In this document: piece after piece, positions 1-64,000 of the stretch
How the letters are laid out: each line of letters begins with the position of its first letter
How positions within the stretch are numbered: the first letter of the stretch is position 1
Source: Nitrosarchaeum koreense MY1
Lineage (GTDB): Archaea; Thermoproteota; Nitrososphaeria; Nitrososphaerales; Nitrosopumilaceae
DNA length: 64,000 bases
Reading direction: 5' to 3'
Assembly (NCBI RefSeq): GCF_000220175.1
Contig: NZ_AFPU01000001.1
Coordinates: 558,001 to 622,000, forward strand
The notes under the pieces: generated by a model
The model's input: the letters and a program-made list of their open reading frames with translations, nothing else
Told to the model about the DNA's origin: nothing
Databases searched by the model: none
Program-made: the position numbers and the translations under genes

Positions 1-96
1 CGCAGATGTTTTTAGATAATGATATTTATTCCTAAGTTCAGTTTTACACAAAAATCCTGTTGTGTTAATTATTTTTACTTGATAACAAATGTTTTC

Positions 97-303
97 TTAG
101 AATTCAACTTTGGGCTTTTTATTCTCTTTTCTAAGTTTTTTAAGAAGCATGGATGTTTTGATTTTTAATTCTAACAATACTTCTTGCATCTCTTCTTTAT
201 AGTTCTGTTTGGCATCATCCAAATTAATCCCTTTTAGATAATTACTAAATGATGATTTAACTAATACTGTTCTTTTCTTCATTTTTTGAGACCAATTTGG
301 CAC
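97..303 (-). CDS. Small basic hypothetical protein (68 aa)
   Basis: The reading frame opens with GTG; an in-frame ATG at residue 8 (position 282) is an equally good start and would give 61 aa. The product is Lys-rich, with a predicted helical middle containing an acidic stretch (KEEMQEVLLELKIK) and a basic C-terminus ending KKPKVEF. No signal peptide, membrane segment or Cys pair is visible. It lies next to another very basic small protein on the same strand. I do not recognise a family, so a nucleic-acid-binding role is only a guess from the charge. Confidence 0.5.
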   Translation of the reverse strand: MPNWSQKMKKRTVLVKSSFSNYLKGINLDDAKQNYKEEMQEVLLELKIKTSMLLKKLRKENKKPKVEF

Positions 304-388
304 GATCTTATTGACGTATTTTTAGAATTTCTTATGGATTTTTCTGATAATTGTAGGTTTGTTATTAGAAATTAGAAAAAGGAAAACG

Positions 389-409
389 AATCGTCATCCT
401 ATGACGATT
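389..409 (-). terminator. Hairpin terminator candidate after the basic protein gene
   Basis: AATCGTCAT and ATGACGATT form a perfect 9-bp inverted repeat with a 3-nt spacer. Read on the minus strand it follows the stop of the 428-619 gene by about 20 nt and is followed by a T-rich tract (CGTTTTCCTTTTTC). That is the layout of an intrinsic-type terminator. An operator for another transcript cannot be excluded. Confidence 0.5.
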
Positions 410-427
410 GTTAATGTTTTGGACGTT

Positions 428-619
428 TTATCGTCGTTTTTTTGCTGCGGCTTTTCTTTTTGGAGCTGCTCGTCTTTTTGGAGCTGCTTTTTTTGCTGCG
501 GCTTTTCTTTTTGGAGCTGCTCGTCTTTTTGGAGCTGCTCGTCTTTTTGGAGCTGCTTTCTTTCCTGCAGATTTTTTTACAGATCTACGTTTAGAGGCAG
601 CTTTTCTTTTTGTAGCCAT
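428..619 (-). CDS. Lys/Arg/Ala/Pro-rich histone H1-tail-like basic protein (63 aa)
   Basis: The protein is almost entirely Lys, Arg, Ala and Pro. After a short leader (MATKRKAASKRR) it consists of AAPKRRA and AAPKRKAAAKK units repeated about five times. Such AKP-type tails occur in eukaryotic linker histones and in bacterial HU/Hc1-like proteins, where they bind DNA non-specifically. The family resemblance is compositional only, so a chromatin or nucleic-acid condensing role is inferred. The coding DNA itself is a tandem repeat, so copy number could vary between strains. The start is an ATG with a compact, uninterrupted frame. The GC content is far above the flanking DNA because of the GCA/GCT/CGT/CCA codons. 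Confidence 0.7.
   Translation of the reverse strand: MATKRKAASKRRSVKKSAGKKAAPKRRAAPKRRAAPKRKAAAKKAAPKRRAAPKRKAAAKKRR
443..557. repeat. Intragenic tandem repeat encoding AAPKRR units
   Basis: Units built from TTTTTGGAGCTGCT and TTTGCTGCGGC repeat several times in the same orientation within the basic-protein gene. The arrangement is a short-period coding repeat of the sort that expands and contracts by slippage or unequal recombination. Confidence 0.7.
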
Positions 620-926
620 TAATAATTCGGCATTTTCATAGTTTTTCTATAGTATGACTAAATAAAATTACACAAATTGATTACTATTTGTCAACGAAAT
701 TTTATTTTAAAAATTATTTTTGATCGGAAAAATTTTTCAAAATCAAATTATTTTTTAAATTTCATTTACAATGTAACTTTTTCTCAATTATTGTTACATT
801 TGTATTGTATTTTACGCATAATTGTTATAGTTTCAAATAAAAATATCTTTGATTTTATTTTTTTTAACGATGCAAGATTATCTTTTTTATTTTATTTGTT
901 GATCTATTTTATTATTAAAAATTAAT
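620..926. other. AT-rich gene-free stretch
   Basis: This 307-bp stretch is very AT-rich with homopolymeric A and T runs. It should hold the minus-strand promoter of the basic-protein gene near its left end and the 3' end of the DRG transcript at its right end. An 82-codon plus-strand open frame exists, but its Phe/Ile/Asn/Leu composition is what random AT-rich DNA gives. No RNA gene or repeat was seen. Confidence 0.5.
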
Positions 927-2036
927 TCATGCTCCACGTGTTTTAATTATTGTTAATACATCTTCATCTTGCACAATGTGATCTAACCCTACTCTTTGTC
1001 CGCCAAATTTTACGCTTTTCCCCCAAATTAATCCATATCTGAATTGTCTTTTCATACTTCGATGTAATTTATTACAAATATCTTCAACTGTGTCCCCCTC
1101 TCTTGCAATTAGTGGTTCTTTAAAATCTGTTTCACCCCCCTTGGGTCTCATGTATATTCTTATGAAATTGAGTTTGTCATAGATTTTCTCTTTTAGCAAT
1201 TCGATATTGATATCTGAATTGGCAGACACTTCTATGACTTCTGATTTTATTTTTGTTTTCAGATCTTCTAAAAATTCTCGATCGACAAGATCTATTTTAT
1301 TTAAAATTGTAAGTGATTTTGAATAGCTGATGTTTCCTGCTATGTGATCTGCAAGCTGCTCTGATGTGATGTCTTCTCTAATGACTACTCTTGCACTAAC
1401 TATTCCATAAATGTGTAAAATATCTTTAAGATGCTGTTCTGAAATTTTTGTTAATTTTACCTGTTGTGCAACTGCAATTCCACCCATCGGGGATTTTTCA
1501 ATTGTAATATTTGGTGGCAACCGATTTAATCTAATTCCTATGCTTCCTAATTCGTTAACCAATACATCTTCGTGAAAAGGCTGAAACACATCTAACATGA
1601 GTAAAACTAAATCTGCAGTCCTTGCAACTGACAATATTCTTTTACCTAACCCTTTCCCACTTGATGCGCCTTTGATGATTCCTGGTAAATCTAGAACCTG
1701 AATCTTTGCTCCTCTATAATTCATCATTCCAGGAACCACCGTTAAAGTTGTAAATTGGTAAGCTCCAACTGTTGATTTAGCATCTGTTAATTTATTTAGT
1801 AATGTAGATTTTCCAACACTTGGTAATCCAATAAACACAACTGTTGCATCTCCTGACCTCCTTACATCAAACCCATCTGTTTTTACACCGCTTTTTTGAA
1901 TTTCTCTATCTTCTTGCTCTCGTTTTAGCTTTGCAATTTTTGCTTTTAGTATCCCGATATGGTGATTGGTAGCTTTGTTGATCTGAGTTTTTGCCATTTC
2001 ATCTTGAATGGCTTTAATTTTTTCAGGAATTCCCAA
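927..2036 (-). CDS. DRG-family (Obg-related) translation GTPase with TGS domain
   Basis: This is the archaeal developmentally regulated GTP-binding protein, a translation-associated GTPase of the Obg/DRG superfamily. An N-terminal helical region (about 1-60) precedes the G domain. The G1 loop GLPSVGKST lies at residues 70-78, the G3 motif DLPG at 116-119, and the G4 motif NKID near 243. The C-terminal 75 residues form the TGS domain, reading GDTVEDICNKLH and ending in IIKTRG. The length of 369 aa is normal for the family. The start is TTG, 2 nt after the stop of the upstream UPF0248-like gene, so the two are probably co-transcribed. Confidence 0.95.
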   Translation of the reverse strand: MGIPEKIKAIQDEMAKTQINKATNHHIGILKAKIAKLKREQEDREIQKSGVKTDGFDVRRSGDATVVFIGLPSVGKSTLLNKLTDAKSTVGAYQFTTLTVVPGMMNYRGAKIQVLDLPGIIKGASSGKGLGKRILSVARTADLVLLMLDVFQPFHEDVLVNELGSIGIRLNRLPPNITIEKSPMGGIAVAQQVKLTKISEQHLKDILHIYGIVSARVVIREDITSEQLADHIAGNISYSKSLTILNKIDLVDREFLEDLKTKIKSEVIEVSANSDINIELLKEKIYDKLNFIRIYMRPKGGETDFKEPLIAREGDTVEDICNKLHRSMKRQFRYGLIWGKSVKFGGQRVGLDHIVQDEDVLTIIKTRGA

Positions 2037-2038
2037 AT

Positions 2039-2266
2039 CTAATCACTCCTTTGTCTGTTCTTTTCAAATAAAATCCTATGATTTTTCTTTATTATCTCTA
2101 TTCTTGTGATTGGAATGGTTTGAAAATTATTTGATTCTTTAATAAATTCAGGCAAAGTGGTTTCTTTAATTTTTTTAAAATCTCTGTAAAGTATTGTGTA
2201 CTTTTTTGCATCGTCTGCAAATCTTGCCTTGCTAAAAATCTCTTCAATCACTCCTTTTTTTGCCAT
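2039..2266 (-). CDS. UPF0248/DUF504-like (MJ1316 domain) small protein
   Basis: The 75-aa protein starts MAKKGVIEEIFSKARFADD and ends with IPITRIEIIKKNHRILFEK. That matches the shape of the UPF0248/MJ1316 family: an N-terminal IxxxLxKxxW-like helix, a Tyr-rich middle strand (YTILYRDF) and an ITRI...I...G/H..ILWE-type ending. MJ1316 domains are associated with RNA end recognition in larger proteins. The assignment is by eye and moderately secure. A strong AT-rich box (ATATAATATAATG) lies about 25 nt before the ATG on the minus strand, as in a leaderless promoter, and the gene leads the DRG GTPase operon. Confidence 0.6.
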   Translation of the reverse strand: MAKKGVIEEIFSKARFADDAKKYTILYRDFKKIKETTLPEFIKESNNFQTIPITRIEIIKKNHRILFEKNRQRSD

Positions 2267-2283
2267 CTTTCTTACTTATTTTC

Positions 2284-2298
2284 ATTATATTATATTGT
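2284..2298 (-). promoter_or_regulatory. TATA box of the UPF0248-DRG operon
   Basis: On the minus strand CAATATAATATAATG lies about 20-30 nt before the ATG at 2266. This is the usual distance for archaeal leaderless transcripts. It was assigned by position and composition only. Confidence 0.4.
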
Positions 2299-2377
2299 GA
2301 TTCTTAAATTGTATTTGAAAATCCTGTTTTTAATCAATTACGTCGGTATTTATCCCTGATAATCGTAAAGATGCGAC

Positions 2378-2473
2378 TTGGTTACTTGCGATAAATGTTA
2401 TCATGAACATCATGATCAATGCATGGAAAAAGCTGGAATGTTCAAGTGTGATTGTAAATGTGTTGCATCTTGA
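2378..2473 (+). CDS. Cys/His-rich microprotein (31 aa)
   Basis: A TTG-initiated frame encodes 31 residues beginning MVTCDKCYHEHHDQC and ending GMFKCDCKCVAS. There are six Cys and three His in 31 residues, arranged CxxC, then HEHH, C, then CDCKC. This strongly suggests metal binding, most likely zinc. No ATG or GTG is available, because a stop codon lies just upstream in frame. It resembles, in style but not in sequence, the other Cys-rich microproteins at 46617 and 58982. The composition would be very unlikely in random AT-rich DNA. Confidence 0.5.
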   Translation: MVTCDKCYHEHHDQCMEKAGMFKCDCKCVAS

Positions 2474-2543
2474 TTTTTTACCCTCTAAAATTTCCTTAAA
2501 TCGTGATTCTTTGCTTTAAATAACAATACATTCTAAGTAAATC

Positions 2544-2681
2544 ATGCCTCAACTACAAATTACTGCAGAAACAATGACTAGAATGAAGACAATCACTGGA
2601 ATTAGCCATGTCCGCGATGGGGATTTTATGGTTAATGAGTTGATCGATATTTTAGAACAAAAAATTCGAGAACGCCAATAA
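2544..2681 (+). CDS. Small hypothetical protein (45 aa)
   Basis: An ATG-initiated frame encodes MPQLQITAETMTRMKTITGI followed by an amphipathic helix that ends NELIDILEQKIRERQ. The first half reads like a beta strand plus helix and the second like a helix, which recalls a ribbon-helix-helix fold. That is speculative. It has normal codon use, and a start region 25-30 nt after an AT-rich box. It has no Cys or membrane segment. Confidence 0.55.
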   Translation: MPQLQITAETMTRMKTITGISHVRDGDFMVNELIDILEQKIRERQ

Positions 2682-2738
2682 TTGAAATTTCTAGACTTTG
2701 CAATTCTAAAATATGAAAAATAATTGTAAAAAAATCAA

Positions 2739-2894
2739 TTATTCTTTATAGTGAACTAATAACGTATCTTTCATTACTGGATGAACTGATATTATGTTTT
2801 CACCTTTTTCAGCTAGAAATTCATTAACTACGTCTTGAAGGAATACTCCTTGAGCTAAGTTTCCTGCTTCAAAATATTGTATCTTGTGAATCAT
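2739..2894 (-). CDS. Small Cse60-like protein (51 aa)
   Basis: The protein begins MIHKIQYFEAGNLAQGVFLQ and ends VMKDTLLVHYKE. It has the pattern of a strand, a helix with VNEFLAEKG, then two strands (IISVHPV, TLLVHYKE). That layout is like the short Cse60 family of bacteria (I.VF.......LE..VN.FL.....I..I.........V.Y). The similarity is by eye; function is unknown. It has an ATG start and is oppositely oriented to the gene at 2544, so the two converge. Confidence 0.55.
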   Translation of the reverse strand: MIHKIQYFEAGNLAQGVFLQDVVNEFLAEKGENIISVHPVMKDTLLVHYKE

Positions 2895-2980
2895 TGATTA
2901 ATTATCTCTAAAGTTGCTATTAACTATTCAAATTTCATATTGGAAACTAACAATAAATAACAAGGAAATGTATCTATTTT

Positions 2981-3274
2981 GTGCTAGCTGTAATACTAAT
3001 TCCATTAATGATATCTGCAGTTGTTGGAATTATTGGTTACTTGGCATATCGCTTAGTGATCTTTGATTTATGGTGTAATCGCTCTGTTAATTCAACTTTA
3101 AAAAAATATAGTATCAAAAAAACCCAATATCAAATAATAAAAGAATTCTATGATAACAAAGGAGAATCAATTTCTGAAAAAAAAATATCTCAACTAGCTA
3201 AACAGTATAGGCAAAAAGAACCTGAGCAGTTTCTAGCAATGTATGATTCTATAAGAGATAAATTAGAGAAATAA
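2981..3274 (+). CDS. Hypothetical membrane-anchored protein (97 aa)
   Basis: The GTG-initiated protein has one strong N-terminal transmembrane segment (about residues 2-30). A basic, helical cytoplasmic region follows, with YSIKKTQYQIIKEFYDNKGE and a helix-turn-helix-like pair (ISEKKISQLAKQYRQKEPEQF). It converges with the SPFH gene, leaving only 12 nt between them. No family was recognised. Confidence 0.6.
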   Translation: MLAVILIPLMISAVVGIIGYLAYRLVIFDLWCNRSVNSTLKKYSIKKTQYQIIKEFYDNKGESISEKKISQLAKQYRQKEPEQFLAMYDSIRDKLEK

Positions 3275-3286
3275 AATTATTTGTGA

Positions 3287-4147
3287 TTATCTGGTTGGAA
3301 TTTGGATAAATGGTGTTCCGCCTTCTCCTACTACAAGTGGTAGCTTACCATCCCATGCTTGAACTTTGAGCCATTCTAGATAATTTGGATTCTGAGCTAA
3401 TGCTTCATTGATTATTTTAATTGCTTCAGCCTCTCCTGCTGCTTCAGCCACGTTTGCTGCTGCTATTCCTTTTGCTTGTTGTTCCTGTTGTCTTGCTTCT
3501 ACTTCTATTCTTCTAAGGTCATTTTCTGCTTTTAGGGCTTTTTGCTCAGCTTCTACTTTGGATTCGATAGCCTGTGAAAATAACGGTGAAAATTGAAAAT
3601 CTGTGATGGATATGGCATCCGTCAATATGTTGTATGGAGTTAGACGAGCTGTTATCTCTGTTTCTATATCTGCTTTAACAAGAGGTCTTTTTGTAATTAA
3701 TTCTTCTGCATTATACTTTGCAGTAATTTGTTTTACTACTTCTTCTACTGCTGGTTGAATGATTCTTCCTTCATAGTCCAATCCGACTTCCTGATACAAT
3801 ACATTTACAGAGTTTGGAGCTGCTCTGTAATTGACAGTGACCTCAGTTGACACTGTTTGAAGATCTCTTGAAGCGCCAGATGTGGCTTTTACAAACTTGA
3901 GTGTTCTAACTTCCATGTTTACCACTTTATCTTGAAATGGAACTACAAAATGAAGTCCTTCTTGTAATGGTGGAACAGATGTATCTACTGCACTCCAATG
4001 TAGTAAAACTCCTCTATTTCCTGACTCTACAATTTGTACTGATGCAGCAGATATGGCTGCAATAATGACAAGTACGATAATGCCTAAAATTGCTAATTTT
4101 ACTTTTCCAAAATTTACATTCATTTTTGGTTGCTGATATTTTGACAA
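3287..4147 (-). CDS. SPFH/Band 7 (prohibitin-like) membrane protein
   Basis: This is a prohibitin/stomatin family scaffold protein. A single transmembrane helix lies near residues 13-34 (VKLAILGIIVLVIIAAISAA). The SPFH domain (about 35-210) follows, starting VESGNRGVLLHWSAVD. A charged alanine-rich coiled coil (KVEAEQKALKAENDLRRIEVEARQQ) comes next, and a short conserved tail. The 286-aa length suits prohibitin. Family members assemble as ring oligomers that organise membrane proteins and proteases. The open frame starts at TTG; an ATG at residue 9 is the alternative. Confidence 0.93.
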   Translation of the reverse strand: MSKYQQPKMNVNFGKVKLAILGIIVLVIIAAISAASVQIVESGNRGVLLHWSAVDTSVPPLQEGLHFVVPFQDKVVNMEVRTLKFVKATSGASRDLQTVSTEVTVNYRAAPNSVNVLYQEVGLDYEGRIIQPAVEEVVKQITAKYNAEELITKRPLVKADIETEITARLTPYNILTDAISITDFQFSPLFSQAIESKVEAEQKALKAENDLRRIEVEARQQEQQAKGIAAANVAEAAGEAEAIKIINEALAQNPNYLEWLKVQAWDGKLPLVVGEGGTPFIQIPTR

Positions 4148-4278
4148 CCCTTTCTATTACATTTCACTATACATATACCATGTTAATTCGATTTTTTTTA
4201 AATCTTATTTTGAATTTTTATTTTTATTATTTTGATAAAAAGGCAATGATGAAATAGTTACAAAATACATCGTATAGT

Positions 4279-4704
4279 ATGGCCGAAGATGGATTTATCT
4301 GGATTTATCTGATATTTTTCTTGATCCCTCTGGCTAGAATTATCCCACGTCTGATAAAAAAATGGAAAAAACAATCTGGTGATATGCCTCAACAATATGA
4401 TTCTCAATATCATGTCTCAAATGATATTGTTTCTGAATCCCATTCAAAAAAATCTGAAATACCTTCTAAAATTGACTCTAAACCAAAGACTACGGAGATG
4501 TTGGTATTGGGTCAACTTACTCGCGGTACAAATAATTTTGATTCTCTTCAAAAAATATTGGGAATTGATACCGATACCCTGAATTCTGTTTTAGAAGATC
4601 TGGAAAAAAATGGATTGATGCAAGTTGATCAAAAACAAGGGTTATTTGGTCAAAAAATTGAGTTGCACCCTACTGAAAAAGGAATAAAAAAATTCTATTC
4701 TTGA
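4279..4704 (+). CDS. Membrane-anchored winged-helix protein (141 aa)
   Basis: An N-terminal transmembrane segment (residues 5-24, FIWIYLIFFLIPLARIIPRL) is followed by a polar linker. A C-terminal winged-helix-like domain (about 72-141) contains MLVLGQLTRG, IDTDTLNSVLEDLEKNGLM and HPTEKGIKKF. The pattern of a recognition helix, wing and terminal helix is typical of archaeal ArsR/MarR-like domains. Tethering it to the membrane suggests a sensor-regulator, or a protein-interaction use of the fold. The target is unknown. Confidence 0.7.
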   Translation: MAEDGFIWIYLIFFLIPLARIIPRLIKKWKKQSGDMPQQYDSQYHVSNDIVSESHSKKSEIPSKIDSKPKTTEMLVLGQLTRGTNNFDSLQKILGIDTDTLNSVLEDLEKNGLMQVDQKQGLFGQKIELHPTEKGIKKFYS

Positions 4705-4766
4705 TTACATTTTGAACTAGTAAATAGAATCATAGCAAATATTATTCGGTTCTAAAAACCACTTAT

Positions 4767-5462
4767 ATGAAAACTAAAACATTTGCAGTGGACATTGATG
4801 GCACAATCACTGAAAATGGTGTTGGACGAATTAATTTAGATGCTCTTGCCGCTTTAAGACATTTGACAAATATCGGTCATAATGTGATCTTTGTTACTGG
4901 AAGATCTTCTGTAGAAGCATACTTGCTGTCTGTCTTTGGTGGTACTACAAAAATTGCTGTAGGTGAAAACGGTGGATGTATCACAGTTGATACAAATGAT
5001 CATATTTTACTTGGGAACATGCAACAATGTCAACACGCCCTTAACATTATTCAAAAAGAAATTGCCAACGTTTCAGAAAAACCGGTATTTCCGAGAATGA
5101 CTGAAGTTGTATTGGAGAGAACATTTGATTTGGAACTAGCAAAACAAGTGGTATTGGAAAAAAAATTAGACGTTTTGCTATCTGATAGTCAATACGCATT
5201 TCATATTAATTCACTGGGAATTGACAAGGGAACTGGATTTCAAAATGTTATGAAACGATTATCAGTTTCTCGTGATGATGTAATAGCTATAGGTGATAGT
5301 GCTACTGACATCCCTTTATTCAAAACAGCAAAAACAAGCATAGCCTTGGGAAATTCATCAGAATATGTAAAATCTCAGGCAACAATGACTACAAACGCTA
5401 AATCTGGAGACGGAGTTATAGAAGCATTAGATAAATTAGCACCCAAATTATCTGAGGTATAG
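4767..5462 (+). CDS. pgp: Phosphoglycolate phosphatase, archaeal HAD type
   Basis: This HAD-superfamily phosphatase of the TA0175/archaeal PGP family hydrolyses 2-phosphoglycolate. HAD motif I is DIDGTIT with the nucleophile Asp9 and acid Asp11. Motif II lies in VIFVTGRS, motif III uses the Lys in SLGIDKGTGF, and motif IV is GDSATDIPLF. The C2-type cap lies between motifs II and III. The 231-aa length is normal. Its stop is 2 nt before the ArgRS start, so they form one operon. A related Cof-type sugar phosphatase remains possible. Confidence 0.88.
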   Translation: MKTKTFAVDIDGTITENGVGRINLDALAALRHLTNIGHNVIFVTGRSSVEAYLLSVFGGTTKIAVGENGGCITVDTNDHILLGNMQQCQHALNIIQKEIANVSEKPVFPRMTEVVLERTFDLELAKQVVLEKKLDVLLSDSQYAFHINSLGIDKGTGFQNVMKRLSVSRDDVIAIGDSATDIPLFKTAKTSIALGNSSEYVKSQATMTTNAKSGDGVIEALDKLAPKLSEV

Positions 5463-5464
5463 TA

Positions 5465-7351
5465 TTGTCCTTCAAATCATTAATTGATGAAATTGAAAAT
5501 AATCTTCATAAAATATTAGAAGATATGTCGATATATGATATCTCATTTACTGTAGAACCTGCAAAACCAGGCTTTGGAGATGCGAGCTCAAATATCTCCT
5601 TTTTACTTGCCAAATCTCTAAAGAAAAGCCCAAAAGAGATTGCAAATCTAATGTCTGAAAAATATCGGCAATCTCAAAACATACTTGTATTAAAAGTTGA
5701 ACCACATCAAACTGGATATCTCAACTTTTTTGCTGACTGGGAAAAACTAAATCAATTAATTTTATCAGAATCTAATTTGAATGAATTTGGCTTTATAGAT
5801 TTAGGTCATAATTCTGAAATTGTTGTAGAACATACTAGTGTTAATCCAAATAAGGCCCTGCATATTGGTCATATTCGTAATATTGTTCTTGGCGATACCG
5901 TTGCCAGAATTTTAAAAAAATCAAATTACAAAGTTAATGTTCTAAACTACGTTGATGATTCTGGCTTGCAAGTAGCTGATATTATTGTAGGTTTTAAGCA
6001 TCTTGGATTTGCTCAACAATCTCCAACTGGAAAAAAGTTTGATCATTATTGCGGCGATGATGTTTATGTTAAAACCACTGAAAAATATGAGCAAGATCCT
6101 AATTTTGAAGAGATTCGAAAAAACACTCTCAAAGAACTAGAGGATGGTGCATCTGAAACTGCTAAATTTGCTGATACCATAACAAGACGTGTTTTAGAAA
6201 ATCAGCTTGAAACCTGCTGGAATTTAGGAGTTTATTACGACTGTCTTAATTTTGAATCTCAGATAATTCGTTCCGGATTATGGAGTAAAATATTTGAAAA
6301 ACTCAAAGAAATGAATTTGGTAGAATTTGAAAATGATGGTAAGAATGCTGGCTGCTGGATTATTCGTGGTGAAAATAACGAGGAAGATAAAGTAATCGTT
6401 AGAAGTAATGGCACTGCAACTTACATTGCAAAAGACATTCCATATGCTGCATGGAAATTGGGGTTGATAGAAGACCCATTTTCATACAAGAAATATGAAA
6501 AAACTCAACCTGGAAATAAAATACTTTGGCAAACAACCTTAACAGCAACTAATGAGCCAAAACAAAACTTTACTGGTAATAAGGTAATCACAGTAATTGA
6601 TTCAAGGCAAGCCAGACTTCAAAAAATTATTACTGGACTAATGTCAAAATTCAAATCTACTAACGATGCATACGTTCATCTTGGTTACGAATCTGTAACT
6701 CTTAGTTCTGATACTGCGCAAACTCTTGGATTAGATACAGATGGCAAACAAGCTCAAATGTCTGGACGAAAAGGTCTCTATGTTGATGCTGATTCTGTTT
6801 ATGACTTGTTAAAAAACAAAACAATTGAGGAAACCAAAAAAAGACATCCTGAAATGTCTGACTCTGAAATTGAACAAATTGCTCATTATGTTTCTGTTGG
6901 AACATTACGTTATGAGATGATTAAACAGGATCTTGATAAAATGATTACATTTGATCTGACAAAATCATTAAGCTTAGAAGGTGACACAGCTCCATACATC
7001 CAATATACTCACGCAAGAGCATCAAGGATAATTGAAAAATCTGCTAGGAATCCCTCTATTGATGTTGACTTTTCTTTGTTAAACGATGCTTCTGAATTAT
7101 CTTTGATCAAAATAATCGGTTTGTTTGAAATCTATGTTTTAGATGCTGCAAAAAATCTGTCTCCGAAAGTTATTGCAAGATACTGTCACAATTTGGCAGT
7201 GGCGTTTAATTCCTTTTATGAGCATGTTAAAGTGCTTGAATTAGGTGATGAGAAACTAGAAAACTCTAGATTGTGTCTTGTAAATTCATTTAAGATAACT
7301 TTGGAAAAAGCCCTTGAATTACTTGGCATTACAGCACCTGAAAAAATGTGA
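5465..7351 (+). CDS. argS: Arginyl-tRNA synthetase
   Basis: This class I aminoacyl-tRNA synthetase charges tRNA-Arg. The N-terminal additional domain covers about 1-110. The HIGH signature ALHIGHIRN lies at residues 131-139, preceded by the ArgRS-typical HTSVNPNK. The KMSKS equivalent is QMSGRKG. The C-terminal DALR anticodon-binding domain (about 520-628) contains YTHARASRI and the terminal EKALELLGI. The start is TTG, 2 nt after the phosphatase stop. The 628-aa length is normal for archaeal ArgRS. Confidence 0.97.
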   Translation: MSFKSLIDEIENNLHKILEDMSIYDISFTVEPAKPGFGDASSNISFLLAKSLKKSPKEIANLMSEKYRQSQNILVLKVEPHQTGYLNFFADWEKLNQLILSESNLNEFGFIDLGHNSEIVVEHTSVNPNKALHIGHIRNIVLGDTVARILKKSNYKVNVLNYVDDSGLQVADIIVGFKHLGFAQQSPTGKKFDHYCGDDVYVKTTEKYEQDPNFEEIRKNTLKELEDGASETAKFADTITRRVLENQLETCWNLGVYYDCLNFESQIIRSGLWSKIFEKLKEMNLVEFENDGKNAGCWIIRGENNEEDKVIVRSNGTATYIAKDIPYAAWKLGLIEDPFSYKKYEKTQPGNKILWQTTLTATNEPKQNFTGNKVITVIDSRQARLQKIITGLMSKFKSTNDAYVHLGYESVTLSSDTAQTLGLDTDGKQAQMSGRKGLYVDADSVYDLLKNKTIEETKKRHPEMSDSEIEQIAHYVSVGTLRYEMIKQDLDKMITFDLTKSLSLEGDTAPYIQYTHARASRIIEKSARNPSIDVDFSLLNDASELSLIKIIGLFEIYVLDAAKNLSPKVIARYCHNLAVAFNSFYEHVKVLELGDEKLENSRLCLVNSFKITLEKALELLGITAPEKM

Positions 7352-7375
7352 TTAAAAATTTAATAAAAAAATGAT

Positions 7376-7513
7376 TTAGTGGCTATGTCCACAGCCACAA
7401 GAATCATGACCTCCATGTCCTTCAGATGCTTGTCCTGCACATCTGGAACATTTGTCTGAACCTGTTGGTGAGAAAAATCCTATCCCACATGATACGCATT
7501 TCATATTTGCCAT
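7376..7513 (-). CDS. Zinc-ribbon microprotein with His-rich tail (45 aa)
   Basis: The ATG-initiated protein carries two CxxC knuckles, KCVSCG and KCSRCA, at residues 6-9 and 22-25. A Gly/His/Cys-rich tail (EGHGGHDSCGCGHSH) follows. The knuckles predict a zinc ribbon. The tail could bind Zn, Ni or Cu, as in metallochaperones, but no specific metal can be read from sequence. It converges with argS and is transcribed alone. Confidence 0.75.
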   Translation of the reverse strand: MANMKCVSCGIGFFSPTGSDKCSRCAGQASEGHGGHDSCGCGHSH

Positions 7514-7581
7514 GCTGAATTCACAAAATTGCTGTATTTATTGAATACTGATGATGTTTTTAGCAGATATTTTGATTCTGA

Positions 7582-8718
7582 TCATGGATTAATTGTGGTA
7601 GGAATTGAAAACGAGCTTACAAAATTACAACTGTCCCCTTCATTTGTTGGTTCGGTAAGAGGTAAAAAGAATCTCAAGGAGTAATCTCCAGGTTCGCCAT
7701 TAAATGCAAATTCGCCAGTCCAGCCTGTCTGTTCTCCGATCTCACCTATTGGCTGATTCGTAAATTCAAAAGAACCAAATTCATTTCCAGAATTCATTTG
7801 AATCAAGTCATCTCCACTACTTGGAAATGAAAAATATTCTGCTACTGTAGTAATTACAACTGGATTGATTTTCTTGTCTGGATCATATTTTTTGAACCAT
7901 TTATTGGTAGTTGTAAACTCTTCATCAAAAAATACTATTGATAGATTTTCCTGAGTTGAAAATCCTATCTTCATTGATGCATCATCATGGATTACTCCAT
8001 TAACACATTCCCCAGTGATTTTGATCTTAACCTGTTTTGGTTTGTTTGCTTTATCTACATCAATTAATTTCAAATATACGTCTGGAACGCCATCAAAGTT
8101 AAAATCCCCAGTTCCTTCAAATTCTATCATTTTCATTTTTTTTACATTAGGATCTTTTAGTGACTGTTTAATTAGATCCCATGACTTTAGAAATTTTTTC
8201 ATTGCTTTGTCATAATCGTTATTATCCAAAAGTTCATCTCCTTCCTCAAAATTTTGTATTGCTTTATCTAGTTTTTTTAATCCCTTTTCACTCATAATTA
8301 TTTCTTGAATGCTGATAATCGCATTATCTACTAGTGCCCTATCGATTTCTGCAATTTTTAGGTTGATCATAAAAATTTCATTTTTAATGATGGATGATTC
8401 TTTTTTATCTTCTAAAATGCTATCTAGTTTGTTAATTGAATTTTTATCTACATTTAGAACTTTTTCTCCTTCTTTGATATTTAATTCTGAACCGTTTTTC
8501 CAATATTTTTCATCAAGACTCTCGTTTATTTTTTCAATTGCATCGTCGATATGTTTTTTAGATTTTTTAGAAATGGCATGGTTATTTTTTAAATCTTCTA
8601 AACTCTCTACAATGTTTTGTTTTTCTTGTTTTAGATCTAATGCATAAACATCATTATTCAAAGAATATGAAAATGAAATTAACATCATTGATAAAAAAAC
8701 TATGATAGCTTTTTTCAT
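7582..8718 (-). CDS. Secreted coiled-coil protein of unknown function (378 aa)
   Basis: A signal peptide is visible (MKKAIIVFLSMMLISFSYSL...VYA, cleavage near residue 27). A highly charged alpha-helical region (about 28-200) rich in Lys, Asp and Glu follows, with the look of a coiled coil or TPR-like array (NFEEGDELLDNNDYDKAMKK). The C-terminal half is beta-rich, with DFNFDGVPDVYLKLIDVDKA, which resembles a calcium-binding DxDxDG loop, and FNGEPGDYSLRFFLPLTEPT. It is probably exposed on the pseudoperiplasmic side. No enzyme motif was seen. Confidence 0.75.
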   Translation of the reverse strand: MKKAIIVFLSMMLISFSYSLNNDVYALDLKQEKQNIVESLEDLKNNHAISKKSKKHIDDAIEKINESLDEKYWKNGSELNIKEGEKVLNVDKNSINKLDSILEDKKESSIIKNEIFMINLKIAEIDRALVDNAIISIQEIIMSEKGLKKLDKAIQNFEEGDELLDNNDYDKAMKKFLKSWDLIKQSLKDPNVKKMKMIEFEGTGDFNFDGVPDVYLKLIDVDKANKPKQVKIKITGECVNGVIHDDASMKIGFSTQENLSIVFFDEEFTTTNKWFKKYDPDKKINPVVITTVAEYFSFPSSGDDLIQMNSGNEFGSFEFTNQPIGEIGEQTGWTGEFAFNGEPGDYSLRFFLPLTEPTNEGDSCNFVSSFSIPTTINP

Positions 8719-8823
8719 TCTATTCCTATGCTTTACCTCTTTTTAATGATTATCCCATTAGATACTGTGTTTTACTTTTAGTTCAAGCAGTAGATTCTTA
8801 TCTAAAATTTTCAGGAAAACTAT

Positions 8824-9678
8824 ATGGCAAAAATTAAGCAAAATTCTTACGTGTTGTTTTACTTTAACCACTCAAAAAAATGGCTTGTTAAAATCTCCAA
8901 AAAAGACTCACTTCATACTCATATAGGTGTGATAAAACATGCTGATGCTATTGGAAAAGAGTATGGCTCTAGACTAGTCACCAACAAAGACAAGTACGTC
9001 TATCTAATTGAACCCACAATGTATGACTATGTCATGAAAATTCAACATGGCACACAAATAGTATATCCTAAAGACATTGGCTACATTATTGCAAGAGCTG
9101 GCATTGGTAGTGGTCAAAAAATTCTAGAGATTGGTACTGGCAGCGGTTCCCTTACTTCCTTTATTGCAAGTGTTGTAAAACCTAGGGGGCATGTCTATAC
9201 TTTTGACGTTGATGATAATTTTATGAAAATAGCTGAAAAAAACATCAAAAAAGCAGGAATGTCAAAGTATGTCACTCAGCAAAAACTTGATTTGAAAACT
9301 TCAAAGAAACTTCCTGTCGAAGAAGCTGATGTGGCTTTAATTGATCTTGGGGATCCTTGGACTGTTCTACCACAAGTTCGTAAAATGCTTAAAGGAAGTG
9401 GCGCTATCTTTGCAATTTGTCCTACCATGAATCAACTTGAAAAATTAACTATCGCTCTAGTTGAAAATGAATTTACTGACATTGAATCCACCGAACACAT
9501 CATAAGAACAATTGAAGCACGTGAAGGAAAGACTAGACATTCATTTCAAGGTATTGGTCATACAACGTACCTATGTTATGCCCGAAAGGCATTTTTTGGT
9601 AGAGAGTCAAAGAAAAAATCTGATTTTGTTGAATCTGAGACTATATCTTACGCTGAATCTGATGCTGAATCAACTTAA
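8824..9678 (+). CDS. trmI: tRNA (adenine-57/58-N1)-methyltransferase TrmI
   Basis: This SAM-dependent Rossmann methyltransferase makes m1A57/58 in the tRNA T-loop. It shows the family signature YPKDIGYIIARAGIGSGQKI followed by motif I, LEIGTGSGSLT. The acidic motif II is TFDVDDNF, and the conserved LIDLGDPW is the family's DxPxPW-like substrate loop. An N-terminal small barrel domain (about 1-85) carries a conserved YD.. segment. A Ser/Glu-rich tail of about 20 residues extends beyond the usual C-terminus. The length is 284 aa and the start is ATG. Confidence 0.93.
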   Translation: MAKIKQNSYVLFYFNHSKKWLVKISKKDSLHTHIGVIKHADAIGKEYGSRLVTNKDKYVYLIEPTMYDYVMKIQHGTQIVYPKDIGYIIARAGIGSGQKILEIGTGSGSLTSFIASVVKPRGHVYTFDVDDNFMKIAEKNIKKAGMSKYVTQQKLDLKTSKKLPVEEADVALIDLGDPWTVLPQVRKMLKGSGAIFAICPTMNQLEKLTIALVENEFTDIESTEHIIRTIEAREGKTRHSFQGIGHTTYLCYARKAFFGRESKKKSDFVESETISYAESDAEST

Positions 9679-9729
9679 TTTGCATATTTTTAGATTAAAA
9701 CAAGATTTATTCCTCTATCTTTAGAATAC

Positions 9730-10599
9730 TTGGTATTGGTTAGAAAATTAATTACTGCTACTCAAGTTAAAAAATTCATCCCTGCAAGAAAAGCAAAATC
9801 TCGTAAAGGTGATAATGGAACTGTTCTAGTTATTGGAGGCAGCTACATCTATCATGGCGCACCAATTCTGTCATCAATTGCAGCATTACGATGTGGCGTT
9901 GATCTAGTATATACATCAGTTCCAAAAGTAAATGTAACTCCTACTAGAGCAATATCCCCAAATCTGATTGTAATTCCTCTAGTTGATCAAAAATTAACTC
10001 GAGGAGCTGTTAACAAACTTCTTGGTGCATTACCTCACAAATTAGATTCTGCAACAATTGGAATGGGACTAGCAGTTCAAGAACGTGGGTCTTTGTTGCT
10101 TTTGATAAAGTCTCTTTTAGATAGAGATGTTCGACTTTCATTGGATGCAAGTGCACTTGTTCCTGAAGTATTGCCACTATTATCTGACAAAAATGTTGTA
10201 GTAACTCCGCATGCTGGTGAATTTAAGCGATTATTTGGGATTGCTCCACCTGATTCTAAAAAGGAAAGAATCAATCTAGTTGAAAAAAATGCTAAGGATA
10301 ATGGAATTGTTGTGTTGCTTAAAGGTGCAACTGATATAATTTCTGATGGTACTACAACATATCTCAATGAGAAAAAAACTCCTGGAATGACTGTAGGTGG
10401 AACTGGAGATGTCTTGTCTGGATTAGTGGCTGGAATGCTCTCAAAGAATCGTAATGCATTAGAGTCTGCAGTTGCTGCAACTTTTATCAATGGATTGGCA
10501 GGCAAAGCAACTCAAAAGAAATTTGGATTGCATATGACCTCTATGGATCTATTAGATGAGCTTGCAAATGCCATGAAACCCTTTGATAGAATTGTGTGA
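9730..10599 (+). CDS. nnrD: ADP-dependent NAD(P)H-hydrate dehydratase
   Basis: The enzyme (YjeF C-terminal/CARKD family) repairs hydrated NADHX and NADPHX. Diagnostic motifs are KGDNGTVLVIGGS near the N-terminus, VVVTPHAGEFKRL in the middle, KGATDII, and the catalytic GGTGDVLSGLVAGML near residues 218-232. The N-terminal epimerase domain found in some archaeal fusions is absent. The frame begins TTG-GTA-TTG-GTT, so either TTG may be the start. Its TGA overlaps the GTG of the downstream peptidase gene, giving translational coupling. Confidence 0.93.
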   Translation: MVLVRKLITATQVKKFIPARKAKSRKGDNGTVLVIGGSYIYHGAPILSSIAALRCGVDLVYTSVPKVNVTPTRAISPNLIVIPLVDQKLTRGAVNKLLGALPHKLDSATIGMGLAVQERGSLLLLIKSLLDRDVRLSLDASALVPEVLPLLSDKNVVVTPHAGEFKRLFGIAPPDSKKERINLVEKNAKDNGIVVLLKGATDIISDGTTTYLNEKKTPGMTVGGTGDVLSGLVAGMLSKNRNALESAVAATFINGLAGKATQKKFGLHMTSMDLLDELANAMKPFDRIV

Positions 10600-11954
10600 G
10601 TAAAATGAATGCCTTAAAGCACATTGATAGCCATATGCCACGATTAGTCTCTGAATTACAAACACTAATTCAGCAACCAAGTGTTTCTGCAAAAAATGAG
10701 GGAATTGAAGAATGCGCACAATTAGTCAAAAAAATACTAGAAAAATCTGGAATCAAATCTGAAATCTTGAGACTGAAAAATGTGGCACCATTGGTATATG
10801 GTGAAGTAAAATCAAAGAAAAATCCAAACAAGACTTTGATGTTTTACAATCATTATGATGTTCAACCAGTAGAGCCATTTGATTTGTGGGATGATCCTCC
10901 ATTTAGTGGAAAAATAAAAGGAAACAAAATTTTTGGAAGGGGTTCCTCTGATGATAAAGGCGAATTAATCACTAGAATAAAGGCAGTTGAAGCATCTCTA
11001 AAAACTACTGGTGATGTTCCATGCAATATTAAATTTGTAATCGAAGGTGAGGAAGAAACAGGAAGTGCACACATTGATGATTATCTAAAAAAATACCAAA
11101 AGAAATTTTCATGTGATGGTGTAATCTGGGAATTTGGTTATGTTGATTCACAAAATAGACCAATTATCGGTCTTGGGATGAAAGGATTACTGTACGTTGA
11201 ATTGTCTGTAAAAGAATCAATTCGTGATGCCCATTCCAGTTTGGCAGTATTGATAAAAAATCCCGCATGGCGATTAATTGAGGCTGTTCAAACATTAAGA
11301 GATTCTGATGGAAAAATTCTCATTAAAGACTGGTATAAAGAAACAACCCCTCTATCTAAACAAGATTTGGCAATAATATCAAAAGAGCCATTTGATGAAC
11401 AGTCTTTCAAAAAAGAATTTGGAGTGAAATCATTTGTAGGAAATCTAAAGGGATTGAATGCAAAAAAAGCCCTTGTTGGTGGCGCTACTTGCAATATCGC
11501 TGGATTTGTTTCAGGATATACGGGAGATGGTGCAAAAACAGTTCTTCCTGGTACTGCTTTAGTGAAAATTGATTTTAGACTGGTTCCTAAAATGGATCCA
11601 AAAAAACAAATTCTTAGACTAAAAACACACTTGAAATCAAAAGGATTTGGAGATATATCTGTCAAAATTTATCACGGTGAAGCTGCTGCCCGAACAAATC
11701 CCACTGATCCGTTTGTAACTAAAGTAAAAGAAGCAGCTGATCAATCTTTTGGAAAATCAATCATTAATGTTTCAAATGCTGGCACTGGTCCCATGCATTC
11801 TTTTGTAAATGTATTACATGCGCCATGCATTTCTATTGGCAGTACCTACATGTTTGCTCGTATCCACTCTCCAAATGAATTTACTAGAATCGATTTATTG
11901 AAAAAAACTACAAAATGCATTTATCTTATTATGGAAAAATTTGGAAAAGACTAG
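10596..11954 (+). CDS. M20 family metallopeptidase (dipeptidase/carboxypeptidase-like)
   Basis: This is a zinc peptidase of the M20/ArgE/DapE superfamily, 452 aa. The metal-site motifs are MFYNHYDVQP (His86, Asp88), GRGSSDDKGE (Asp119), and EGEEETGS (Glu152/153). A dimerisation lid lies at about 190-310. The C-terminal zinc ligand is probably in FARIHSPNE. The family cleaves dipeptides or deacylates amino acids; the substrate cannot be told. The GTG start overlaps the nnrD stop (GTGA). The gene shares a CTAG tetranucleotide with the stop of the convergent DoxX gene. Confidence 0.9.
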   Translation: MSKMNALKHIDSHMPRLVSELQTLIQQPSVSAKNEGIEECAQLVKKILEKSGIKSEILRLKNVAPLVYGEVKSKKNPNKTLMFYNHYDVQPVEPFDLWDDPPFSGKIKGNKIFGRGSSDDKGELITRIKAVEASLKTTGDVPCNIKFVIEGEEETGSAHIDDYLKKYQKKFSCDGVIWEFGYVDSQNRPIIGLGMKGLLYVELSVKESIRDAHSSLAVLIKNPAWRLIEAVQTLRDSDGKILIKDWYKETTPLSKQDLAIISKEPFDEQSFKKEFGVKSFVGNLKGLNAKKALVGGATCNIAGFVSGYTGDGAKTVLPGTALVKIDFRLVPKMDPKKQILRLKTHLKSKGFGDISVKIYHGEAAARTNPTDPFVTKVKEAADQSFGKSIINVSNAGTGPMHSFVNVLHAPCISIGSTYMFARIHSPNEFTRIDLLKKTTKCIYLIMEKFGKD

Positions 11955-12370
11955 TGTAAGCATCTAGGTAATTTTTTGATAACATGTGCCAGTGATATTC
12001 TTCCCGGACCTGCTGTGATTATTAGTAATGCCCCTCCTAATATGACAAGATCAATTGCGTATCCTCCATTTCCTGTAAGGTTGGAAGCTTCTTTTACTAC
12101 AAATATTGCTCCAAGCATAATTATTGCAATCATTGATGCAGAAAGTCTAGTAAATAATCCTATGATTAGTAATATTCCTGAAATTAATTCTGCAAGTGCA
12201 ATTGGGATCTGCATCTCTGCCGGTATGCCAAGATTGCCAAGCATTCCTGCAAATCCGGGATTAAATTTTCCAGATCCTTGTACGATGAAAACTACTCCTA
12301 TTGCGGTTCTAATCCCCCAATTTGTAATCTCATTTAGCTTTGTATTGTGAATACTAGATTCAGTCAACAC
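11951..12370 (-). CDS. DoxX family membrane protein (copy 1)
   Basis: This four-helix DoxX/DoxD-like membrane protein has the pattern IGVVFIVQGSGKFNPGF, then IPIALAELISGILLIIGLFTRLSA, then a third and fourth hydrophobic helix. DoxX-type proteins take part in quinone-linked sulfur chemistry in Acidianus and in redox-stress complexes in bacteria. Here only membership is supported. It is about 55% identical by eye to the second copy at 55490-55906, including LPAEMQIPIALAELxxGILLIIG-like segments. The start is GTG. Its TAG stop shares the CTAG at 11951-11954 with the convergent M20 gene. Confidence 0.9.
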   Translation of the reverse strand: MLTESSIHNTKLNEITNWGIRTAIGVVFIVQGSGKFNPGFAGMLGNLGIPAEMQIPIALAELISGILLIIGLFTRLSASMIAIIMLGAIFVVKEASNLTGNGGYAIDLVILGGALLIITAGPGRISLAHVIKKLPRCLH

Positions 12371-12463
12371 GAAATTCTGTTTTTTACCATATAAAATATT
12401 TTATCCATATTTTGAATCAAAAAAGGAGAAAGCCCTTTATTATGCTGTGAAATCATTTGAATT

Positions 12464-13057
12464 ATGTCTATGTACATGCCCGGAGCAACAGCTGTGGGAA
12501 TTACTTTTAATGGCGGCATAGTTCTTGCAAGTGAAAAAAGGATCGCATTTGGTAACTTTCTTGTAAGTAAATCTTCAAAAAAGACATTTTCAATTACTTC
12601 AAAAGTTGGGGCTGCCTGTGCCGGCCTGGTAGCTGATATGCAGATTTTAACATTACAAATTGCAGCACTTGCTAAAATTCGAAAAATGGAACTCAAAAGA
12701 GACGTTCCTCCAAATACTGTTGCTAAAATGATGTCAAATATGATGTATGAAAGACGATATTTCCCATTACTGACTCAGGTGATTGTTGGTGGTGTGGTTG
12801 ACAAACCTATCTTGTACACATTAGATCCATTAGGTTCTGTTCTCCCAGATGAATATGCTGCAGTTGGAACTGGTGCTGAAATGGCATTAGGTGTTTTAGA
12901 TCCGCAATTCAAACCAAATATGACTCAAGAAGAAGCAATTGATCTGGCAAAACGAGCTGTTAGATCTGCAGCACTTCGAGATTCTGCAAGTGGTGATGGA
13001 CTTGACATACTCGTTGTTACAAAAGACGGTACTAAAGAATTCACTGAAAAAATCTAA
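12464..13057 (+). CDS. psmB: Proteasome beta subunit lacking the catalytic Thr1
   Basis: This is a 20S proteasome beta subunit, 197 aa. Alignment by eye with archaeal beta subunits is gap-free from the mature N-terminus. The usual G|TTTVG is here GATAVG, so the position of the nucleophile Thr1 is Ala8. The other catalytic-site positions are kept: Glu at 17, Arg at 19, Lys at 33, and the RDSASGDG loop with Ser129. A six-to-seven-residue N-terminal peptide precedes the site and lacks the Gly-Thr processing junction. It is therefore probably the silent beta paralogue, assembling with an active beta encoded elsewhere. Confidence 0.93.
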   Translation: MSMYMPGATAVGITFNGGIVLASEKRIAFGNFLVSKSSKKTFSITSKVGAACAGLVADMQILTLQIAALAKIRKMELKRDVPPNTVAKMMSNMMYERRYFPLLTQVIVGGVVDKPILYTLDPLGSVLPDEYAAVGTGAEMALGVLDPQFKPNMTQEEAIDLAKRAVRSAALRDSASGDGLDILVVTKDGTKEFTEKI

Positions 13058-13169
13058 TTAAAAATACAACGTTTAGTAATTTTGATTTCTAATTATTACT
13101 GTAAATTTACTTTAAAGTAAAAATATCTAGATTTCATTTGCCATATCAAAGTATTTCCATTCCAAAATT

Positions 13170-13289
13170 ATGAGCAGTGTTCATCATTGTAGCTGTACTT
13201 CAAACTCTGTTTGTCTATTTCACTATTCTCAAATTCATCCAACTTCTGTAAGAACTCACGAAGTTTTCAATATTAAAAGATCAAAATAG
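13170..13289 (+). CDS. Possible Cys/His-containing microprotein (39 aa)
   Basis: An ATG frame encodes MSSVHHCSCTSNSVCLFHYS and ends VRTHEVFNIKRSK. The HHCSC...C...H pattern could be a metal site. It ends 1 nt before the stop of the convergent PUA gene. Support is composition only, so it could be chance. Confidence 0.3.
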   Translation: MSSVHHCSCTSNSVCLFHYSQIHPTSVRTHEVFNIKRSK

Positions 13290-13290
13290 A

Positions 13291-13767
13291 TTACTCGTAA
13301 ATCGTTTTTCCAATTTCCCAAAACTTGTCTGATATGTAGTGCATATTTTTTATGACTTCGCCTTTTTCCATTTCTTCTAATTCTGCACTTGATACCAATG
13401 ATTTTCCTACTGCAAGAAACTTATGCTGTGATTCCTCAACGATGCATACAATTTTTTCTTTTTCAAATTCATCATGGGTTTTGATTCCAGGTCTCATTAC
13501 ATTTGCTCCTTTACACATGAATTTCACAGCACCCATGTCTACTGTAACATGTGGAAATTTTTCAAGCATCTGAGTTTCTGACAAAAATGGGAGATATTCA
13601 TCATTAATTTTTAAAATTTTTATTCCCTGACCCATAATTATCTGTGCATCATCTGCAATCTCGTGTACTTTGAGATTTTTTATTTTTGGAAACTCCATTC
13701 CCCATTTTTCTGTGACTGTTTTTAGAAGTGTAGCAGTTTCACTCTTTGAAATTAAATTGGATTTCAA
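13291..13767 (-). CDS. PUA-domain RNA-binding protein (MCT-1/Tma20-like)
   Basis: This 158-aa protein has the layout of the archaeal MCT-1-like family: an N-terminal alpha/beta domain (about 1-75), then a PUA domain (about 76-150) with VTVDMGAVKFMCKGANVMRPGI. The eukaryotic relatives MCTS1 and Tma20 act in translation re-initiation and ribosome recycling. The archaeal role is inferred. The ATG start overlaps the TGA of homoserine dehydrogenase by 4 nt (ATGA), so it is the second gene of a two-gene operon. Confidence 0.85.
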   Translation of the reverse strand: MKSNLISKSETATLLKTVTEKWGMEFPKIKNLKVHEIADDAQIIMGQGIKILKINDEYLPFLSETQMLEKFPHVTVDMGAVKFMCKGANVMRPGIKTHDEFEKEKIVCIVEESQHKFLAVGKSLVSSAELEEMEKGEVIKNMHYISDKFWEIGKTIYE

Positions 13768-14774
13768 ATTTTTACTATCTCTTGTCTGATGTCTAACAGA
13801 TCTCTTAGGATAGAACTTGCTGTTTCCATTCCTCCGGCACCTTTTCCGATAATTGTTTGTGTACCTGAATGCTCTGATGTAAATGCAATTGCATTTAGTG
13901 TTCCATTAACACATAATGGATCATCTACTGAGACTTCTTTTGGTTCTACTATGAGTTCTTTATTGCATGAAGCAATTAGTTTGATAGCGCAATTATTTTT
14001 TCTAGCTTTTTTAATATCTTCTTCTGTAACATTACGAATTCCTTTACAACTGATATCTGGCATTGTTACTTTCATATCCATTACCCAGTTTGCAAGAATC
14101 ACTAATTTTGCCGCTGCGTCTAGTCCATCCAAATCTAGGGACTCATCTGCCTCCACATACCCTTTATCCTTGGCATCTTTTAGGGCAGTCTCAAATGATA
14201 GTCCATTTGCCATGTTAGTTAGGATGTAATTTGTTGTTCCATTTAGTATTCCTGAAAATGAGCTGATCCTTTCTCCTCTAAGGCTATTTTTTGCATAATC
14301 TAAAATTGGCGTTCCTCCACCTACAGTCCCACTGAATTTGAAGATGACTTGATTGTAAATGGCTAATTCCATCAATGATGGAAATGCTAATGCTAACGGA
14401 CCCTTGTTTACTGATATGACATGCATGCCACGTTTCATTGCTGTTACTATGTGCGTCATTCCAGGTTCTGCATCTTTATAATTACTAGCAGTAGTTTCTA
14501 TGACCACATCTGCATCCAAGTTTTTGATCATGTCTATTCCTGACATGTTGTTTTTTGTATTTGCATAATTTTTTACAGTTCCAGTTTTTTTCTTTACTTC
14601 GATTAGTTTCTCTAATTCTAATCCTGAGATATCTACTGCACTGCCTTTGCTATCAAATACACCTACTACTCTTGGTTTTAATCCATACTCTGCATAAAGA
14701 TCCTCTGATCTTGAATCAAATAATTTTACTAAACTTTGGCCAACAACACCAAATCCACAAAGTATTATTCTCAA
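13764..14774 (-). CDS. hom: Homoserine dehydrogenase
   Basis: The enzyme reduces aspartate semialdehyde to homoserine for Thr/Met synthesis. The nucleotide-binding motif GFGVVGQSL lies at residues 7-15. The signature FSGTVGGGTPILDYAKNSLRG is followed by SGILNGTTNYILTNM and the catalytic-site stretch KDAKDKGYVEADESLDLDGLDAAAKL. The length is 336 aa, with no C-terminal ACT domain, so it is probably not feedback-inhibited through ACT. It is translationally coupled to the downstream PUA gene. Confidence 0.96.
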   Translation of the reverse strand: MRIILCGFGVVGQSLVKLFDSRSEDLYAEYGLKPRVVGVFDSKGSAVDISGLELEKLIEVKKKTGTVKNYANTKNNMSGIDMIKNLDADVVIETTASNYKDAEPGMTHIVTAMKRGMHVISVNKGPLALAFPSLMELAIYNQVIFKFSGTVGGGTPILDYAKNSLRGERISSFSGILNGTTNYILTNMANGLSFETALKDAKDKGYVEADESLDLDGLDAAAKLVILANWVMDMKVTMPDISCKGIRNVTEEDIKKARKNNCAIKLIASCNKELIVEPKEVSVDDPLCVNGTLNAIAFTSEHSGTQTIIGKGAGGMETASSILRDLLDIRQEIVKI

Positions 14775-14902
14775 ACCCTTTCATTCCTTCTTGATTTATT
14801 ATTGTAATTCATTTCTTTGATTTTCTTATCATTGATTGTGTTTTATTAATAATTTTTGCATGTTATTTAATCTGTGCTTAAGAGTGCCTGATATTGATGC
14901 AC

Positions 14903-15304
14903 TCACTCATCTTTTTTCTCAAGATCCAGTGAAATTGAGTTAATACAGTATCTGAGGTTGGTTGGTTTAGGACCATCATCAAAAACATGACCTAAATGTG
15001 CACCACATTTTTTACAGTTTACTTCAGTTCGTATCATTCCGTAAGCACTATCTGATATGTATTCGATTTTTTCATCTGAAAGAGGTTGCCAAAAACTTGG
15101 CCATCCAGAACCTGAATCATATTTTGTATCCGATGTGAATAATGGTTCTCCACAACAAACGCATTTGTAAGTACCTTTTTCCTTATTTTTGTAATATTTT
15201 CCTGAAAAAGGTGGTTCAGTTCCTTTGTTGATGCAAACTTCAAATTGGTCTGGTGTCAGTATTTCTTTCCATTCTTGTGGTGTCTTTTCAATCTTGTCAG
15301 CCAT
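14903..15304 (-). CDS. msrB: Peptide-methionine (R)-S-oxide reductase MsrB
   Basis: It reduces methionine-R-sulfoxide in proteins. Structural zinc ligands are Cys48/Cys51 (KCVCCG) and Cys97/Cys100 (CKKC). The catalytic Cys120 sits in [12 protein letters not shown]. The conserved GSGWPSFW and GHVFDDGP are present. At 133 aa it is a complete single-domain MsrB. It was placed by its ATG start, with a short gap to the ThyX-like gene upstream on the same strand. Confidence 0.96.
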
Positions 15305-15339
15305 GATTTTCTCTCTTTGTGATTATATTAGAATATTTT

Positions 15340-16968
15340 CTATTTTTTAAGTTTCTTTCTTTTTTCCTCTGTTCTTTTTTCTGATTCAAATCTCTCTAAA
15401 TCATATCCTTTTAAATCTACAAATTTTATTATTTTACTTAAATTCGGATGGACTTTGTTTATCTCTTTGAACATTTGTTGTGCCACTTGTCTATAGTCAA
15501 TATGTCCTTGTGGCACTGTTCTTAGCTCAATTAAATGACAAGCTTCTCTGAGATTAAATTTCATAAAATATGGATAATTGTATGCAAAGTTTACAACATA
15601 CTGCCCCTGTTCTGGATATTTTTTTCTGATTTTATCAAATGTGTGTTTTGTCTTATTCATGCATTCCTGATATTCTCTTTCAATCCCTAAAACTTTGATC
15701 TCATTTGGTGTATTATATCCATGATCTGTTGTAAGCAATTGTCTTTCTAGTGTCAATGCTCTATGTCTGTGAAAATCTCTGAACATTCCAAAATTATTTA
15801 GTAAATCAAAAGTATAGTACACATTCTCAAATGCTCTGGACGGTCTATGACGTCTATTTTTTCTCAATTTTGCAAACGATTCAATTATTTTTATTTTTTT
15901 GGTATGTGGTAATTTTTTTACTTGTTGCATTATGTTAAGATATGATGTGCTTGGAGATTGTTCATAGATTATACTGGTAATGATTTTGTTTATGGCTGTT
16001 TTTTCTAATTCATAATCTACTAACTGTGTTTTAATTCCTGAAATTATTTTTGGTTTGATTCCTTTTGCTATGCTTTTAGATGCTTTTTTCAACTCTTGAA
16101 GGTAAGTTTGGAATGCTTTACCGTATTTGTCATCAGCTCTTTTGACAAAAGCCTTGATTGTAACATCTAGCTCTTTTTTGATTGTTGAGGCTAAATTTTG
16201 CTCTTCTTCAAGTTCTGATGCCCCAAGTACTGTGAGGAGATACTCAAAAGCACGACCATTTCCTGTAATTCCCACGTTTGTTAAAGTCGATGCAGGTAAA
16301 AGACCACGCAAAATGTCTAGTGCTTTTGCTTTTGTTGAGCCATTGTAAATCATATTTGCCGATTTGATGTCTTTTTCCTCTTTTAGTTTGGAGAATGTTT
16401 TTTCTTTTCCATCTTTTGAATCTTTGAAAGTGTATTTTTCAATTGGATATTTTTCTCGTATGTATTTTATCATTGGTTCTATATTGTTTGAATACATATC
16501 AAATGAAAAATTACATGTCTCCAAATACAAATCAGCAAATCTAGAGTTCATTAGTTGTGAATCTTTGTAGAATCTGTATTCTCCGTTAATTTTTTTATTC
16601 CATGCTACATATCTTGATGATTTTTCTAAATATGATAATCCTATTCTTCTATCTTCAATTTTTTTAACTGCAATATTGGAAAGACCTTCAATTGCAATTT
16701 GTGCTTCTCCAAGCTCTGCTACGGAATCATCTCCATATTCTAACAGAACTCGATTGTAAAATTCTTCTCCTCTGTTCTCATTTTGTAAAAATTCATCTAA
16801 GAAAATTCTACGCATATTTTTGTCTGTTCTGCTGTATCTTGACATTAATGCGCCACGATCAACTTGTCTTGGTGTAATTATTGCAAAAACATTTCCGTCA
16901 GTGTTTGAAAAATGGTCTGATAAAATCTTTTTTTCATTACTTGAAAATTCTGACAATATGATTGTCAT
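15340..16968 (-). CDS. Double-domain ThyX-like protein (flavin-dependent thymidylate synthase family)
   Basis: The protein of about 542 aa contains two ThyX-like halves. The N-terminal half (about 1-290) has the family's [28 protein letters not shown] and [17 protein letters not shown], which aligns with the RHRxxxxxxxSxRY motif but reads RRI in place of RHR. The C-terminal half (about 330-540) has [18 protein letters not shown] and [23 protein letters not shown], keeping RHR but losing the motif Ser. ThyX makes dTMP from dUMP with FAD and methylene-folate. Whether this split-motif tandem protein is active, or pairs its halves into one site, is open. Start chosen at the ATG; a TTG lies three codons upstream. 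Confidence 0.85.
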
Positions 16969-16988
16969 GATTTCCAATTATTAATAGT

Positions 16989-17285
16989 CTATTTCTTTTT
17001 CCCAATTTGAATTAGATCGGGTGCTTTATTTTTTTCTTGTCCTTTTGATTGCCATCTTAGTAATACTTCTTTGAATGCATTGGCATCTCCCTCATTTTCT
17101 GTATACATTAGTGCAGTTACCCATCTGCCCTTTCCTGCTTTTCCTCCTACGGAATTCATCCAAAAATTACTTGGTAATGTCTCCATCAGTTTGTTAGATG
17201 GGTCTTTTGTTACTTCTAACCATCTTTGTCCTACGAAATTCAAAATCTGTTCTAATTCTTCTTTTTGGATCATGATTTTTTTCAT
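16989..17285 (-). CDS. Conserved-looking small protein (98 aa), unknown
   Basis: A soluble Trp/Lys-containing protein with EELEQILNFVGQRWLEVTKD, then LPSNFWMNSVGGKAGKGRWV and LMYTENEGDANAFKEVLLRW. The Gly-rich GGKAGKGRWV could be a phosphate- or RNA-contacting loop. No Cys or membrane segment is present. It lies 21 nt upstream of the ThyX-like start on the same strand and is probably co-transcribed with it. I do not recognise the family. Confidence 0.75.
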   Translation of the reverse strand: MKKIMIQKEELEQILNFVGQRWLEVTKDPSNKLMETLPSNFWMNSVGGKAGKGRWVTALMYTENEGDANAFKEVLLRWQSKGQEKNKAPDLIQIGKKK

Positions 17286-17731
17286 ATTATGCTAAATTTT
17301 AAAATTTCTAAAGTTTTTTCTAACTGGTTTTTTACATAAATTATGTGGATCTAGGCATGAAATTACTAATTTGTATGTGTGATGTCCTGATTAAAAATAT
17401 GATTGGATCTTAAGACCAAAAACGATTAGTTGTTTGGTGAAAGTTCCAACTATTGTTTTTTTGATGATTTAGTATTTAGATCATACTGATAATTTCTACG
17501 CGAGTCTTTTATTCCGATTTGAGATATTCTTGTTATTAGATGGGTTGAGGTTTTTTCGACCATTACCTCACACCATCTAGTTTTAACCGATTAGAAGATT
17601 CATGCCCTTCTAATCTTTTTATTACTAAAGTGGTATTTTTTTTATGTTATACCTCTAGTGACTCTTTTGTATTGTCTGAAGAATAATTTTCAAGATTAGT
17701 TTATAATTATGCCTAAATCAGAGCTATCAAT
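17286..17731. other. 446-bp divergent intergenic region with three stem-loops
   Basis: It separates the minus-strand gene at 16989 from the plus-strand terC. No credible coding frame is present. It holds three consecutive stem-loops, annotated separately as a candidate RNA. A TATA-like TTTATAATTA near 17699-17708 lies about 25-30 nt before the terC start. Confidence 0.6.
17418..17620 (+). ncRNA. Candidate structured RNA: three tandem stem-loops
   Basis: Stem-loop 1 pairs TAGTTG (17427) with CAACTA (17447), extended by about 6 bp past a one-base bulge and followed by T7. Stem-loop 2 pairs AGATGG..TGAGG (17538-17550) with CCTCA..CCATCT (17566-17578), interrupted by a 2x2 internal loop. Stem-loop 3 pairs GATTAGAAG (17589-17597) with CTTCTAATC (17607-17615) perfectly, with a 9-nt loop and a T5 tail. 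The flanking genes diverge, so these cannot be terminators of either. They could be a small RNA, or a leader of terC if transcription starts upstream of the TATA-like box. The strand is inferred from the T tails. Confidence 0.35.
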
Positions 17732-18712
17732 TTGCCAATAGAATCTGGTATAGTTACACTTGAACTATGGATTATCTTTTTTGCAATTCTTTCAGTAACT
17801 ATTGCAATTGATCTTGGATTGATTCATAAAATAAAAAGAAGATTGACCAAAACATCGTCCTCTGAATTAGAACATGTGATGTCTACCAAAGAGGCACTTG
17901 GTTGGACAATCACTTGGATTTCACTTGCAGGAATTTTTGCAGGAATGATCTATTTTGCACTTGGTAATGATAAGATGATTGAATTTGTAACTGGATATGC
18001 TCTAGAAAAGTCTCTTAGTGTAGATAACATGTTTGTATTTTTACTAGTTTTTACTACTCTGGGAATTCCTCATAAATATCAGCATAGAGTTCTCTCTGTT
18101 GGTATTCTTAGTGCAATTGTGATGAGAATTGCACTAATTCTTGTTGGTGCATCTTTGTTAGATAATTTCCATTGGATGATCTATATTTTTGGTGGATTAC
18201 TTTGGTTTACATCCATTAGAATGATCCTTCAAAAAGAAGAGAAGAAAATTGAACTTGAAAAAAACATTGCAGTTAGAATTTTAAAAAAATTCATGCCTGT
18301 TAACCTAAACTTGGTTGGCAACAAATTCCTTGTATCAATTAATGGTGTAATGCATGCCACTCCATTGCTAGTGGCACTTGCAATAATTGAGCTGACTGAT
18401 CTGGTATTTGCAATGGACTCCATTCCTGCTGTGTTGGCAATTACTCGAGATCCGTTCATAGTAATAACATCAAACGTATTTGCTATCTTGGGTTTAAGGG
18501 CACTTTACTTTTTAATTGGTGGTATGATGGAACGATTCCATTATCTAAAACCTGGATTAATCGTGCTTTTGATATTCATTGGAACTAAGATGATAATCTC
18601 TGAATTCTATCATATTGAAACTGTGACTTCTTTGATTATTGTATTTGTCATTCTTGTTACCGTGATGGTTGCTTCATTGCTAAAAAAACCAAAAACTACG
18701 AAATCTGAATAA
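17732..18712 (+). CDS. TerC family integral membrane protein
   Basis: This 326-aa protein has the TerC pattern of eight to nine transmembrane helices. Diagnostic stretches are SLSVDNMFVFLLVFTTLGIP and IELTDLVFAMDSIPAVLAITRDPFIVITSNVFAILGLRALYFLI, where membrane-embedded Asp residues form the conserved metal-binding site. TerC/Alx relatives export manganese or serve metal-stress and secretion roles. The start is a TTG or later codon close to a TATA-like box, consistent with leaderless transcription. Manganese export is inferred from the family. Confidence 0.92.
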   Translation: MPIESGIVTLELWIIFFAILSVTIAIDLGLIHKIKRRLTKTSSSELEHVMSTKEALGWTITWISLAGIFAGMIYFALGNDKMIEFVTGYALEKSLSVDNMFVFLLVFTTLGIPHKYQHRVLSVGILSAIVMRIALILVGASLLDNFHWMIYIFGGLLWFTSIRMILQKEEKKIELEKNIAVRILKKFMPVNLNLVGNKFLVSINGVMHATPLLVALAIIELTDLVFAMDSIPAVLAITRDPFIVITSNVFAILGLRALYFLIGGMMERFHYLKPGLIVLLIFIGTKMIISEFYHIETVTSLIIVFVILVTVMVASLLKKPKTTKSE

Positions 18713-18807
18713 ATTCAAGAATTACTTGTGTTATGTGCTAAATGTTAACCTGAATTGATCAAATGGGTAGTGAAATTTATTATCTTATTTATTAAATTTA
18801 AACTCAA

Positions 18808-21651
18808 TTGGATACATATACGTTGAATAGAAAATCATACTTTGGTATTTGTTTTGGTGTATTGTTGCTAATTAGTATTGTATCCGTACAAATGGCATAT
18901 GCTGAACCTATGTTTTCTTTTAAATTTGGTACTTTTGGAACCGCAAATAATCAACTAAAAAATCCACATGATGTTGATGTGAGTAGTGATGGTAGATCCA
19001 TCTATGTTACAGATACTGATAATCACAGAATTATTGTATTTGATGATGATGGGGATTATGATTACAAATTTGGCACCTTTTGTAATATGACTTCAATCCA
19101 AAACTGCAATGATGATGCAGATGGTGCAGACAATGATGGCGATGGTCAATTTAACAATCCCTTTAGTGGAGTTTTAGATGGGATTGGAAATTTCTTTGTT
19201 ATTGATTCTGATAATGAACGAGTTCAAAGATTTGATGATGGCGATGGTCAATTCGAATCAAAGTTTGGCTCTTCTGATAATACAAAACCCGAGTATCTAG
19301 GCTCTGCTCAAGGAATTGCTATACAAAAATCTACAAAGAAGATTTTTGTATCTAGTATTGAAACTGATTCCATATCTGTTTTTGATTCTTCAGGAACTTT
19401 TGTAACTAATTTTAAAACGTTCAATGGTACTCAAACTCTAACGAATCCATCACATATGATAATTGATGACAGTGAAGAGACTCTATATGTTTCTGATACT
19501 GGAAATGATAGAATCATAGCATTCAAACTTGTTACAGGAACAACATGTCCAACAGGTACTACTAAAGCAGTAGATGGAATTTGTTATATCAAAAAGTTTG
19601 GTTCTGCAGGTACCGCTGACGGAAAATTTGATTCTCCATCAGGTTTAGCAATTGATTCAACAAATGATTTGCTTTATGTTGCAGATACTGATAATAACCG
19701 AATCCAAATATTCAAACTAACTACTGATACAACTTGTGCTAGTGGTACAAGTAAAGTTGTTGATGGTGTATGTTTTGTAGAAAAGTTTGGTTCTGCAGGT
19801 ACCGCTGACGGAAAATTTGATTCTCCCTTAGGACTTGCGTTAGATACTACACATAATTTACTATATGTTGCAGATACTGACAACAGTAGGATTCAGGCAT
19901 TTACACTGGTAACTGCTTCACAAACTCCTGGTCCTCCAAAGAATTTGAAAACATCTCCAGTTTCCACAAAATCTGTACTCTTAACTTGGGATGAACCTGT
20001 TTTATCTACTGGATCTCCTGCAGTAACTGGTTACAAAATTGAATACAAAACCGCAACCACTGCATATGCTGTTTTGATTGCAGATACTAAGAGTATTTCA
20101 ACATCATTTCTTCATGAAGGTCTCGACTCTAGCAATACTTACACTTATCAAATATATGCAATAAATTCTAAAGGAACAAGTACCCCTTCTTCTAGTTCAT
20201 CAGTAAAACCTACAGAAACTACTGTTCCAAGTGGATTGCTTGCAACAGCAATTTCTCCAAATCAAATTAGACTTTCATGGCAAGCTCCATCAAACACATT
20301 TGGACAAAGCATCGGTGGATATACAATTCAACGTGTAGTTGGCCCTGATGTTTATGATAATCTTGGTTCAACAAATAGTAAAACAACTACATACACTGTT
20401 AATAATTTGACAACTGATAAATCATATTCATTTGTAGTTCGAGCAAATATTGGATATGGTGTTACAGAACCATCAAACACCGCCTCTGCTACTCCCAAAA
20501 CAACTTCAGTTGATGTTCCTCAAACACAAACATCTTCCAATTCTGCTGTAATACAAATTTCTTCACCTCCAATAAAATTAACTGCAACAAGTACCTCCTC
20601 TACTCAGATTAATCTGTCATGGAGTCCACCTTCATCTACTGGAAATACTCCGATCACTGGTTACAAAATTGAGACGAAAAAAGATTCTGGCTCTTACTCT
20701 GTATTGGTAGCAAACACAAACAGTACCTCCACTACATACTCTCATACGAATCTTACAACAAATTCCAAATACACATACAAAGTATATGCGATAAATGAAG
20801 CTGGTACCAGTACTGCATCTAATGAAGTTACTACAATTCCAACAACTACTTTGAAAATAAATCCTTTAGGTAAGCTGACGATAGATGAAGGAAAATTACT
20901 ATCTTTTGCTGTAAAGTTGACTGATCCATCTATGAGTGGCATGGTATTTAGTTTAGAAAAGAATCCTCCTACTGGAGCTTCAATTAATCAAAATAATGGA
21001 ATGTTTAGTTGGACTCCAAATGATACACAGGGTGGAAAAGCATACATCTTTGATATTGTAGCAAATCTAGGCTCGTTAAGTGATAGGCAATCAATTATAA
21101 TTACTGTAAATGATTCTATCAAAAAATCTGATCCTATCAAAGAGCCAGAACCACCAAAAGATGATCCTATAGATGAACCTGTTAAACTAGAGATAGCTTC
21201 ATTTGTGGATCCTACAAGAGATCCACAATCATATGTTGACAGATACAACAATGAACCAAGTTACAAAAAATGGTTTGATGATAACTTCCCAGAATACTCT
21301 TCAATTCATGAAGCAGTTGGATTAGATACACCAAAAGGTTTAGCTCCTTTTGTTGATACTTCAAAAGATCCACAATCTTATGTTGACAGATACAACAATG
21401 AACCAAGTTACAAAAAATGGTTTGATGATAACTTCCCAGAATACTCTTCGATTTATGAAGCAGTTGGATTAGATAAACCAAAAACTGATGAACCAAAAAC
21501 GGATACACCAAAAATTGATGAACCAAAAACTGACACACCAAAAATTGATGAACCAAAATTTGGAATATGTGGACCTGGAACAAAACTAATTGATGGCATA
21601 TGTACTATTGTCGATATGCCAAAACCAAAACCTTGGTGGCAATTCTGGTAG
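18808..21651 (+). CDS. Large secreted NHL-repeat, fibronectin III surface protein (947 aa)
   Basis: A signal peptide (residues about 10-33, ending QMAYAEP) is followed by six NHL-type beta-propeller repeats recognisable by YVTDTDNHRIIVF-like cores (about 40-375). Three fibronectin type III domains come next (starting near 372, 472 and 590), then a cadherin/He_PIG-like Ig domain (about 690-770). A 49-residue unit with SYVDRYNNEPSYKKWFDDNF occurs twice, followed by a Lys/Asp/Thr/Pro repeat (KTDEPKTDTPKIDEP) and a Cys-containing tail ending WWQFW. No transmembrane anchor is seen at the C-terminus. A cell-surface adhesion or binding role is inferred from the domains. The start is TTG, with a second in-frame TTG five codons downstream. 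Confidence 0.9.
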   Translation: MDTYTLNRKSYFGICFGVLLLISIVSVQMAYAEPMFSFKFGTFGTANNQLKNPHDVDVSSDGRSIYVTDTDNHRIIVFDDDGDYDYKFGTFCNMTSIQNCNDDADGADNDGDGQFNNPFSGVLDGIGNFFVIDSDNERVQRFDDGDGQFESKFGSSDNTKPEYLGSAQGIAIQKSTKKIFVSSIETDSISVFDSSGTFVTNFKTFNGTQTLTNPSHMIIDDSEETLYVSDTGNDRIIAFKLVTGTTCPTGTTKAVDGICYIKKFGSAGTADGKFDSPSGLAIDSTNDLLYVADTDNNRIQIFKLTTDTTCASGTSKVVDGVCFVEKFGSAGTADGKFDSPLGLALDTTHNLLYVADTDNSRIQAFTLVTASQTPGPPKNLKTSPVSTKSVLLTWDEPVLSTGSPAVTGYKIEYKTATTAYAVLIADTKSISTSFLHEGLDSSNTYTYQIYAINSKGTSTPSSSSSVKPTETTVPSGLLATAISPNQIRLSWQAPSNTFGQSIGGYTIQRVVGPDVYDNLGSTNSKTTTYTVNNLTTDKSYSFVVRANIGYGVTEPSNTASATPKTTSVDVPQTQTSSNSAVIQISSPPIKLTATSTSSTQINLSWSPPSSTGNTPITGYKIETKKDSGSYSVLVANTNSTSTTYSHTNLTTNSKYTYKVYAINEAGTSTASNEVTTIPTTTLKINPLGKLTIDEGKLLSFAVKLTDPSMSGMVFSLEKNPPTGASINQNNGMFSWTPNDTQGGKAYIFDIVANLGSLSDRQSIIITVNDSIKKSDPIKEPEPPKDDPIDEPVKLEIASFVDPTRDPQSYVDRYNNEPSYKKWFDDNFPEYSSIHEAVGLDTPKGLAPFVDTSKDPQSYVDRYNNEPSYKKWFDDNFPEYSSIYEAVGLDKPKTDEPKTDTPKIDEPKTDTPKIDEPKFGICGPGTKLIDGICTIVDMPKPKPWWQFW
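19592..19826 (+). repeat. 46-bp direct repeat inside the NHL region
   Basis: The same 46 bases, encoding KFGSAGTADGKFDS, occur at 19592-19637 and 19781-19826, 189 bp (63 codons) apart. Exact DNA identity over a whole propeller-blade segment suggests a recent in-frame duplication or gene conversion. Confidence 0.85.
21232..21449 (+). repeat. 71-bp direct repeat encoding the C-terminal 49-aa unit
   Basis: Positions 21232-21302 and 21379-21449 are identical at the DNA level and are spaced 147 bp (49 codons). They encode YVDRYNNEPSYKKWFDDNF and flanking residues. Confidence 0.9.
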
Positions 21652-21679
21652 ACTAATTAAAATATTTTAATCTCAAATT

Positions 21680-21904
21680 TTATGCATGAATTTTTGGATT
21701 TGACAAAAATGATGCATATTGTTGTAACTTGTATTTCAGAAAGAAATTTGCTTTTGCTCTTGGGTAGTTATTGTTTACATATTCTTTAATTTCTGGCAAA
21801 CTCATTTTTGCTAATTTATAAAATTCTGAATTGTATTGAGAAGGTTGTATTGTGATACTCATCAAGTTATGGTTTGTTATTTTGTTTTTCCAACGATAAA
21901 TCAA
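21680..21904 (-). CDS. Small hypothetical protein (74 or 60 aa)
   Basis: The protein contains SQYNSEFYKLAKMSLPEIKE and a basic, aromatic C-terminus (NNYPRAKANFFLKYKLQQY). A downstream ATG (residue 15, position 21862) giving MSITIQPSQYN is a likely true start, because the first 14 residues are of random AT-rich type. No known domain was recognised. Confidence 0.45.
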   Translation of the reverse strand: MIYRWKNKITNHNLMSITIQPSQYNSEFYKLAKMSLPEIKEYVNNNYPRAKANFFLKYKLQQYASFLSNPKIHA

Positions 21905-21963
21905 AAATTGTTCTAATCTTTGTTAGTTTTATCAAACCAATAAGAGACTAACTGAAAATAATA

Positions 21964-22272
21964 TTAGTTCTCATAAATCTGTCTTTTAATGTCTGAAATA
22001 TGTTCATTAAAAATTTCAATTCCAGCATCAAATAGTTTCATTGTATTTTCCACAGTGCCTGGTTGATTTTCATCAATTCTTTTGTTTGTTAGATATTGGC
22101 CAGAATCATGAATGTATTTTTGAAGAACCATTCCCAAAATACATTCATGCATGTTTTTAATATCCCACTGCTCTTTTGTTGAATTTACCAAATTGAAATA
22201 CTTTGGAATCTGACTAGTCGCTATTTGTAGCAAATTTTCAAGTTCTCTAGTATCATCAACGCTCAGTTTCAT
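21964..22272 (-). CDS. Hypothetical helical protein (102 aa)
   Basis: An all-alpha soluble protein starting MKLSVDDTRELENLLQIATS. It contains a conserved-looking middle (WDIKNMHECILGMVLQKYIHD) and an acidic C-terminal helix. The pattern of spaced hydrophobics suggests a four-helix bundle. It has an ATG start. A copy of the 33-bp direct repeat lies 171 bp upstream of this start. Confidence 0.6.
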   Translation of the reverse strand: MKLSVDDTRELENLLQIATSQIPKYFNLVNSTKEQWDIKNMHECILGMVLQKYIHDSGQYLTNKRIDENQPGTVENTMKLFDAGIEIFNEHISDIKRQIYEN

Positions 22273-22442
22273 CTTACAATTAATCTGAATTGATCTTTCA
22301 AATTAATAGTTTTGATTATCTGAAAATTGACTTTTTTTATGAGGCTATTTTTTTTATTTTTGTAAAATATCTTGGCATAATTACTGTCAAAATAATATCA
22401 CACTAACTTGACATGTTTTTAACAACTAGTGATTTAGGCATG

Positions 22443-22475
22443 AGTTAATGGCATATTGATCCCTTAGAAATGTCA
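22443..22475 (+). repeat. 33-bp direct repeat, left copy
   Basis: AGTTAATGGCATATTGATCC followed by CTTAGAAATGTCA is repeated exactly at 23977-24009. AGGCAT precedes both copies, with a TG insertion in this one, so the conserved block is about 40 bp. The two copies flank the frameshifted NRAMP gene in the same orientation. Confidence 0.9.
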
Positions 22476-22562
22476 CAAGTGGACTAGCAACAGATTAGAA
22501 GGACTTTTCAATGATGATATAAAATTTTATACAGTATGAAGTATTTTATTTTTTGAGCATTT

Positions 22563-23856
22563 TTACACTAATGTCCACGTGAAGATCATAATAACAATGG
22601 AAAATCCCATTATTGCAACAGTTAACCATCCTAAAACATTCGCTAATCGTCGATTAGTATGGGTGTGAAGTATTTTTTTGTCATTTGCAACTTTGATGAC
22701 TGCTATGAGTAAAGGAACTGCAATTATCCCATTAATTATGGCAGTATAGTATAATGCTTTGATAGGATCTAACCCCATAAAATTAATCCAGAGTCCAACT
22801 ACTGTAGAGGAAGCTATTATCAAATAGAACGATTTAGCTTCCTTGAATTTCTTGCTTAACCCTTGTTTCCAACCAAATCCTTCCGATAATGCATACGCAG
22901 AAGAACCAGAAAGTATTGGGATTGCCAACATACCTGTACCTATAACTCCTAATGCAAAGATTATTTTTGCAATTTGTCCTGAATTTGGAAATGTTTGTAC
23001 TAGCGGTTCTAGTGCTTTTGCAGCTTGATCTGCAGTAATAACATTTGAAATTCCTCCAGCATGAAGAGTTCCGGCGGCAGTCAAAATAATAAACCACATT
23101 GTAAGTATAGAAAACCCAATTCCAAGCATGACATCTATACGCATCATTTTGATTTCGCGCTTTGTGATGTGTGGTTTGCTATCTCCAATTTCTTTAATCT
23201 TGTTTTTTGCAACATCTTCTTCTGCTTCTTCTGATGTCTGCCAGAAAAACAAATAAGGTGATATTGTGGTTCCAAAAAGCGCAACAAACATCATGGAAAA
23301 TGCGGGAGTAAACTCTACATGTGGAATAATACTCGCAGTAAAAACTTCTTGCCAGTTTGCTCCAATAATTAAAGCAGTAACAAAATATGCAAGTAAAGAA
23401 AGTGTCAGATATTTTAATATCCTGATATATTTTTGATATGGAATTAAAATTTCAGATAAAATTATCGTCGTAGTAAAAAACAGCGTGGTAAGAAGAATTG
23501 GAAATCCAGGAAAAATTAGATTTACAGAAGCAGACATTGCACCGATATCTGCACCGATGTTTATCGTGTTTGCAACAAGAAGCAATGTTATTATCGGAAA
23601 AACTGTTTTTTTTGAATACTTTTTTTTTGATAACTCCTGCCAACCCACTTCCAGTCAACAGACCGATTCTTCCACACATTTCTTGTACAGTTGTTACTAA
23701 CGGATAGATAAACAAGGAAAACCATAGTGCACCAGTACCATACTGTGCACCTGCTTGAGTATAGGTTGCAATTCCTGATGGATCATCATCAGAAGCCCCA
23801 GTTATTATTCCAGGACCAAAAATCTTTGAGAGTTTTTTTAGTCTGTGTTTAGACAT
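22563..23856 (-). pseudogene. NRAMP-family divalent metal transporter, frameshifted at an A9 run
   Basis: Two overlapping frames together encode one NRAMP (SLC11) transporter. The first, 23856 to about 23620, gives MSKHRLKKL..GASDDDPSGIATYTQAG..GLAGVIKKK. The second, from about 23625 to 22563, continues KKYSKKTVFPIITLLLVANTINIGADIGAM. They join at a run of nine A (minus strand; T at 23620-23628); eight A would restore one frame. TM1 reads DDPSG instead of DPGN, and the TM6 region GTTISPYLFFWQ lacks the canonical MPH, so it belongs to a divergent NRAMP subgroup. Substrate (Mn, Mg or other) cannot be assigned. The shift may be a true mutation, a sequencing error, or recoding/phase variation. 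Confidence 0.85.
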
Positions 23857-23976
23857 TATGTAAAAAATCCCTTAGTTGTATGATTGAAAATCATTGTAAC
23901 TACAAATGAATTAGATGATAGATTAAAGAAGTTTGCATATCATTTTCAATATTGAATGTGAATTGTCCCCAGGCAT

Positions 23977-24009
23977 AGTTAATGGCATATTGATCCCTTA
24001 GAAATGTCA
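23977..24009 (+). repeat. 33-bp direct repeat, right copy
   Basis: It is identical to 22443-22475. It lies 121 bp upstream of the NRAMP start on the minus strand and 118 bp upstream of the sensor kinase on the plus strand, so it could also be a shared regulatory element. Confidence 0.9.
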
Positions 24010-24126
24010 TAAAAATAGAATATTTTCATTATAGAAAGGGGATAAAGATGGGGACCTGCCAATTTGACCTTTTTTAAGGATTTTAAGAAGATATGAAAAT
24101 GATTATAAAATGCAATTGGCAAAAAA

Positions 24127-25938
24127 ATGGTTTTTCATAAATCAAATCAATACATAATATTTAGTAATAATACCGATAATTGTGGTTTCTTTTTGGATAA
24201 AGAAGTAGCATTAACAATCATAATAATGGTTGTCACTACCGGGGCAATTGTGGGATTATTGTGTATTTACACAAATAATGAAATTCAACGAATGAATGAG
24301 GAAATAACAAAAACAAAAACAAATGAAGTGCAGGCATTATCTTCACGTTTTGCGTTAAGGTTACAGTATGTTACTGGCCTGATGGAATTATCTAGTCAGA
24401 CTTTTCCAATGACGAAACCTCCGACACACTCAAGTTTAATTTCTGATCATTTAAAGGGCATACCGCAAGATGCAGACATTGAGAAAAGAGAAATTGCAAG
24501 AAACATGTTTGATAAAAAACTTGAACTTGAGTATGTTTTTTATGCCATGCCAAATGGTGACATCTATTTTTTAGAACCGTTTTCCTCACAGGTCAAACTC
24601 TCTCAGATAAATTTTGCTTTTAGGGACTGGTATCAAGGTGCACTGGACACAGGCTCTACATATGTAAGCGAGGTTTATGTTTCTGCTAATGAAAAGCACA
24701 ATGTAATAGCAATTGCAGTCCCGATACATAATGACATTGACCAAACTTTGAATGGACTATTTGTAGGTGCACTTGATCTTGGCGCGGTTCAGAGATCACT
24801 ATCACAGATTAGTCATGGACAAAATGAATATTTTCTCATAGTGGATCACAATAATAACATAGTAGTAGATTCTAGAAAATCAGAATCAGACATTGAAATT
24901 AAAAAATTTACCTTAGATTTGATTGACCATCCATCAAAAAATGAAGTCAGTGTAATAACAAAAGAGATAGACGGAAAAGATCATCTCATAGCATTCAAAA
25001 CTATACCTGTAGGGATTCATGAATGGTCAGTTATATCGATTCAACCGTATGAAGATGTGTTTGTATCATCGACAGTACTGAGAAACGAAACACTTGGAAT
25101 GATCATGACAATAGTGGCAATCACTGGTACGTCTGGTTTTTTTATGATAAGAAAAATAAATATAAACATACATCTTTCAGACCAACTAAAACAAAACAAC
25201 TCTGAACTAGCGCTAAAAACGGAACAAATCAAACAGATTGATGTTCAAAAAGACGAATTCTCTGCAATGGTTACACATGAGCTAAAAACTCCTCTAATGC
25301 CTATCTTGTGGAATTGTAATTTATTAAAAAAAGGAATGACAGGAGAACTTAATGCAGAACAGATAGAATCAATAGAATCTATTGAAAAAAATACAAAGCA
25401 ACTTGAGTCACTCATTAGCGATATTATGGATGTAAGAAAACTAGAGCTAGATAAAATGAAATTTAATTTTGAATCTATATCGACAGATGAATTTTTTGGC
25501 AATCTTGATTCTACTTATAGAAAGATCTTGACTGACAAAGGGATGTCCTTTAAGACAGAATATCCACATGGAATTATCATACATACAGACAAGACAAGAC
25601 TACGACAAGTCTTTGATAACATAATAGGAAATTCTATAAAGTTTATTCCTCAAAACACGGGAATAATTGAGATAGTAGTGGAGAAAAAAGAAAATGAATT
25701 GACTGCATCCATCAAGGATAATGGTTCTGGCATTCCTCCTGAAAAACAAAAAGGATTGTTTCAGAAATTTTATCAAATAGATACATCAGAGAGAAGAAAA
25801 AGCGGTGGGACCGGACTCGGGCTTGCCATCTCAAAGAAGATAATGGATAAGCTTGGAGGCTCAATCCAGATTGAAAGCGATGGCAAGACAGGCACAACAG
25901 TTCACATTAGTTTGCCTATTGAAAATCAAAATTCTTAA
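24127..25938 (+). CDS. Membrane sensor histidine kinase with extracytoplasmic Cache domain
   Basis: TM1 (about 27-48) and TM2 (about 322-342) bracket a periplasm-type sensor domain of about 270 residues. It has the dCache pattern FRDWYQGALDTGSTYVSEVY, typical of amine, amino-acid or organic-acid sensing. A short coiled linker leads to the HisKA domain with phosphoacceptor His384 (MVTHELKTPLMPI). The ATPase domain follows, with N box DNIIGNSIKF, G1 DNGSGIPPEK, and G2 GGTGLGLAISKKI. It is a complete kinase of 603 aa. The receiver gene starts 27 nt downstream and the HisKA-protease gene follows, all on one strand, so they very probably act together. Isoleucine is often encoded by ATA here, more than in nearby housekeeping genes. 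Confidence 0.93.
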   Translation: MVFHKSNQYIIFSNNTDNCGFFLDKEVALTIIIMVVTTGAIVGLLCIYTNNEIQRMNEEITKTKTNEVQALSSRFALRLQYVTGLMELSSQTFPMTKPPTHSSLISDHLKGIPQDADIEKREIARNMFDKKLELEYVFYAMPNGDIYFLEPFSSQVKLSQINFAFRDWYQGALDTGSTYVSEVYVSANEKHNVIAIAVPIHNDIDQTLNGLFVGALDLGAVQRSLSQISHGQNEYFLIVDHNNNIVVDSRKSESDIEIKKFTLDLIDHPSKNEVSVITKEIDGKDHLIAFKTIPVGIHEWSVISIQPYEDVFVSSTVLRNETLGMIMTIVAITGTSGFFMIRKININIHLSDQLKQNNSELALKTEQIKQIDVQKDEFSAMVTHELKTPLMPILWNCNLLKKGMTGELNAEQIESIESIEKNTKQLESLISDIMDVRKLELDKMKFNFESISTDEFFGNLDSTYRKILTDKGMSFKTEYPHGIIIHTDKTRLRQVFDNIIGNSIKFIPQNTGIIEIVVEKKENELTASIKDNGSGIPPEKQKGLFQKFYQIDTSERRKSGGTGLGLAISKKIMDKLGGSIQIESDGKTGTTVHISLPIENQNS

Positions 25939-25965
25939 AAGCATGTAATCATATTTTATGACTAT

Positions 25966-26334
25966 ATGCACTTTTTGTTGGTCGACGATAATGCAGAGAT
26001 TACAAAAATAATGTCAAAATATTTTACAAAAAAAGGTCATATGTGTACAGTTACAAATGACGGTCGTAATGCACTTGAAATATTACAAGGTCAGAAATTT
26101 GATGCAACACTACTCGATCTTGCGATGCCAGAATTTTCAGGCAGAGATGTAGTCATGCATTTAAAAAATAATGGAAAAATAAATGATCATAACATAGTCT
26201 GTCTTACAGCATCTTCTCCATCTGGTGAGTATGAAGATGAATTAAGAATCATGGGAGTAAAAGCAATACTGAAAAAACCAATTGACCCTGATGTATTACT
26301 TGACTTTATGAATCAGTTTCAAATCAAGCATTAG
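25966..26334 (+). CDS. Stand-alone response regulator receiver domain
   Basis: A CheY-like receiver of 122 aa. The acidic pocket is in LLVDDN, the phosphoacceptor Asp is in TLLDLAMPEFSG (about residue 51), Thr/Ser is in CLTASSPS, and the conserved Lys is in ILKKPIDP. There is no output domain, so it must signal by protein contact. It sits between the kinase and the HisKA-protease gene, with 27-nt and 8-nt gaps. A cis-Pro after the Lys and an extended loop before helix 4 are normal. Confidence 0.92.
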   Translation: MHFLLVDDNAEITKIMSKYFTKKGHMCTVTNDGRNALEILQGQKFDATLLDLAMPEFSGRDVVMHLKNNGKINDHNIVCLTASSPSGEYEDELRIMGVKAILKKPIDPDVLLDFMNQFQIKH

Positions 26335-26342
26335 CAATCAAT

Positions 26343-27728
26343 ATGGATGATCATATTATTAATGAACTACAACAAATAATTTTATTTCAGAAAAAACTAG
26401 AACAGCTAATCAATAGTGATGATCAAGATAAATCAATACAAATACCAGATATAATAGATAATCTTGAATCTACAAATAACCTTACTGAAAAACTTGTAAG
26501 TGGCATACTCTCAGATAAAACAAAATTCGATAAAGTATTTTTAAGTACACTTAATCATGAACTGCGTACCCCACTTGTGCCGATAAAGACATATTCGGAA
26601 ATGCTAATACAAAATAAATTTGGAAATTTAAATGAGCAACAAAAAGAAAGACTTGACATCATTGTAACAAACACTAATCTATTGCAACAAAAAATAACAG
26701 AACTCCTTCAGCAAAGTGCAGATAAGATTTCATCAGATAAAGAGTCCCGTCACCGTCTAAAAGAAGTGGAACAAGAAAAAGTGTTATTGGAAAAGTTAGA
26801 CGACCTTTTAAATGATGAAATAAAACAAGACAAACAGACAATACATCGACTACAAGATACCGTGACAAAATTGAGTCAAACCCAAAAAGAGGGCAGACAA
26901 GAAGAACTGTTTTTAGATAAGATGATAAAAGACGAAGAAAGAAAAAATGTCCTTCTTGCCAAAAATAACCTCATAGTAATTGCAATATCTGCAATAATTG
27001 TTAGTGCAGGATTTGTAGCCTATTCTACATACGTGGTAAGTGTTGTAGGCTCACAATACAAAGTAGTCAATATTGGAAACATGCAATCTGGATATGTCAT
27101 ACAAAACCTTAGGGGCGACACTATAGACACATGGCTTTCATGGAGACTAGTTGACGGCTCTACTCTTAATGTCAACTTAATTGACGGTCAAAAATATCCT
27201 GATAATGCTGAAATTGTTAGGACTGTACTTTTATCAGAAGAGTCAATTGAGATAGATGATTCGTTATTGCACAAGGGCCCAAAGGGAGTCGCGTCTACAT
27301 ACTATATTGGATGGGCAGGAGCACTTGCAGATGCGGCAAAGAATCCAACTGAAATGTACATTCCTCACAAATTCAACTTGATAGAGTCTCAAAAAGGTGA
27401 AGGGGAAATTACAATCAGGCTTACAACAATGAAAAGTGGAGACGGTTATTCTGGATATACAAAATCAATTGCAGACGATGTACAAAATCAGATACTAAAA
27501 TCAGAGATTACAATATTTGAAGTAGACAAATTATCAAAAGCCCAGTTTGAAACCATACTGAGACACGAGCTTGGACATGCGCTAGGACTGGCACACTCTA
27601 CAGCTCCTGAAGATCTTATGCATCCTACAATTGAGACAGACTATCCATACATCTCTCAATGTAACATTGATGCCATGATATCACTCTATGACGGTGGAAA
27701 GAAGAGTGAAGTTGTATGTGAAAAGTGA
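26343..27728 (+). CDS. HisKA phosphoacceptor fused to a transmembrane matrixin-type metalloprotease
   Basis: The 461-aa protein has three parts. A cytoplasmic region (1-208) contains a HisKA dimerisation domain with His72 in LNHELRTPLVPIKTYSEML and a long charged coiled coil (about 115-205). One transmembrane helix (209-231) follows. An extracytoplasmic domain (232-461) carries the zinc site HELGHALGLAH (His408, Glu409, His412, His418) with a Met-turn candidate Met426 in EDLMHP, as in metzincins/matrixins. No ATP-binding N, G1 or G2 box exists, so it cannot phosphorylate itself. Positive charges before the helix place the protease outside. It lies 8 nt after the receiver gene. Regulation of a surface protease from inside, by phosphotransfer from the upstream kinase, is the inferred role. 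Confidence 0.88.
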   Translation: MDDHIINELQQIILFQKKLEQLINSDDQDKSIQIPDIIDNLESTNNLTEKLVSGILSDKTKFDKVFLSTLNHELRTPLVPIKTYSEMLIQNKFGNLNEQQKERLDIIVTNTNLLQQKITELLQQSADKISSDKESRHRLKEVEQEKVLLEKLDDLLNDEIKQDKQTIHRLQDTVTKLSQTQKEGRQEELFLDKMIKDEERKNVLLAKNNLIVIAISAIIVSAGFVAYSTYVVSVVGSQYKVVNIGNMQSGYVIQNLRGDTIDTWLSWRLVDGSTLNVNLIDGQKYPDNAEIVRTVLLSEESIEIDDSLLHKGPKGVASTYYIGWAGALADAAKNPTEMYIPHKFNLIESQKGEGEITIRLTTMKSGDGYSGYTKSIADDVQNQILKSEITIFEVDKLSKAQFETILRHELGHALGLAHSTAPEDLMHPTIETDYPYISQCNIDAMISLYDGGKKSEVVCEK

Positions 27729-27814
27729 TTCATATTTTATTGATGAGTAAGAATCAGAAATATTTAATTCCAAAAACGATTCAATCTGTCTAAGAATTGA
27801 ATCTAGGATAATTT

Positions 27815-28345
27815 CTAAATTTCGAGTTCTATGATAATTGAATTTTCTGTATATTCTGTTTTTATCTTGGAACCCAAATCGAAAAATACTATCTCATAAT
27901 ACGTTTTAAAAAATAAAGACCATTGCTCACCCATTTCATGAAACATCACTAATTTTGTATTGTTTTTTTCATTATACTCTTTAATTGAAAATCCAGATGA
28001 TTTTGCACGTTCTTTTAAAATAGAAATCCACTCATTAACCCCATATTTTCCTCGCATCGATAGTGCAATTTCTTTTGCACCACTTTCTGCTGCATCTTTT
28101 GCTATTTTGATTATGGTTTGATTATCGACATGTTTTATCAATTCCATAGATGCAGATTTTAGCATGACAATCCAACCTATCTCAGAAGCATTTACATCCC
28201 AATTTACATGAGAATCAAAAATTTGGTTGACGTATGTATTGAGGCTTAATTTCTGATCTTTGGAAATTTTTTTTAAATTATCTAGAGTATTTGTGTTTAT
28301 TCGAAAACTGGCATGTTCTGTGGGACTTCTTTTTTTCTGAATCAT
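27815..28345 (-). CDS. RHH-like regulator with C-terminal helical domain (paralogue A)
   Basis: The likely start is the ATG giving MIQKKRSPTEHASFRI; the 33 residues upstream in frame look like chance. An N-terminal ribbon-helix-helix-like segment, ASFRINTNTLDNLKKISKDQ followed by SLNTYVNQIFDSHVNW, is joined to an alpha-rich domain of about 130 residues. It resembles the protein at 47003-47530 over its whole length (S[LV]NT.VN.I...YV; IVMLK..../..DDKTIVDVA pattern; and a ...NSIIIELEI/DSVTIEFQA ending). The pair defines a small family. DNA binding is inferred, and the inverted CACTGTAG motifs just upstream may be its operator. Confidence 0.7.
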   Translation of the reverse strand: MIQKKRSPTEHASFRINTNTLDNLKKISKDQKLSLNTYVNQIFDSHVNWDVNASEIGWIVMLKSASMELIKHVDNQTIIKIAKDAAESGAKEIALSMRGKYGVNEWISILKERAKSSGFSIKEYNEKNNTKLVMFHEMGEQWSLFFKTYYEIVFFDLGSKIKTEYTENSIIIELEI

Positions 28346-28425
28346 GCTGGTGTGTCTTAATGAATGCCATTTTAATTTAATTAAAAAACAATGCTGATCA
28401 TGTGTGGCCTGTTTCCTTTTGATGC

Positions 28426-28473
28426 CACTGTAGGCACTATTCACAGTTTTGTGCTACAGTGTCCCACACTGTA
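28426..28473. promoter_or_regulatory. Operator-like array of three CACTGTA motifs
   Basis: CACTGTAG (28426-28433) is repeated inverted as CTACAGTG (28454-28461), each flanked by a further partly matching GCAC/GTG. A third direct CACTGTA lies at 28467-28473. The array sits between the divergent RHH-like regulator gene and the DUF1059 gene, a natural place for autoregulation. Assigned by pattern only. Confidence 0.5.
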
Positions 28474-28511
28474 TACTGAGAAATTATATCGACATATGAT
28501 TAGTGATTTGT

Positions 28512-28784
28512 ATGTACAAAATAATCTGCAAAGATCTTGGCTTTGACTGTAATTTTACTATGAAAAACAACGATAGGGAAACACTAGCAACTAATTTTGG
28601 AGATCATTTACAAGTTGACCACAAGCAATTTTATCCAAAAAAAGATGTTTTCGATTTTATTGACAATCAGAATAGTAAACAAAATAATTTAGAATCAATA
28701 AAAAATAAAAAACTATCATGCGTTGATAGTTGTGAGTCATTTAGATTGGAAAAATGGCAAATAGGTCATAGAAATTTTCCATAA
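28512..28784 (+). CDS. DUF1059-like small protein with extended tail (90 aa)
   Basis: The first 45 residues match the DUF1059 pattern: MYKIICKDLGFDCNF, a short helix, and GDHLQVDH. This is the CxxxGxDCxF...H...H arrangement that suggests a metal or redox site. The last 40 residues are polar, with another C-x3-C (SCVDSC), and are absent from the second DUF1059 protein at 54972. ATG chosen; a GTG lies three codons upstream. It is divergent from the RHH-like regulator. Confidence 0.75.
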   Translation: MYKIICKDLGFDCNFTMKNNDRETLATNFGDHLQVDHKQFYPKKDVFDFIDNQNSKQNNLESIKNKKLSCVDSCESFRLEKWQIGHRNFP

Positions 28785-28861
28785 TTAAATTAAGGAGAAA
28801 TTAAAAATTGTTTTGTAATAATTATCTAGACACAAATGTATTTGACATGCTTTAATTGAAT

Positions 28862-29785
28862 ATGACTTCTAATTTGTATTTTTCAAATGATATGCTACGC
28901 TGTGGTAGATGTGGTAAAGAATCCCTAATTCATGATAAAATCTTGGGAGAAATATTTTGTAAATCATGCGGATTTGTTATCGATGAGAAAATTAATGATT
29001 TGAATCATGATTCAATTAATTTTGATGATGGGAAAAACAATAGAAGAACTGGAACAAAAATGTCCATGTCTGTACATGATTTTGGACTATCAACTATGAT
29101 TGGTGACATTAACAAAGACGCAAAAGGCAATCCAATATCGGCATCAACAAATGCTACACTAAAAAGAATACGAATACTGGATCAGAGAAGTCAATTACAC
29201 AAACACATTGACATTAACTATCGATTAGCATTTGATGTACTGCAAAGAATTCAGGATAAAATCGGTGTCTCTGATCACGTAAAAGAACTTGCTGCATACA
29301 TATATCGAAAAGCAGTAGAGCAAAAAATCACACAGGGACGCTCAATTAATGCAGTAGTTGCTGCTTCAATGTATGCTGCATGCAGAAATACATACACACT
29401 TCGAACACTACGAGACATATCTGAAGTCACAGACATAAAACCAAAAAAAATTGCTCAGAGCTATAGGGCAATTGTAAAACAGCTTGATTTGAAAATTCCA
29501 GTAGTAAATCAAGTCAGTTGTCTTTCAAAGATCTCAAATAATCTTGGCGTATCTGAAAAAACAAAATATCTTGCTATGGAAATCCTGAAAAAAGCAGCGG
29601 ATTTGCAAATTCTGGCCGGAAGAGATCCTGTGGGAATATCTGCGGCTATCTTGTATTATGCGTGTTTGATAAAAAAAGAACCATTCACACAAACTCAAGT
29701 TGCTGAGGCATCACGAGTTACTGCGGTTACTGTTAGGAATAGATTTCATGAGATTAAAAAGATAATCCATCTTGATTTGAATTAA
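28862..29785 (+). CDS. tfb: Transcription initiation factor IIB
   Basis: TFB recruits RNA polymerase to TBP-bound promoters. The N-terminal zinc ribbon has Cys14, Cys17, Cys33 and Cys36. The B-reader/linker segment contains TGTKMSMSVHDFGLSTMIG. Two cyclin-fold repeats follow (about 110-205 and 210-305), with GRSINAVVAASMYAACR in the first and GRDPVGISAAILYYACL in the second. Length about 307 aa. An ATG was preferred to the TTG two codons upstream. Thaumarchaea usually carry several TFBs, so this may be one specialised copy. Confidence 0.96.
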   Translation: MTSNLYFSNDMLRCGRCGKESLIHDKILGEIFCKSCGFVIDEKINDLNHDSINFDDGKNNRRTGTKMSMSVHDFGLSTMIGDINKDAKGNPISASTNATLKRIRILDQRSQLHKHIDINYRLAFDVLQRIQDKIGVSDHVKELAAYIYRKAVEQKITQGRSINAVVAASMYAACRNTYTLRTLRDISEVTDIKPKKIAQSYRAIVKQLDLKIPVVNQVSCLSKISNNLGVSEKTKYLAMEILKKAADLQILAGRDPVGISAAILYYACLIKKEPFTQTQVAEASRVTAVTVRNRFHEIKKIIHLDLN

Positions 29786-29875
29786 TGATAAATGAATAAC
29801 TATGAAATACAAAATTCTTGTAAAAATTGCTTAAGGCAGAACATGCAAAATCTGAATTGACAGAAGAGAAATGAG

Positions 29876-31921
29876 ATGGCAGAAAATTTGTTTATAGTAT
29901 ATGCTATTTTTGCATTTTTTTCTTTAGGTGCAACACTTGGATTATTTACTAGAGGGCAAAAACACCATACATATTTCACTTATATTCCATCTGCCTTTGC
30001 ATCCCTTTTAACAATTATTTTATCAGTTGTTGTTTTTTCTTCTGAAAACACTCATCTGACATTTTTTAATATACAACATCTATTTGATTTTGAAATTTTT
30101 ATCGATGGTGTTTCAGCATTTTTCCTTTTAATAATTGGACTGATCTCATTCGCAGTTTCAATTTACTCGCTTTCTTATTCTAAAAAATTTGATGACAAGA
30201 AAAATAATTCTGCACTTGGAATGTTGTTTAATATTTTTATTCTTTCTATGATTCTAGTAGTAATTAGTAACAACGTATTCTTTTTCCTAATTTTTTGGGA
30301 ATTGATGTCACTCACATCATTCTTTTTAGTCATTTATGAACATGAAAATAAAAACAATCTCAAATCTGGTCTAATCTATCTTGTAATGACTCATTTAGGG
30401 ACTGGATTTATTTTTGCATCTTTTATCCTCATGTATACTCAAACTGGAAGTTTCAGCTTTGATTCTTTTAGAGATGTTACAATAATTCCACAATACGTAA
30501 AAGATATTGCATTTGTTTTGGCATTTGTAGGATTTGGAACAAAAGCAGGAATGGTACCTTTACACACCTGGCTGCCAAAAGCACACCCATCAGCACCAAG
30601 TAACGTGTCTGCCTTAATGTCTGCAGTAATGTTAAAAATTGCAATTTATGGTATTGTTAGGCATCTTTTTGATTTTAATGCAGTTGATGGTTCTCCTGAT
30701 TATGTATGGCTAGGTATAGGAATAATCATCGTTGGATCAATTTCCGCACTGGTGGGTATTCTTTACGCACTGATTGAAAATGACATTAAACGAGCACTGG
30801 CTTTTTCTAGCATTGAAAATGTTGGAATAATCTTTATCGGATTGGGATTCTCAGTGGTCTTTGCCGCATTTCATTTGCAAGCTTTATCTGTTTTATCTTT
30901 TATTGCAAGCATGTTTCATACTTTGAATCATTCAATTTTCAAAGGACTATTGTTTATGACAGCGGGTTCTGTTTATTATAGCACACACACAAAGAACATC
31001 GAAGAGTTAGGAGGCTTGATTAAAAAAATGCCTTGGACTGCTATGATGTTTCTTATTGGTTCTATTGCCATAGTCGGATTGCCACCACTTAATGGTTTCA
31101 TAAGCGAATGGTTGACATTACAATCACTTCTTGCAGTATTTCAAATCCCTTCAAATATTTTACAGGTGTCTCTTGCATTTACCATATTGGTATTTGCCCT
31201 TACCATTGGTCTGGCAGGTGCAACATTTGTAAGATTGTTTGGAATAACTTTTTTGTCGAAAGGTAGAAGTACAAAAGCAGTAAATGCAGTAGAAGTTCCA
31301 AAATTCATGTTAATAGGAAAAGCAATTCTTGCATCATCATGTGTTTTATTGGGAATTTTACCTTTTATCGGAATGAATTTGATTGTATCTGCTTTTAATT
31401 TACCGTATATGTCATCAAGTCCATTTGAAACAATTTCAATAACAAATACATCTAATAGTAATTTTGCAAGTCTTATGATGCCTGGGATGCTAGTTATTCT
31501 TGCATCTGTGTTTGTTGGAGTTTTTGTATTTGTTAGAATTATTGGTGGTAAAACGAAGACAATAAAATATGGTACATGGGATTGTGGATTTGGAAATTTA
31601 TCTGAAAAAACTCAATATACTGCAACATCATTGGCAGAACCAATACGTAGAATTTTCGGTGTTTTTTATAAACCTCATAATGAGGTTGATGTTGATTTTT
31701 ATACAAAAGAAAATTTTTATCTTAAAAAATCCATCAATGTGATTTCTACAACCAAAAATATTTTTGATGAAAAGCTGTATGGAAAAACAATCTCTGGCAG
31801 TCTATTTGTATTAAATAAAATACGAAAAATACAGTCAGGAAAAGTTAATGCGTATATTTTGTACATCATGATTACTCTAATTACTCTCCTCTTATTCGTA
31901 GGATTTGGTACTCATGAGTGA
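29876..31921 (+). CDS. hyfB: HyfB-like proton-translocating antiporter subunit
   Basis: This large membrane subunit of the NuoL/MrpA/HyfB family has about 16 transmembrane helices in 681 aa. The conserved antiporter core includes FWELMSLTSFFLVIYEHE, GFGTKAGMVPLHTWLPKAHP, and MFHTLNHSIFKGLLFM. The Lys and Glu residues in the helices are the proton-path residues of the family. The amphipathic C-terminal extension reads YGTWDCGFGNLSEKTQYTATSLAEPIRRIF, typical of hydrogenase-4 B subunits. It is the first gene of the six-gene complex. Its stop overlaps the start of hyfC by 8 nt. Confidence 0.93.
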   Translation: MAENLFIVYAIFAFFSLGATLGLFTRGQKHHTYFTYIPSAFASLLTIILSVVVFSSENTHLTFFNIQHLFDFEIFIDGVSAFFLLIIGLISFAVSIYSLSYSKKFDDKKNNSALGMLFNIFILSMILVVISNNVFFFLIFWELMSLTSFFLVIYEHENKNNLKSGLIYLVMTHLGTGFIFASFILMYTQTGSFSFDSFRDVTIIPQYVKDIAFVLAFVGFGTKAGMVPLHTWLPKAHPSAPSNVSALMSAVMLKIAIYGIVRHLFDFNAVDGSPDYVWLGIGIIIVGSISALVGILYALIENDIKRALAFSSIENVGIIFIGLGFSVVFAAFHLQALSVLSFIASMFHTLNHSIFKGLLFMTAGSVYYSTHTKNIEELGGLIKKMPWTAMMFLIGSIAIVGLPPLNGFISEWLTLQSLLAVFQIPSNILQVSLAFTILVFALTIGLAGATFVRLFGITFLSKGRSTKAVNAVEVPKFMLIGKAILASSCVLLGILPFIGMNLIVSAFNLPYMSSSPFETISITNTSNSNFASLMMPGMLVILASVFVGVFVFVRIIGGKTKTIKYGTWDCGFGNLSEKTQYTATSLAEPIRRIFGVFYKPHNEVDVDFYTKENFYLKKSINVISTTKNIFDEKLYGKTISGSLFVLNKIRKIQSGKVNAYILYIMITLITLLLFVGFGTHE

Positions 31922-32861
31922 TTTTTCAATTTTTGAGTATGGTTTAGGCATATTTCAGGCTCTTTTGATCATAGTTTTGTCTCCATTAATTGTTGGAATA
32001 ATGAGAAAAATCAAGGCTAAATCACAAAAACGAATAGGCTCTGGAATTTTTCAGCTATATTATGACATTATAAAATTGCTAAAAAAAGATGAGGTAGTAT
32101 CTGATCAAAGCTCTTGGCTGTTTCGTTATACTCCTTGGATAAATTTTGTAAGCATTGCATCTGCAGCCTTTTTTATTCCTGTGTTTCTTGTCTATTCTCC
32201 TTTTGGTGTTGTGGGCGATATTCTGTTTGTCGTTGGTTTGTTTGCACTTGGGAGATTCTTTACGATGCTTGCAGGACTAGATGTAGCAAGCTCATTTGGG
32301 GGTTTGGGAAGTAGTAGAGAAATGATGGTATCTGCACTTTTAGAACCTGTATTATTTATGACCATTTTTGTAATTGCGTTATTTTATGGAGGAACAAACA
32401 TCAGCACAATCGTTACATCTGCAAATGACACATCGATCTTAATTGTGCCTGGAGTTCTATTTGCAATGATTGCATTTTTTATTATCATGATGGCAGAAAC
32501 TGGGAAAATCCCATTTGATAATCCCTCTACCCATCTAGAGTTGACAATGATTCATGAATCTATGGTGCTTGAATATTCTGGAAAAAATTTAGCACTAATG
32601 GAATGGTCTCATGCAATAAAACAAATGATTTTGTTTGCATTATTTGTAGATATATTTTTCACATGGAATTTTGTAGAACAAATTTCATTAGTTGGAATTA
32701 GTATTGGAATACTTTTTTTTATTGCCAAAGTATCAGCATTGGCAAGTTTCACTGCATTTATTGAAACACGAGTTGCAAAGTGGAGACTATTCAGAGTCTC
32801 AGATCTAATTGCAATGGCGATATCTAGTTCTATGATAGGAGTGATTTTCTTTTTCTTGTAG
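31914..32861 (+). CDS. hyfC: HyfC-like (NuoH-type) membrane subunit
   Basis: This eight-helix quinone-chamber-type subunit resembles NuoH/HycD/HyfC. Signature stretches are KRIGSGIFQLYYDIIKLLKKDEV, GLGSSREMMVSALLEP, and MAETGKIPFDNPSTHLELTMIHESMVLEYSG, which includes the conserved acidic loop. The ATG at 31914 was chosen over an upstream TTG because it overlaps the hyfB stop in the usual coupled way. It anchors the peripheral electron-transfer arm. Confidence 0.93.
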   Translation: MSDFSIFEYGLGIFQALLIIVLSPLIVGIMRKIKAKSQKRIGSGIFQLYYDIIKLLKKDEVVSDQSSWLFRYTPWINFVSIASAAFFIPVFLVYSPFGVVGDILFVVGLFALGRFFTMLAGLDVASSFGGLGSSREMMVSALLEPVLFMTIFVIALFYGGTNISTIVTSANDTSILIVPGVLFAMIAFFIIMMAETGKIPFDNPSTHLELTMIHESMVLEYSGKNLALMEWSHAIKQMILFALFVDIFFTWNFVEQISLVGISIGILFFIAKVSALASFTAFIETRVAKWRLFRVSDLIAMAISSSMIGVIFFFL

Positions 32862-32863
32862 AA

Positions 32864-33541
32864 ATGTCTGATTTTATCTTGCCAACACAAATTGATCTGT
32901 TATATATATCTGCAGTAATTTTACTGATTGCTACTTTTGGAATTGTTGTAAGAAGAGGATTCTCCGATTGGTTGCATGCGTATAGGTATCAGACAATAAT
33001 TCTTGCAGGTGTTGTTGCCCTGATTGCATTTGTAACTAATATTTGGGAGCTCTATATCGTATCTGCCCTTACCTTGGGAATCAAGGCAATAATTATTCCA
33101 AAAGTTTTATTTTATGTAACAAAAAAACTAGATTCTCCAATTAAACTAGAAACAAATCCCTATGTTAGCCTCAGAATCTCTGTAATATTTTCTGCATTAT
33201 TAGTTACAATGTCTTATTTTATGACCTTACAATTACCTATATCATCAGATAAAACAATCGATGTATTTCTGCCAGTATCTTTTTCATTATTTTTTATTGG
33301 TTTATTTATTATAATTAGTAGAAGAAAAGCACTCAACCAAATAGTAGGTTTGTTAACTATTGAAAACGGTTTATTCTTGTTTGCCGTAGTAATTACACAT
33401 GGATTCTCATTAGTTATTGAGATAGGACTCATGGCAGATATTTTAGTAGGTGTGATAATATCTAGCATTTTATTATTCAGAATGAGTCGTACCTTTGATA
33501 GTATAGATATTAAAAATCTAGAAAGTTTGAGGGATGACTAA
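32864..33541 (+). CDS. hyfE: HyfE-like membrane subunit
   Basis: A hydrophobic protein of 225 aa with seven or eight helices. The middle matches HyfE: IIIPKVLFYVTKKLDSPIK, and the conserved GLLTIENGLFLFAVV of NuoK-like subunits, then MADILVGVIISSILLFRMSRTF. It starts 2 nt after hyfC, and its stop overlaps the hyfF ATG by 1 nt (TAATG). NuoK-type subunits help link ion translocation to the arm. Confidence 0.9.
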   Translation: MSDFILPTQIDLLYISAVILLIATFGIVVRRGFSDWLHAYRYQTIILAGVVALIAFVTNIWELYIVSALTLGIKAIIIPKVLFYVTKKLDSPIKLETNPYVSLRISVIFSALLVTMSYFMTLQLPISSDKTIDVFLPVSFSLFFIGLFIIISRRKALNQIVGLLTIENGLFLFAVVITHGFSLVIEIGLMADILVGVIISSILLFRMSRTFDSIDIKNLESLRDD

Positions 33542-35058
33542 TGCTTGATACTATGTTCTCATCTATTGAATCTGTTTTGGTGGTTTCACTTCTTTTAACT
33601 CCAGTGATCAGCGGACTGCTAGTTACATTATTAAAAAGAAAACGAATCATTGAGGTCACTACAGTAGTTTCTTCATTTCTAATATTGATTCAAGGATTGT
33701 TTTTACTATCTAGTATTTTAGAAAAAAAATCCATCTCACTTTTTGACGGCATATTTTATCTTGACTCACTAAGTGCGATTATGATAATTACAATTTCTTT
33801 GGTGGGATTTCTCTCATCTCTTTACTCTGTAAATTACATGGGCATACAATATGATAAATTAATTGTAGACAGACAAAAACTTGTCAGATATTATCAGGGA
33901 TTTAACATGTTCTTATTTACAATGTTGCTCGTACCAATTTCTAATAATCTTGGTATAATGTGGATCGCAATCGAAGCTACCACGCTTGTTTCTGTTTTGT
34001 TGATTATGCTTTATACAAAACAAGGTTCTATTGAAGCATCATGGAAATATTTGCTAATATCTACTGTAGGTTTATCACTTGCCCTTTTTGGAATAATTTT
34101 ATTTTACTATGCAAATTCAGTTTATGATAATTCCTTTAACTCTATTCATGGGATGGACTGGACAAACATGGTTGAAAATGCACTCCAGTTTGATCCTAAC
34201 CTTGTTAAATTTGCCTTTATTTTCATACTAGTAGGATTTGGAACAAAAGCAGGCCTTGCACCAATGCATACGTGGCTACCTGACGCTCATAGTGAGGCTC
34301 CATCCCCAATTAGTGCTCTTTTATCAGGTGTTTTGCTAAATTGTGCATTTTATGGTCTTTTACGATTTCATATAATTTCTAGTCATTCCATCGGTTCTGG
34401 CTTCTCAAATACCCTGTTGATTATTCTTGGAATAATATCGCTTGGCATTGCTGCAGCATCGATATATTTTCAGAAAGATGTCAAACGCATGTTGGCCTTT
34501 TCAAGTGTTGAACATATGGGAATAATTTCTGTATCTATGGGCTTTGGAGTTTTTCTAGGAATTTATGGTGCATTACTTCATGTGATTAATCATGCTGTTG
34601 TAAAATCTCTTTTGTTTTTTTCAAGCGGATCAATCTCCCAAAAATATCAAACAAAATCTATTACAGATACAAGTGGAATAATTAAGACAATGCCAATAAC
34701 GGGCTTTATGTTTTTGATAGGTGGTTTAGCAATAATTGGAATGCCACCATTCAATATTTTTATGAGCGAATTTTTAATGTTAAGTTCTGGATTTAGTTCT
34801 GAAAACTTTCTTGCTAGTGCACTTGTGATTTTGTTTCTGGTGATAATCTTTGCAAGTTTTGGAAAACATTTACTACACATGGTATTTGGAAATCCAAAAT
34901 CCGAAATGGAAAAAGGTGATTTTGGAAAACTTTCAATTTTACCTATGGTTATTTTGGGTTCAGTAATTTTTATAATGGGAATTTATGTTCCAGAACCTTT
35001 ACAAACATTGATTGAAGATGCATCAAAAATTATACTAGTAGGTGGAGCCAACTCTTGA
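33541..35058 (+). CDS. hyfF: HyfF-like antiporter subunit
   Basis: This second antiporter-like subunit (505 aa, about 14 helices) has WIAIEATTLVSVLLIMLY, GFGTKAGLAPMHTWLPDAHSEAPSPISALLSG, and LLHVINHAVVKSLLFFSSG. Two antiporter modules in the complex suggest more than one ion path. The start codon ATG overlaps the hyfE stop, and the last 17 nt overlap the hyfG GTG start. Confidence 0.93.
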   Translation: MLDTMFSSIESVLVVSLLLTPVISGLLVTLLKRKRIIEVTTVVSSFLILIQGLFLLSSILEKKSISLFDGIFYLDSLSAIMIITISLVGFLSSLYSVNYMGIQYDKLIVDRQKLVRYYQGFNMFLFTMLLVPISNNLGIMWIAIEATTLVSVLLIMLYTKQGSIEASWKYLLISTVGLSLALFGIILFYYANSVYDNSFNSIHGMDWTNMVENALQFDPNLVKFAFIFILVGFGTKAGLAPMHTWLPDAHSEAPSPISALLSGVLLNCAFYGLLRFHIISSHSIGSGFSNTLLIILGIISLGIAAASIYFQKDVKRMLAFSSVEHMGIISVSMGFGVFLGIYGALLHVINHAVVKSLLFFSSGSISQKYQTKSITDTSGIIKTMPITGFMFLIGGLAIIGMPPFNIFMSEFLMLSSGFSSENFLASALVILFLVIIFASFGKHLLHMVFGNPKSEMEKGDFGKLSILPMVILGSVIFIMGIYVPEPLQTLIEDASKIILVGGANS

Positions 35059-36718
35059 TCAATTCACACATACATTATACTCTGGAGGTAAAAATTTGAA
35101 TTATAAAGAAATCACTAAAAAATATTATTCCGAATTAGAAAAATTTGATTCAAATCTGAAAATATTTGAAAACAATAATGAATTACATCTAACTCTCAGT
35201 GATCCAAATCAATTGCATGGACTTTGTGAATTTTTGAAAAAGAGTTTTGATCTTAGGCTGTTAACAATAATCTGCTGTGATGAACAAAAATTGAAGGCAG
35301 GGTTCAAAATTAGGCATGTTTTTGGCTCTGATGTTGATGATTTTTTCTTATTTGTAATCTCATCCATTAATTCAAGTCATAGCTATTTTCCTAGCATCTA
35401 CGATGTGTTTCCCTCTTCAATTTTGTATGAGAGAGAAATTAATGATATGTTTGGATTAATTGCTAAAGAAAATCCAAACATTAAGCCGTTGATCTTACAT
35501 GATTTCCCAAATGATATTTTTCCACTGCAAAAAGATTTTAAATTAAATGATGTTGTAAAGAGAAATTCAAAACAGTTTGAATTCACTCCGATTACTGGAG
35601 AAGGCGTATGTGAAATCCCTGTGGGTCCAATACATGCAGGAATAATTGAACCTGGTCATTTTAGATTCAGTGTTGTAGGGGAAACTATCATCAACTTGGA
35701 AATTCGTTTAGGTTATGCTCACAAGGGAATAGAAAAACTTGCAGAAAGTATGCCATTAGATGATGTGATATTTTTGTCAGAAAGAATCTCTGGAGATGAA
35801 TCTGTGGCAAACTCTATCGCATTCTGTAATGCAATAGAAAAAATCGCACAATTGACAATACCTCAAAAAGCAAAACAAATTAGATTATTGTTTGCAGAGC
35901 TAGAGAGAATCTATAATCATTTTGGAACTCTCAGTGGCATTCTTGCAGATATAGGATTTCAATATGGTGCATCCAGACTGAATATCTTAAAGGAGCAATT
36001 GATGCAGTTAAATGAAAAATTGTCTGGCAGTAGAATATTATTTGGAGTAAATCAAATCGGTGGTGTAAAAACTAACATTACTGATAAAACACTAGTTGGT
36101 ATTCATTCTGTTTTAGATGATGCTTTTCAGAACTTTGAAAAAATACTAGATCATTTAAAATCAAATTCATCTGTAATGGATAGACTCCGAAATACTGGCA
36201 TAATTGAAAAACAAATGGCAAAAGATTTGGGATTGGTAGGAATCTCTTCTAGATGTATTGGTATTGAAACAGATGCCAGACATACTCATCCTTACGGCTA
36301 TTATCCATCAGTTAACTTGAAACAAAAAACCCCTAGAGAAACAATGGAGCATCAAGTGGAATTGCAGAAACGAGTTGGCGATGTTTTATCTAGAGTTATG
36401 AGCCGTGTTGATGACTTGAGGCAATCAAAAGACATCATATGCTCTATTATTGCTCTGGAAAATGATGGGTTGTCTGTATCGCTAGATGAAGAATTAACTC
36501 CGTATTCATCAGGTTTGGGTTATGCTGAGTCTCATAGGGGAGAGACATTACATTGGGTTATGATTGGGGAACATGATTCTATTTTTAGATATAAGATCAG
36601 AACTGCCTCTTTTTCCAACTGGCCTATTATTGAGCATGCAGTATTGAATAACATTGTAGCTGATTTTCCAGTAATTAACAAAAGTTTTGATTTTTCTTAT
36701 TCGGGGAATGACCTATGA
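35042..36718 (+). CDS. hyfG: HyfG-like large subunit (NuoC-NuoD fusion) without [NiFe]-ligand cysteines
   Basis: Residues 1-170 are NuoC-like (YEREINDMFGLIAKENPNIKPLILHDFP) and 180-558 are NuoD/hydrogenase-large-like (VGPIHAGIIEPGHFRF, EIRLGYAHKGIEKLAE). In true hydrogenases the N-terminal ligand motif is RICGxC; here it is RISGDES (248-254). The C-terminal DPCxxC is replaced by DFSYSG. All four nickel-binding cysteines are therefore missing, so it cannot hold a [NiFe] site. This is the hallmark of energy-converting-hydrogenase-related (Ehr) complexes. The start is GTG, inside the end of hyfF; it ends overlapping the next ATG by 4 nt. Confidence 0.92.
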   Translation: MEPTLDQFTHTLYSGGKNLNYKEITKKYYSELEKFDSNLKIFENNNELHLTLSDPNQLHGLCEFLKKSFDLRLLTIICCDEQKLKAGFKIRHVFGSDVDDFFLFVISSINSSHSYFPSIYDVFPSSILYEREINDMFGLIAKENPNIKPLILHDFPNDIFPLQKDFKLNDVVKRNSKQFEFTPITGEGVCEIPVGPIHAGIIEPGHFRFSVVGETIINLEIRLGYAHKGIEKLAESMPLDDVIFLSERISGDESVANSIAFCNAIEKIAQLTIPQKAKQIRLLFAELERIYNHFGTLSGILADIGFQYGASRLNILKEQLMQLNEKLSGSRILFGVNQIGGVKTNITDKTLVGIHSVLDDAFQNFEKILDHLKSNSSVMDRLRNTGIIEKQMAKDLGLVGISSRCIGIETDARHTHPYGYYPSVNLKQKTPRETMEHQVELQKRVGDVLSRVMSRVDDLRQSKDIICSIIALENDGLSVSLDEELTPYSSGLGYAESHRGETLHWVMIGEHDSIFRYKIRTASFSNWPIIEHAVLNNIVADFPVINKSFDFSYSGNDL

Positions 36719-37530
36719 AAAAAAATAACGATAAAGTAGATAATTTTATTGATATGTCATTTAGATCAGACACAATACAAGATCCATTAAAAATGGATAA
36801 TAGTATTGCATCAAATTATAGAGGATATATTACATTAGATCCTGCTAAAGATTTTATCTTAAATGATAAAATTGGAAAAATATTAGAAAATTCATGTCCT
36901 ACACATGCTATTACATATCAAAATAATGATGATTCAAAAATTAATTTTGATAATGGAAAGTGCATTTTATGTGGAAACTGCCAAATAAAATCTCCTGAAC
37001 TAATTAAAATTACAAATAAATTTGATTTGGCAAAAAAAAGAAGAGATGATCTTATTGAAACGTTTTCTATGTCTGCTCCATTTGGAAAAACATGTGATGA
37101 ATTAGGAAAAGAATTAAAAAATAAAATTGACAAAATTTTTGGAAGATCATTGACTATAAGAGAAATCGATGCAGGTTCTTGTAACGGATGCGAGATTGAG
37201 ATCAACGCATTGAATAATCCTATCTATGACATTGAGCGATATGGAATTACTTTTGTGGCATCACCACGTCATGCTGATGTATTATTGGTAACAGGTCCTG
37301 CATCCAAAAACATGGAAAGAGCACTAAAGATAGCATATGACTCTACTCCAAATCCTAAACTCGTCATTGCCGTAGGTGCATGTGCCTGCAGTGGTGGCAT
37401 ATTTGGTAATACTTATGCAACCACAGGAGGTATAGATGGTATTGTTCCTGTTAATGTCTACATTCCAGGATGTCCTCCTAGACCACAAGCTTTGCTTTAC
37501 GGTATACTTATGGCAATAAACAAAATATGA
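36715..37530 (+). CDS. hyfI: Fused ferredoxin-like and HyfI/NuoB-like small subunit
   Basis: The C-terminal half (about 145-271) is the small-subunit fold with the proximal [4Fe-4S] ligands Cys156 and Cys159 (AGSCNGCEIE), Cys223 (VGACAC) and Cys253 (IPGCPPRPQ). The N-terminal half has a single ferredoxin-type site made of Cys61 (SCPTHAI) with Cys83, Cys86 and Cys89 (KCILCGNC). The usual second cluster of HyfH is lost, and the CP after the knuckle reads SP. So one protein replaces HyfH and HyfI. The ATG overlaps the hyfG stop. An electron donor such as ferredoxin is inferred. Confidence 0.9.
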   Translation: MKKNNDKVDNFIDMSFRSDTIQDPLKMDNSIASNYRGYITLDPAKDFILNDKIGKILENSCPTHAITYQNNDDSKINFDNGKCILCGNCQIKSPELIKITNKFDLAKKRRDDLIETFSMSAPFGKTCDELGKELKNKIDKIFGRSLTIREIDAGSCNGCEIEINALNNPIYDIERYGITFVASPRHADVLLVTGPASKNMERALKIAYDSTPNPKLVIAVGACACSGGIFGNTYATTGGIDGIVPVNVYIPGCPPRPQALLYGILMAINKI

Positions 37531-37613
37531 TTTTTAGCAATATTGTAAATATATAATTTTAAAATTACAATTTTCACGCTTATCTGCGTCCATTTTCATT
37601 TCCAAAATGATGA

Positions 37614-37623
37614 GTGAATTCAC
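37614..37623. promoter_or_regulatory. Perfect 10-bp palindrome upstream of cdvA
   Basis: GTGAATTCAC is a perfect palindrome about 150 bp before the cdvA ATG, in the 246-bp gap after hyfI. CATTTT..AAAATG lies just upstream as a weaker inverted repeat. A regulator site is possible; chance cannot be excluded at this length. Confidence 0.25.
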
Positions 37624-37776
37624 GTTGAGTTGAATCTCACCATTTCATGGAAATATGACGAAGATTGTTGGTTTTGTATGAAAATTACCTGTAGAATTTC
37701 AGCTCAAAATAATCTTACCAAAACCAGTAACCTTTCTCACACTTTCCCGGTTATACGAATCCCTAAACCACTACAC

Positions 37777-38610
37777 ATGACACACGACGATATCGATATC
37801 ATCGGTAAAAACGTCAAAGACATGTACGGAACATTCATGGGTAAAGTCATTGGAACAATAACTGACATTGATGGAAGCATCCAATCAGTTGGCGTTGACT
37901 GCGGTGCTCAAGGATTACAGCAAATCGCATATGAGCAACTTGTAGTTCAAGGCAGTGTTGTTATATTCATTCCAAAATGGAGACTAGACTCACAAAGACT
38001 TCTACGCGAAAAACAACTGACACTGCGTCGTCTAAAGGCCTTGATTGATATTGTTTCTGAAAATGATGACATGAAAGAAGATGCCGAAATAATTCATGAA
38101 AAATACAAGTCAAAACTTGAATCATTGGATGAACTAGAAAACAAAATCAAATCAAAGCTAGATGCAAGACAAGCAGCGCTAGAGGAACAGCTAAAGTCTA
38201 CAAAGATGTTGTTATTTGATGCAAAAGTACAATACAAGAGCAACGAAATCTCAGAAAATACATTTGAGACCGTGAAATCATGCGCTACTGAATTAATTGA
38301 GCATGTAACTCACGAATCTGCCGAAATCTCAAACGTAAAGAGAAGAATTGCTGATCTTGATGCAGAAGTAATAACTGTAACGACACCTCCAAAAAAAGAA
38401 ATCCAAGAATCCGCCGTTTCATATCTGGGCAATTCTGAACAAGAGCAACTAGTTCAGAGCATACTTCCAGAAGCACCAACAGATCCAGTCATTCATTCAG
38501 AAGCAACACGTGCTGATGAAACCGAATCACACCTGCCGACACCTCCCAAAGAGGTCAAAAAAGAGACATCTCACTACGACGACTGGCTTGGCAGAATGGA
38601 AGCATCTTAA
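37777..38610 (+). CDS. cdvA: Cell division protein CdvA
   Basis: CdvA recruits the ESCRT-III homologue CdvB to the division site in Crenarchaeota and Thaumarchaeota. The N-terminal PRC-barrel-like domain (about 8-75) has DMYGTFMGKVIGTITDIDG and VIFIPKWRLD. A long coiled coil follows (about 78-200, with LEELENKIKSKL-like heptads). The tail carries a Pro-rich LPTPPKEVKKE and ends SHYDDWLGRMEAS, a plausible CdvB-binding segment. The ATG at 37777 lies about 26 nt after a TTATACGA box, so the in-frame upstream extension is rejected. The length of 277 aa is normal. Confidence 0.93.
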   Translation: MTHDDIDIIGKNVKDMYGTFMGKVIGTITDIDGSIQSVGVDCGAQGLQQIAYEQLVVQGSVVIFIPKWRLDSQRLLREKQLTLRRLKALIDIVSENDDMKEDAEIIHEKYKSKLESLDELENKIKSKLDARQAALEEQLKSTKMLLFDAKVQYKSNEISENTFETVKSCATELIEHVTHESAEISNVKRRIADLDAEVITVTTPPKKEIQESAVSYLGNSEQEQLVQSILPEAPTDPVIHSEATRADETESHLPTPPKEVKKETSHYDDWLGRMEAS

Positions 38611-38667
38611 CTTTTTTTAAATTATTTTTCTTTAACATTTACAAGTCTGAATCTCTACACTATTTTG

Positions 38668-40584
38668 ATGTCCGAATTTAATATCGGTCTTGGAAATAAT
38701 GATACTCAAACAAGAAAAGATGCATCTTCAGATTTTGTTTCCTTTTGGGATAAACAGGCAAAAAATCTTAGTTGGTTTTCCACTTGGGAAAAAACATTGG
38801 ACTGGAATCCTCCATTTGCTAAATGGTTTGTAGGAGGTACAATTAACGCATCATACAACGCCCTTGATATTCATCAGAAAAACAAGGCTGAAAAACCTGC
38901 TATATTGTGGGAAGGCGAGAATGGTGATTCACGCGTTCTTACTTACAATGACATGTGGAAACAAGTCCAAAAACTTGCAAACGTCCTCAAATCACTTGGT
39001 GTTAAGAAAGGCGACCGAGTGACTATCTATCTCCCAATGATTCCAGAATTGCCAATATCGATGCTTGCATGTGCAAGAATAGGTGCAACTCATACTGTTA
39101 TATTTTCTGGATTTAGTGCAGCAGCAATTAAAGATAGAATTGAAGATTCAAAATCAAAAATAGTAATTACTGCTGATGGTGGATATCGACGTGGAAATGT
39201 AATTAAACTAAAAGAAGTAATCGATGACGCAATCAGTGATCTTGATTTTGTTCAAAATGTAATTGTAGTTGAAAGAACAAAAAACAAAATCTCTCTTTCT
39301 TCAAAAGACAAGCTTTGGAATCAATTAATGGGAAATGCTTTTGATGTATTTCCTGCAGAAAAATTAGACAGTACTCATCCTCTTTACATTTTGTATACAT
39401 CTGGAACAACAGGAAAACCAAAAGGTGTGCTGCATGGAACTGGAGGTTATCTAACTCACTTACATTCCACATTCAAGTGGGCATTTGACATTAAAGATTC
39501 CGATGTATTTTTTTGTACAGCTGATATTGGTTGGGTCACAGGACACAGCTATGTTGTTTATGGCCCGCTTTTACATGGTGCAACAGAAGTAATGTATGAA
39601 GGCGCACCAGATTTTCCAAACGCATCGCGAATGTGGGGTATAATTGAAAAATACAAAGTTACTATTTTTTACACAACCCCTACTGCACTTCGAATGTTTA
39701 TGAAATTTGGAAACGATCTTCCAAATTCATTTGATCTCTCATCTCTTAGACTTTTAGGAAGTGTTGGTGAACCGATTAATCCTGAAGTATGGAGATGGTA
39801 TTTTAAAATAATTGGAAAAGAAAAATGTCCGATAATTGATACATGGTGGCAAACTGAAACTGGCGGTATGTTGATTTCTGCTTTGCCTGGCTTGGAAACA
39901 ATTCCATTGAAACCGGGCTCTGGAACTCTGCCTATTCCAGGATTGAAAATATCAGTAGTCGATGAATCTGGAAATGAAGTACCTGCAAACACCAAGGGAT
40001 ATTTACTAATCAAAAATCCTTGGCCTGGGATGCTTTTGACTTTGTGGGGAGATGATAAGAAATACCATGACGTGTATTGGTCAAAGTACAAAAATTGTTA
40101 CTATCCAGGTGATTATGCACTAAAAGATTCAGATGGCTACTTTTGGTTGCTTGGAAGAGCTGATGATGTACTCAAAGTATCTGGTCATAGAATAGGGACT
40201 GCTGAGCTTGAAAGCTGCCTTGTATCTCATAATGATGTTGCAGAATCAGCCGTATGTGGAATTCCAGATGAGATCAAAGGTGAAATCATAATTGCTTTTG
40301 TAGTCTTAAAACAAAATGTAACAAAAGATGTGTCACTTTTAGAAAAAGAATTGTCTATAAAAATAAGAAATGATATTGGTGCAATTGCTACCACCCAACA
40401 AATCTATTTTGTATCCAAATTGCCAAAAACTCGTAGTGGTAAAATTATGCGAAGACTACTAAAAGCAATAGCCAACAATGAGACTATCGGTGATGTCAGT
40501 ACTTTGGAAGATGGGGCTGCAGTATCTGAAATCCAATCTGCATTTGATGAATTAAAAAAATCAATTCAAAATAAAACAAAATAA
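38668..40584 (+). CDS. acs: AMP-forming acetyl-CoA (or 3-hydroxypropionyl-CoA) synthetase
   Basis: This adenylate-forming acyl-CoA synthetase activates a short-chain acid with ATP and CoA. Motifs are the P-loop YTSGTTGKPKGVLHGTGG, the substrate motif DTWWQTETGGM, the hinge ADDVLKVSGHRIGTAELES, and the catalytic Lys in KLPKTRSGKIMRRLL. The N-terminal ACS extension contains FAKWFVGGTINASYNALD. The 638-aa length fits acetyl-CoA synthetase. Acetate and 3-hydroxypropionate enzymes cannot be separated by eye. The ATG was taken over a TTG just before it. Confidence 0.94.
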   Translation: MSEFNIGLGNNDTQTRKDASSDFVSFWDKQAKNLSWFSTWEKTLDWNPPFAKWFVGGTINASYNALDIHQKNKAEKPAILWEGENGDSRVLTYNDMWKQVQKLANVLKSLGVKKGDRVTIYLPMIPELPISMLACARIGATHTVIFSGFSAAAIKDRIEDSKSKIVITADGGYRRGNVIKLKEVIDDAISDLDFVQNVIVVERTKNKISLSSKDKLWNQLMGNAFDVFPAEKLDSTHPLYILYTSGTTGKPKGVLHGTGGYLTHLHSTFKWAFDIKDSDVFFCTADIGWVTGHSYVVYGPLLHGATEVMYEGAPDFPNASRMWGIIEKYKVTIFYTTPTALRMFMKFGNDLPNSFDLSSLRLLGSVGEPINPEVWRWYFKIIGKEKCPIIDTWWQTETGGMLISALPGLETIPLKPGSGTLPIPGLKISVVDESGNEVPANTKGYLLIKNPWPGMLLTLWGDDKKYHDVYWSKYKNCYYPGDYALKDSDGYFWLLGRADDVLKVSGHRIGTAELESCLVSHNDVAESAVCGIPDEIKGEIIIAFVVLKQNVTKDVSLLEKELSIKIRNDIGAIATTQQIYFVSKLPKTRSGKIMRRLLKAIANNETIGDVSTLEDGAAVSEIQSAFDELKKSIQNKTK

Positions 40585-40586
40585 TT

Positions 40587-41117
40587 TTATTTTTTTAACG
40601 ATCTTAAATCCGTTGTTACTAACATGTCAAACATTTTTTTTAACCCTTCATATTCTGATTTAGAATTTTCATCTAAATTGTTATATTCGCTTTTTTTAAT
40701 CTCATCAAGCTTTTCTTTAGCCTCTTTAAAGTAATCCTCAAATTCTTTAATCTTTTTATCATTTAATTCTGTAAGATCAAAAATTACCGTATTACTTCCA
40801 AGCAAGTTTTTCTTCTCATCATAAAGACTCACTGCGTGTAAGATTCCTGGAAAAGTGCTTCCATCTTGTTTTTTAAAGGTAATTTCCCTATCTGTGACAT
40901 TTCCAGTCTCAAACCATGTTTTTAGCGAGTCATTCATTGCTTCCCATGCGTCTTTAGGCACGTGCTCAAATATTGTTCTGCCTAGAATCTCTGTTTTGGC
41001 ATATCCTAACTTACTAGCATAAGTTGAATTGCAATCAAGAATAATTCCAATGGAGTTGATCCGTCTCCACATTATTGGGGCGTCCTTGAGAATTTTTCTT
41101 GCTTCCGTTTGTGGCAT
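40587..41117 (-). CDS. PAS-domain protein (176 aa)
   Basis: A single PAS domain occupies about residues 10-125, with MWRRINSIGIILDCNSTYASKLGY, EILGRTIFEHVPKD, and REITFKKQDGSTFPG followed by a PAC-like segment. A charged helical tail (DYFKEAKEKLDEIKKSEYN) ends the protein. No kinase or output domain exists. It converges with acs at a 2-nt gap. The role as a sensor that signals by protein contact is inferred. Confidence 0.85.
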   Translation of the reverse strand: MPQTEARKILKDAPIMWRRINSIGIILDCNSTYASKLGYAKTEILGRTIFEHVPKDAWEAMNDSLKTWFETGNVTDREITFKKQDGSTFPGILHAVSLYDEKKNLLGSNTVIFDLTELNDKKIKEFEDYFKEAKEKLDEIKKSEYNNLDENSKSEYEGLKKMFDMLVTTDLRSLKK

Positions 41118-41395
41118 TTTTTATTTTACCTTTGACTAGTTATTAAATTGAAATCTTGTCAAATAATATCTGCTGACTTTTTGATATTAAATCATATTCT
41201 GTGTTTTGAAGATCAAACCAACTAAAACCCTAGTATGAATTAAATTCCTAAAAATCAATTATGATATTGCACAGCTTTCCTTTTATGCCATATTTGCATA
41301 ATTAACTCACATCAGCAATAGGTGGAAACACAAAGAAAACCTCAAAAAATAATTCAATCTTTATCGTTGGCGGTATTATCGCAGCTGGCGCTCTG

Positions 41396-41608
41396 TTGCT
41401 ATTTGCATATCTGATGTGGTATGTGGCTCCTGCAGAAAACATGGATCTAGTTAGAATTGTTGCAGTAACCGAGTCAGGTTGTATTGCAGAAACATCAGAT
41501 GGATTTGCAGTAAATATTGGTGAATGTAGAGAACCAAATCAGTATGTTATGGCACCAGTAGATAAGAAAGTCAGAGAACGTGCAGCATTAATGAATCCTA
41601 CAACCTAG
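41396..41608 (+). CDS. Membrane-anchored small protein, 5' end lacks a normal start
   Basis: The coding-like frame continues upstream to 41306 without ATG, GTG or TTG before this TTG. The upstream part reads TKKTSKNNSIFIVGGIIAAG, clearly the first half of a transmembrane segment. So the true start is either an ATA (41318) or a GTG at 41322 joined by a frameshift at the A6 run (41344-41349; seven A would restore the frame). The extracytoplasmic part ([20 protein letters not shown] and GECREPN) resembles the protein at 47628-47951. It shares the CTAG at 41605-41608 with the fen stop. Coordinates given are the shortest safe frame. Confidence 0.55.
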
Positions 41609-42630
41609 CTAAACCATTGATCTAAATTATGACTCTTTTTTTCTAATGCTTTTCTAAGTCGATTCAAAGAAGATTGAATTCTGTCTTCAGAAAAACTTCT
41701 TTCTTTGACTAGATAGTTTGTCATTCCTTCATAGTCTACTTTTCCAAAGACTATCTCATCTACATCTGTTACAATCGGTTCAAGAAATATTTTGCGAATC
41801 TTCTCATACTCGATTGTCTGTAACTGTTCTTGAATTTGTGGAATGTCTTCTAATCTTGAATATTGTTTTATCATTTTTAATGCAGTTTTTGGTCCTATCC
41901 TATCAAATCCATTTGGATTAAAATCTGTACCAATTAAAATTCCAATATCTACTATCTGTTCTCTGGTAATTTCTAATGAATCTAGTGTTTTTTGAGTCTC
42001 GATAATCTCTGGCTCAATTTCCACATACGTGTTTCTGTTTGGAATCTTTCTTCTTCCGCTGTTTGTAAAATTTCTAATCAGCCTCTTTGCTCCACAAAGT
42101 ATAGAATCAAAGTCTTGACTTGCAGAGGCATAAGCTTGTCCAGTATTTGTTAGATGGGCTGCAGTTGCTTCTCCTTCGGATGCCGCATCAATGTATGGAA
42201 TTCCAAAGTATGATAAAATTTGTTTTGACTCTTTAACCATTCCGTCTTTCATGCTAGTTGTTTGTTGTGCAAACTTTCTTGCATCTTCTAAATTTCCTTC
42301 TGCAATTGCTTTTTCATATTTTATTGTAGCATCTTTTTTGATCTGCTTTCTTCTTTCAATCTCTGCAGTTTTCAACGATGGTGGTTTTCCATCAAATACA
42401 TAGACTGGTTTTATCCCTAATGATAAAAAATTGATATTTCTATAAAGTAACCCGCTAAGATGACTCGTTATCCTGCCCTCAGAATCAGATAGCTGTAATC
42501 CGTCTGGACCTCTAATGCTTGCCAAGAACTGATAAATTGCATTATACGCATCAATTGCTATCACTTTTGATGAAAATGATTCTAGAGTTGTTTTCTCTCT
42601 TACTACTAACTCTTTGAGGTTTAATCCCAT
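41605..42630 (-). CDS. fen: Flap endonuclease 1
   Basis: FEN1 removes 5' flaps in Okazaki-fragment maturation and repair. The N-domain has [25 protein letters not shown] and [12 protein letters not shown]. The I-domain has [14 protein letters not shown] and [12 protein letters not shown], with the metal-binding Asp/Glu residues. The H2TH stretch is [22 protein letters not shown]. The usual C-terminal PIP box (QxxLxxFF) is represented only by SHNLDQWFS, which is shorter but still fits QxxxxxF-type binding loosely. 341 aa, ATG start. Confidence 0.96.
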
Positions 42631-42727
42631 TGATTGTTGTTGATTTTTGAGCTATTTTGTCTTTATCGTTTGAAATACAGATCGTAATAACTACAATTGG
42701 ATATATAAAAAAGAAAAATCTAATCAT

Positions 42728-42985
42728 ATGGTGAATCATTTGGATTTGTCTGTAAACTTGAGAGAGAAAATATACGACATTAAAGAATCTCAAAATAATT
42801 TTTTAAAAATTGTTTCATACTTTCCTTTATCTGATGATGAAAAACAATCTATTTTGAAAAACTCCGAATCTGTTGAATTTCATTCAATCTTCTCTGATAA
42901 TGTGTCTGAAGAAGAATGGAGCAAAACTAAACATCAGATAATCAAGCGCTTTCAGAATGAGTTATTTGATATAGATTCAGCATAA
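42728..42985 (+). CDS. Small acidic hypothetical protein (85 aa)
   Basis: A soluble helical protein starting MVNHLDLSVNLREKIYDIKE, with FPLSDDEKQSILKNSESVEF and VSEEEWSKTKHQIIKRFQNE. The helices resemble a Myb/SANT-like or effector-subunit arrangement, but nothing definite can be assigned. ATG start; a TATA-like TATATAAAA lies about 20-25 nt before it. Confidence 0.65.
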   Translation: MVNHLDLSVNLREKIYDIKESQNNFLKIVSYFPLSDDEKQSILKNSESVEFHSIFSDNVSEEEWSKTKHQIIKRFQNELFDIDSA

Positions 42986-43043
42986 ATTATTTTTAAAAAT
43001 TGTTTCTGATTTGCTTTATTATGTGGTATTTCTAAGATTTCTT

Positions 43044-43125
43044 GCCAGGTTAGCCAAGTGGAACGGCGGCCGTCTCGAAAACGGCTACGCGCAAGCGTGC
43101 AGGGGTTCGAATCCCTTACCTGGCG
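43044..43125 (+). tRNA. tRNA-Ser (CGA)
   Basis: The acceptor stem GCCAGGT pairs fully with ACCTGGC, followed by discriminator G. The anticodon arm GCCGT-CTCGAAA-ACGGC gives anticodon CGA (43076-43078). A long variable arm (ACGC-GCAA-GCGT) marks class II, as expected for serine. The T arm has GGGGTTCGAATCCCT. No intron and no encoded CCA were seen. Confidence 0.97.
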
Positions 43126-43194
43126 TTCATAATATGTTCTATTAACACTGGTAATCTCAGAAAAATTCTAATCATATATTCACTCAAAATATGA

Positions 43195-43209
43195 CCTATC
43201 GTGGATAGG
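43195..43209. promoter_or_regulatory. Short inverted repeat CCTATC-GTG-GATAGG
   Basis: Perfect 6-bp arms with a 3-nt spacer lie about 30-45 nt upstream of the PEFG-protein start, at the place of a promoter element or operator. Short enough to be chance. Confidence 0.3.
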
Positions 43210-43238
43210 ATTAAGTAGTACAGTGCCTCTTCTTTGTA

Positions 43239-43841
43239 TTGACAAAAACAAATCTCTTTTTGATTGTAGTATTTACGTCTATTCTAATTTTAAGTCCTTT
43301 TGTAACTGGTAGTATATTTGCCGATTCATCTGTGACTTCAGTTTCTGAAAATACTGAAGTACCAATGGGTGCAATTGTCGTTGGAACCAAGTCGGACAAA
43401 AATACTACTGTTGTGGGGCTCTCATCTGATGGAAAAATTAGAGTTGAAATTACTACAAGCAATCCTGTTAAAAGTAATACGATGTTAATGGGAATAATAT
43501 TTCGGGATTCTAATGGTGGAACAATAAAACAAAATGTAAACTATGATATTTTAGCAATGCAAAATGGTAAAGAAATTCTTTTAGATTTAAGCTCACATGC
43601 AAAAGACGGCACAGGAACACATGTCACCAATATACTTGCCTCTGATGAACCAGTTAATATCGAAGTAACCTTACTTGGATTTGGAACAGGTGATGAATCA
43701 CGCTGGTCTGGGCCAAAAGGAGAAGTTTTAATGTTTAACGTTGTACCTGAATTTGGAACGATTGCCATGATGATTCTAGTTATTTCGATTATGAGTATAG
43801 TGATAATTAGTGCTAAAAGCAAAATGTCTCTCAAACTGTAA
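43239..43841 (+). CDS. Secreted PEFG-CTERM surface protein (200 aa)
   Basis: An N-terminal signal peptide (LFLIVVFTSILILSPFVTGSIFA) is followed by a beta-rich extracytoplasmic domain. The C-terminus is VPEFGTIAMMILVISIMSIV and a basic tail. PEFG plus transmembrane helix plus basic residues is the thaumarchaeal PEFG-CTERM sorting signal, processed by an archaeosortase. The middle contains KIRVEITTSNPVKSNTMLMG and DESRWSGPKGEVL. The function of the mature domain is unknown. The start is TTG. Confidence 0.85.
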   Translation: MTKTNLFLIVVFTSILILSPFVTGSIFADSSVTSVSENTEVPMGAIVVGTKSDKNTTVVGLSSDGKIRVEITTSNPVKSNTMLMGIIFRDSNGGTIKQNVNYDILAMQNGKEILLDLSSHAKDGTGTHVTNILASDEPVNIEVTLLGFGTGDESRWSGPKGEVLMFNVVPEFGTIAMMILVISIMSIVIISAKSKMSLKL

Positions 43842-43906
43842 CTGCTATGTCTAAATATTGAGACAAGTTATAAGCGGTGATTTTGTTAACTTATTGGGTC
43901 TAATAA

Positions 43907-44206
43907 TTGGGTAAAAACGTCAATCCTAAAGTAGTTGAAATTTTAAAAACTAAATCTCTAGTTCCTACATTTGATCCCAGTATGAAGACTTTGATGCGTA
44001 TAGTGAAATTTATGACTGAAAATTCATCTGGAGGAAAAACACAGTTGGCACTTGATACTAAACTAAACTATGCACGACTTGCAAAGCATCTCGTATGGAT
44101 GGAAAAAAAGGGTCTTGTTGAATCTATTATTGATGACAATAAAATCAATGTTTCTCTAACAAAAACAGGCAGAGACTTTGCAGAAGTAATTTCAAAAATT
44201 CTCTAA
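43907..44206 (+). CDS. Winged-helix transcriptional regulator (99 aa)
   Basis: A compact wHTH domain: KTLMRIVKFMTENSSGGKTQ (helices 1-2), LALDTKLNYARLAKHLVWMEKKGL (recognition helix and turn), VESIIDDNKINVSLTKTGRDF (wing), then a terminal helix. It is of the single-domain archaeal type used for local regulation. It lies 65 nt after the PEFG gene and before the repeat-rich secreted protein. The start is TTG. Confidence 0.82.
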   Translation: MGKNVNPKVVEILKTKSLVPTFDPSMKTLMRIVKFMTENSSGGKTQLALDTKLNYARLAKHLVWMEKKGLVESIIDDNKINVSLTKTGRDFAEVISKIL

Positions 44207-44309
44207 GTTTAAAACACTGACAGATTTGTCTGTTATACTGTCACATTTGTTTATTAAACACACATTCATGTCAGCGTGTCTTAATACAATATCTACAATA
44301 ATGTTGATA

Positions 44310-45068
44310 ATGACAAACATAAAAAAAATTCTAATACTTCCTGTATTAGTAGCATTAATTTCTGTTTTAGCTCTTTCTGCTCAAGATGCAGCGGCACTAG
44401 TTTCTACAGTCAATGATAAAATATCCTGTGTATCTCCAGCAGTAGGTGGAACATGGAACTCTGTTACTTCAACATGTGTAGTTGCAACTCTTGTAATTGG
44501 CCCAACTGACACACTAGTAATTGCATCAAATGTCAATTTTGACATAGGTACAGTAACTAGCAGCGGTGTAATAGTAAATGATGGAACAATTCACATCGCA
44601 AGTGGTGGTGTAATTACAACTTCTGGTACATTTACCAATAACGGTGTTATTGATAGTATCAGCGGAACCATCACAAATAGCGGTCCATTTAACAACTTTG
44701 GAGACCTAACATCGTCTGGAACAATCACTAATGGTCCAACAGGTGTTATACAAAACAGCGGTCAATTAACCAGCACTGGTGTAATTACATCATCTGGTGC
44801 AATTCAAACAAACATGGGCAGTGTACTAACTAGCAGCGGCACCTTTACCAATTCATTGAATTTGGTCAACAAAGGAACCATCATGACATCTGGTACATTT
44901 ACCAACAGTGGTCCTGTTATGAACATTGGTTACATCCTAAATCAAGGCTTGTTTACCAACAGTAACACAATCACAAACTGGGGAGGAATATTCAACCTAT
45001 GTGGTGGATCAATCACAAATTCAGGAACCATAGCGATACGCACAGTAATTGACGTCTGTGTTGCTTAA
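44310..45068 (+). CDS. Secreted Ser/Thr/Gly/Asn-repeat protein (252 aa)
   Basis: A signal peptide (KKILILPVLVALISVLALSAQDAAA) is followed by a short Cys-bounded segment, CVSPAVGGTWNSVTSTC. About 15 degenerate repeats of SGTITNSG/TSSGTFTNN type come next. The alternating hydrophobic/small pattern with Asn and Gly turns predicts a parallel beta-helix or beta-solenoid. Two further Cys lie near the end (LCGGS and DVCVA), so disulfides are possible. Start taken at the ATG of MTNIKK; two further ATGs lie upstream. Surface location is inferred. Confidence 0.8.
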   Translation: MTNIKKILILPVLVALISVLALSAQDAAALVSTVNDKISCVSPAVGGTWNSVTSTCVVATLVIGPTDTLVIASNVNFDIGTVTSSGVIVNDGTIHIASGGVITTSGTFTNNGVIDSISGTITNSGPFNNFGDLTSSGTITNGPTGVIQNSGQLTSTGVITSSGAIQTNMGSVLTSSGTFTNSLNLVNKGTIMTSGTFTNSGPVMNIGYILNQGLFTNSNTITNWGGIFNLCGGSITNSGTIAIRTVIDVCVA

Positions 45069-45451
45069 GAAAAAGCACACTTCCTTTTTTTATTTTTTTA
45101 TAATTTAATTTTTTATGTTTAGATGCGTCCATTTCTATCCAATGATGGTATATGAGTCCCTATGGATTTGAACCCTAATTTTTTTGATAATGATTCTGTA
45201 ATTTGAAAATTAAGAGTGCCCCTCTTTTTACCTAAACTCTTATCTGGTGCTCTTAATTTCATACTTTCATATATTTTATGGCCTGATGCTTATGCTGTGT
45301 TGCATAAATTCTTGCTGACTCTATAAGAATGTGCGACTACCAAAAGTCTCAGATATGAAAAACAATCTCTAAAAAGAATTATTTCTAACTTGAATGGTTG
45401 CCCTTCTTTTGTAACTATAACTTTAAGTTCATAGAATGTCCTTTATTTGAC
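45069..45451. other. 383-bp intergenic region with a 14-bp stem hairpin
   Basis: It starts with a T-rich stretch after the repeat protein, probably its terminator (TTCCTTTTTTT). A strong hairpin follows at 45207-45259. No credible coding frame was found before the zinc ribbon at 45452. A T-arm-like motif at 45164-45175 (minus strand) has no accompanying tRNA. Confidence 0.6.
45207..45259 (+). ncRNA. Long-stem hairpin, candidate small RNA or terminator
   Basis: AAATTAAGAGTGCC (45207-45220) pairs with GGTGCTCTTAATTT (45246-45259). Twelve pairs are Watson-Crick and two are G-U wobble in RNA, around a 25-nt loop. The wobble pairs fit selection on a plus-strand RNA rather than a DNA palindrome. 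Function and transcript limits are unknown. Confidence 0.4.
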
Positions 45452-45598
45452 ATGATTGATGTTAAAGATTTGAAAGTTTGTTCTGATTGTGGAACTGTTT
45501 ATTATGAGAAATTTTCCAGAGGTGTATGTCCTAATTGTCACACAAATAATTATGAACAGATATCAGCTGATAGTGGTGTGGGAAGTTTAGACATATAA
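45452..45598 (+). CDS. Zinc-ribbon microprotein (48 aa)
   Basis: The protein MIDVKDLKVCSDCGTVYYEK continues FSRGVCPNCHTNN and a polar tail. Two CxxC knuckles 12 residues apart define a zinc ribbon. The ATG was chosen because the 18 residues upstream in frame look like chance. Confidence 0.75.
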   Translation: MIDVKDLKVCSDCGTVYYEKFSRGVCPNCHTNNYEQISADSGVGSLDI

Positions 45599-45662
45599 TG
45601 ACTTACAAAATAAAAACATTAAAACCGAAAATATTATTTTAAATTAATTTTATCTTCAAAAT

Positions 45663-45752
45663 TTAATTGGTTACACACTCACATTTTTGTTGTTTTTGAA
45701 ATCTAGGGTATTTGAGTTTATGACATGTTTCACAGTAAGGTTGATTTGACAA
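45663..45752 (-). CDS. Possible Cys-rich microprotein at the end of the zinc-finger cluster (29 aa)
   Basis: A TTG frame encodes QPYCETCHKL followed by QKCECVTN at its end. The frame is open further upstream but lacks a normal start. It lies about 80 nt after the five overlapping zinc-finger genes and may be a sixth member. Evidence is CxxC and CxC only. Confidence 0.35.
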   Translation of the reverse strand: MSNQPYCETCHKLKYPRFQKQQKCECVTN

Positions 45753-45834
45753 TACTATTGTAGTGGTGATTCGAGTAAAAAGGATCCGTATTTCATATCA
45801 AGATAACCACCGTGAGAATTGAAACTGGTTATTT

Positions 45835-45966
45835 TTATGAAGAATTTACATTGCCATCGGCATCAAGTAAATTCCCACATATCTGGCATTCCCATCTTTT
45901 ATCAGACATTAACTGATTAACTTCTGTTATTCTTGATGCGTTACAGACTTTACATCTGGTTGACAT
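45835..45966 (-). CDS. Zinc-ribbon microprotein, fifth gene of the coupled zinc-finger operon (43 aa)
   Basis: MSTRCKVCNASRITEV leads to WECQICGNLLDADGN. The two CxxC pairs, 22 residues apart, predict a zinc ribbon. Its ATG shares one base with the stop of the preceding C2H2 gene (TAATG), so translation is probably coupled. Confidence 0.7.
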   Translation of the reverse strand: MSTRCKVCNASRITEVNQLMSDKRWECQICGNLLDADGNVNSS

Positions 45967-46070
45967 TATTTTGATTTTACTAGATGTGTTTTTTCGTGCT
46001 CTCGTACTTGCTCAAATGTATCTGACGTTCCTTCCCACTTAAAATTACACTCTTTGCAACTATATCTCAT
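45966..46070 (-). CDS. Single C2H2-type zinc-finger microprotein (34 aa)
   Basis: MRYSCKECNFKWEGTSDTFE then QVREHEKTHLVKSK. The ligands are Cys5, Cys8, His25 and His29, giving C-x2-C-x16-H-x3-H; the spacer is longer than the canonical 12. It is about 60% identical to the C2H2 protein at 46198-46326. The ATG overlaps the TGA of the upstream zinc ribbon by 4 nt. Confidence 0.72.
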   Translation of the reverse strand: MRYSCKECNFKWEGTSDTFEQVREHEKTHLVKSK

Positions 46071-46198
46071 TTCTCTTCACTGGCTTGCTTCTTCCATACA
46101 TTACATGCAGGACAGCGACTAATGGTTTTGGATAATATCTTTTTTGAAAATACATTACCACAGTTTTCACATGCTTTCAAATCGTTTAGAGTAACCAT
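46067..46198 (-). CDS. Zinc-ribbon microprotein, third gene of the operon (43 aa)
   Basis: MVTLNDLKACENCGNVFSKK, then ISRCPACNVWKKQASEEK. Two CxxC pairs define a zinc ribbon. The ATG overlaps the stop of the C2H2 gene before it by 1 nt, and its TGA overlaps the next ATG by 4 nt. Confidence 0.72.
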   Translation of the reverse strand: MVTLNDLKACENCGNVFSKKILSKTISRCPACNVWKKQASEEK

Positions 46199-46326
46199 TA
46201 TGATGTTGCTTCCATCAAAATTGTTTTTGTGTTTTTCAAATGTGTCTTTTCATGAATTAAAACCTGTTCAAAAGTATCCATCCATCCTTCCCAATGAAAT
46301 TTACAATATTTGCAGTTATACTTCAA
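46198..46326 (-). CDS. Single C2H2-type zinc-finger microprotein (42 aa)
   Basis: MKYNCKYCKFHWEGWMDTFE then QVLIHEKTHLKNTKTILMEATS. The ligand spacing C-x2-C-x16-H-x3-H is identical to the protein at 45966-46070. The start is TTG, overlapping the TGA of the first gene by 4 nt (TTGA). Confidence 0.72.
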   Translation of the reverse strand: MKYNCKYCKFHWEGWMDTFEQVLIHEKTHLKNTKTILMEATS

Positions 46327-46421
46327 TTTTGTTTTGTCTCTTTAGATTCTTTGAATGCGTTTACGTCGTTAGATGTCTTTTTTTGATTTCGTTGTAATTT
46401 TGCAAATAGCTTTTTTAACAT
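46323..46421 (-). CDS. Short basic leader protein of the zinc-finger operon (32 aa)
   Basis: MLKKLFAKLQRNQKKTSNDV and a polar, charged tail, with no Cys. It opens the operon about 20-25 nt after a TTATATG box on the minus strand and overlaps the next gene by 4 nt. It could be a real peptide or serve mainly to load ribosomes for the downstream genes. Confidence 0.5.
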   Translation of the reverse strand: MLKKLFAKLQRNQKKTSNDVNAFKESKETKQN

Positions 46422-46616
46422 ACTCACATAGGTCATATCTTACATATAAGGCAAGGATTCTAACAAAATAGATTTTTTTTCGTAGCTGAGTAGTTAATTC
46501 AGTCCTTCCTTTCAGATATGCAAACTCACACTACTACGATGTTGATAATACATCGATTTTACTTATAGTGTTTTCTCAAATGCGGGTTAATTAGGATGAA
46601 ATGATATATGAATATC

Positions 46617-46715
46617 ATGAATACCTTATCATCTTATTGGCAAAAAATATGCATTGATTGCAAGAGAGTGCATTGCCAAAAGGGATGTAATTGCGATTGT
46701 CATTGGGAGCCATAG
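46617..46715 (+). CDS. Cys-rich microprotein (32 aa), paralogue of 58982-59092
   Basis: ATG-initiated MNTLSSYWQKICIDCKRVHC then QKGCNCDCHWEP. Seven of 32 residues... the Cys/His set is ICxDC, HC, GCNCDCH. It matches the protein at 58982 in the pattern MNT..YW.K.IC.DCKR..CQ.GCNCDCH. Two independent copies in different contexts show that the frame is real. The metallothionein-like C-x-C-x-C-H end suggests zinc or copper binding. Confidence 0.72.
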   Translation: MNTLSSYWQKICIDCKRVHCQKGCNCDCHWEP

Positions 46716-46722
46716 ATGTATT

Positions 46723-46842
46723 TTGCCATATTCAACTGTGACTCAAGATACATGTCCACATGATGCAAAAGTAAAGATGGCAGGATATGCTGGAATGTAT
46801 GAATGTACAAGATGCCATAAATTTATTCGTGATGATAAGTAA
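46723..46842 (+). CDS. Zinc-ribbon microprotein (39 aa)
   Basis: The frame opened by a TTG encodes DTCPHDAKVKMAGYAGMYEC followed by TRCHKFIRDDK. CPH and CTRCH knuckles fit a zinc ribbon. The same frame is open further left, but there it overlaps the Cys-rich microprotein at 46617-46715 in another frame, so the shorter start was chosen. It follows that gene by 7 nt and is probably co-transcribed. Confidence 0.6.
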   Translation: MPYSTVTQDTCPHDAKVKMAGYAGMYECTRCHKFIRDDK

Positions 46843-47002
46843 AATTACCTGTATTTTTCTATATTCTTTTGTTACTGTGCACTCAATTCATAATTCCTAG
46901 TTTCTAACTATTTTCATGCTTGTATGTGTTGATTATTGGATCATATGAGTTTCAAACATACACATCTATGATTAAATGGATTTTTTATGTTAAATGTTGT
47001 AA

Positions 47003-47530
47003 TTATGCTTGAAATTCAATCGTAACAGAATCTTCAGTGATGGTTGTTTTACTGGATTTATCCAATGATGTTCTAATCAATGACTCCAAGAAATATTTAA
47101 TGTACAATGACCCCTTTTCTTTTAGATCATGATGTGCACTAAGAACCACTTTAAATGAATCCACAACAATATCGTATCTTCCAAAACCACAAACATCAAA
47201 AAATATTTTAATAAAACCAGTCACGCTTTGCAAGTTTAGTTCTTTCCATTTGAATAAAATAAACTCTTTTGCTTCAAGACTTCCTGCTCTGATGGCAACA
47301 TCAACTATGGTTTTATCGTCAAGCTCTGCTAAAATACGTCTAAAAGAATCTGTACTTAGTTTTAATGTGCCAAATTTTTGCAAGTATACTTCGGTTTCGA
47401 CATAATTACCTAAAATGTGATTCACAAGTGTGTTTAAGCTGATTTTTTGTTCATCTGCTATCTTTCGTAATGCTTTATCATATTTTTCATCTATTCGAAA
47501 AGTAACGCTGTCAGATTTTTTTGCACACAA
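47003..47530 (-). CDS. RHH-like regulator with C-terminal helical domain (paralogue B)
   Basis: This 175-aa protein has an N-terminal ribbon-helix-helix-like segment: VTFRIDEKYDKALRKIADEQ then KISLNTLVNHILGNYVETEV. The C-terminal domain contains LAELDDKTIVDVAIRAGSLE and ends ITEDSVTIEFQA. It matches paralogue A (27815-28345) along its length. The start is TTG; the seven-A run just after it means a frame uncertainty at the extreme N-terminus is possible. DNA binding is inferred. Confidence 0.75.
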   Translation of the reverse strand: MCAKKSDSVTFRIDEKYDKALRKIADEQKISLNTLVNHILGNYVETEVYLQKFGTLKLSTDSFRRILAELDDKTIVDVAIRAGSLEAKEFILFKWKELNLQSVTGFIKIFFDVCGFGRYDIVVDSFKVVLSAHHDLKEKGSLYIKYFLESLIRTSLDKSSKTTITEDSVTIEFQA

Positions 47531-47627
47531 GTAATTTCATAACTCATGTTGTATCTTATCAGTTTACCTGCAAATGCGTGCATTGTATCCATGTTGTTTT
47601 TATCTTAAATTCACTCGTTAAGAATAG

Positions 47628-47951
47628 GTGAAAAAAATGAACCAAATACAAGAAAAGAAAAGTCCGAGACTGAAATTCATGGCATTGATTGCAAGTGGAC
47701 TGGCTGTAATACTCGTTCTTACAATAGCACCATGGAATTACGTTCCCGTACTAGTAACTGAAAATGTAGTGGTAATTGCAGTTACTGAGCATGGCTGTGT
47801 TGGAGAATCTCAATATGGTATAAGCGTAGTTATGCCTCAATGTGATGCCAAAGTCGGAGACACCATTTCAGCGTCATTTTATGTTCCAGCAAAGGAGCTA
47901 AATGGCTACTATGATAGAATCCAAGACAAACTAGCAACTGTCCAACCATAG
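47628..47951 (+). CDS. Small membrane-anchored extracytoplasmic protein (107 aa)
   Basis: A basic N-terminus precedes one transmembrane helix (about 17-37, FMALIASGLAVILVLTIAPW). The outside part has ENVVVIAVTEHGCVGES and VVMPQCDAKVGDTI, and a helical tail. The GC(V/I) and (E/Q)C cysteines are shared with the protein at 41396-41608, so the two are paralogues with a possible disulfide. Function is unknown. Confidence 0.75.
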   Translation: MKKMNQIQEKKSPRLKFMALIASGLAVILVLTIAPWNYVPVLVTENVVVIAVTEHGCVGESQYGISVVMPQCDAKVGDTISASFYVPAKELNGYYDRIQDKLATVQP

Positions 47952-48094
47952 ATTCTATCTTTTTTTTATTGACAAAGAATTCGTCTATTGATTTTAAGAC
48001 TTTTTATGTATCCTCAAAATTGTATCTAAGTTAAATCTAAATCGATGAGTGGCTTAATTGTATTGTATACTTACATGGCATTCATACTTTCCTG

Positions 48095-48544
48095 CTAATC
48101 TTTTTTCATTTTTTGAAATAGCTTAAACACTGTTTTTCCTATTTTGACTTGTTTTATAATTTTCAAACTAACTTTCAATATCTTAAATCCCACAAAAACA
48201 GGCATAAGTACAAGCATAATTATTTCAAGCCAATACTTTTTTACAAATGATTTTGCATTTCGTATCTTCAAATATGCTATCAACAGTTCCAATGTCAAAA
48301 GACCTACTATTACCCAAAAAATAATATCAAAGATAATGATAACCTGTTCTGTGATTGCAAATAATGGCTCAGAAATTCCTAATGCGGAATATTCAATATT
48401 TACTAATCCAAAAATAAATATCACGATTAATGAAAAGGTAACAAAACTCAGTACTTTTTTGAATAATGGAGAAAATAGTATTTTCACAACAAATACTATT
48501 TGTGTAAGATCATTATAATATCGTTCTGGAGTTTTATTTTCCAT
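48095..48544 (-). CDS. Four-helix membrane protein (149 aa)
   Basis: Hydrophobic helices lie at about 35-52, 66-100 (two) and 105-130, with basic segments between and a Lys-rich tail (KKVLSF, KIIKQVKIGKTVFKLFQKMKKD). The S4-like IRNAKSFVKKYW and the helix arrangement recall the voltage-sensor half of ion channels, but no pore or gating-charge series is clear. It is best left as an unknown membrane protein. Confidence 0.7.
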   Translation of the reverse strand: MENKTPERYYNDLTQIVFVVKILFSPLFKKVLSFVTFSLIVIFIFGLVNIEYSALGISEPLFAITEQVIIIFDIIFWVIVGLLTLELLIAYLKIRNAKSFVKKYWLEIIMLVLMPVFVGFKILKVSLKIIKQVKIGKTVFKLFQKMKKD

Positions 48545-48655
48545 CCAGTATGTTCTGGATAATTTTTTTGTATCTATTATGTTGCTGATTATTTTCTCTT
48601 ATATCGTAAAACATCTAATTCGACCTATCCATTTCTAATTTTATAACGTATTATC

Positions 48656-49471
48656 TTATCCTAAAAATTCAATTCTATCTGATTGTAATGCCATACAAAT
48701 ATCTAATGGTGTAATCACCTGATCCTGGAAAATTATGTATGGGTGGGTCATTCCGTACATCATCTTTGATACTTCTGCTAAATTCACGTCTTTGGAAATT
48801 TTTTTTGCTTCCTCTAGATTGATTGATTCTGAAAACTTTAGATCCAAAAATTTAACATTTCTAAAAAAATCAAATTTTTGTGCTATGCTTTGAATAATTA
48901 AACGATCACTGATGAACATGTTTGAATTTTTTAATATTAGTTTTCTAGTGTTGTTTTGAAGCATTAGGCGAATGATGTCTTTTAGTGTATTATTATGATC
49001 AAATGTGATGATTTCTTTTTTGGGTAATTCGGAAATAGTAATATCTGTAGTACAGTTTGCACCGATTTCAAGTAATTTTCTTCCAGATATTGCAGAATAT
49101 CCTCCTAAACTGTTGGGTATTATAGAAAATGCTCTTCTTGTTTGCTTCCACATCTCGAGTAGTTCTCCAAGTGTAACTTTTTCAGATATGACCATGAGAT
49201 TCTTATCTGTGACTTGTTCTACAGTAGTTTTATCAAAAAAATCCGAAGATGGATTTTTAAAAATATTTTCAATTACTTCTCTGCCGCCAATAACTCCTAC
49301 TGGTTTTTCATCTTCTCCTGTTACAACAAGGGAATCTGTAAAAGATTCTAAATAATGCATTAACATGCATGTAGCTATCCACATTTTGTTCTCTTTACGA
49401 ATACTTACAGCAGGAGTAGAACTCAAAGAGAGTGGCAATAATTCCTTTAATGTTTGATTATAAATAGTCAT
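48656..49471 (-). CDS. CBS-domain protein with four CBS motifs
   Basis: The 271-aa protein is built of two CBS pairs. Recognisable units include WIATCMLMHYLESFTDSLVV, GEDEKPVGVIGGREVIENIF, VISEKVTLGELLEMWKQTRR, and ITFDHNNTLKDIIRLMLQNN. No catalytic domain is fused. CBS pairs bind adenine nucleotides or SAM and control partner proteins; the partner is unknown. ATG start. Confidence 0.88.
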   Translation of the reverse strand: MTIYNQTLKELLPLSLSSTPAVSIRKENKMWIATCMLMHYLESFTDSLVVTGEDEKPVGVIGGREVIENIFKNPSSDFFDKTTVEQVTDKNLMVISEKVTLGELLEMWKQTRRAFSIIPNSLGGYSAISGRKLLEIGANCTTDITISELPKKEIITFDHNNTLKDIIRLMLQNNTRKLILKNSNMFISDRLIIQSIAQKFDFFRNVKFLDLKFSESINLEEAKKISKDVNLAEVSKMMYGMTHPYIIFQDQVITPLDICMALQSDRIEFLG

Positions 49472-49622
49472 AATTCCTCAATGAATTGAATATAAAATAA
49501 CTTATCTATGTAAAGATGATTCTCATCTTTGAAATTACTGAATTATAAAAATGATCTTGATTATTAAAAATAGAAATCAAAACAATCCTAATGTAATAAT
49601 TCTAAACTATGAATGAATATCT

Positions 49623-50036
49623 ATGAAGATTGATGACGTTGATCCAGATTATGAAACAGTAAAGATTGATCAGATTGGAATAATTGATTCTCATACAGGC
49701 GCTGTTGTATTCAAAGATGAATCAGTTGAATTTACAATGTCTGGTTTTTCATCTGAAGTCGCAAATATTATTTACAATTTTTTAGAGGAAAAACGTGACG
49801 ATCCACCTACAATATATCGTCTAATTGAACAAATCTGCGAGGAAAATGAACTATTTTTAGTCAAAGTCAAAATCTATGAAAGTGGAGATATTTTCAGAGC
49901 AAATCTGTATTTTACTGGAAAAAAAGACTTGGTATTTAGAAATTTTAGGGCATCTGATGCAATAGCATTGGCAACATATTACAGCATTCCAATTCTGGTA
50001 AGAAAATCAATGTTAAAAGAAATTCAAAAGAAATGA
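49623..50036 (+). CDS. Bifunctional nuclease (BFN/DUF151) domain protein
   Basis: The 137-aa protein contains the BFN pattern TGAVVFKDESVEFTMSGFSS, the middle PTIYRLIEQICEENELFLVK, and the C-terminal FRNFRASDAIALATYYSIPI, where R-x-S-D-A-I-A-L-A is the family signature. BFN proteins have reported RNase/DNase activity in plants and occur widely in archaea with unknown roles. ATG start. Confidence 0.9.
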   Translation: MKIDDVDPDYETVKIDQIGIIDSHTGAVVFKDESVEFTMSGFSSEVANIIYNFLEEKRDDPPTIYRLIEQICEENELFLVKVKIYESGDIFRANLYFTGKKDLVFRNFRASDAIALATYYSIPILVRKSMLKEIQKK

Positions 50037-50168
50037 AATTTTAGATTTTGTGTATTTTAAGGAAGACTGGATCAAACCTCTTAAATTCTCCCTGTTTACT
50101 TTCGGGGGCTGAGAATCAAAACTGAAATTTGCCCAATTTGATATATCTTAGAATTATTACGATATGTC

Positions 50169-50609
50169 ATGGTAACCCAATCGGTAATAATTGGAATTGC
50201 AGTTGGTGTGTTTATCGCAGGAATTGGCATTGGATATGGTATCTCTCAAAGCACATCCACTGTCAACTATATGCATATGACACCACAGCAGATGCAACAG
50301 ATGATGAATGATCCTGTCATGATGAACCAATGGCATCAAACTATGATGAATAATCCAGATGCTATGAATCAATGGATGAATACCATGATGAATGACCCAC
50401 AAGCCATGACACAGATGCACAGTATGATGATTAACAATCAACAGCATATGGGTCAGATGATGCAACCTATGATGAATAATTGGATGAGTGATCCACAACA
50501 TCAACAACAGATGCTTAACATGATGATGCAACATCAAGGAATGATGAACTACATGGGAAATAATACGCAATGGCAAAATATGATGGGCAATCATATGATG
50601 ATGCCCTAA
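50169..50609 (+). CDS. Methionine-rich membrane-anchored protein, probable copper binding
   Basis: One N-terminal transmembrane anchor (about 5-27, VIIGIAVGVFIAGIGIGYGI) precedes an extracytoplasmic region in which nearly every third residue is Met, with many Asn, Gln and His: QQMQQMMNDPVMMNQWHQTM and similar units. The unit (M)MNDPxxMNQWxxTM repeats about four times. Met clusters bind Cu(I) in PcoC/CopC, CueO and Ctr1 proteins. Thaumarchaea depend on copper enzymes, so copper storage or delivery is a good inference. No enzyme domain is present. Confidence 0.85.
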   Translation: MVTQSVIIGIAVGVFIAGIGIGYGISQSTSTVNYMHMTPQQMQQMMNDPVMMNQWHQTMMNNPDAMNQWMNTMMNDPQAMTQMHSMMINNQQHMGQMMQPMMNNWMSDPQHQQQMLNMMMQHQGMMNYMGNNTQWQNMMGNHMMMP

Positions 50610-50734
50610 TCCTATTTTTTAGACCCTTATGTTTTGTTTGATTCATGGTCCGAATCTTCTCCAAAGTCAAATTTTTAAAAAATTATTTAACAATAGTTAT
50701 AATTCAATGATTTCTTGTTAGTTCATGAGCATGT

Positions 50735-52132
50735 TTAATTGATATCAATAGCACACCTGTTTGGACCAATCTCCAAATCTGGGATTTCATCCTTTTTTAG
50801 TTCTAATTCTCCTTTATTTACTGCGATGATTTTTTGATAATTCATTGGCCTTGGTAGTGTTATTGAAACTACTTTTTTGATAAACTCTTGTTTTGGGATA
50901 TCCAGCCATGGAAGTTTCTTTGATTGTTCTATTGTAGAATAATATGCTTCATCTATGGGCTTCACATCTTGACTATGATGTGTCGGAAATACCATTGTAT
51001 TGTGTGGAAGCTTAAGCAATTTGTTGTGTAATGTATTGTAAAGATCATCTGTAAACTCTTCTACTTTATCTCTAAGATCAGGTCTTCCAATTGATTCTAC
51101 AAACAATATGTCCCCTGTGAAAACATATTTTTCATTTACTACATAGCTGAGACTTCCAGGTGTATGTCCAGGAGTATGAATAATTCGAAGAACTGTTTTT
51201 CCAAATTGTATCTGATCTGCGTCGCCGATAAAATTTGCATCAAAGACATATCCTTCATATTTTGAGAGGTATAGTTTTGCACTAGATGCTTTGGCAAGAT
51301 CTTTTGCCGCAGATATATGATCTGCATGTTGGTGAGTATCTATTACTTTGATAATTTGAAACCCTTTTTCTTTTGCAATATCTATATATTTTTCAAAAGG
51401 ATATAATGGATCAATTACAATTGCTTCTCCGTTAGATTCTACAATATGAGATAGACATCCTTTTCCAACTTTTTGTACTTGGATAATTTGTACTGGTTCT
51501 TTTACTATTGTTACAGGCTTTAGAACTTGATTCCATCCAGATAATCCTCCTGCAAGTGTTTTTGACTCAATTCCTGCTCTTGCTAGAGCAAAACTTGCAA
51601 TCATTGCACGATTACCATGTGGGCATATGGTTACAATTTCTTTGTCTTTTGGAATGCTGGAGATAGTTTTTGCATCAAAAAGTTCACTTAAAGGAATGTT
51701 TACGCTCCCAGGAATTTGATATTCTGAATACTCTTCTCTATCTCGGACATCTAGTAGAAACACTTTGTCTAATTTTTGGACAAGACTATCTGCCAAAATC
51801 ATTTTCCCAGTATCTCCTTTTGATAGATTTCCTTTCCATGAAGAAAAACCGCCAATTAAAAAGTAAACATCTAGTCCAAATGATTTCATCATCTGTGCTA
51901 TTTCTTTAGCATATTCTTCTGGCTCAGATATCAAAACAATTTTAGCATTTTTTGGAATTTTTGGTAATATCTTTTCTTTGGCATTAGTATCACATACAGC
52001 ATGAACAGAACCTGACACATGAGATTTTTCAAAACTTTCTTTGGTTCTAAGATCAAACAACAAAAACGGTTTTTGTTGAATCATATCTTGTTCTAATTGT
52101 TCAGAAGAAATCCCTATCTGTTTCTGCTCCAT
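50735..52132 (-). CDS. Rhodanese-rhodanese-metallo-beta-lactamase sulfur-metabolism protein
   Basis: Two rhodanese domains (about 8-105 and 112-208) precede an MBL domain (about 215-430). The second rhodanese has the catalytic Cys170 in TICPHGNRA. The first has VLISEPEEY at that place and no Cys, so it is structural. The MBL site is THQHADH (His267, His269, Asp271, His272), with His323 (TPGHTPG), Asp341 (TGDILF) and His385 (PTHH), as in persulfide dioxygenase/glyoxalase II-like enzymes. The usual order in bacteria is MBL first; here rhodanese domains come first. Persulfide or thiosulfate handling is inferred. 465 aa, ATG start. Confidence 0.9.
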   Translation of the reverse strand: MEQKQIGISSEQLEQDMIQQKPFLLFDLRTKESFEKSHVSGSVHAVCDTNAKEKILPKIPKNAKIVLISEPEEYAKEIAQMMKSFGLDVYFLIGGFSSWKGNLSKGDTGKMILADSLVQKLDKVFLLDVRDREEYSEYQIPGSVNIPLSELFDAKTISSIPKDKEIVTICPHGNRAMIASFALARAGIESKTLAGGLSGWNQVLKPVTIVKEPVQIIQVQKVGKGCLSHIVESNGEAIVIDPLYPFEKYIDIAKEKGFQIIKVIDTHQHADHISAAKDLAKASSAKLYLSKYEGYVFDANFIGDADQIQFGKTVLRIIHTPGHTPGSLSYVVNEKYVFTGDILFVESIGRPDLRDKVEEFTDDLYNTLHNKLLKLPHNTMVFPTHHSQDVKPIDEAYYSTIEQSKKLPWLDIPKQEFIKKVVSITLPRPMNYQKIIAVNKGELELKKDEIPDLEIGPNRCAIDIN

Positions 52133-52276
52133 GGTGTTTTTTCCTTAATATCCCAAATAAACTTGAATATGTTTTTCAAAATTGAGTTTTATATGAAACA
52201 CTGATTGATTTAATTTTTAACTCTTGTTGCTGAAATTTAGTGAATCCATTTTATTGCCCTATTTGTCATTGATATC

Positions 52277-53065
52277 ATGAAAAAGATATTTTATATCATA
52301 CTTCCAATTGTTGCATTTTCTATAATTCTTTTTAATGCGTTTTTTGGTCATTTGATTTTTCTGTCTGACACTGAGCATGTGATAAACAAGTACTCTGTGT
52401 ATGTACATTTACTGTCTGAGTGGGATAGTTCATCTAAAAATATCATATTTGAAGTGACAAACTCTTGGTACAAATCTGATAAACATAATGCCAACCATAT
52501 ATTCAATGCAGAATCTAAAGACTATAACAAAAATCAATTTCAAAAAATAAATGGAAAATCATATGTCGAATTAAAACATGAATTTAGTGATTGTCAAGAA
52601 GAATGGCAGCCGATGCTTTATAGAAAAGTTGTAGACAATATCCGACATGAGATAGAATATATGCAAGGAAATCAGCTAAGCACAAATCCTGACGTGTCTG
52701 TCTATCCAGATATCGAAAACAAAAACTATGATAATTTCAAACAACAATCAAAAATTAAAAATGGATATGTACAATTTTTCCCAATTTGTACATCTAAAAA
52801 CATCACCTCATACGATTATAGCATAAAAACTGATAACACAGATTTAGGTTTTGATGTATATTTTGTCTCATCACCTGTACAACGTGAGTATTTTACAAAT
52901 TCTAACTTTGATTATTACAAAGAATCAGGTTGCTTTGGACAAAACAAACAAAGCTACAGCGGTACATGCAAGAACATCACAAAAGATAGTGGATTATTGG
53001 TGATATTTCCCGATGAACTTATCCCATGGACTACGAAAGTCACAGTAAATCTTTATGAAAATTAG
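52277..53065 (+). CDS. Secreted or membrane-anchored protein of unknown function (262 aa)
   Basis: An N-terminal hydrophobic helix (IFYIILPIVAFSIILFNAFF) anchors or exports a beta-rich polar domain. It contains several Cys (DCQEEW, PICTSKN, GCFGQNK, TCKNITKD) that could pair outside, and Tyr/Asn-rich segments. The last strand is TKVTVNLYEN. No domain was recognised. ATG start. Confidence 0.7.
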   Translation: MKKIFYIILPIVAFSIILFNAFFGHLIFLSDTEHVINKYSVYVHLLSEWDSSSKNIIFEVTNSWYKSDKHNANHIFNAESKDYNKNQFQKINGKSYVELKHEFSDCQEEWQPMLYRKVVDNIRHEIEYMQGNQLSTNPDVSVYPDIENKNYDNFKQQSKIKNGYVQFFPICTSKNITSYDYSIKTDNTDLGFDVYFVSSPVQREYFTNSNFDYYKESGCFGQNKQSYSGTCKNITKDSGLLVIFPDELIPWTTKVTVNLYEN

Positions 53066-53135
53066 ATTTTTGATAACTAAAATAAAATCCACTCTAATTT
53101 GTAAAAATATTTTTTAAATTTAGATTCAATTTGAA

Positions 53136-53154
53136 TTTAATCAAAGGTTATAAT
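53136..53154 (+). promoter_or_regulatory. Promoter element shared with 57879-57897
   Basis: TTTAATCAAAGGTTATAAT occurs exactly here and at 57879-57897, each about 29-31 nt before an ATG of a secreted-protein gene. The GGTTATAAT part is the TATA box; the TTTAATCAAA part may be a BRE plus a common activator site. Confidence 0.6.
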
Positions 53155-53184
53155 TTGACCGTCTATTTACAATTTGACAAAAAA

Positions 53185-53997
53185 ATGTCATACACAACAA
53201 GACAAACAAAAATAGCAATTACTGCTGCAATAGCAATTATTGCAGTAGGTGTTACTGGGACATATCTAATTCCCGCACAAAGCACTATAGTTGTTGTACC
53301 TACAACTCAAGCTGATCAGGAAAGATATGATGCCCTAGGAATTGCCCAAAAATATGTGGTAACTAGTCCAACTTTTGCTTTTGATGGCGACATAAATTCA
53401 CTCAAAGTTGAATATGTTGGTTCTACAAAATCAATCCCACCTGAACATATCTTCAAGGCCAGCTTTGAATCAAGTCAAGGTGGATTTGGCAATAGAGAAG
53501 GCCAAATGCTTATCCAAGTTATTACCCCTCACATCATGGAAATCTTGGTATCTGAAGGAAAAGTAATTTCAGCAATAACTGATAAAACTTGGGACGAGCA
53601 AAGAGAACTATTCATTCAAAGAGAAACAGAACTTGATACTTCCAATCAAGTTATTGAGTATGATTATGTTACACTCATTGATGCTTTTGAAAAAGATGGC
53701 ATTAATGTGAATGTAGTTGAAGTATTGGAGGATTCATCGTTTTTAGTACCAACAATTGTTGTTAAAGTAAACGATGAGATAATTCAAATCTATGAATTTT
53801 CTTCTGGCATTGATGCCAAAAATGCTTCCAAACTTGTTTCAAATGATGGGACGCAGATAGGAACAAGCATAATCAGATGGATTGATGAACCTCACTTTTA
53901 CAGCAAAGGCAAATTAATTATACAATACATCGGCCACAATCAAGAAACACAGAGTTTGCTTGAGTCACATTTAGGCAACCAGTTTGCTGGAATATGA
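53185..53997 (+). CDS. Membrane-anchored extracytoplasmic protein of unknown function (270 aa)
   Basis: Start chosen at the ATG of MSYTTRQTKIAI, because it lies 30 nt after a TATA box and just before the signal anchor (AITAAIAIIAVGVTGTYLIP). The earlier in-frame TTG lies before the TATA box. The outer domain is alpha/beta with ERYDALGIAQKYVVTSPTFA and a repeated strand-rich part (VEVLEDSSFLVPTIVVKVND). No Cys. Function unknown. Confidence 0.72.
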   Translation: MSYTTRQTKIAITAAIAIIAVGVTGTYLIPAQSTIVVVPTTQADQERYDALGIAQKYVVTSPTFAFDGDINSLKVEYVGSTKSIPPEHIFKASFESSQGGFGNREGQMLIQVITPHIMEILVSEGKVISAITDKTWDEQRELFIQRETELDTSNQVIEYDYVTLIDAFEKDGINVNVVEVLEDSSFLVPTIVVKVNDEIIQIYEFSSGIDAKNASKLVSNDGTQIGTSIIRWIDEPHFYSKGKLIIQYIGHNQETQSLLESHLGNQFAGI

Positions 53998-54013
53998 TTC
54001 GGTATCTCTTTTT

Positions 54014-54823
54014 TTATTTTCCAATATACGTATGCACTGGATAGATTTTTTTTGTTTTTGAAGATTTGTAGTTCCATTCTGATTTATCTAATTTCAAGCG
54101 TGCAAAATATTCTTGAATTGACTTGTGTAGTTTAGTATAGATGTCATCTCCAACTACTATCTGATCAGGCTGAGCTAGATTTTGAATTTTAGCTGCCATG
54201 CTTACTGAAGGTCCTAAAATATCTACATGGGATTCTTGTAGATCATCGCCATATCGTACAATTGTATTTTCACCATGATCGATGCCAATTTTTATCTTTA
54301 ATTCTGGTAAATTATTACTTTTCAAAATAGGATTTATTCCAAGTTTAAGAATTTTAAGCATTGATTCTGCACATGTGACTGCTCTGTTTGCAACTGATGC
54401 CGATAGATCTTCTGCAACAAAATATCCAATAACTGCATCTCCTACAAACTTTAACACAAATCCTTCATGACGTTTAATCACATAAGCCATCTCTTGAGCA
54501 AATGTAGTAAAAACAATAGCAAGTTTTTCTTTGGGCAAATTTAGGATCATATCTGTAGACCCAACAAGATCTACAAATAACACTGCCATATTCATGCTCT
54601 TCAATACCTTTTCCCTAAGAAATATTTCTGATTCTTCAGTTACGGTAGAATACAAAAATTCATGATTCAATGATTTTAGTACTCTATCATGTACTTCTGT
54701 AATTAGCGTTTCAGAATCTACTACTTTTTCTGTACCTCTCCCAAGTAGCATGTCTACTATGCTTGGAGTTTTCGGTGATAGCAAATTTTCAATACCTTTA
54801 TTCTCAGTTTTTTTAGTTACCAT
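54014..54823 (-). CDS. Class III adenylate/guanylate cyclase-like protein, degenerate
   Basis: The cyclase homology domain occupies about 75-260, with VLFVDLVGSTDMI (metal Asp85) and VLKFVGDAVIGYFV (metal Asp129). In the C-terminal part IGIDHGENTIVRYGDD and DILGPSVSMAAKIQNLAQ are present. The usual transition-state Asn and Arg (NxAAR) read SMAAK, so catalysis may be lost or altered. The 74-residue N-terminal region has no known domain. Soluble, ATG start. A nucleotide-sensing or inactive regulatory role is possible. Confidence 0.85.
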   Translation of the reverse strand: MVTKKTENKGIENLLSPKTPSIVDMLLGRGTEKVVDSETLITEVHDRVLKSLNHEFLYSTVTEESEIFLREKVLKSMNMAVLFVDLVGSTDMILNLPKEKLAIVFTTFAQEMAYVIKRHEGFVLKFVGDAVIGYFVAEDLSASVANRAVTCAESMLKILKLGINPILKSNNLPELKIKIGIDHGENTIVRYGDDLQESHVDILGPSVSMAAKIQNLAQPDQIVVGDDIYTKLHKSIQEYFARLKLDKSEWNYKSSKTKKIYPVHTYIGK

Positions 54824-54971
54824 TCAACACTTATCCTGTAAATAGTGTTAATTATTTTTGCTTACTGTGTTTCTCATACTTCTAGTCAATTATCATAAAA
54901 ATGAACTTCTATTGAATCCAAAGATGATTTAGAACCATTAACTTTATACTTACATATAACTTTGGTAATTC

Positions 54972-55157
54972 ATGTTAAAATTCAAATGCAGCTCGGTTGG
55001 ATTTGATTGTAATTTTGTTGCCAAGGGTAAATCTGAGGAAGAAATCTTAACACAGTGTGCAGCACATGCCACAAAAGATCATAACATGAAACCAGAAGAA
55101 ATTACTCCAGAATTACAAGATAAAATCAAAAAAAATATCCATAAATCCTTATTTTAA
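54972..55157 (+). CDS. DUF1059 small protein (61 aa)
   Basis: MLKFKCSSVGFDCNFVAKGK, then EILTQCAAHATKDHNMKPEE. This fits DUF1059: C-x4-G-x-DC-x-F near the start and H...H in the helix. Compared with the protein at 28512 it lacks the C-terminal extension. Probably a metal-binding or redox mini-protein. Confidence 0.82.
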   Translation: MLKFKCSSVGFDCNFVAKGKSEEEILTQCAAHATKDHNMKPEEITPELQDKIKKNIHKSLF

Positions 55158-55224
55158 AATATTTTATTTCATTCTCATTATACTGGAGTTGATTTAATTA
55201 TAAATAAGAAAAAAGAAAGATTAG

Positions 55225-55458
55225 AATCCCTTACTTCGACTCCATCAAATTATAATATTTGCAATATCTATTGGTTGGTTAGCCATAGGAATAAGACAAT
55301 GGATTGTTCTCTCAAAGTGGGATAAAAGATACAAATTATTCAAAGAAAATCAAAAGGAAATTGACAAAAAATTTGCAGATGATTCTGATGATGATTTAGA
55401 TGATTCTAGCGATGAAAATAATTCCAATAAATCCGATAAAAAACAACCTAAAACTTAG
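55225..55458 (+). CDS. Membrane microprotein without a standard start codon
   Basis: The open frame begins after a TAG and contains no ATG, GTG or TTG. It nevertheless reads as a clear protein: HQIIIFAISIGWLAIGIRQW (a transmembrane helix), then KWDKRYKLFKENQKEIDKKF and a poly-Asp/Ser tail (DDSDDDLDDSSDENNSN). ATA or ATT initiation, a sequencing error, or decay of the 5' end are the options. Frame limits are given rather than a start. Confidence 0.4.
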   Translation, partial: NPLLRLHQIIIFAISIGWLAIGIRQWIVLSKWDKRYKLFKENQKEIDKKFADDSDDDLDDSSDENNSNKSDKKQPKT

Positions 55459-55489
55459 AATTTAGTATTTTTTTTAGCTTAAATTCTTG

Positions 55490-55906
55490 TTACTGAAGAA
55501 CTCTGGGAACTTTTTTCAAGATATGTGAAATTGAAATTCTTCCAGGTCCTATCACTATGAGCAAAAGACATCCTGATAGAATCAATGTCTCAAATTCTAC
55601 TCCTCCACGACCTGCAAAACTCTGAGCTCCTTTTGCCACAAAGATCGCCCCCAACATTACTATTGATAGTAACGATGCAGAAATTCTTGTTAGCCCACCT
55701 ATGATTAGTAATATTCCTGGAACCAATTCTGCTAGTGCAATTGGAATTTGCATTTCTGCTGGCAGGCCCATATTTGGAAGATTTTCAGCAAAACCTGGTT
55801 CAAATTTTCCTAACGAGTGTGCTATGAATATTGCCCCAATTGTAATTCTTATTCCAAAGTGAGTGATATCATAAAAGATAGAGTTACGAATTGTCGCTTC
55901 TGCCAT
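55490..55906 (-). CDS. DoxX family membrane protein (copy 2)
   Basis: Four helices with FGIRITIGAIFIAHSLGKFE, LPAEMQIPIALAELVPGILL, and LIVIGPGRISISHILKKVPR. The last motif and the LPAEMQIPIALAEL stretch are also in copy 1 at 11951-12370. The membrane role (quinone-linked or redox) is family knowledge; no catalytic residue is known. ATG start. Confidence 0.9.
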   Translation of the reverse strand: MAEATIRNSIFYDITHFGIRITIGAIFIAHSLGKFEPGFAENLPNMGLPAEMQIPIALAELVPGILLIIGGLTRISASLLSIVMLGAIFVAKGAQSFAGRGGVEFETLILSGCLLLIVIGPGRISISHILKKVPRVLQ

Positions 55907-55990
55907 CTGTAAAAAATTATTATGACTGTATTTTATCCTTAGGTAATAAATGTGAATAAAGGTTAAATGTGATTATTACGTATTTTATCC

Positions 55991-56188
55991 ATGAAGTATA
56001 CCGTTGCATTGTTTACTGTATTGGCTTTTGCAGCAATATTTGCTATGGTTACTCCGATGGATGTTGCAGTAGCTCAACCTTCTAGTGCAATGCCTGATGG
56101 TGAATACAAAGATGGAGATCATGAAGGAAAATCTTGTCCATCTAAAGAGAAAAAAACTGCATCTAGTGATGTGGGTTTGAATATCTAG
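55991..56188 (+). CDS. Small secreted protein (65 aa)
   Basis: A signal peptide (MKYTVALFTVLAFAAIFAMV..VAVAQ) precedes a 36-residue polar mature part, MPDGEYKDGDHEGKSCPSKE and a Ser/Lys tail. The single Cys and His/Asp cluster could bind a metal. Unknown function. Confidence 0.65.
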   Translation: MKYTVALFTVLAFAAIFAMVTPMDVAVAQPSSAMPDGEYKDGDHEGKSCPSKEKKTASSDVGLNI

Positions 56189-56197
56189 ATTGATCTT

Positions 56198-57235
56198 TTA
56201 ATTGATTTTGATCTTTTTGTAGGCAGCTTTTCCAAGTCTATTCATTATTCCAAGACCCAGTCCCTTTCGACTGGTACCTTGTGCAAGTATCACATCTATC
56301 TTTTTTACATCAAATTCTCTGAATGTTTTAAACAAGTTAGATGCTACCATGTCTAACTTTTTACCTAAAAATACTGTCATGTCTGATTTGTATCTTGTAT
56401 TTGTAGTACTGAGTATTCCTACCTTTTTTCCCTGATTTTTAAATTCTGATAAAAGTTGTAATGTCTTGTCTTTTACTTTGTCATTTGAGCCTTCAATTAG
56501 AATTATTTTTGCATTTGGAGAATAATGCCTGTATTTCATACCCGGTGAGCGATGTATGTCTTTTGTTTTTCTTTCTTGTATGGATGGATGGATTGAAATT
56601 TTACCGATGACCTTTTGAAGTTGTTCTAATGTTACAGCTCCTGGTCTTAACAGCATTGGAGTTTTTCTGGAAAGATCAATCACTGTAGATTCAATTCCGA
56701 TTTTTGTTTTACCTCCATCTATTATCATGCTTATTTTGCCATTCATATCCTCAAACACATGTCCTGATGTTGTGGGACTGGGTCTTCCAGAAATATTTGC
56801 AGATGGCGCAGCTAATGGTGTGCCTGTTTCATGTATCAATAATTTTGCTATTTTGTTTTCTGGCATTCTCACTGCAACTGTGTTGATTCCACCTGTTGTG
56901 ATTTTTGGAACTATCTTTGATTTTTTCAGAACCAATGTAAGGGGTCCTGGCCAAAACTTTCTAATTAATTTATGAGCTGTCGTTGGTATGTCTGCTGTCA
57001 ATCTCTTAAGATCAGAAATATCTGAAATATGAATAATGAGCGGATTATCTGAAGGTCTGCCTTTGGCAACAAAAATTTTTTTAACAGAGTCTGAGTCCAA
57101 GGCATTTGCCCCCAGACCATATACTGTTTCTGTTGGAAATGCAACTATGTTTCCTGATTTTATGATTTTAGAAGCTTGTCTTATCTTTGAAATTTGTGGA
57201 CTTTTTGAGTTGATTTTAAGAATTTTTGTTTGCAT
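56198..57235 (-). CDS. Threonylcarbamoyl-AMP synthase Sua5
   Basis: The YrdC domain (about 15-200) makes threonylcarbamoyl-AMP for the t6A37 modification of tRNA. Signatures are FPTETVYGLGANALDSDSVK, KGRPSDNPLIIHI, WPGPLTLVL, and APSANISGRPSPTTSGHV. The Sua5 C-terminal domain (about 240-345) follows after the linker with SPGMKYRHYSPNAKI. Start chosen at the ATG of MQTKILKIN; an in-frame start 12 codons upstream exists. About 345 aa, typical of Sua5 rather than the short TsaC. Confidence 0.94.
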   Translation of the reverse strand: MQTKILKINSKSPQISKIRQASKIIKSGNIVAFPTETVYGLGANALDSDSVKKIFVAKGRPSDNPLIIHISDISDLKRLTADIPTTAHKLIRKFWPGPLTLVLKKSKIVPKITTGGINTVAVRMPENKIAKLLIHETGTPLAAPSANISGRPSPTTSGHVFEDMNGKISMIIDGGKTKIGIESTVIDLSRKTPMLLRPGAVTLEQLQKVIGKISIHPSIQERKTKDIHRSPGMKYRHYSPNAKIILIEGSNDKVKDKTLQLLSEFKNQGKKVGILSTTNTRYKSDMTVFLGKKLDMVASNLFKTFREFDVKKIDVILAQGTSRKGLGLGIMNRLGKAAYKKIKIN

Positions 57236-57314
57236 TTTTACTTGATTTTTGATTAATACGATTGCAGTCATATTAAGAGTATGGTGGATTGTTTAGTCTA
57301 ATTTTATTTGTGAT

Positions 57315-57407
57315 TTATTTTCTAAACATCATCCAAATTCTGGTCCCAACAAAAATTCCTACTGCAAGTGCTATCAATAATGGAACTATTATCTGACCTT
57401 CTTCCAT
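57315..57407 (-). CDS. Single-TM microprotein (30 aa)
   Basis: MEEGQIIVPLLIALAVGIFV followed by GTRIWMMFRK. One transmembrane helix with an acidic outside and basic inside end. Below the size of most gene callers; the ATG and the clean charge pattern support it. Confidence 0.5.
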   Translation of the reverse strand: MEEGQIIVPLLIALAVGIFVGTRIWMMFRK

Positions 57408-57477
57408 TTGTTTGATTAGTCAAATTATTGTTTAAACTCTTTTCATACGCATGCTTTTGATGATATTTGATAATCCA

Positions 57478-57495
57478 GTAAGCTTTCAAGCTTAC
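57478..57495. promoter_or_regulatory. 18-bp palindrome, probable operator
   Basis: GTAAGCTT-TC-AAGCTTAC has perfect 8-bp arms and a 2-nt centre. It lies between the divergent single-TM microprotein genes, 35 bp before the ATG at 57530, overlapping its expected promoter. The symmetry is that of a homodimeric repressor site. Confidence 0.55.
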
Positions 57496-57529
57496 CGTAT
57501 TCTATGAACTAGTATGATTAACTGGATGC

Positions 57530-57685
57530 ATGAATACAAACACAAATTCAACAAAAAATGAAACTAGTTGGAACAAAATGGTGCACGCCCCTTTCAAAAA
57601 AGTGGTTGCCTTTGATCTCATTTGTATGGGAATCGGAGTAGTAATCGGAATAGGAATCGGCGTATATCTGATAGCAGGTATGTAG
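57530..57685 (+). CDS. Single-TM microprotein (51 aa)
   Basis: MNTNTNSTKNETSWNKMVHA, then FKKVVAFDLICMGIGVVIGI and GIGVYLIAGM. One glycine-zipper transmembrane helix (GIGVVIGIGIGV), a type that packs against other helices in complexes. It is followed after 13 nt by another TM microprotein, so both may be small subunits of a membrane complex. Confidence 0.6.
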   Translation: MNTNTNSTKNETSWNKMVHAPFKKVVAFDLICMGIGVVIGIGIGVYLIAGM

Positions 57686-57698
57686 ATAGAGACAAAAT

Positions 57699-57797
57699 AT
57701 GACTCTACTACAAAAATCAATACCACGATACAAAAAATCGTATTATGCAATTTTTGTTATTAGTGTGGCTACCGTTGTCATCATGACAATTTTTTAA
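57699..57797 (+). CDS. Single-TM microprotein (32 aa)
   Basis: MTLLQKSIPRYKKSYYAIFV then ISVATVVIMTIF. A basic N-terminus and one C-terminal transmembrane helix. It is close behind the gene at 57530 on the same strand, probably co-transcribed. Confidence 0.55.
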   Translation: MTLLQKSIPRYKKSYYAIFVISVATVVIMTIF

Positions 57798-57878
57798 TTC
57801 ATGTACAACACTCTTTTTGATTTTATTTTTTCTGACCTAATGTTATTCCCTTTGTATATGATTTACGTTAAATTTTAT

Positions 57879-57897
57879 TTTAATCAAAGGTTATAAT
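57879..57897 (+). promoter_or_regulatory. Promoter element shared with 53136-53154
   Basis: The identical 19-bp TTTAATCAAAGGTTATAAT lies 29 nt before the ATG at 57926. With a normal TATA-to-start distance, transcription would begin after the other possible ATG at 57917, which supports 57926 as the start. Confidence 0.6.
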
Positions 57898-57925
57898 CAT
57901 ACACCATTAATGAGAAATGATAAAA

Positions 57926-58951
57926 ATGTTCACAATTAAAAAAAGAGATAGCATTACATTGATGTCAATTGTCGCACTTTGTTTTATTTTTCAATCAAGT
58001 GCCTTTGCTTCTCCAATTCCTATAATTCTTACAGGTGATGAATCTTCAATTGATCTAAAGATTGGTGAAACCATTGACATTTCGAACTTTCAAATTACTT
58101 TAGTCAATATACTTGATGACTCTAGATGCCCTACCGATGTTACTTGTATATGGGAAGGCACCGTATCGGCAGAAATTAAGATGATAAAAGACGGAGAAAG
58201 TCGTGGTACATACGTTATCCCAATTGGATTAGCTGACGGTATCGAATCTCAATTAATTGATGATTTTTATGTTATGTTATATGATGTAAAACCATATCCT
58301 GTTAGTACTAAACAAATAGAATCATCTGAATATGTTGCAACACTGATTGTCTCTCAAGTGACCGAGAAAACAGATTCTCCATTAAAACAATTCAAATCCG
58401 GAGTTCCAATTAATGAAACTAAATGTAGTGATGATTTGAGGCTTGTAATTAAATCGAGTAATTCAAGTCCTGCATGTGTAAAACCTGAAACTGTAAACAA
58501 ATTACTTTTACGTGGATGGGCCTTCGCTTTGTCAACCGTTAGTAGTTTTGAGGAATGTGAATCTGCAGGCAATCCTGTTATGGAATCTTATCCAAGGCAA
58601 TGCAAAACTTCCGACGGAAAACACTTTGTTGAACAGATCAACTCCAAAATGATGAGTCCAGAATCTAAATGTGAAAAATACGGTGGAACATGGTCTGCTG
58701 AGCTAAATGAATGTGAATCTCTAACTTTGGATGATTTTGCAACAATATTGTTTGAAACACAAGATATTGATTCTATTTCTGAACAGTTTGGAAAACCTCA
58801 TGATGATGTTGGAAGTGGAATCCACATCTACGTGTATTATCTAAACGACGATACGCAAATCTGGATAGGATACACAGATGAAATTATGTATGTAAAACAT
58901 ATGGATGCAGATGGCAACTTGATTGATATTTTATATGAAATGTCATCTTAA
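57926..58951 (+). CDS. Secreted Cys-containing protein (341 aa), unknown
   Basis: A signal peptide (SITLMSIVALCFIFQSSAFA) is followed by three regions. The first (about 25-145) has the pattern DDSRCPTDVTCIWEGTVSAE, a short disulfide-type module seen in other secreted proteins. The second (about 150-230) ends CESAGNPVMESYPRQCKTSD, a compact paired-Cys motif. The third begins CEKYGGTWSAELNECE and is beta-rich. The start was set by the promoter element. Function is unknown; it is exported and probably disulfide-bonded. Confidence 0.8.
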   Translation: MFTIKKRDSITLMSIVALCFIFQSSAFASPIPIILTGDESSIDLKIGETIDISNFQITLVNILDDSRCPTDVTCIWEGTVSAEIKMIKDGESRGTYVIPIGLADGIESQLIDDFYVMLYDVKPYPVSTKQIESSEYVATLIVSQVTEKTDSPLKQFKSGVPINETKCSDDLRLVIKSSNSSPACVKPETVNKLLLRGWAFALSTVSSFEECESAGNPVMESYPRQCKTSDGKHFVEQINSKMMSPESKCEKYGGTWSAELNECESLTLDDFATILFETQDIDSISEQFGKPHDDVGSGIHIYVYYLNDDTQIWIGYTDEIMYVKHMDADGNLIDILYEMSS

Positions 58952-58981
58952 TTCAAGTAGATTCTGTGTCTAATGAAATTT

Positions 58982-59092
58982 TTAATTTTGTCTGTCTCTT
59001 AATTGATGACAATCACAATTACATCCAGTTTGGCATTTCATTCTTTTACAATCAGAGCATATTTTCTTATTCCAATATGGAGCCGTATTCAA
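58982..59092 (-). CDS. Cys-rich microprotein (36 aa), paralogue of 46617-46715
   Basis: TTG-initiated MNTAPYWNKKICSDCKRMKC then QTGCNCDCHQLRDRQN. The core aligns with the microprotein at 46617 in spacing and in W, K, IC, DCKR, CQ and GCNCDCH. The six Cys and His form a likely metal site. Lone gene between two secreted-protein genes. Confidence 0.7.
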   Translation of the reverse strand: MNTAPYWNKKICSDCKRMKCQTGCNCDCHQLRDRQN

Positions 59093-59200
59093 TAATTGTA
59101 TTTGTTTTATAATTATCTAACCTTTTCTTAGTTTTCCATGTTTGATTTGATATTTTTATGAAAAGTTGAAATTATACATTATTTGTAATCATTATGTTAT

Positions 59201-60790
59201 ATGATGTCTAAATTCTGGTTGCTTTACGTAATACTGGCACTTGCTTTTACTTTTCCACTTTCTTATGCTCAACATCATGGTGGTGAACAAGCTCCGCCAA
59301 TCAGCTTTGGCTCTGGTGAGGTAACTGTGAGCACCACATTGTTTCCCGCAGATTTCACTCCTCAAAAATATTCTGATGTGAATTTGAAATTGAGATTTTT
59401 TGACACACAATCCAATGTTAATGTGGAAAATGTAAGTTATAGAGTTCAGATATTTTACGGTGAATCTCTTGTTGCAAATCAAATGTTTTTTGATAGAGAT
59501 GGGGAACTAGTTGTCAAAATACAACCAAAATCAAATTGTACCCAAGAAGATCTATGGAAATGCACAAAATATTATGGTGATGTTGATGCTGTAGTTCCAA
59601 ACGCCTTAACTTCCACGCCTTCTAGCATTCCAGTTATCTCAGGACCCGTTTTTACTCAAAGTGGTCAGTATACCGTAAAAACTGACATAATAGGTGCAAA
59701 AAATCCAAAGACACAAACTTCTCAGGATATTCGCTTTGAAACAATCATAATTATTCCAAATGAACAAGAATTCAAGATATCTTCATCTGGTATTGATTAT
59801 CAAGTTTTTGCAAAAAATTTCCAAGGGCCACTAACTAATTTTCAGTTTGACGATTCATCCAAATCCATTTCTTTTGAAATGCCATTTGATTGGGAACACG
59901 TAGCACATGTGGATTTTGTAAAGAATTACTTTGAAATCCCAAAAAACTTTTTGCCTTTAGAAAATGTTGTTAGCTTTGATGGCAAAGCAAATGGAATACA
60001 GCTCTTTCCAATAGATTTACACTATGACAAATATTCCGACAAAGATAGTAACATACTTCATTTTATGATTCATAACGATGAACTAAAAAAATTCAAAAAT
60101 TCAGACTCTACACTTAAAGTTGTTATTACTCCTGAATCTAATTCATCAATAATTTCTAAAGACCTTTTCTTTGATAATGGCATTAAGGCCATTGCATCTT
60201 ATGATTCTAGATATTCTGAAAGTAAAAATATTTTATTTACCATAGCGTTTTTTGATTCAAAAGGGGAACTATCTAATAGTATTCGATATGGATATGGTAT
60301 AAAGGATCCAACTGGAAAAGACATTGTAAATACTGGTGGAAACCTCAGTCTTTTGGGAATCGAGTTGCCTAATGGCATTGATTCTCAAGTGCTAAACACA
60401 CCTATGCCTGGAAAATATTCTATGCAAATTGTTCTATTAGGAATGGGACAAAACACCTATGATAGACCCATGTTTCAAAAATTTGATTTTGAATTAGGCT
60501 CAGATGTGAAAAAAATTGAATCTCTTGAAATTCCTACATGGATAAAAAATAATGCAGGCTGGTGGGCTGATGGAAAAATAGATGACAGCTCATTTGTTCA
60601 GGGAATTCAATTTTTGATAAAAGAAAAAATAATGAACATTCCTTCTACTCAAAGCTCAGGTAATGGTTCTGATGAAATACCATCTTGGATTAAAAACAAT
60701 GCAAAGTGGTGGGCTGATGGAAAAATAGATGACAGCTCATTTGTTCAGGGAATTCAATTTTTAGTCAAGGCTGGTATAATCAATCCTTGA
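59201..60790 (+). CDS. Large secreted beta-rich protein with duplicated C-terminal 49-aa unit
   Basis: A signal peptide (FWLLYVILALAFTFPLSYAQ) precedes His-rich HHGGEQ and a beta-sandwich-rich region of about 430 residues. Near residue 445 comes IPTWIKNNAGWWADGKIDDS SF-type sequence, repeated 49 residues later. Each unit has a Trp-Trp-Ala core and reads like a small helical binding module. No transmembrane anchor is seen. Cell-surface or secreted role is inferred. ATG-ATG start; either Met may be used. Confidence 0.82.
   Translation: MMSKFWLLYVILALAFTFPLSYAQHHGGEQAPPISFGSGEVTVSTTLFPADFTPQKYSDVNLKLRFFDTQSNVNVENVSYRVQIFYGESLVANQMFFDRDGELVVKIQPKSNCTQEDLWKCTKYYGDVDAVVPNALTSTPSSIPVISGPVFTQSGQYTVKTDIIGAKNPKTQTSQDIRFETIIIIPNEQEFKISSSGIDYQVFAKNFQGPLTNFQFDDSSKSISFEMPFDWEHVAHVDFVKNYFEIPKNFLPLENVVSFDGKANGIQLFPIDLHYDKYSDKDSNILHFMIHNDELKKFKNSDSTLKVVITPESNSSIISKDLFFDNGIKAIASYDSRYSESKNILFTIAFFDSKGELSNSIRYGYGIKDPTGKDIVNTGGNLSLLGIELPNGIDSQVLNTPMPGKYSMQIVLLGMGQNTYDRPMFQKFDFELGSDVKKIESLEIPTWIKNNAGWWADGKIDDSSFVQGIQFLIKEKIMNIPSTQSSGNGSDEIPSWIKNNAKWWADGKIDDSSFVQGIQFLVKAGIINP
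60561..60762 (+). repeat. 55-bp exact direct repeat in the secreted protein gene
   Basis: 60561-60615 and 60708-60762 are identical and 147 bp (49 codons) apart, coding for WWADGKIDDSSFVQGIQF. The DNA identity points to recent duplication or ongoing gene conversion. Confidence 0.92.
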
Positions 60791-60920
60791 TACTGATTAG
60801 TTAGACAAAACAAACCTCACGTAGAAATCGACCATCCTTGTTAAATACAAAATTTGTAATCAATGCTTGCCAAACACAAATTGGTCTTGGAAGATTATCT
60901 CCAGGACTGATTTTATTATT

Positions 60921-61076
60921 TTATGGATTGACTTGTTGGCCTTTTGTTCTGTTGATTATCTCTGATCTTAACGTGGCAAAATCTGCTGTGATTTTTGTAT
61001 TCTTCTTAATCTCTGTAAGTTCCTCTAGTATTTTTTCTAGTAATTCAATTATTTTATTTTCTTGCTCGTAAGCCAA
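60921..61076 (-). CDS. Small coiled-coil protein downstream of mscL (51 aa)
   Basis: TTG-initiated MAYEQENKIIELLEKILEEL followed by EIKKNTKITADFATLRSEI. The heptad-like Ile/Leu spacing predicts a coiled coil. It begins 10 nt after the mscL stop on the same strand, so it is an operon partner and might bind the cytoplasmic bundle of the channel. That link is inferred from position. Confidence 0.6.
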   Translation of the reverse strand: MAYEQENKIIELLEKILEELTEIKKNTKITADFATLRSEIINRTKGQQVNP

Positions 61077-61086
61077 TTTTTTATTT

Positions 61087-61443
61087 TTATGTTTTTGTTT
61101 TATCTTCTACTAGCTTGAATCTTGATAATACTTTGTAAAGTATGAATACTATTACTGCGATTATTGTGAAATCTATGACATTTGCGATAAAATCTCCATA
61201 TTTGAATACTGAAATAGCTCCTGATACAGTATTAACGACTTCGGCTTCAAGTGCTTTGAGGTCACCTGATGGTAATGCTAATCCTATGATTGGGTTGATT
61301 ATGTCATTAACTAGAGCAGTTACTAGCTTTGATGCGGCTGCACCAATAATGAATGCAATTGCTAATCCGATAATTCCAAATGTCTTAAGAAAACCCATGA
61401 ACTCTTGAACAAAGCTTTGTTTTGGAGGTGGGGCATCACTCAT
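61087..61443 (-). CDS. mscL: Large-conductance mechanosensitive channel MscL
   Basis: TM1 reads GLAIAFIIGAAASKLVTALVNDIINPIIGL, with the pore constriction glycines and the conserved ..F.IGAA..KIV..L..D...P. TM2 reads FIANVIDFTIIAVIVFILYK. The N-terminal amphipathic helix (QEFMGFLKTF) is present, and the C-terminal bundle is short. 118 aa. It releases solutes on osmotic downshock. ATG start. Confidence 0.94.
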   Translation of the reverse strand: MSDAPPPKQSFVQEFMGFLKTFGIIGLAIAFIIGAAASKLVTALVNDIINPIIGLALPSGDLKALEAEVVNTVSGAISVFKYGDFIANVIDFTIIAVIVFILYKVLSRFKLVEDKTKT

Positions 61444-61509
61444 ATCGTATCTTGTTATTTATGTAGTAAAAAATGTTATCAAAATTTGTAAAATGACGTA
61501 TTTTGATTA

Positions 61510-61596
61510 TTATTTTGTTTCTTCGTTCTTTGATTTTAGTTTGTTACAGATAGAACAATCTTGAATCATAGACTTGATTTTTTGCTTTAATCCCAT
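61510..61596 (-). CDS. Possible CxxC microprotein (28 aa)
   Basis: MGLKQKIKSMIQDCSICNKL then a basic tail. A single CxxC in a short basic peptide. ATG start; could be chance. Confidence 0.35.
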   Translation of the reverse strand: MGLKQKIKSMIQDCSICNKLKSKNEETK

Positions 61597-61714
61597 GTTG
61601 AGGCAATTTTTGTTATGAATATAATTTACAGCTATTCTGAGATATTGACTAATAATACCTATTTTCTGATATTGCAGCCTTGATCTAAACTTTGAAATAT
61701 CTATCTGCCGTAGT

Positions 61715-61948
61715 TTGGATGTGACTGTTGCTTATGTTATGATTAACTGTGATCTTGGTGCAGAGGAGACAATTATTGAGAAACTGCGAGAAATAGAACA
61801 AGTTAAGGAAGTATTTGGAACTATAGGAACTCATGATTTAATGGTAAAATTAGAAGCTGAAAATTTTGAAAAAATACGAGAGATTGCTTCAAATATCCCA
61901 AAGATTGAAAAAATTAGAACAATTTCAACGCTAATAAAAAAAGAATAA
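61715..61948 (+). CDS. Stand-alone Lrp/AsnC ligand-binding (RAM) domain
   Basis: The 77-aa protein is only the alpha-beta RAM domain: VTVAYVMINCDLGAEETIIE, VFGTIGTHDLMVKLEAENFE, and IRTISTLIKK. It lacks the DNA-binding helix-turn-helix of Lrp proteins. Such SARD-type proteins bind amino acids and form oligomers or heteromers with Lrp-type regulators. It is followed after 15 nt by a small helical protein. The start is TTG. Confidence 0.88.
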   Translation: MDVTVAYVMINCDLGAEETIIEKLREIEQVKEVFGTIGTHDLMVKLEAENFEKIREIASNIPKIEKIRTISTLIKKE

Positions 61949-61963
61949 GGTTGGGTGAACTAA

Positions 61964-62140
61964 ATGCCTCATGAAAAAAATGACATTGAAAAGTTGATTG
62001 ACACTATGATAAACAATGGTGATGAATTTGTTCAAAAACTTAAAACTGTTCTGCCTGATTCTATTTCGGAATCTATGGTTATGTTTCATGAATCTCATGT
62101 TGCCAATCTTAAAAAGATTAAAGATTTCCTTAATCAGTGA
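61964..62140 (+). CDS. Small helical protein paired with the RAM domain (58 aa)
   Basis: MPHEKNDIEKLIDTMINNGD, then a helical FVQKLKTVLPDSISESMVMF and a C-terminal KKIKDFLNQ. ATG start, 15 nt after the RAM gene, so it is probably co-translated. No family recognised. Confidence 0.65.
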   Translation: MPHEKNDIEKLIDTMINNGDEFVQKLKTVLPDSISESMVMFHESHVANLKKIKDFLNQ

Positions 62141-62197
62141 TTTTTCTGCTAATAATTTGTACTATATGCTTTTTAATCATTGATTACAAGTTTTATT

Positions 62198-62572
62198 ATG
62201 GCTAGATCTCGTACCATTACAATTCCTGTTAATAAAAAAACCAGCTATGCCTTTGATGCCATTTTGAATTCACCTCCAAAAATGATGCCTGATGCAAAAA
62301 TGTCTTCTGATGGGTGGTGGTCTTTTTCAACCCCTAGAGGAAACGCCCGATTGAAATTTAAAGAAAATCGTTCACTCGGAATTTTAGACTCTGTCTTTAT
62401 TGATCAAGATTCTCAATGGAATGTTCCAATGCGAATAGTCTCAAGCGGTGAATTCTCTGAAATTGTAATTACTTTGATAAAGCCTGATGAATTGACAGAT
62501 GAACAGTTTGACAGTCGTATGGTGGAAATCGAACAGGGAATTGAAAATATGAAAAAAATCATTGAGATGTAA
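62198..62572 (+). CDS. SRPBCC-like small protein (124 aa)
   Basis: MARSRTITIPVNKKTSYAFD matches the start of START/SRPBCC proteins (a strand, then AFDAILN helix). Beta strands follow with GWWSFSTPRGNARLKF and VPMRIVSSGEFSEIVITLIK, and a long C-terminal helix. The ATG at 62198 lies about 25-30 nt after a TATA-like box, which decides against the upstream start. A ligand is unknown. Confidence 0.75.
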   Translation: MARSRTITIPVNKKTSYAFDAILNSPPKMMPDAKMSSDGWWSFSTPRGNARLKFKENRSLGILDSVFIDQDSQWNVPMRIVSSGEFSEIVITLIKPDELTDEQFDSRMVEIEQGIENMKKIIEM

Positions 62573-62645
62573 CATGTGATTTTGATATTGGGCACATCAA
62601 AAGAATCAAAGTTAAATATAATTTTTGTAAGTAGAGTCTGAGACA

Positions 62646-62732
62646 ATGCCATACGAAGAAGTTTATTTCCAACGATTAGAAGAAGACGGTCTTGAAGAAT
62701 TTCAGGAACCCTCCCTGACTAATCAAAACTAA
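62646..62732 (+). CDS. Possible acidic microprotein (28 aa)
   Basis: MPYEEVYFQRLEEDGLEEFQ and EPSLTNQN. A short acidic frame with an ATG and a preceding AT-rich box (AAATATAATTTTTG). Its Glu/Asp content is not typical of random DNA here, but there is no second copy to support it. Confidence 0.4.
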   Translation: MPYEEVYFQRLEEDGLEEFQEPSLTNQN

Positions 62733-62747
62733 CCTTATTTTTTGTAT

Positions 62748-63077
62748 TTATTGATTATCTGGTTTTTTGTCACCACCAGGACCTACCATGTCTTCTGGTT
62801 TGACTTCGTTATCCCATTTACCTCTAATTCCTTTGATCAATGCTATGATTCCTGCAACAATTAATGCTAAAACAAATCCAAAAAATAAAACTTGATCCAA
62901 TATCTTAAATGAACAATTTATTGGAACTGGATTAGGTCCTGAATCATAATCATAACAATCTCCAAATTCAGTTGCCTCTATGTTTGCTGTTTGATAATCA
63001 TCTCCAAACACTCCTAAAATCAAGAATCCGGCAAAAATAAGCCCCACTGATAAAATGATAAAACGCATGTCACTCAT
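62748..63077 (-). CDS. Two-TM membrane protein (109 aa)
   Basis: TM helices at about 5-24 (FIILSVGLIFAGFLILGVFG) and about 66-87 (VLFFGFVLALIVAGIIALIK). The loop between them has ATEFGDCYDYDSGPNPVPIN with two Cys (CYDYD, INCSF), a likely extracytoplasmic disulfide. A charged Gly/Lys tail follows inside. Family not recognised. Confidence 0.7.
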   Translation of the reverse strand: MSDMRFIILSVGLIFAGFLILGVFGDDYQTANIEATEFGDCYDYDSGPNPVPINCSFKILDQVLFFGFVLALIVAGIIALIKGIRGKWDNEVKPEDMVGPGGDKKPDNQ

Positions 63078-63130
63078 GATCTTAGTCTTATGATATACTA
63101 TTTACGCTTTGATTTAATTTTTTACTAGTG

Positions 63131-63592
63131 TCATTTTTCTAATATCTTTTTTAGATTTTTAAGTGATGTTTCATAAAATATTCCCATAAATTTTACAAAC
63201 TCTGTAAATTGTTTTGCTGTCATCTTTTTGCTGTTAAAATATGATTGCCATGTTATCTGAGTGGTGTTATTATTTTTTGCATTGATGGAAATTGTTGCAA
63301 CATATGCTCTTAGGGGTAAACCTTCAGTTGCAATGTAGGTAAAATATTCTCTTTCTTTCCATGCCACAACATGTTCTTCAATTGTATTGCCATCTGCAAA
63401 TGTAATTTTTCTTATAGCTCCCACGTTTCTTCTCTTTTTTGACAAATATGTTGTTTTTTTAACATCAATTACCCATGATGGAAGTCCGACAATATTGCTA
63501 ATTTTTCTCCAAACCTTCTCTTTACTAGCGTTAATTGAAATGCATCTTCTTACTGTATTTGTGTAAAATGATTTTTGCGCAGTTTTTGTCAT
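63131..63592 (-). CDS. SRPBCC (polyketide cyclase/START-like) protein (153 aa)
   Basis: RRCISINASKEKVWRKISNI is the classical start of the SRPBCC fold, followed by VGLPSWVIDVKKTTYL, VGAIRKITFADGNTIEEHVV, and a long C-terminal helix FYETSLKNLKKILEK. The pocket likely binds a small hydrophobic ligand; which is unknown. It is oppositely oriented to the partial gene at the window end. Confidence 0.85.
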   Translation of the reverse strand: MTKTAQKSFYTNTVRRCISINASKEKVWRKISNIVGLPSWVIDVKKTTYLSKKRRNVGAIRKITFADGNTIEEHVVAWKEREYFTYIATEGLPLRAYVATISINAKNNNTTQITWQSYFNSKKMTAKQFTEFVKFMGIFYETSLKNLKKILEK

Positions 63593-63667
63593 AATTGTTT
63601 GTATTTCTGTATCGTTTTAAATTTTATTTTCTTTAACATATTTAATCCCTATGACATAATCAACAAT

Positions 63668-64000
63668 ATGGTCTTTGGATGGGGTAAGAAGAAAGAAGTA
63701 CAATCTGAAGAAGTCCCTTCAGAAAAGCAAATTCCATTGTCTGAAGTATCAAAAATTGTACGAAAAATGCTCGAATTAAGAACAAATCAAATTTTGAATG
63801 ATATAAAATCCATCAGAGATAATACTGAGCCCCTGATCAGTGATCTAATCTCAATTGGAAATACACTTGAAAAAGATAATCTCCAAGTCGATGATATCGA
63901 TAAACATATTCGAATTATTGTAGTTAGAGGTAAGCAACAAGTAATTGACATGATAAAAAAAGACGCAAATCATCTGCCAAAAATTAATTCATTTGATGAT
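63668..64000 (+). CDS. Hypothetical helical protein, 3' end beyond the window
   Basis: The ATG frame is open to the last base (111 codons). It begins MVFGWGKKKEVQSEEVPSEK, then a helical region with IVRKMLELRTNQILNDIKSI and a second helix VVRGKQQVIDMIKKDANHLP. The MVFGWG(K) start followed by helical domains is a soluble coiled-coil type. No family recognised; truncated by the window. Confidence 0.7.
   Translation, partial: MVFGWGKKKEVQSEEVPSEKQIPLSEVSKIVRKMLELRTNQILNDIKSIRDNTEPLISDLISIGNTLEKDNLQVDDIDKHIRIIVVRGKQQVIDMIKKDANHLPKINSFDD

Follow-up and report, generated by a model that had tools for sequence, protein, structure and literature searches.

About three-quarters of thaumarchaeal response regulators consist of a receiver that lacks an output domain, and most of the stand-alone receivers of this group were found in a 2018 census to lie outside conserved neighbourhoods, so that no function could be deduced for them (PMC5847659). 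The same census, by Galperin et al., described archaeal proteins, mainly of Archaeoglobi and Methanomicrobia, that possess HisKA but no HATPase, with PAS or GAF domains at the N-terminus and HisKA at the C-terminus; the words peptidase and protease are absent from its main text (PMC5847659). In work on the Thaumarchaeota of sponges, matrixins appear solely in the role of degradative enzymes (PMC6697440). The locus analysed here resembles described systems in which a stand-alone receiver is combined with a DHp domain lacking kinase activity (Spo0F-Spo0B), in which the DHp protein is membrane bound (Spo0B-TM of Paenibacillus; PMC12826061) or in which a cytoplasmic signal governs, across the membrane, a protease located beyond the cytoplasm (LapD-LapG and DvhD-DvhG; PMC13090378).

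The window, a stretch of 64,000 nucleotides from the 1.61-Mb, single-contig genome of the ammonia-oxidising thaumarchaeon Nitrosarchaeum koreense MY1, contains a cassette of three open reading frames encoding a kinase, a receiver and a 461-amino-acid protein (Table 1). The original prediction, made from the letters of the sequence, had placed a Cache sensor kinase, a stand-alone receiver and the 461-aa protein at these positions on the same strand, separated by 27 and 8 nt, and all of these details were reproduced. The Cache sensor and the receiver were likewise recovered in Pfam searches, with scores of 80 bits for dCache_1, 50.5 for HisKA and 102 for HATPase_c in the kinase and of 66.8 bits for Response_reg in the receiver. 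None of the three proteins had a Pfam match to GGDEF, EAL or HD-GYP. The whole genome holds 15 receivers, 9 HisKA domains and 6 M10 domains, totals at which a chance meeting of the three at one locus is unlikely.

Table 1. Features of the kinase-receiver-matrixin cassette (positions in the window)
Feature	Position	Strand	Details and evidence
Sensor histidine kinase	24127..25938	+	603 aa; dCache_1 aa 53-304, HisKA 374-440, HATPase_c 488-599 (Pfam); start taken at the earliest in-frame ATG, true start may differ
Stand-alone receiver	25966..26334	+	122 aa; Response_reg (Pfam); D7, D8, D51, T81 and K104 present (equivalents of D-D, D57, T/S87 and K109)
HisKA-stalk-TM-matrixin protein	26343..27728	+	461 aa; Pfam, homologues
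HisKA/DHp domain	26538..26714	+	aa 66-124; Pfam 42.9 bits, HK853 match, Foldseek DHp matches
His72, predicted phosphoacceptor in H-E-L-R-T-P	26556..26558	+	His in 16/17 fused homologues
Helical stalk	26721..26957	+	aa 127-205; AF2 model, low overall confidence
Transmembrane helix	26961..27038	+	aa 207-232; hydropathy; N-terminus inside by inference
Matrixin (M10) catalytic domain	27363..27689	+	aa 341-449 (Pfam match); fold apparently from about aa 255
Zinc motif HELGHALGLAH	27564..27596	+	aa 408-418; sequence
Met-turn Met426	27618-27620	+	sequence

The N-terminal part of the 461-aa protein had been described as a HisKA domain with a phosphoacceptor His72 and no ATPase domain. The HisKA score lay above the Pfam cut-off applied (26.9 bits for PF00512) and no HATPase match was detected by Pfam, so that the protein is not classed as a histidine kinase. 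Residues 61 to 126 aligned around the His with Thermotoga HK853 (3dge and 2c2a; the former entry includes the complex with a receiver), and the motif HELRTPL is common to both. A structural match for this segment, on which the prediction had been staked beforehand, was thus found both by profile and with the HK853 structures, and a chance or misannotated HisKA was rejected. An origin as a recent copy of the HisKA of the adjacent kinase was not supported, as the ATPase-less HisKA domains were separate from those of all 94 kinases, with an SH-aLRT value of only 71. Among 17 fused homologues, E73 and P77 were present in all, the His in 16 and T76 in 15. Of 27 HisKA domains without an ATPase, three had Asp instead of the His and read DELRNP or DKLRNP; one of these is fused to a protease and two are separate proteins. 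A K-F-G turn motif was special to the ATPase-less copies. Positions 79, 80, 84 and 87, which correspond to the response-regulator surface on helix 1 of HK853 as seen in its complex with RR468, were nearly invariant in the fused copies (V/T, P, Y and M) and variable in the kinases of the same loci.

An AF2 monomer model placed one helix at residues 64 to 89 and, after a turn, a second at 98 to 235 that ran unbroken through the stalk and the transmembrane segment; mean pLDDT was only 59.6, and this continuity is hence a hint only. Foldseek searches with this low-confidence model returned the DHp domains of ERS1 (probability 0.93, E 0.18) and of GacS. If the model is right, the DHp domain would be attached in the reverse of the arrangement in a kinase, with helix 2 rather than helix 1 leading to the membrane.

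The remainder of the protein agreed with the single transmembrane helix, the zinc site and E409 that had been claimed for it. Hydropathy gave one hydrophobic segment, at about residues 202 to 232. The N-terminus is placed inside because HisKA must be cytoplasmic in order to meet the receiver, and the protease domain is predicted to lie outside the cell. Peptidase_M10 was matched at 39.2 bits against a cut-off of 24, and H408, E409, G411, H412, G415, H418 and the Met-turn M426 were invariant among 20 homologues. An HMM search matched MMP-20 at E 4e-11. With an AF2 model of the ectodomain (mean pLDDT 58.4), MMP catalytic domains ranked first in Foldseek; a second structure comparison with this low-confidence model aligned 111 residues of MT1-MMP at Z 8.5 and rmsd 3.0, a score tied with those of other metzincins. 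Sequence and fold both show the ectodomain to be a genuine matrixin. In the alignment, we read the residues that separate the membrane helix from the Pfam match as the beginning of the matrixin fold and see no distinct pro-domain; any latency would then need another source, in keeping with control from the cytoplasmic side.

The prediction had suggested a search for this architecture across archaeal genomes. Across five genera, all in one thaumarchaeal family, 16 genomes carried a total of 17 intact HisKA-TM-M10 reading frames, and TM-matrixins of this kind occurred in 100 of the 250 family genomes searched. A draw of 398 genomes across the phylum (E ≤ 1e-20) gave no match outside the family of the window, and a draw across the class gave weak matches at most outside it. 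A scan of 84,980 species, which used two peptide patterns only, returned relatives of the 461-aa protein in Nitrosarchaeum and Candidatus Nitrosotenuis; unrelated fusions of the same shape may exist in other phyla. Comparisons with two relatives carrying intact genes gave dN/dS values of 0.10 to 0.11 for HisKA, 0.18 to 0.19 for the stalk and 0.07 to 0.15 for the ectodomain, each of them well under 1. Purifying selection and conservation in other genera indicate that the architecture is more than chance. In one close relative (G001) the gene is interrupted by a break resembling frame damage, which indicates that it is dispensable there or was misassembled.

About 130 gene neighbourhoods were retrieved, in which reading frames were called mechanically and scored with profiles grown from the domains of the window. 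Of the 17 fused loci, all but L128 and L133 had a receiver immediately upstream, at a spacing of -23 to +8 nt, and all 15 of these receivers had a complete D-D-D-T-K phospho-acceptor set and grouped together, with weak support. The kinase mostly preceded the receiver and followed the protease at two loci (L126 and L133). In two genomes (G011 and G070), HisKA was a separate gene of 131 to 133 aa just upstream of the protease gene; its stop codon overlapped TGAGGT, which resembles a ribosome-binding site, and the protease ATG followed a few bases on. A real fission is likelier than a mere sequencing error, as the position of the split is identical in both genomes and is followed by a start site. 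A domain pair fused in one genome and encoded by separate neighbours in another is a classical sign of a functional link. Genes for HisKA alone also adjoined a protease at three further loci (L135, L136 and L041), while in G007 HisKA was gone, the receiver was kept and the kinase was inverted. HisKA is thus an added module that is fused, separate or absent.

Most TM-matrixins of the family had no HisKA and many had no adjoining receiver, and many of the HisKA-less relatives also followed a receiver. A same-strand receiver no more than 60 nt upstream was found for 43 of 127 TM-matrixin genes versus 5 of 963 other genes in the same stretches; the Fisher P value of 6e-38 ignores shared ancestry and is inflated by relatedness, and only the contrast of proportions is used here. 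As this contrast spanned several clades of the protease tree, receiver and TM-matrixin appear to form a broader unit in which HisKA is an adaptor. The original claim of a three-part system stood as regards the pairing of kinase, receiver and protease, which had been named beforehand as a point of refutation and was kept over genera, exchanges of sensor, changes of gene order and fission; it was altered in that the wider core consists of receiver and TM-matrixin, with HisKA optional. Among the genes flanking the cassette, no other family was shared by more than 3 of 20 loci, and a linked substrate gene was rejected on this basis. Other clades of the protease family had quite different neighbours. 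In some clades the receiver was downstream of the TM-matrixin, once with a weakly scoring NitrOD5 output domain, and in some a 300-aa gene with a weak CBS match lay upstream.

The working that we consider moderately probable is that of a two-component cassette with an anchored surface metalloprotease as its output, controlled from inside to outside by receiver docking or by phosphotransfer to the DHp domain. In the sequence of events that we infer, the output would be the membrane-anchored protease and not transcription. The kinase would sense a signal by its dCache domain and phosphorylate the stand-alone receiver, which would then bind the DHp bundle, devoid of an ATPase, that forms the inner end of the protease. 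There it would either do no more than dock or hand its phosphate to His72. A change in the bundle would pass through the stalk and the transmembrane helix to the external matrixin, altering its activity or access to substrate; the predicted continuation of DHp helix 2 as a stalk into the membrane would enable such a change to reach the matrixin. The presence of DHp and stalk as separate proteins in two genomes indicates that a continuous lever is not obligatory. Thr76 could permit the DHp domain to dephosphorylate the receiver, thereby ending the signal. The chances of phosphotransfer to His72 and of pure docking appear about even: the retention of His, Glu and Thr in nearly all copies supports phosphotransfer, while Asp in place of His in a few relatives favours docking and indicates that phosphotransfer is not universal. 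Receiver docking may thus be of greater importance than a phosphorylated His72.

Signalling could also run from outside to inside, as is usual for receptors, with the matrixin ectodomain sensing an extracellular protein, the DHp domain tuning the kinase-receiver pair by removing or draining phosphate from the receiver (phosphatase or sink) and the real output lying elsewhere, with the free receiver binding other partners. Retention of E73 and T76, residues linked to phosphatase action in HisKA proteins, is consistent with this direction. The invariance of the zinc and Met-turn residues in 20 homologues, however, exceeds the needs of a mere sensor, no alternative output gene is repeatedly found next to the cassette, and the receiver stays beside the protease in relatives devoid of HisKA; hence, we consider this explanation unlikely.

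The kinases bear on two further explanations. Kinase cores were related across the HisKA-TM-M10 loci, that of the window included, in the HisKA tree, and in that part of the tree the cores from loci with a fused or split HisKA fell outside a branch (SH-aLRT 95) containing the other 76 HisKA domains, even where the kinase is the downstream gene (L126 and L133). Core type thus tracks the presence of HisKA, as would be expected if the kinase phosphorylated His72 directly or if the two DHp domains paired (compare RetS-GacS), with the receiver as a separate output or sink; possession of a phosphoacceptor without an ATPase by the protease fits equally. This arrangement is nevertheless quite improbable, since the DHp domain of the protease appears to belong to another lineage than that of the adjacent kinase, a recent copy not being supported, and since the most constant neighbour, at HisKA-less loci as well, is the receiver and not the kinase. 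The sensors of the cassette kinases varied (dCache, dCache plus PAS, PAS only, PAS-PAS and CHASE3), and input is therefore exchanged between loci while core, receiver and protease are kept. As kinase and protease of the window both have domains outside the membrane, the protease might act in local feedback on the ectodomain or ligand of the kinase, with HisKA vestigial; yet HisKA is under purifying selection (dN/dS 0.10 to 0.16), and the cassette kinases of L053 and L127 have only PAS sensors, no Cache domain and hence no evident ectodomain to cut, which makes such feedback very improbable. That a housekeeping surface protease merely happens to adjoin two-component genes, as the different neighbours in other clades might suggest, is scarcely credible given conservation over genera, gene orders and states of fusion and fission and the contrast of 43/127 with 5/963.

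Known kinds of component, a two-component phosphorelay and a matrixin, are thus rated as occurring here in a combination not found described; a literature search on this theme, with subscription papers covered in part, yielded no published kinase-receiver-surface protease system. One group of stand-alone receivers gains a specific candidate partner, the membrane-anchored matrixins. If the inside-to-outside working is true, a phosphorelay would act across the membrane on an external enzyme in archaea that rank among the most abundant on Earth, and the DHp fold would serve as the input of a transmembrane effector. The cassette might then represent a new class of two-component output, in which a His-phosphoacceptor domain is the cytoplasmic input of a transmembrane enzyme and a phosphorelay mechanically switches a surface protease, a proposal to which we give somewhat less than an even chance; stand-alone receivers of ammonia-oxidising archaea would in that case partly be controllers of such proteases.

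The 461-aa protein shares DHp sequence and phosphoacceptor motif with HK853 and other HisKA kinases, in which helix 1 is on the membrane side and helix 2 continues towards the ATPase domain; in the 461-aa protein, according to the model, it is helix 2 that would join the membrane, and an ATPase domain is absent. With matrixins (MEROPS M10A), including the membrane-type MMPs, it shares catalytic fold, zinc site and membrane anchor. MT-MMPs have a C-terminal anchor and a pro-domain, whereas the anchor here is N-terminal, no pro-domain is seen and a DHp domain lies inside. Spo0B retains a degenerate ATPase-like domain; Pfam detected none of this type at the C-terminus of the 461-aa protein. The phosphate of Spo0B is destined for Spo0A, a transcription factor, and Spo0B has no extracellular enzyme, whereas in the cassette of the window no second receiver follows and the DHp domain is fused, by way of stalk and membrane helix, to a surface protease. 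The archaeal proteins of Galperin et al. likewise combine a HisKA having a conserved His with the lack of an ATPase (PMC5847659). LapD-LapG and DvhD-DvhG differ in using c-di-GMP and a separate protease, which LapD holds inactive, while the protease here is fused to a two-component docking domain (PMC13090378). Of these, Spo0B-TM and LapD/LapG are the closest as regards how they work.

Within the fetched gene neighborhoods (L-numbers; local coordinates in the table), one close relative, ~90% identical, carried a protease gene broken directly past the TM helix, with an intact kinase and receiver beside it. In three other neighborhoods, the phosphoacceptor His of HisKA domains lacking an HATPase was replaced by Asp, and every one of these Asp variants had Asn at +4 (DELRNP in L133, DKLRNP in both L041 and L151). 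A second, separate HisKA gene with an intact His was present in L133.

Features located in the window and in relatives
Feature	Location	Coordinates	Strand	Remark
Interrupted protease gene	L032 (genome G001)	8560-8860		
ATPase-less HisKA	L133	4106-5371		
ATPase-less HisKA	L133	1540-1965		
ATPase-less HisKA	L041	7559-7951		
ATPase-less HisKA	L151	2031-2525		
Large NHL + fibronectin III protein	Window	18808-21651	+	Predicted secreted
Nramp metal transporter gene, split	Window	22563-23856	-	Break near 23620-23628

One clade of TM-matrixins (membrane-anchored M10 proteases) had a fixed neighborhood from which a receiver was absent (L059, L060, L165, L171, L182, and L189, among others). A gene of ~300 aa, whose product gave a weak CBS match in L060, lay upstream at ~0 nt or overlapping, and the downstream gene, an aspartate/ornithine carbamoyltransferase in L060, converged on the protease gene. 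Elsewhere (L153, L155, L157, L164, L183, L194, and L198), the gene downstream of the TM-matrixin, in the same orientation, encoded a ~216-aa receiver, which in L164 matched NitrOD5 weakly. The conserved receiver Lys or Thr was missing from some of these proteins. A relative (36%) of the HisKA-TM protein was encoded by a record labeled Proteobacteria (L239, JADFOC010000103.1), which is probably a mis-binned thaumarchaeal contig.

In the window itself, the Nramp gene was split into two overlapping frames, each giving a match (44.7 and 182.7 bits), and the break coincided with a T run (+ strand); the split is a frameshift or sequencing error. The NHL and fibronectin III protein, in which the motif FVDTSKDPQSYVDRYNNEPSYKKWFDDNFPEYSS was repeated close to the C terminus, is possibly a surface protein.

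Follow-up and report, generated by a model that had tools for sequence, protein, structure and literature searches.

Six Cysteines and One Histidine: A Candidate Zinc-Finger Microprotein Family of the Nitrosopumilaceae

Introduction

The closest known kind of protein to the microproteins described here is that of the haloarchaeal zinc-finger u-proteins. Deletion mutants in this C(P)XCG family, which includes HVO_2753 and HVO_0758, show stress, biofilm, and swarming phenotypes, and these u-proteins are, like our family, archaeal, shorter than 70 aa, present as several paralogues per genome, and equipped with Cys pairs that are thought to hold metal (PMC6562870). In contrast, C(P)XCG is absent from every member of our family that was read, the first pair being C-x-D-C-K, the four Cys are replaced by six Cys and a His, and the family is limited to Nitrosopumilaceae in the genomes sampled here. 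Some of the tiny ORFs that neighbor the microprotein genes fit the u-protein kind better than the family itself does.

Metallothioneins share with the family their small size, richness in Cys, CxC motifs, and Lys adjoining Cys, but the family differs from them in its conserved aromatics, its fixed number of six Cys, its other invariant residues, and the lack of any library match. Classical metallothioneins are largely devoid of aromatics. The N-terminus of 7Fe ferredoxins shows a similar five-Cys spacing, whereas the microprotein lacks the rest of that protein. The CXC zinc-cluster domain (tesmin/TSO1, LIN54) shares the C-x4-C-x4-C-x-C spacing and basic residues with a distant branch of the family (type E), but it contains nine Cys as opposed to six; CXC/LIN54 identity was rejected on this count and on hhalign probabilities of 9.9% and 1.1%.

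Within the titles and abstract openings reached by our literature search, which covered few subscription papers, neither the family nor a microprotein layer in ammonia-oxidizing archaea was found described. Ammonia-oxidizing archaea do much of the marine and soil nitrification. A microprotein with six Cys and one His in half of their sampled genomes poses the question of a zinc-structured regulator or a copper buffer, and this is testable, as the core is easily synthesized.

The Two Copies in the Window

The window is the whole 64-kb stretch of Nitrosarchaeum koreense MY1 that was analyzed. Its genome (1.61 Mb, one contig) carries the two copies of the window and a third, more distant one (C1:817413-817532). 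An earlier note on this DNA had proposed a 32-aa frame and a 36-aa partner on the other strand, and both were confirmed (table 1). The match between them is even fuller than the near-complete Cys agreement claimed there: all six Cys and the His are common, 18 columns are identical, and the cores agree in 16 of 20 residues. The YW pair is found in both, one residue closer to the first Cys in the type A copy, for which an alternative in-frame ATG exists at 46608, three codons upstream. All six Cys of the type A protein (19% of its residues) lie in an 18-residue core that includes CxCxC. Both copies possess the features that define the family, that is, the full Cys/His spacing, D14 and R17, and an intact short frame (profiles A2/A3).

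The window contains the exact spacing two times, and none of 60 first-order Markov resamples of its 64 kb contains it, in agreement with the earlier opinion that chance is very unlikely. The claim of unlinked contexts held only in part: 12.3 kb separate the copies, and two relatives (G037 and G039) possess this pair too, with unchanged strands and a distance of 11–13 kb, so they are not really unlinked. Type A orthologues in G039, G023, and G037 show 81–91% identity.

Table 1. Coordinates of the microprotein genes, the upstream element, and the adjacent tiny ORFs in the window
Feature	Position	Strand	Remarks
Type A microprotein gene	46617..46715	+	ATG 46617, TAG 46713-46715; 32 aa, MNTLSSYWQKICIDCKRVHCQKGCNCDCHWEP; C-x2-C-x4-C-x3-C-x-C-x-C-H
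Upstream element GGTTAATTAGGATGAA	46585..46600	+	-32 to -17 of the type A gene; putative TATA-type promoter of a leaderless transcript
Type B microprotein gene	58982..59092	-	TTG start; 36 aa; syntenic in G037 and G039
39-aa Cys/His ORF	46723..46842	+	Just downstream of type A; start TTG 46723 or GTG 46738
37-aa ORF without Cys	46323..46436	-	Opens a run of five overlapping ORFs on this strand, divergent to type A
42-aa C2H2-like zinc-finger ORF	46198..46326	-	Conserved in relatives; no Pfam match
43-aa zinc-ribbon-like ORF	46067..46198	-	Sub-threshold zinc-ribbon matches
34-aa C2H2-like zinc-finger ORF	45966..46070	-	L068 homologue with internal stop
43-aa zinc-ribbon-like ORF	45835..45966	-	Sub-threshold matches
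29-aa Cys-rich ORF	45663..45752	-	Among three relatives, match in L004 only
48-aa zinc-ribbon-like ORF (MIDVKDL...)	45452..45598	+	Sub-threshold matches

Distribution and Types of the Family

Profile searches at E ≤ 1e-5 placed the family in 127 of the 250 Nitrosopumilaceae genomes, in 85 of 131 good genomes, and in 15 of 22 genera. Further copies with the same spacing, which the earlier note had suggested to look for, are thus abundant, and its idea of a new mini-family is strongly supported by this distribution, by purifying selection (see below), and by the lack of a library family. A single-sequence search at E ≤ 1 matched 180 of the 250 genomes, noise included. In a sample of 398 genomes of the phylum (E ≤ 0.01), 51 matched, 49 of which were Nitrosopumilaceae and just two lay outside, with weak partial matches (E 0.005–0.008). 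At the level of the order, 16 matches lay outside Nitrosopumilaceae, and the weak ones that were examined proved to be either incomplete frames or a different CxCDCH microprotein. Among named genomes, 84 of 92 stretches with the pattern encode relatives. Titles of the 80 relatives kept refer to Nitrosopumilus, Nitrosarchaeum, Nitrosotenuis, and Nitrosotalea, or else to Thaumarchaeota or uncultured archaea; two entries titled Nitrososphaeraceae (L105 and L118) have match positions equal to those of the Nitrosopumilaceae genomes G045 and G038. A viral origin was rejected, as none of the 34 pattern stretches of viral contigs encodes a relative and PHROGs gave no match.

The loci yielded 124 distinct members, sorted by simple patterns into types A (42), B (40, counting L134, L038, and L155, whose N-terminus is C-like), C (30), D (6), and E (6). 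Proteins are about 31–44 residues long, with medians of 30–36 aa by type. Of the 118 distinct proteins, 117 contain exactly six Cys. An aromatic residue stands ahead of the first Cys in 107 of the 113 that belong to types A–D and in none of the five E proteins as cut there. D14, R17, and D27 are (nearly) invariant beside the Cys. Type E (CLDCKKHRCIIDSCQCSCH) is a distant branch of the family (hhalign 96%, E 3e-9). Of 400 genomes from the order, 73 contain it, every one in Nitrosopumilaceae; it is divergent to B in four loci (L070, L157, L165, and L179) and directly follows D in two (L121 and L125).

Copy number ranges from zero to at least six per genome, and some copies are interrupted by stops (e.g., G224:C71 and G130:C80). 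Two genomes, G089 and G108, have at least six copies each, diverged ones included, and three of those in G108 lie within 2.5 kb (C1:1223535-1226061).

Pfam gave no family for the two window copies at E ≤ 10, and for 38 members its sole match was the unrelated Saf4_Yju2 (E 0.47); NCBIfam contained no match. Profile searches of the PDB returned a single chance-level ferredoxin mutant with profile A2 (1f5c, E 0.25) and nothing with A4. Since no Pfam, NCBIfam, or PHROGs family and no PDB relative was found, and C(P)XCG of the closest kind is absent, we judge from the sequences that this is a new family of a known kind, that of zinc-finger-like microproteins of archaea, with a Cys pattern peculiar to it and a putative mechanism.

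Coding Evidence

Over a 21-codon core, mean pS/pN was 0.886/0.139 in type A (40 sequences; pS > pN in 778 of 780 pairs), 0.842/0.087 in type B (40 sequences; 780 of 780), and 0.920/0.127 in type C (29 sequences; 406 of 406), after two A and one C sequences were dropped for spacing, stops, or identical cores and types D and E were left out. The resulting pN/pS of 0.10–0.16 applies to loci picked by protein similarity, a choice which favors a conserved core. Cys codons interchange freely between TGT and TGC. The codons show purifying selection on the family, and the microproteins are presumably translated. Gene conversion between copies was rejected, the within-genome third-position similarity of A and B being not systematically above that between genomes.

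In 36 nonredundant A loci, the element GGTTAATTAGNNTGAA occupies roughly positions -31 to -16 relative to the ATG. Its location and base composition match those of a TATA box, and we infer that it serves a leaderless transcript. In the genome of the window its one exact copy is the one at the 46617 gene. As a genome-wide regulon signal the element was rejected: with up to two mismatches it occurs at 17 places of that genome versus 49 for the reversed control, so there is no enrichment.

Gene Neighborhoods and the Tiny-ORF Island

Neighborhoods were read in 92 loci whose flanks total 5 kb or more (28 A, 34 B, 25 C, and 5 D). A PF00382 search gave about eight TFB genes per genome (507 matches in 30 genomes, two per gene), from which a TFB gene is expected within 4.5 kb of ~5% of loci. 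One was found at that distance for 12 of the 28 A loci (one case being a 42-aa fragment), 5 of the 25 C loci, 2 of the 34 B loci, and none of the 5 D loci. These counts mix orthologous loci and are not independent, thus the binomial values for A (1.7e-9) and C (0.006) are too small, and B has no excess (0.48). The arrangements vary widely in distance and strand; a TFB ends 3 bases before the microprotein in L032 and 42 bases before it in L155. No TFB is located within 4.5 kb of the window copies.

The synteny of type B is long conserved. UspA is near 21 and CBS proteins are near 18 of the 34 B loci, many of these being one inherited arrangement. In 14 of the 34, a 73-aa ORF with hydrophobic stretches stops 0–1 bases before the B start codon, and a plastocyanin-type protein lies ~0.9–1.0 kb from seven of the 34. 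The P-type ATPase motif DKTGT was found in none of 1,356 neighbor ORFs.

Tiny zinc-finger ORFs adjoin type A in the window, as they do in many relatives. The five minus-strand ORFs running from 46436 down to 45835 (37, 42, 43, 34, and 43 aa) overlap by 1–4 bases, four of them are zinc-finger-like, and the run is conserved in three relatives; this suggests an operon that encodes zinc-finger microproteins whose translation is coupled. Beyond it are two more Cys-rich ORFs, and one more stands just downstream of A, with 82–90% identity in G037, G039, and G023 and with members of its cluster near 8 of 28 A loci. Pfam gave sub-threshold zinc-ribbon matches for 3 of the 10 sequences scanned. The island shows that further tiny genes of this sort are absent from protein-family libraries.

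Proposed Role and Alternatives

With a probability of just under one half (about 0.47), the microprotein is a small metal-stabilized adaptor, the metal being most likely zinc, that binds a partner in stress and transcription regulation. The six Cys and the His, the other invariant residues, the aromatic N-terminus, the lack of P-type ATPase neighbors, and the gene islands of A and B favor a metal-stabilized interaction module over a store of metal. The protein probably wraps around its metal, and zinc is favored by the zinc-finger-like genes nearby. The seven invariant potential ligands within 18 residues are more than a single tetrahedral site can use, and the simplest arrangement would be a site for two ions that have one Cys in common; the chain would fold around, most likely, two zinc ions with one shared thiolate. 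The basic face (K16, R17, and K/R/H19) and the conserved aromatics would stay free for contacts, and they suggest a partner, which may be a protein or a nucleic acid. The adaptor may work alongside the other tiny zinc-finger proteins, TFB paralogues (types A and C), or UspA/CBS proteins (type B). The metal, the number of its ions, the partner, and the role are putative, and the shared islands can also mirror common turnover instead of function.

AlphaFold2, given an alignment of 48 rows, reached a pLDDT of 62.6 and a pTM of 0.25. Structure predictors reportedly misjudge the metal sites of archaeal microproteins (PMC11241148). A wider and more doubtful extension is that a lineage-specific metal-cluster fold acts as a regulator of ammonia-oxidizing archaea together with multiplied TFBs and stress proteins, amid an unrecognized layer of zinc-finger microproteins. 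The proximity to TFB is worth testing because ammonia-oxidizing archaea change their use of TFBs in biofilms (PMC12448741).

The main rival, less probable than the adaptor, is a metallothionein-like buffer or chaperone, whose six Cys would bind Cu(I) in a Cu4S6-type cluster, or Zn, and store or deliver the metal in a copper-dependent nitrifier. The dense core of six Cys and one His, the CxCxC, and the basic residues adjoining Cys agree with such a function. So does the failure to find the Csp-type copper store (PF03860) in any of the 37 Nitrosopumilaceae genomes searched, N. viennensis having one (PMC7785015), but the contrast is weak as PF03860 was found in 1 of 44 genomes and most other genomes of the order also missed it. 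The conserved aromatics, the invariant D14, R17, and D27, the absence of DKTGT from the neighbors, and the absence of the family from 123 of 250 genomes, all presumably copper-dependent, argue against a buffer. No metallothionein model matched either, and the term metallothionein-like, used in the earlier note, is not supported as a statement of membership.

An iron-sulfur or redox microprotein with a cluster held by four Cys is improbable. Its C-x2-C-x4-C-x3-C-x3-C spacing coincides with the N-terminus of the 7Fe ferredoxin in the PDB match mentioned above, but that match is at chance level, the remainder of the ferredoxin is absent, and the additional Cys and the His are invariant. Membership in the 7Fe ferredoxins was rejected, the match being to one mutant and 32 aa being too short for the second cluster motif.

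Equally improbable is a Cys-rich peptide with some other function, such as an antitoxin-like or mobile-element protein of variable islands. The variable copy number and the broken copies would suit it, and it is opposed by the lack of viral relatives and of PHROGs matches and by the conserved synteny of type B. Chance open frames, conceivable for short ORFs, one of them TTG-started, are practically dismissed by the family-wide codon pattern, the 127 genomes, and the resampled windows.

Additional Observations

The 73-aa ORF preceding type B ends with KKGSYKITQRY (e.g., in L053, L054, L136, and L169), and the one copy scanned had no Pfam match. One genome (G040, g11, completeness 97%) is without a UspA match (E ≤ 1e-6) and without the microprotein; the 36 other Nitrosopumilaceae genomes searched have UspA. 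L192 and L195 (g13 genomes) and L205 encode a conserved microprotein of another sort, MICANCENHKHYECIDCQNNHTTELCNCDCH..., which also ends in CxCDCH and has a different spacing. In the window, positions 59201-60790 (+) encode a predicted exported protein of 529 aa without a Pfam match, which carries two C-terminal repeats of the form IPxWIKNNAxWWADGKIDDSSFVQGIQFL.
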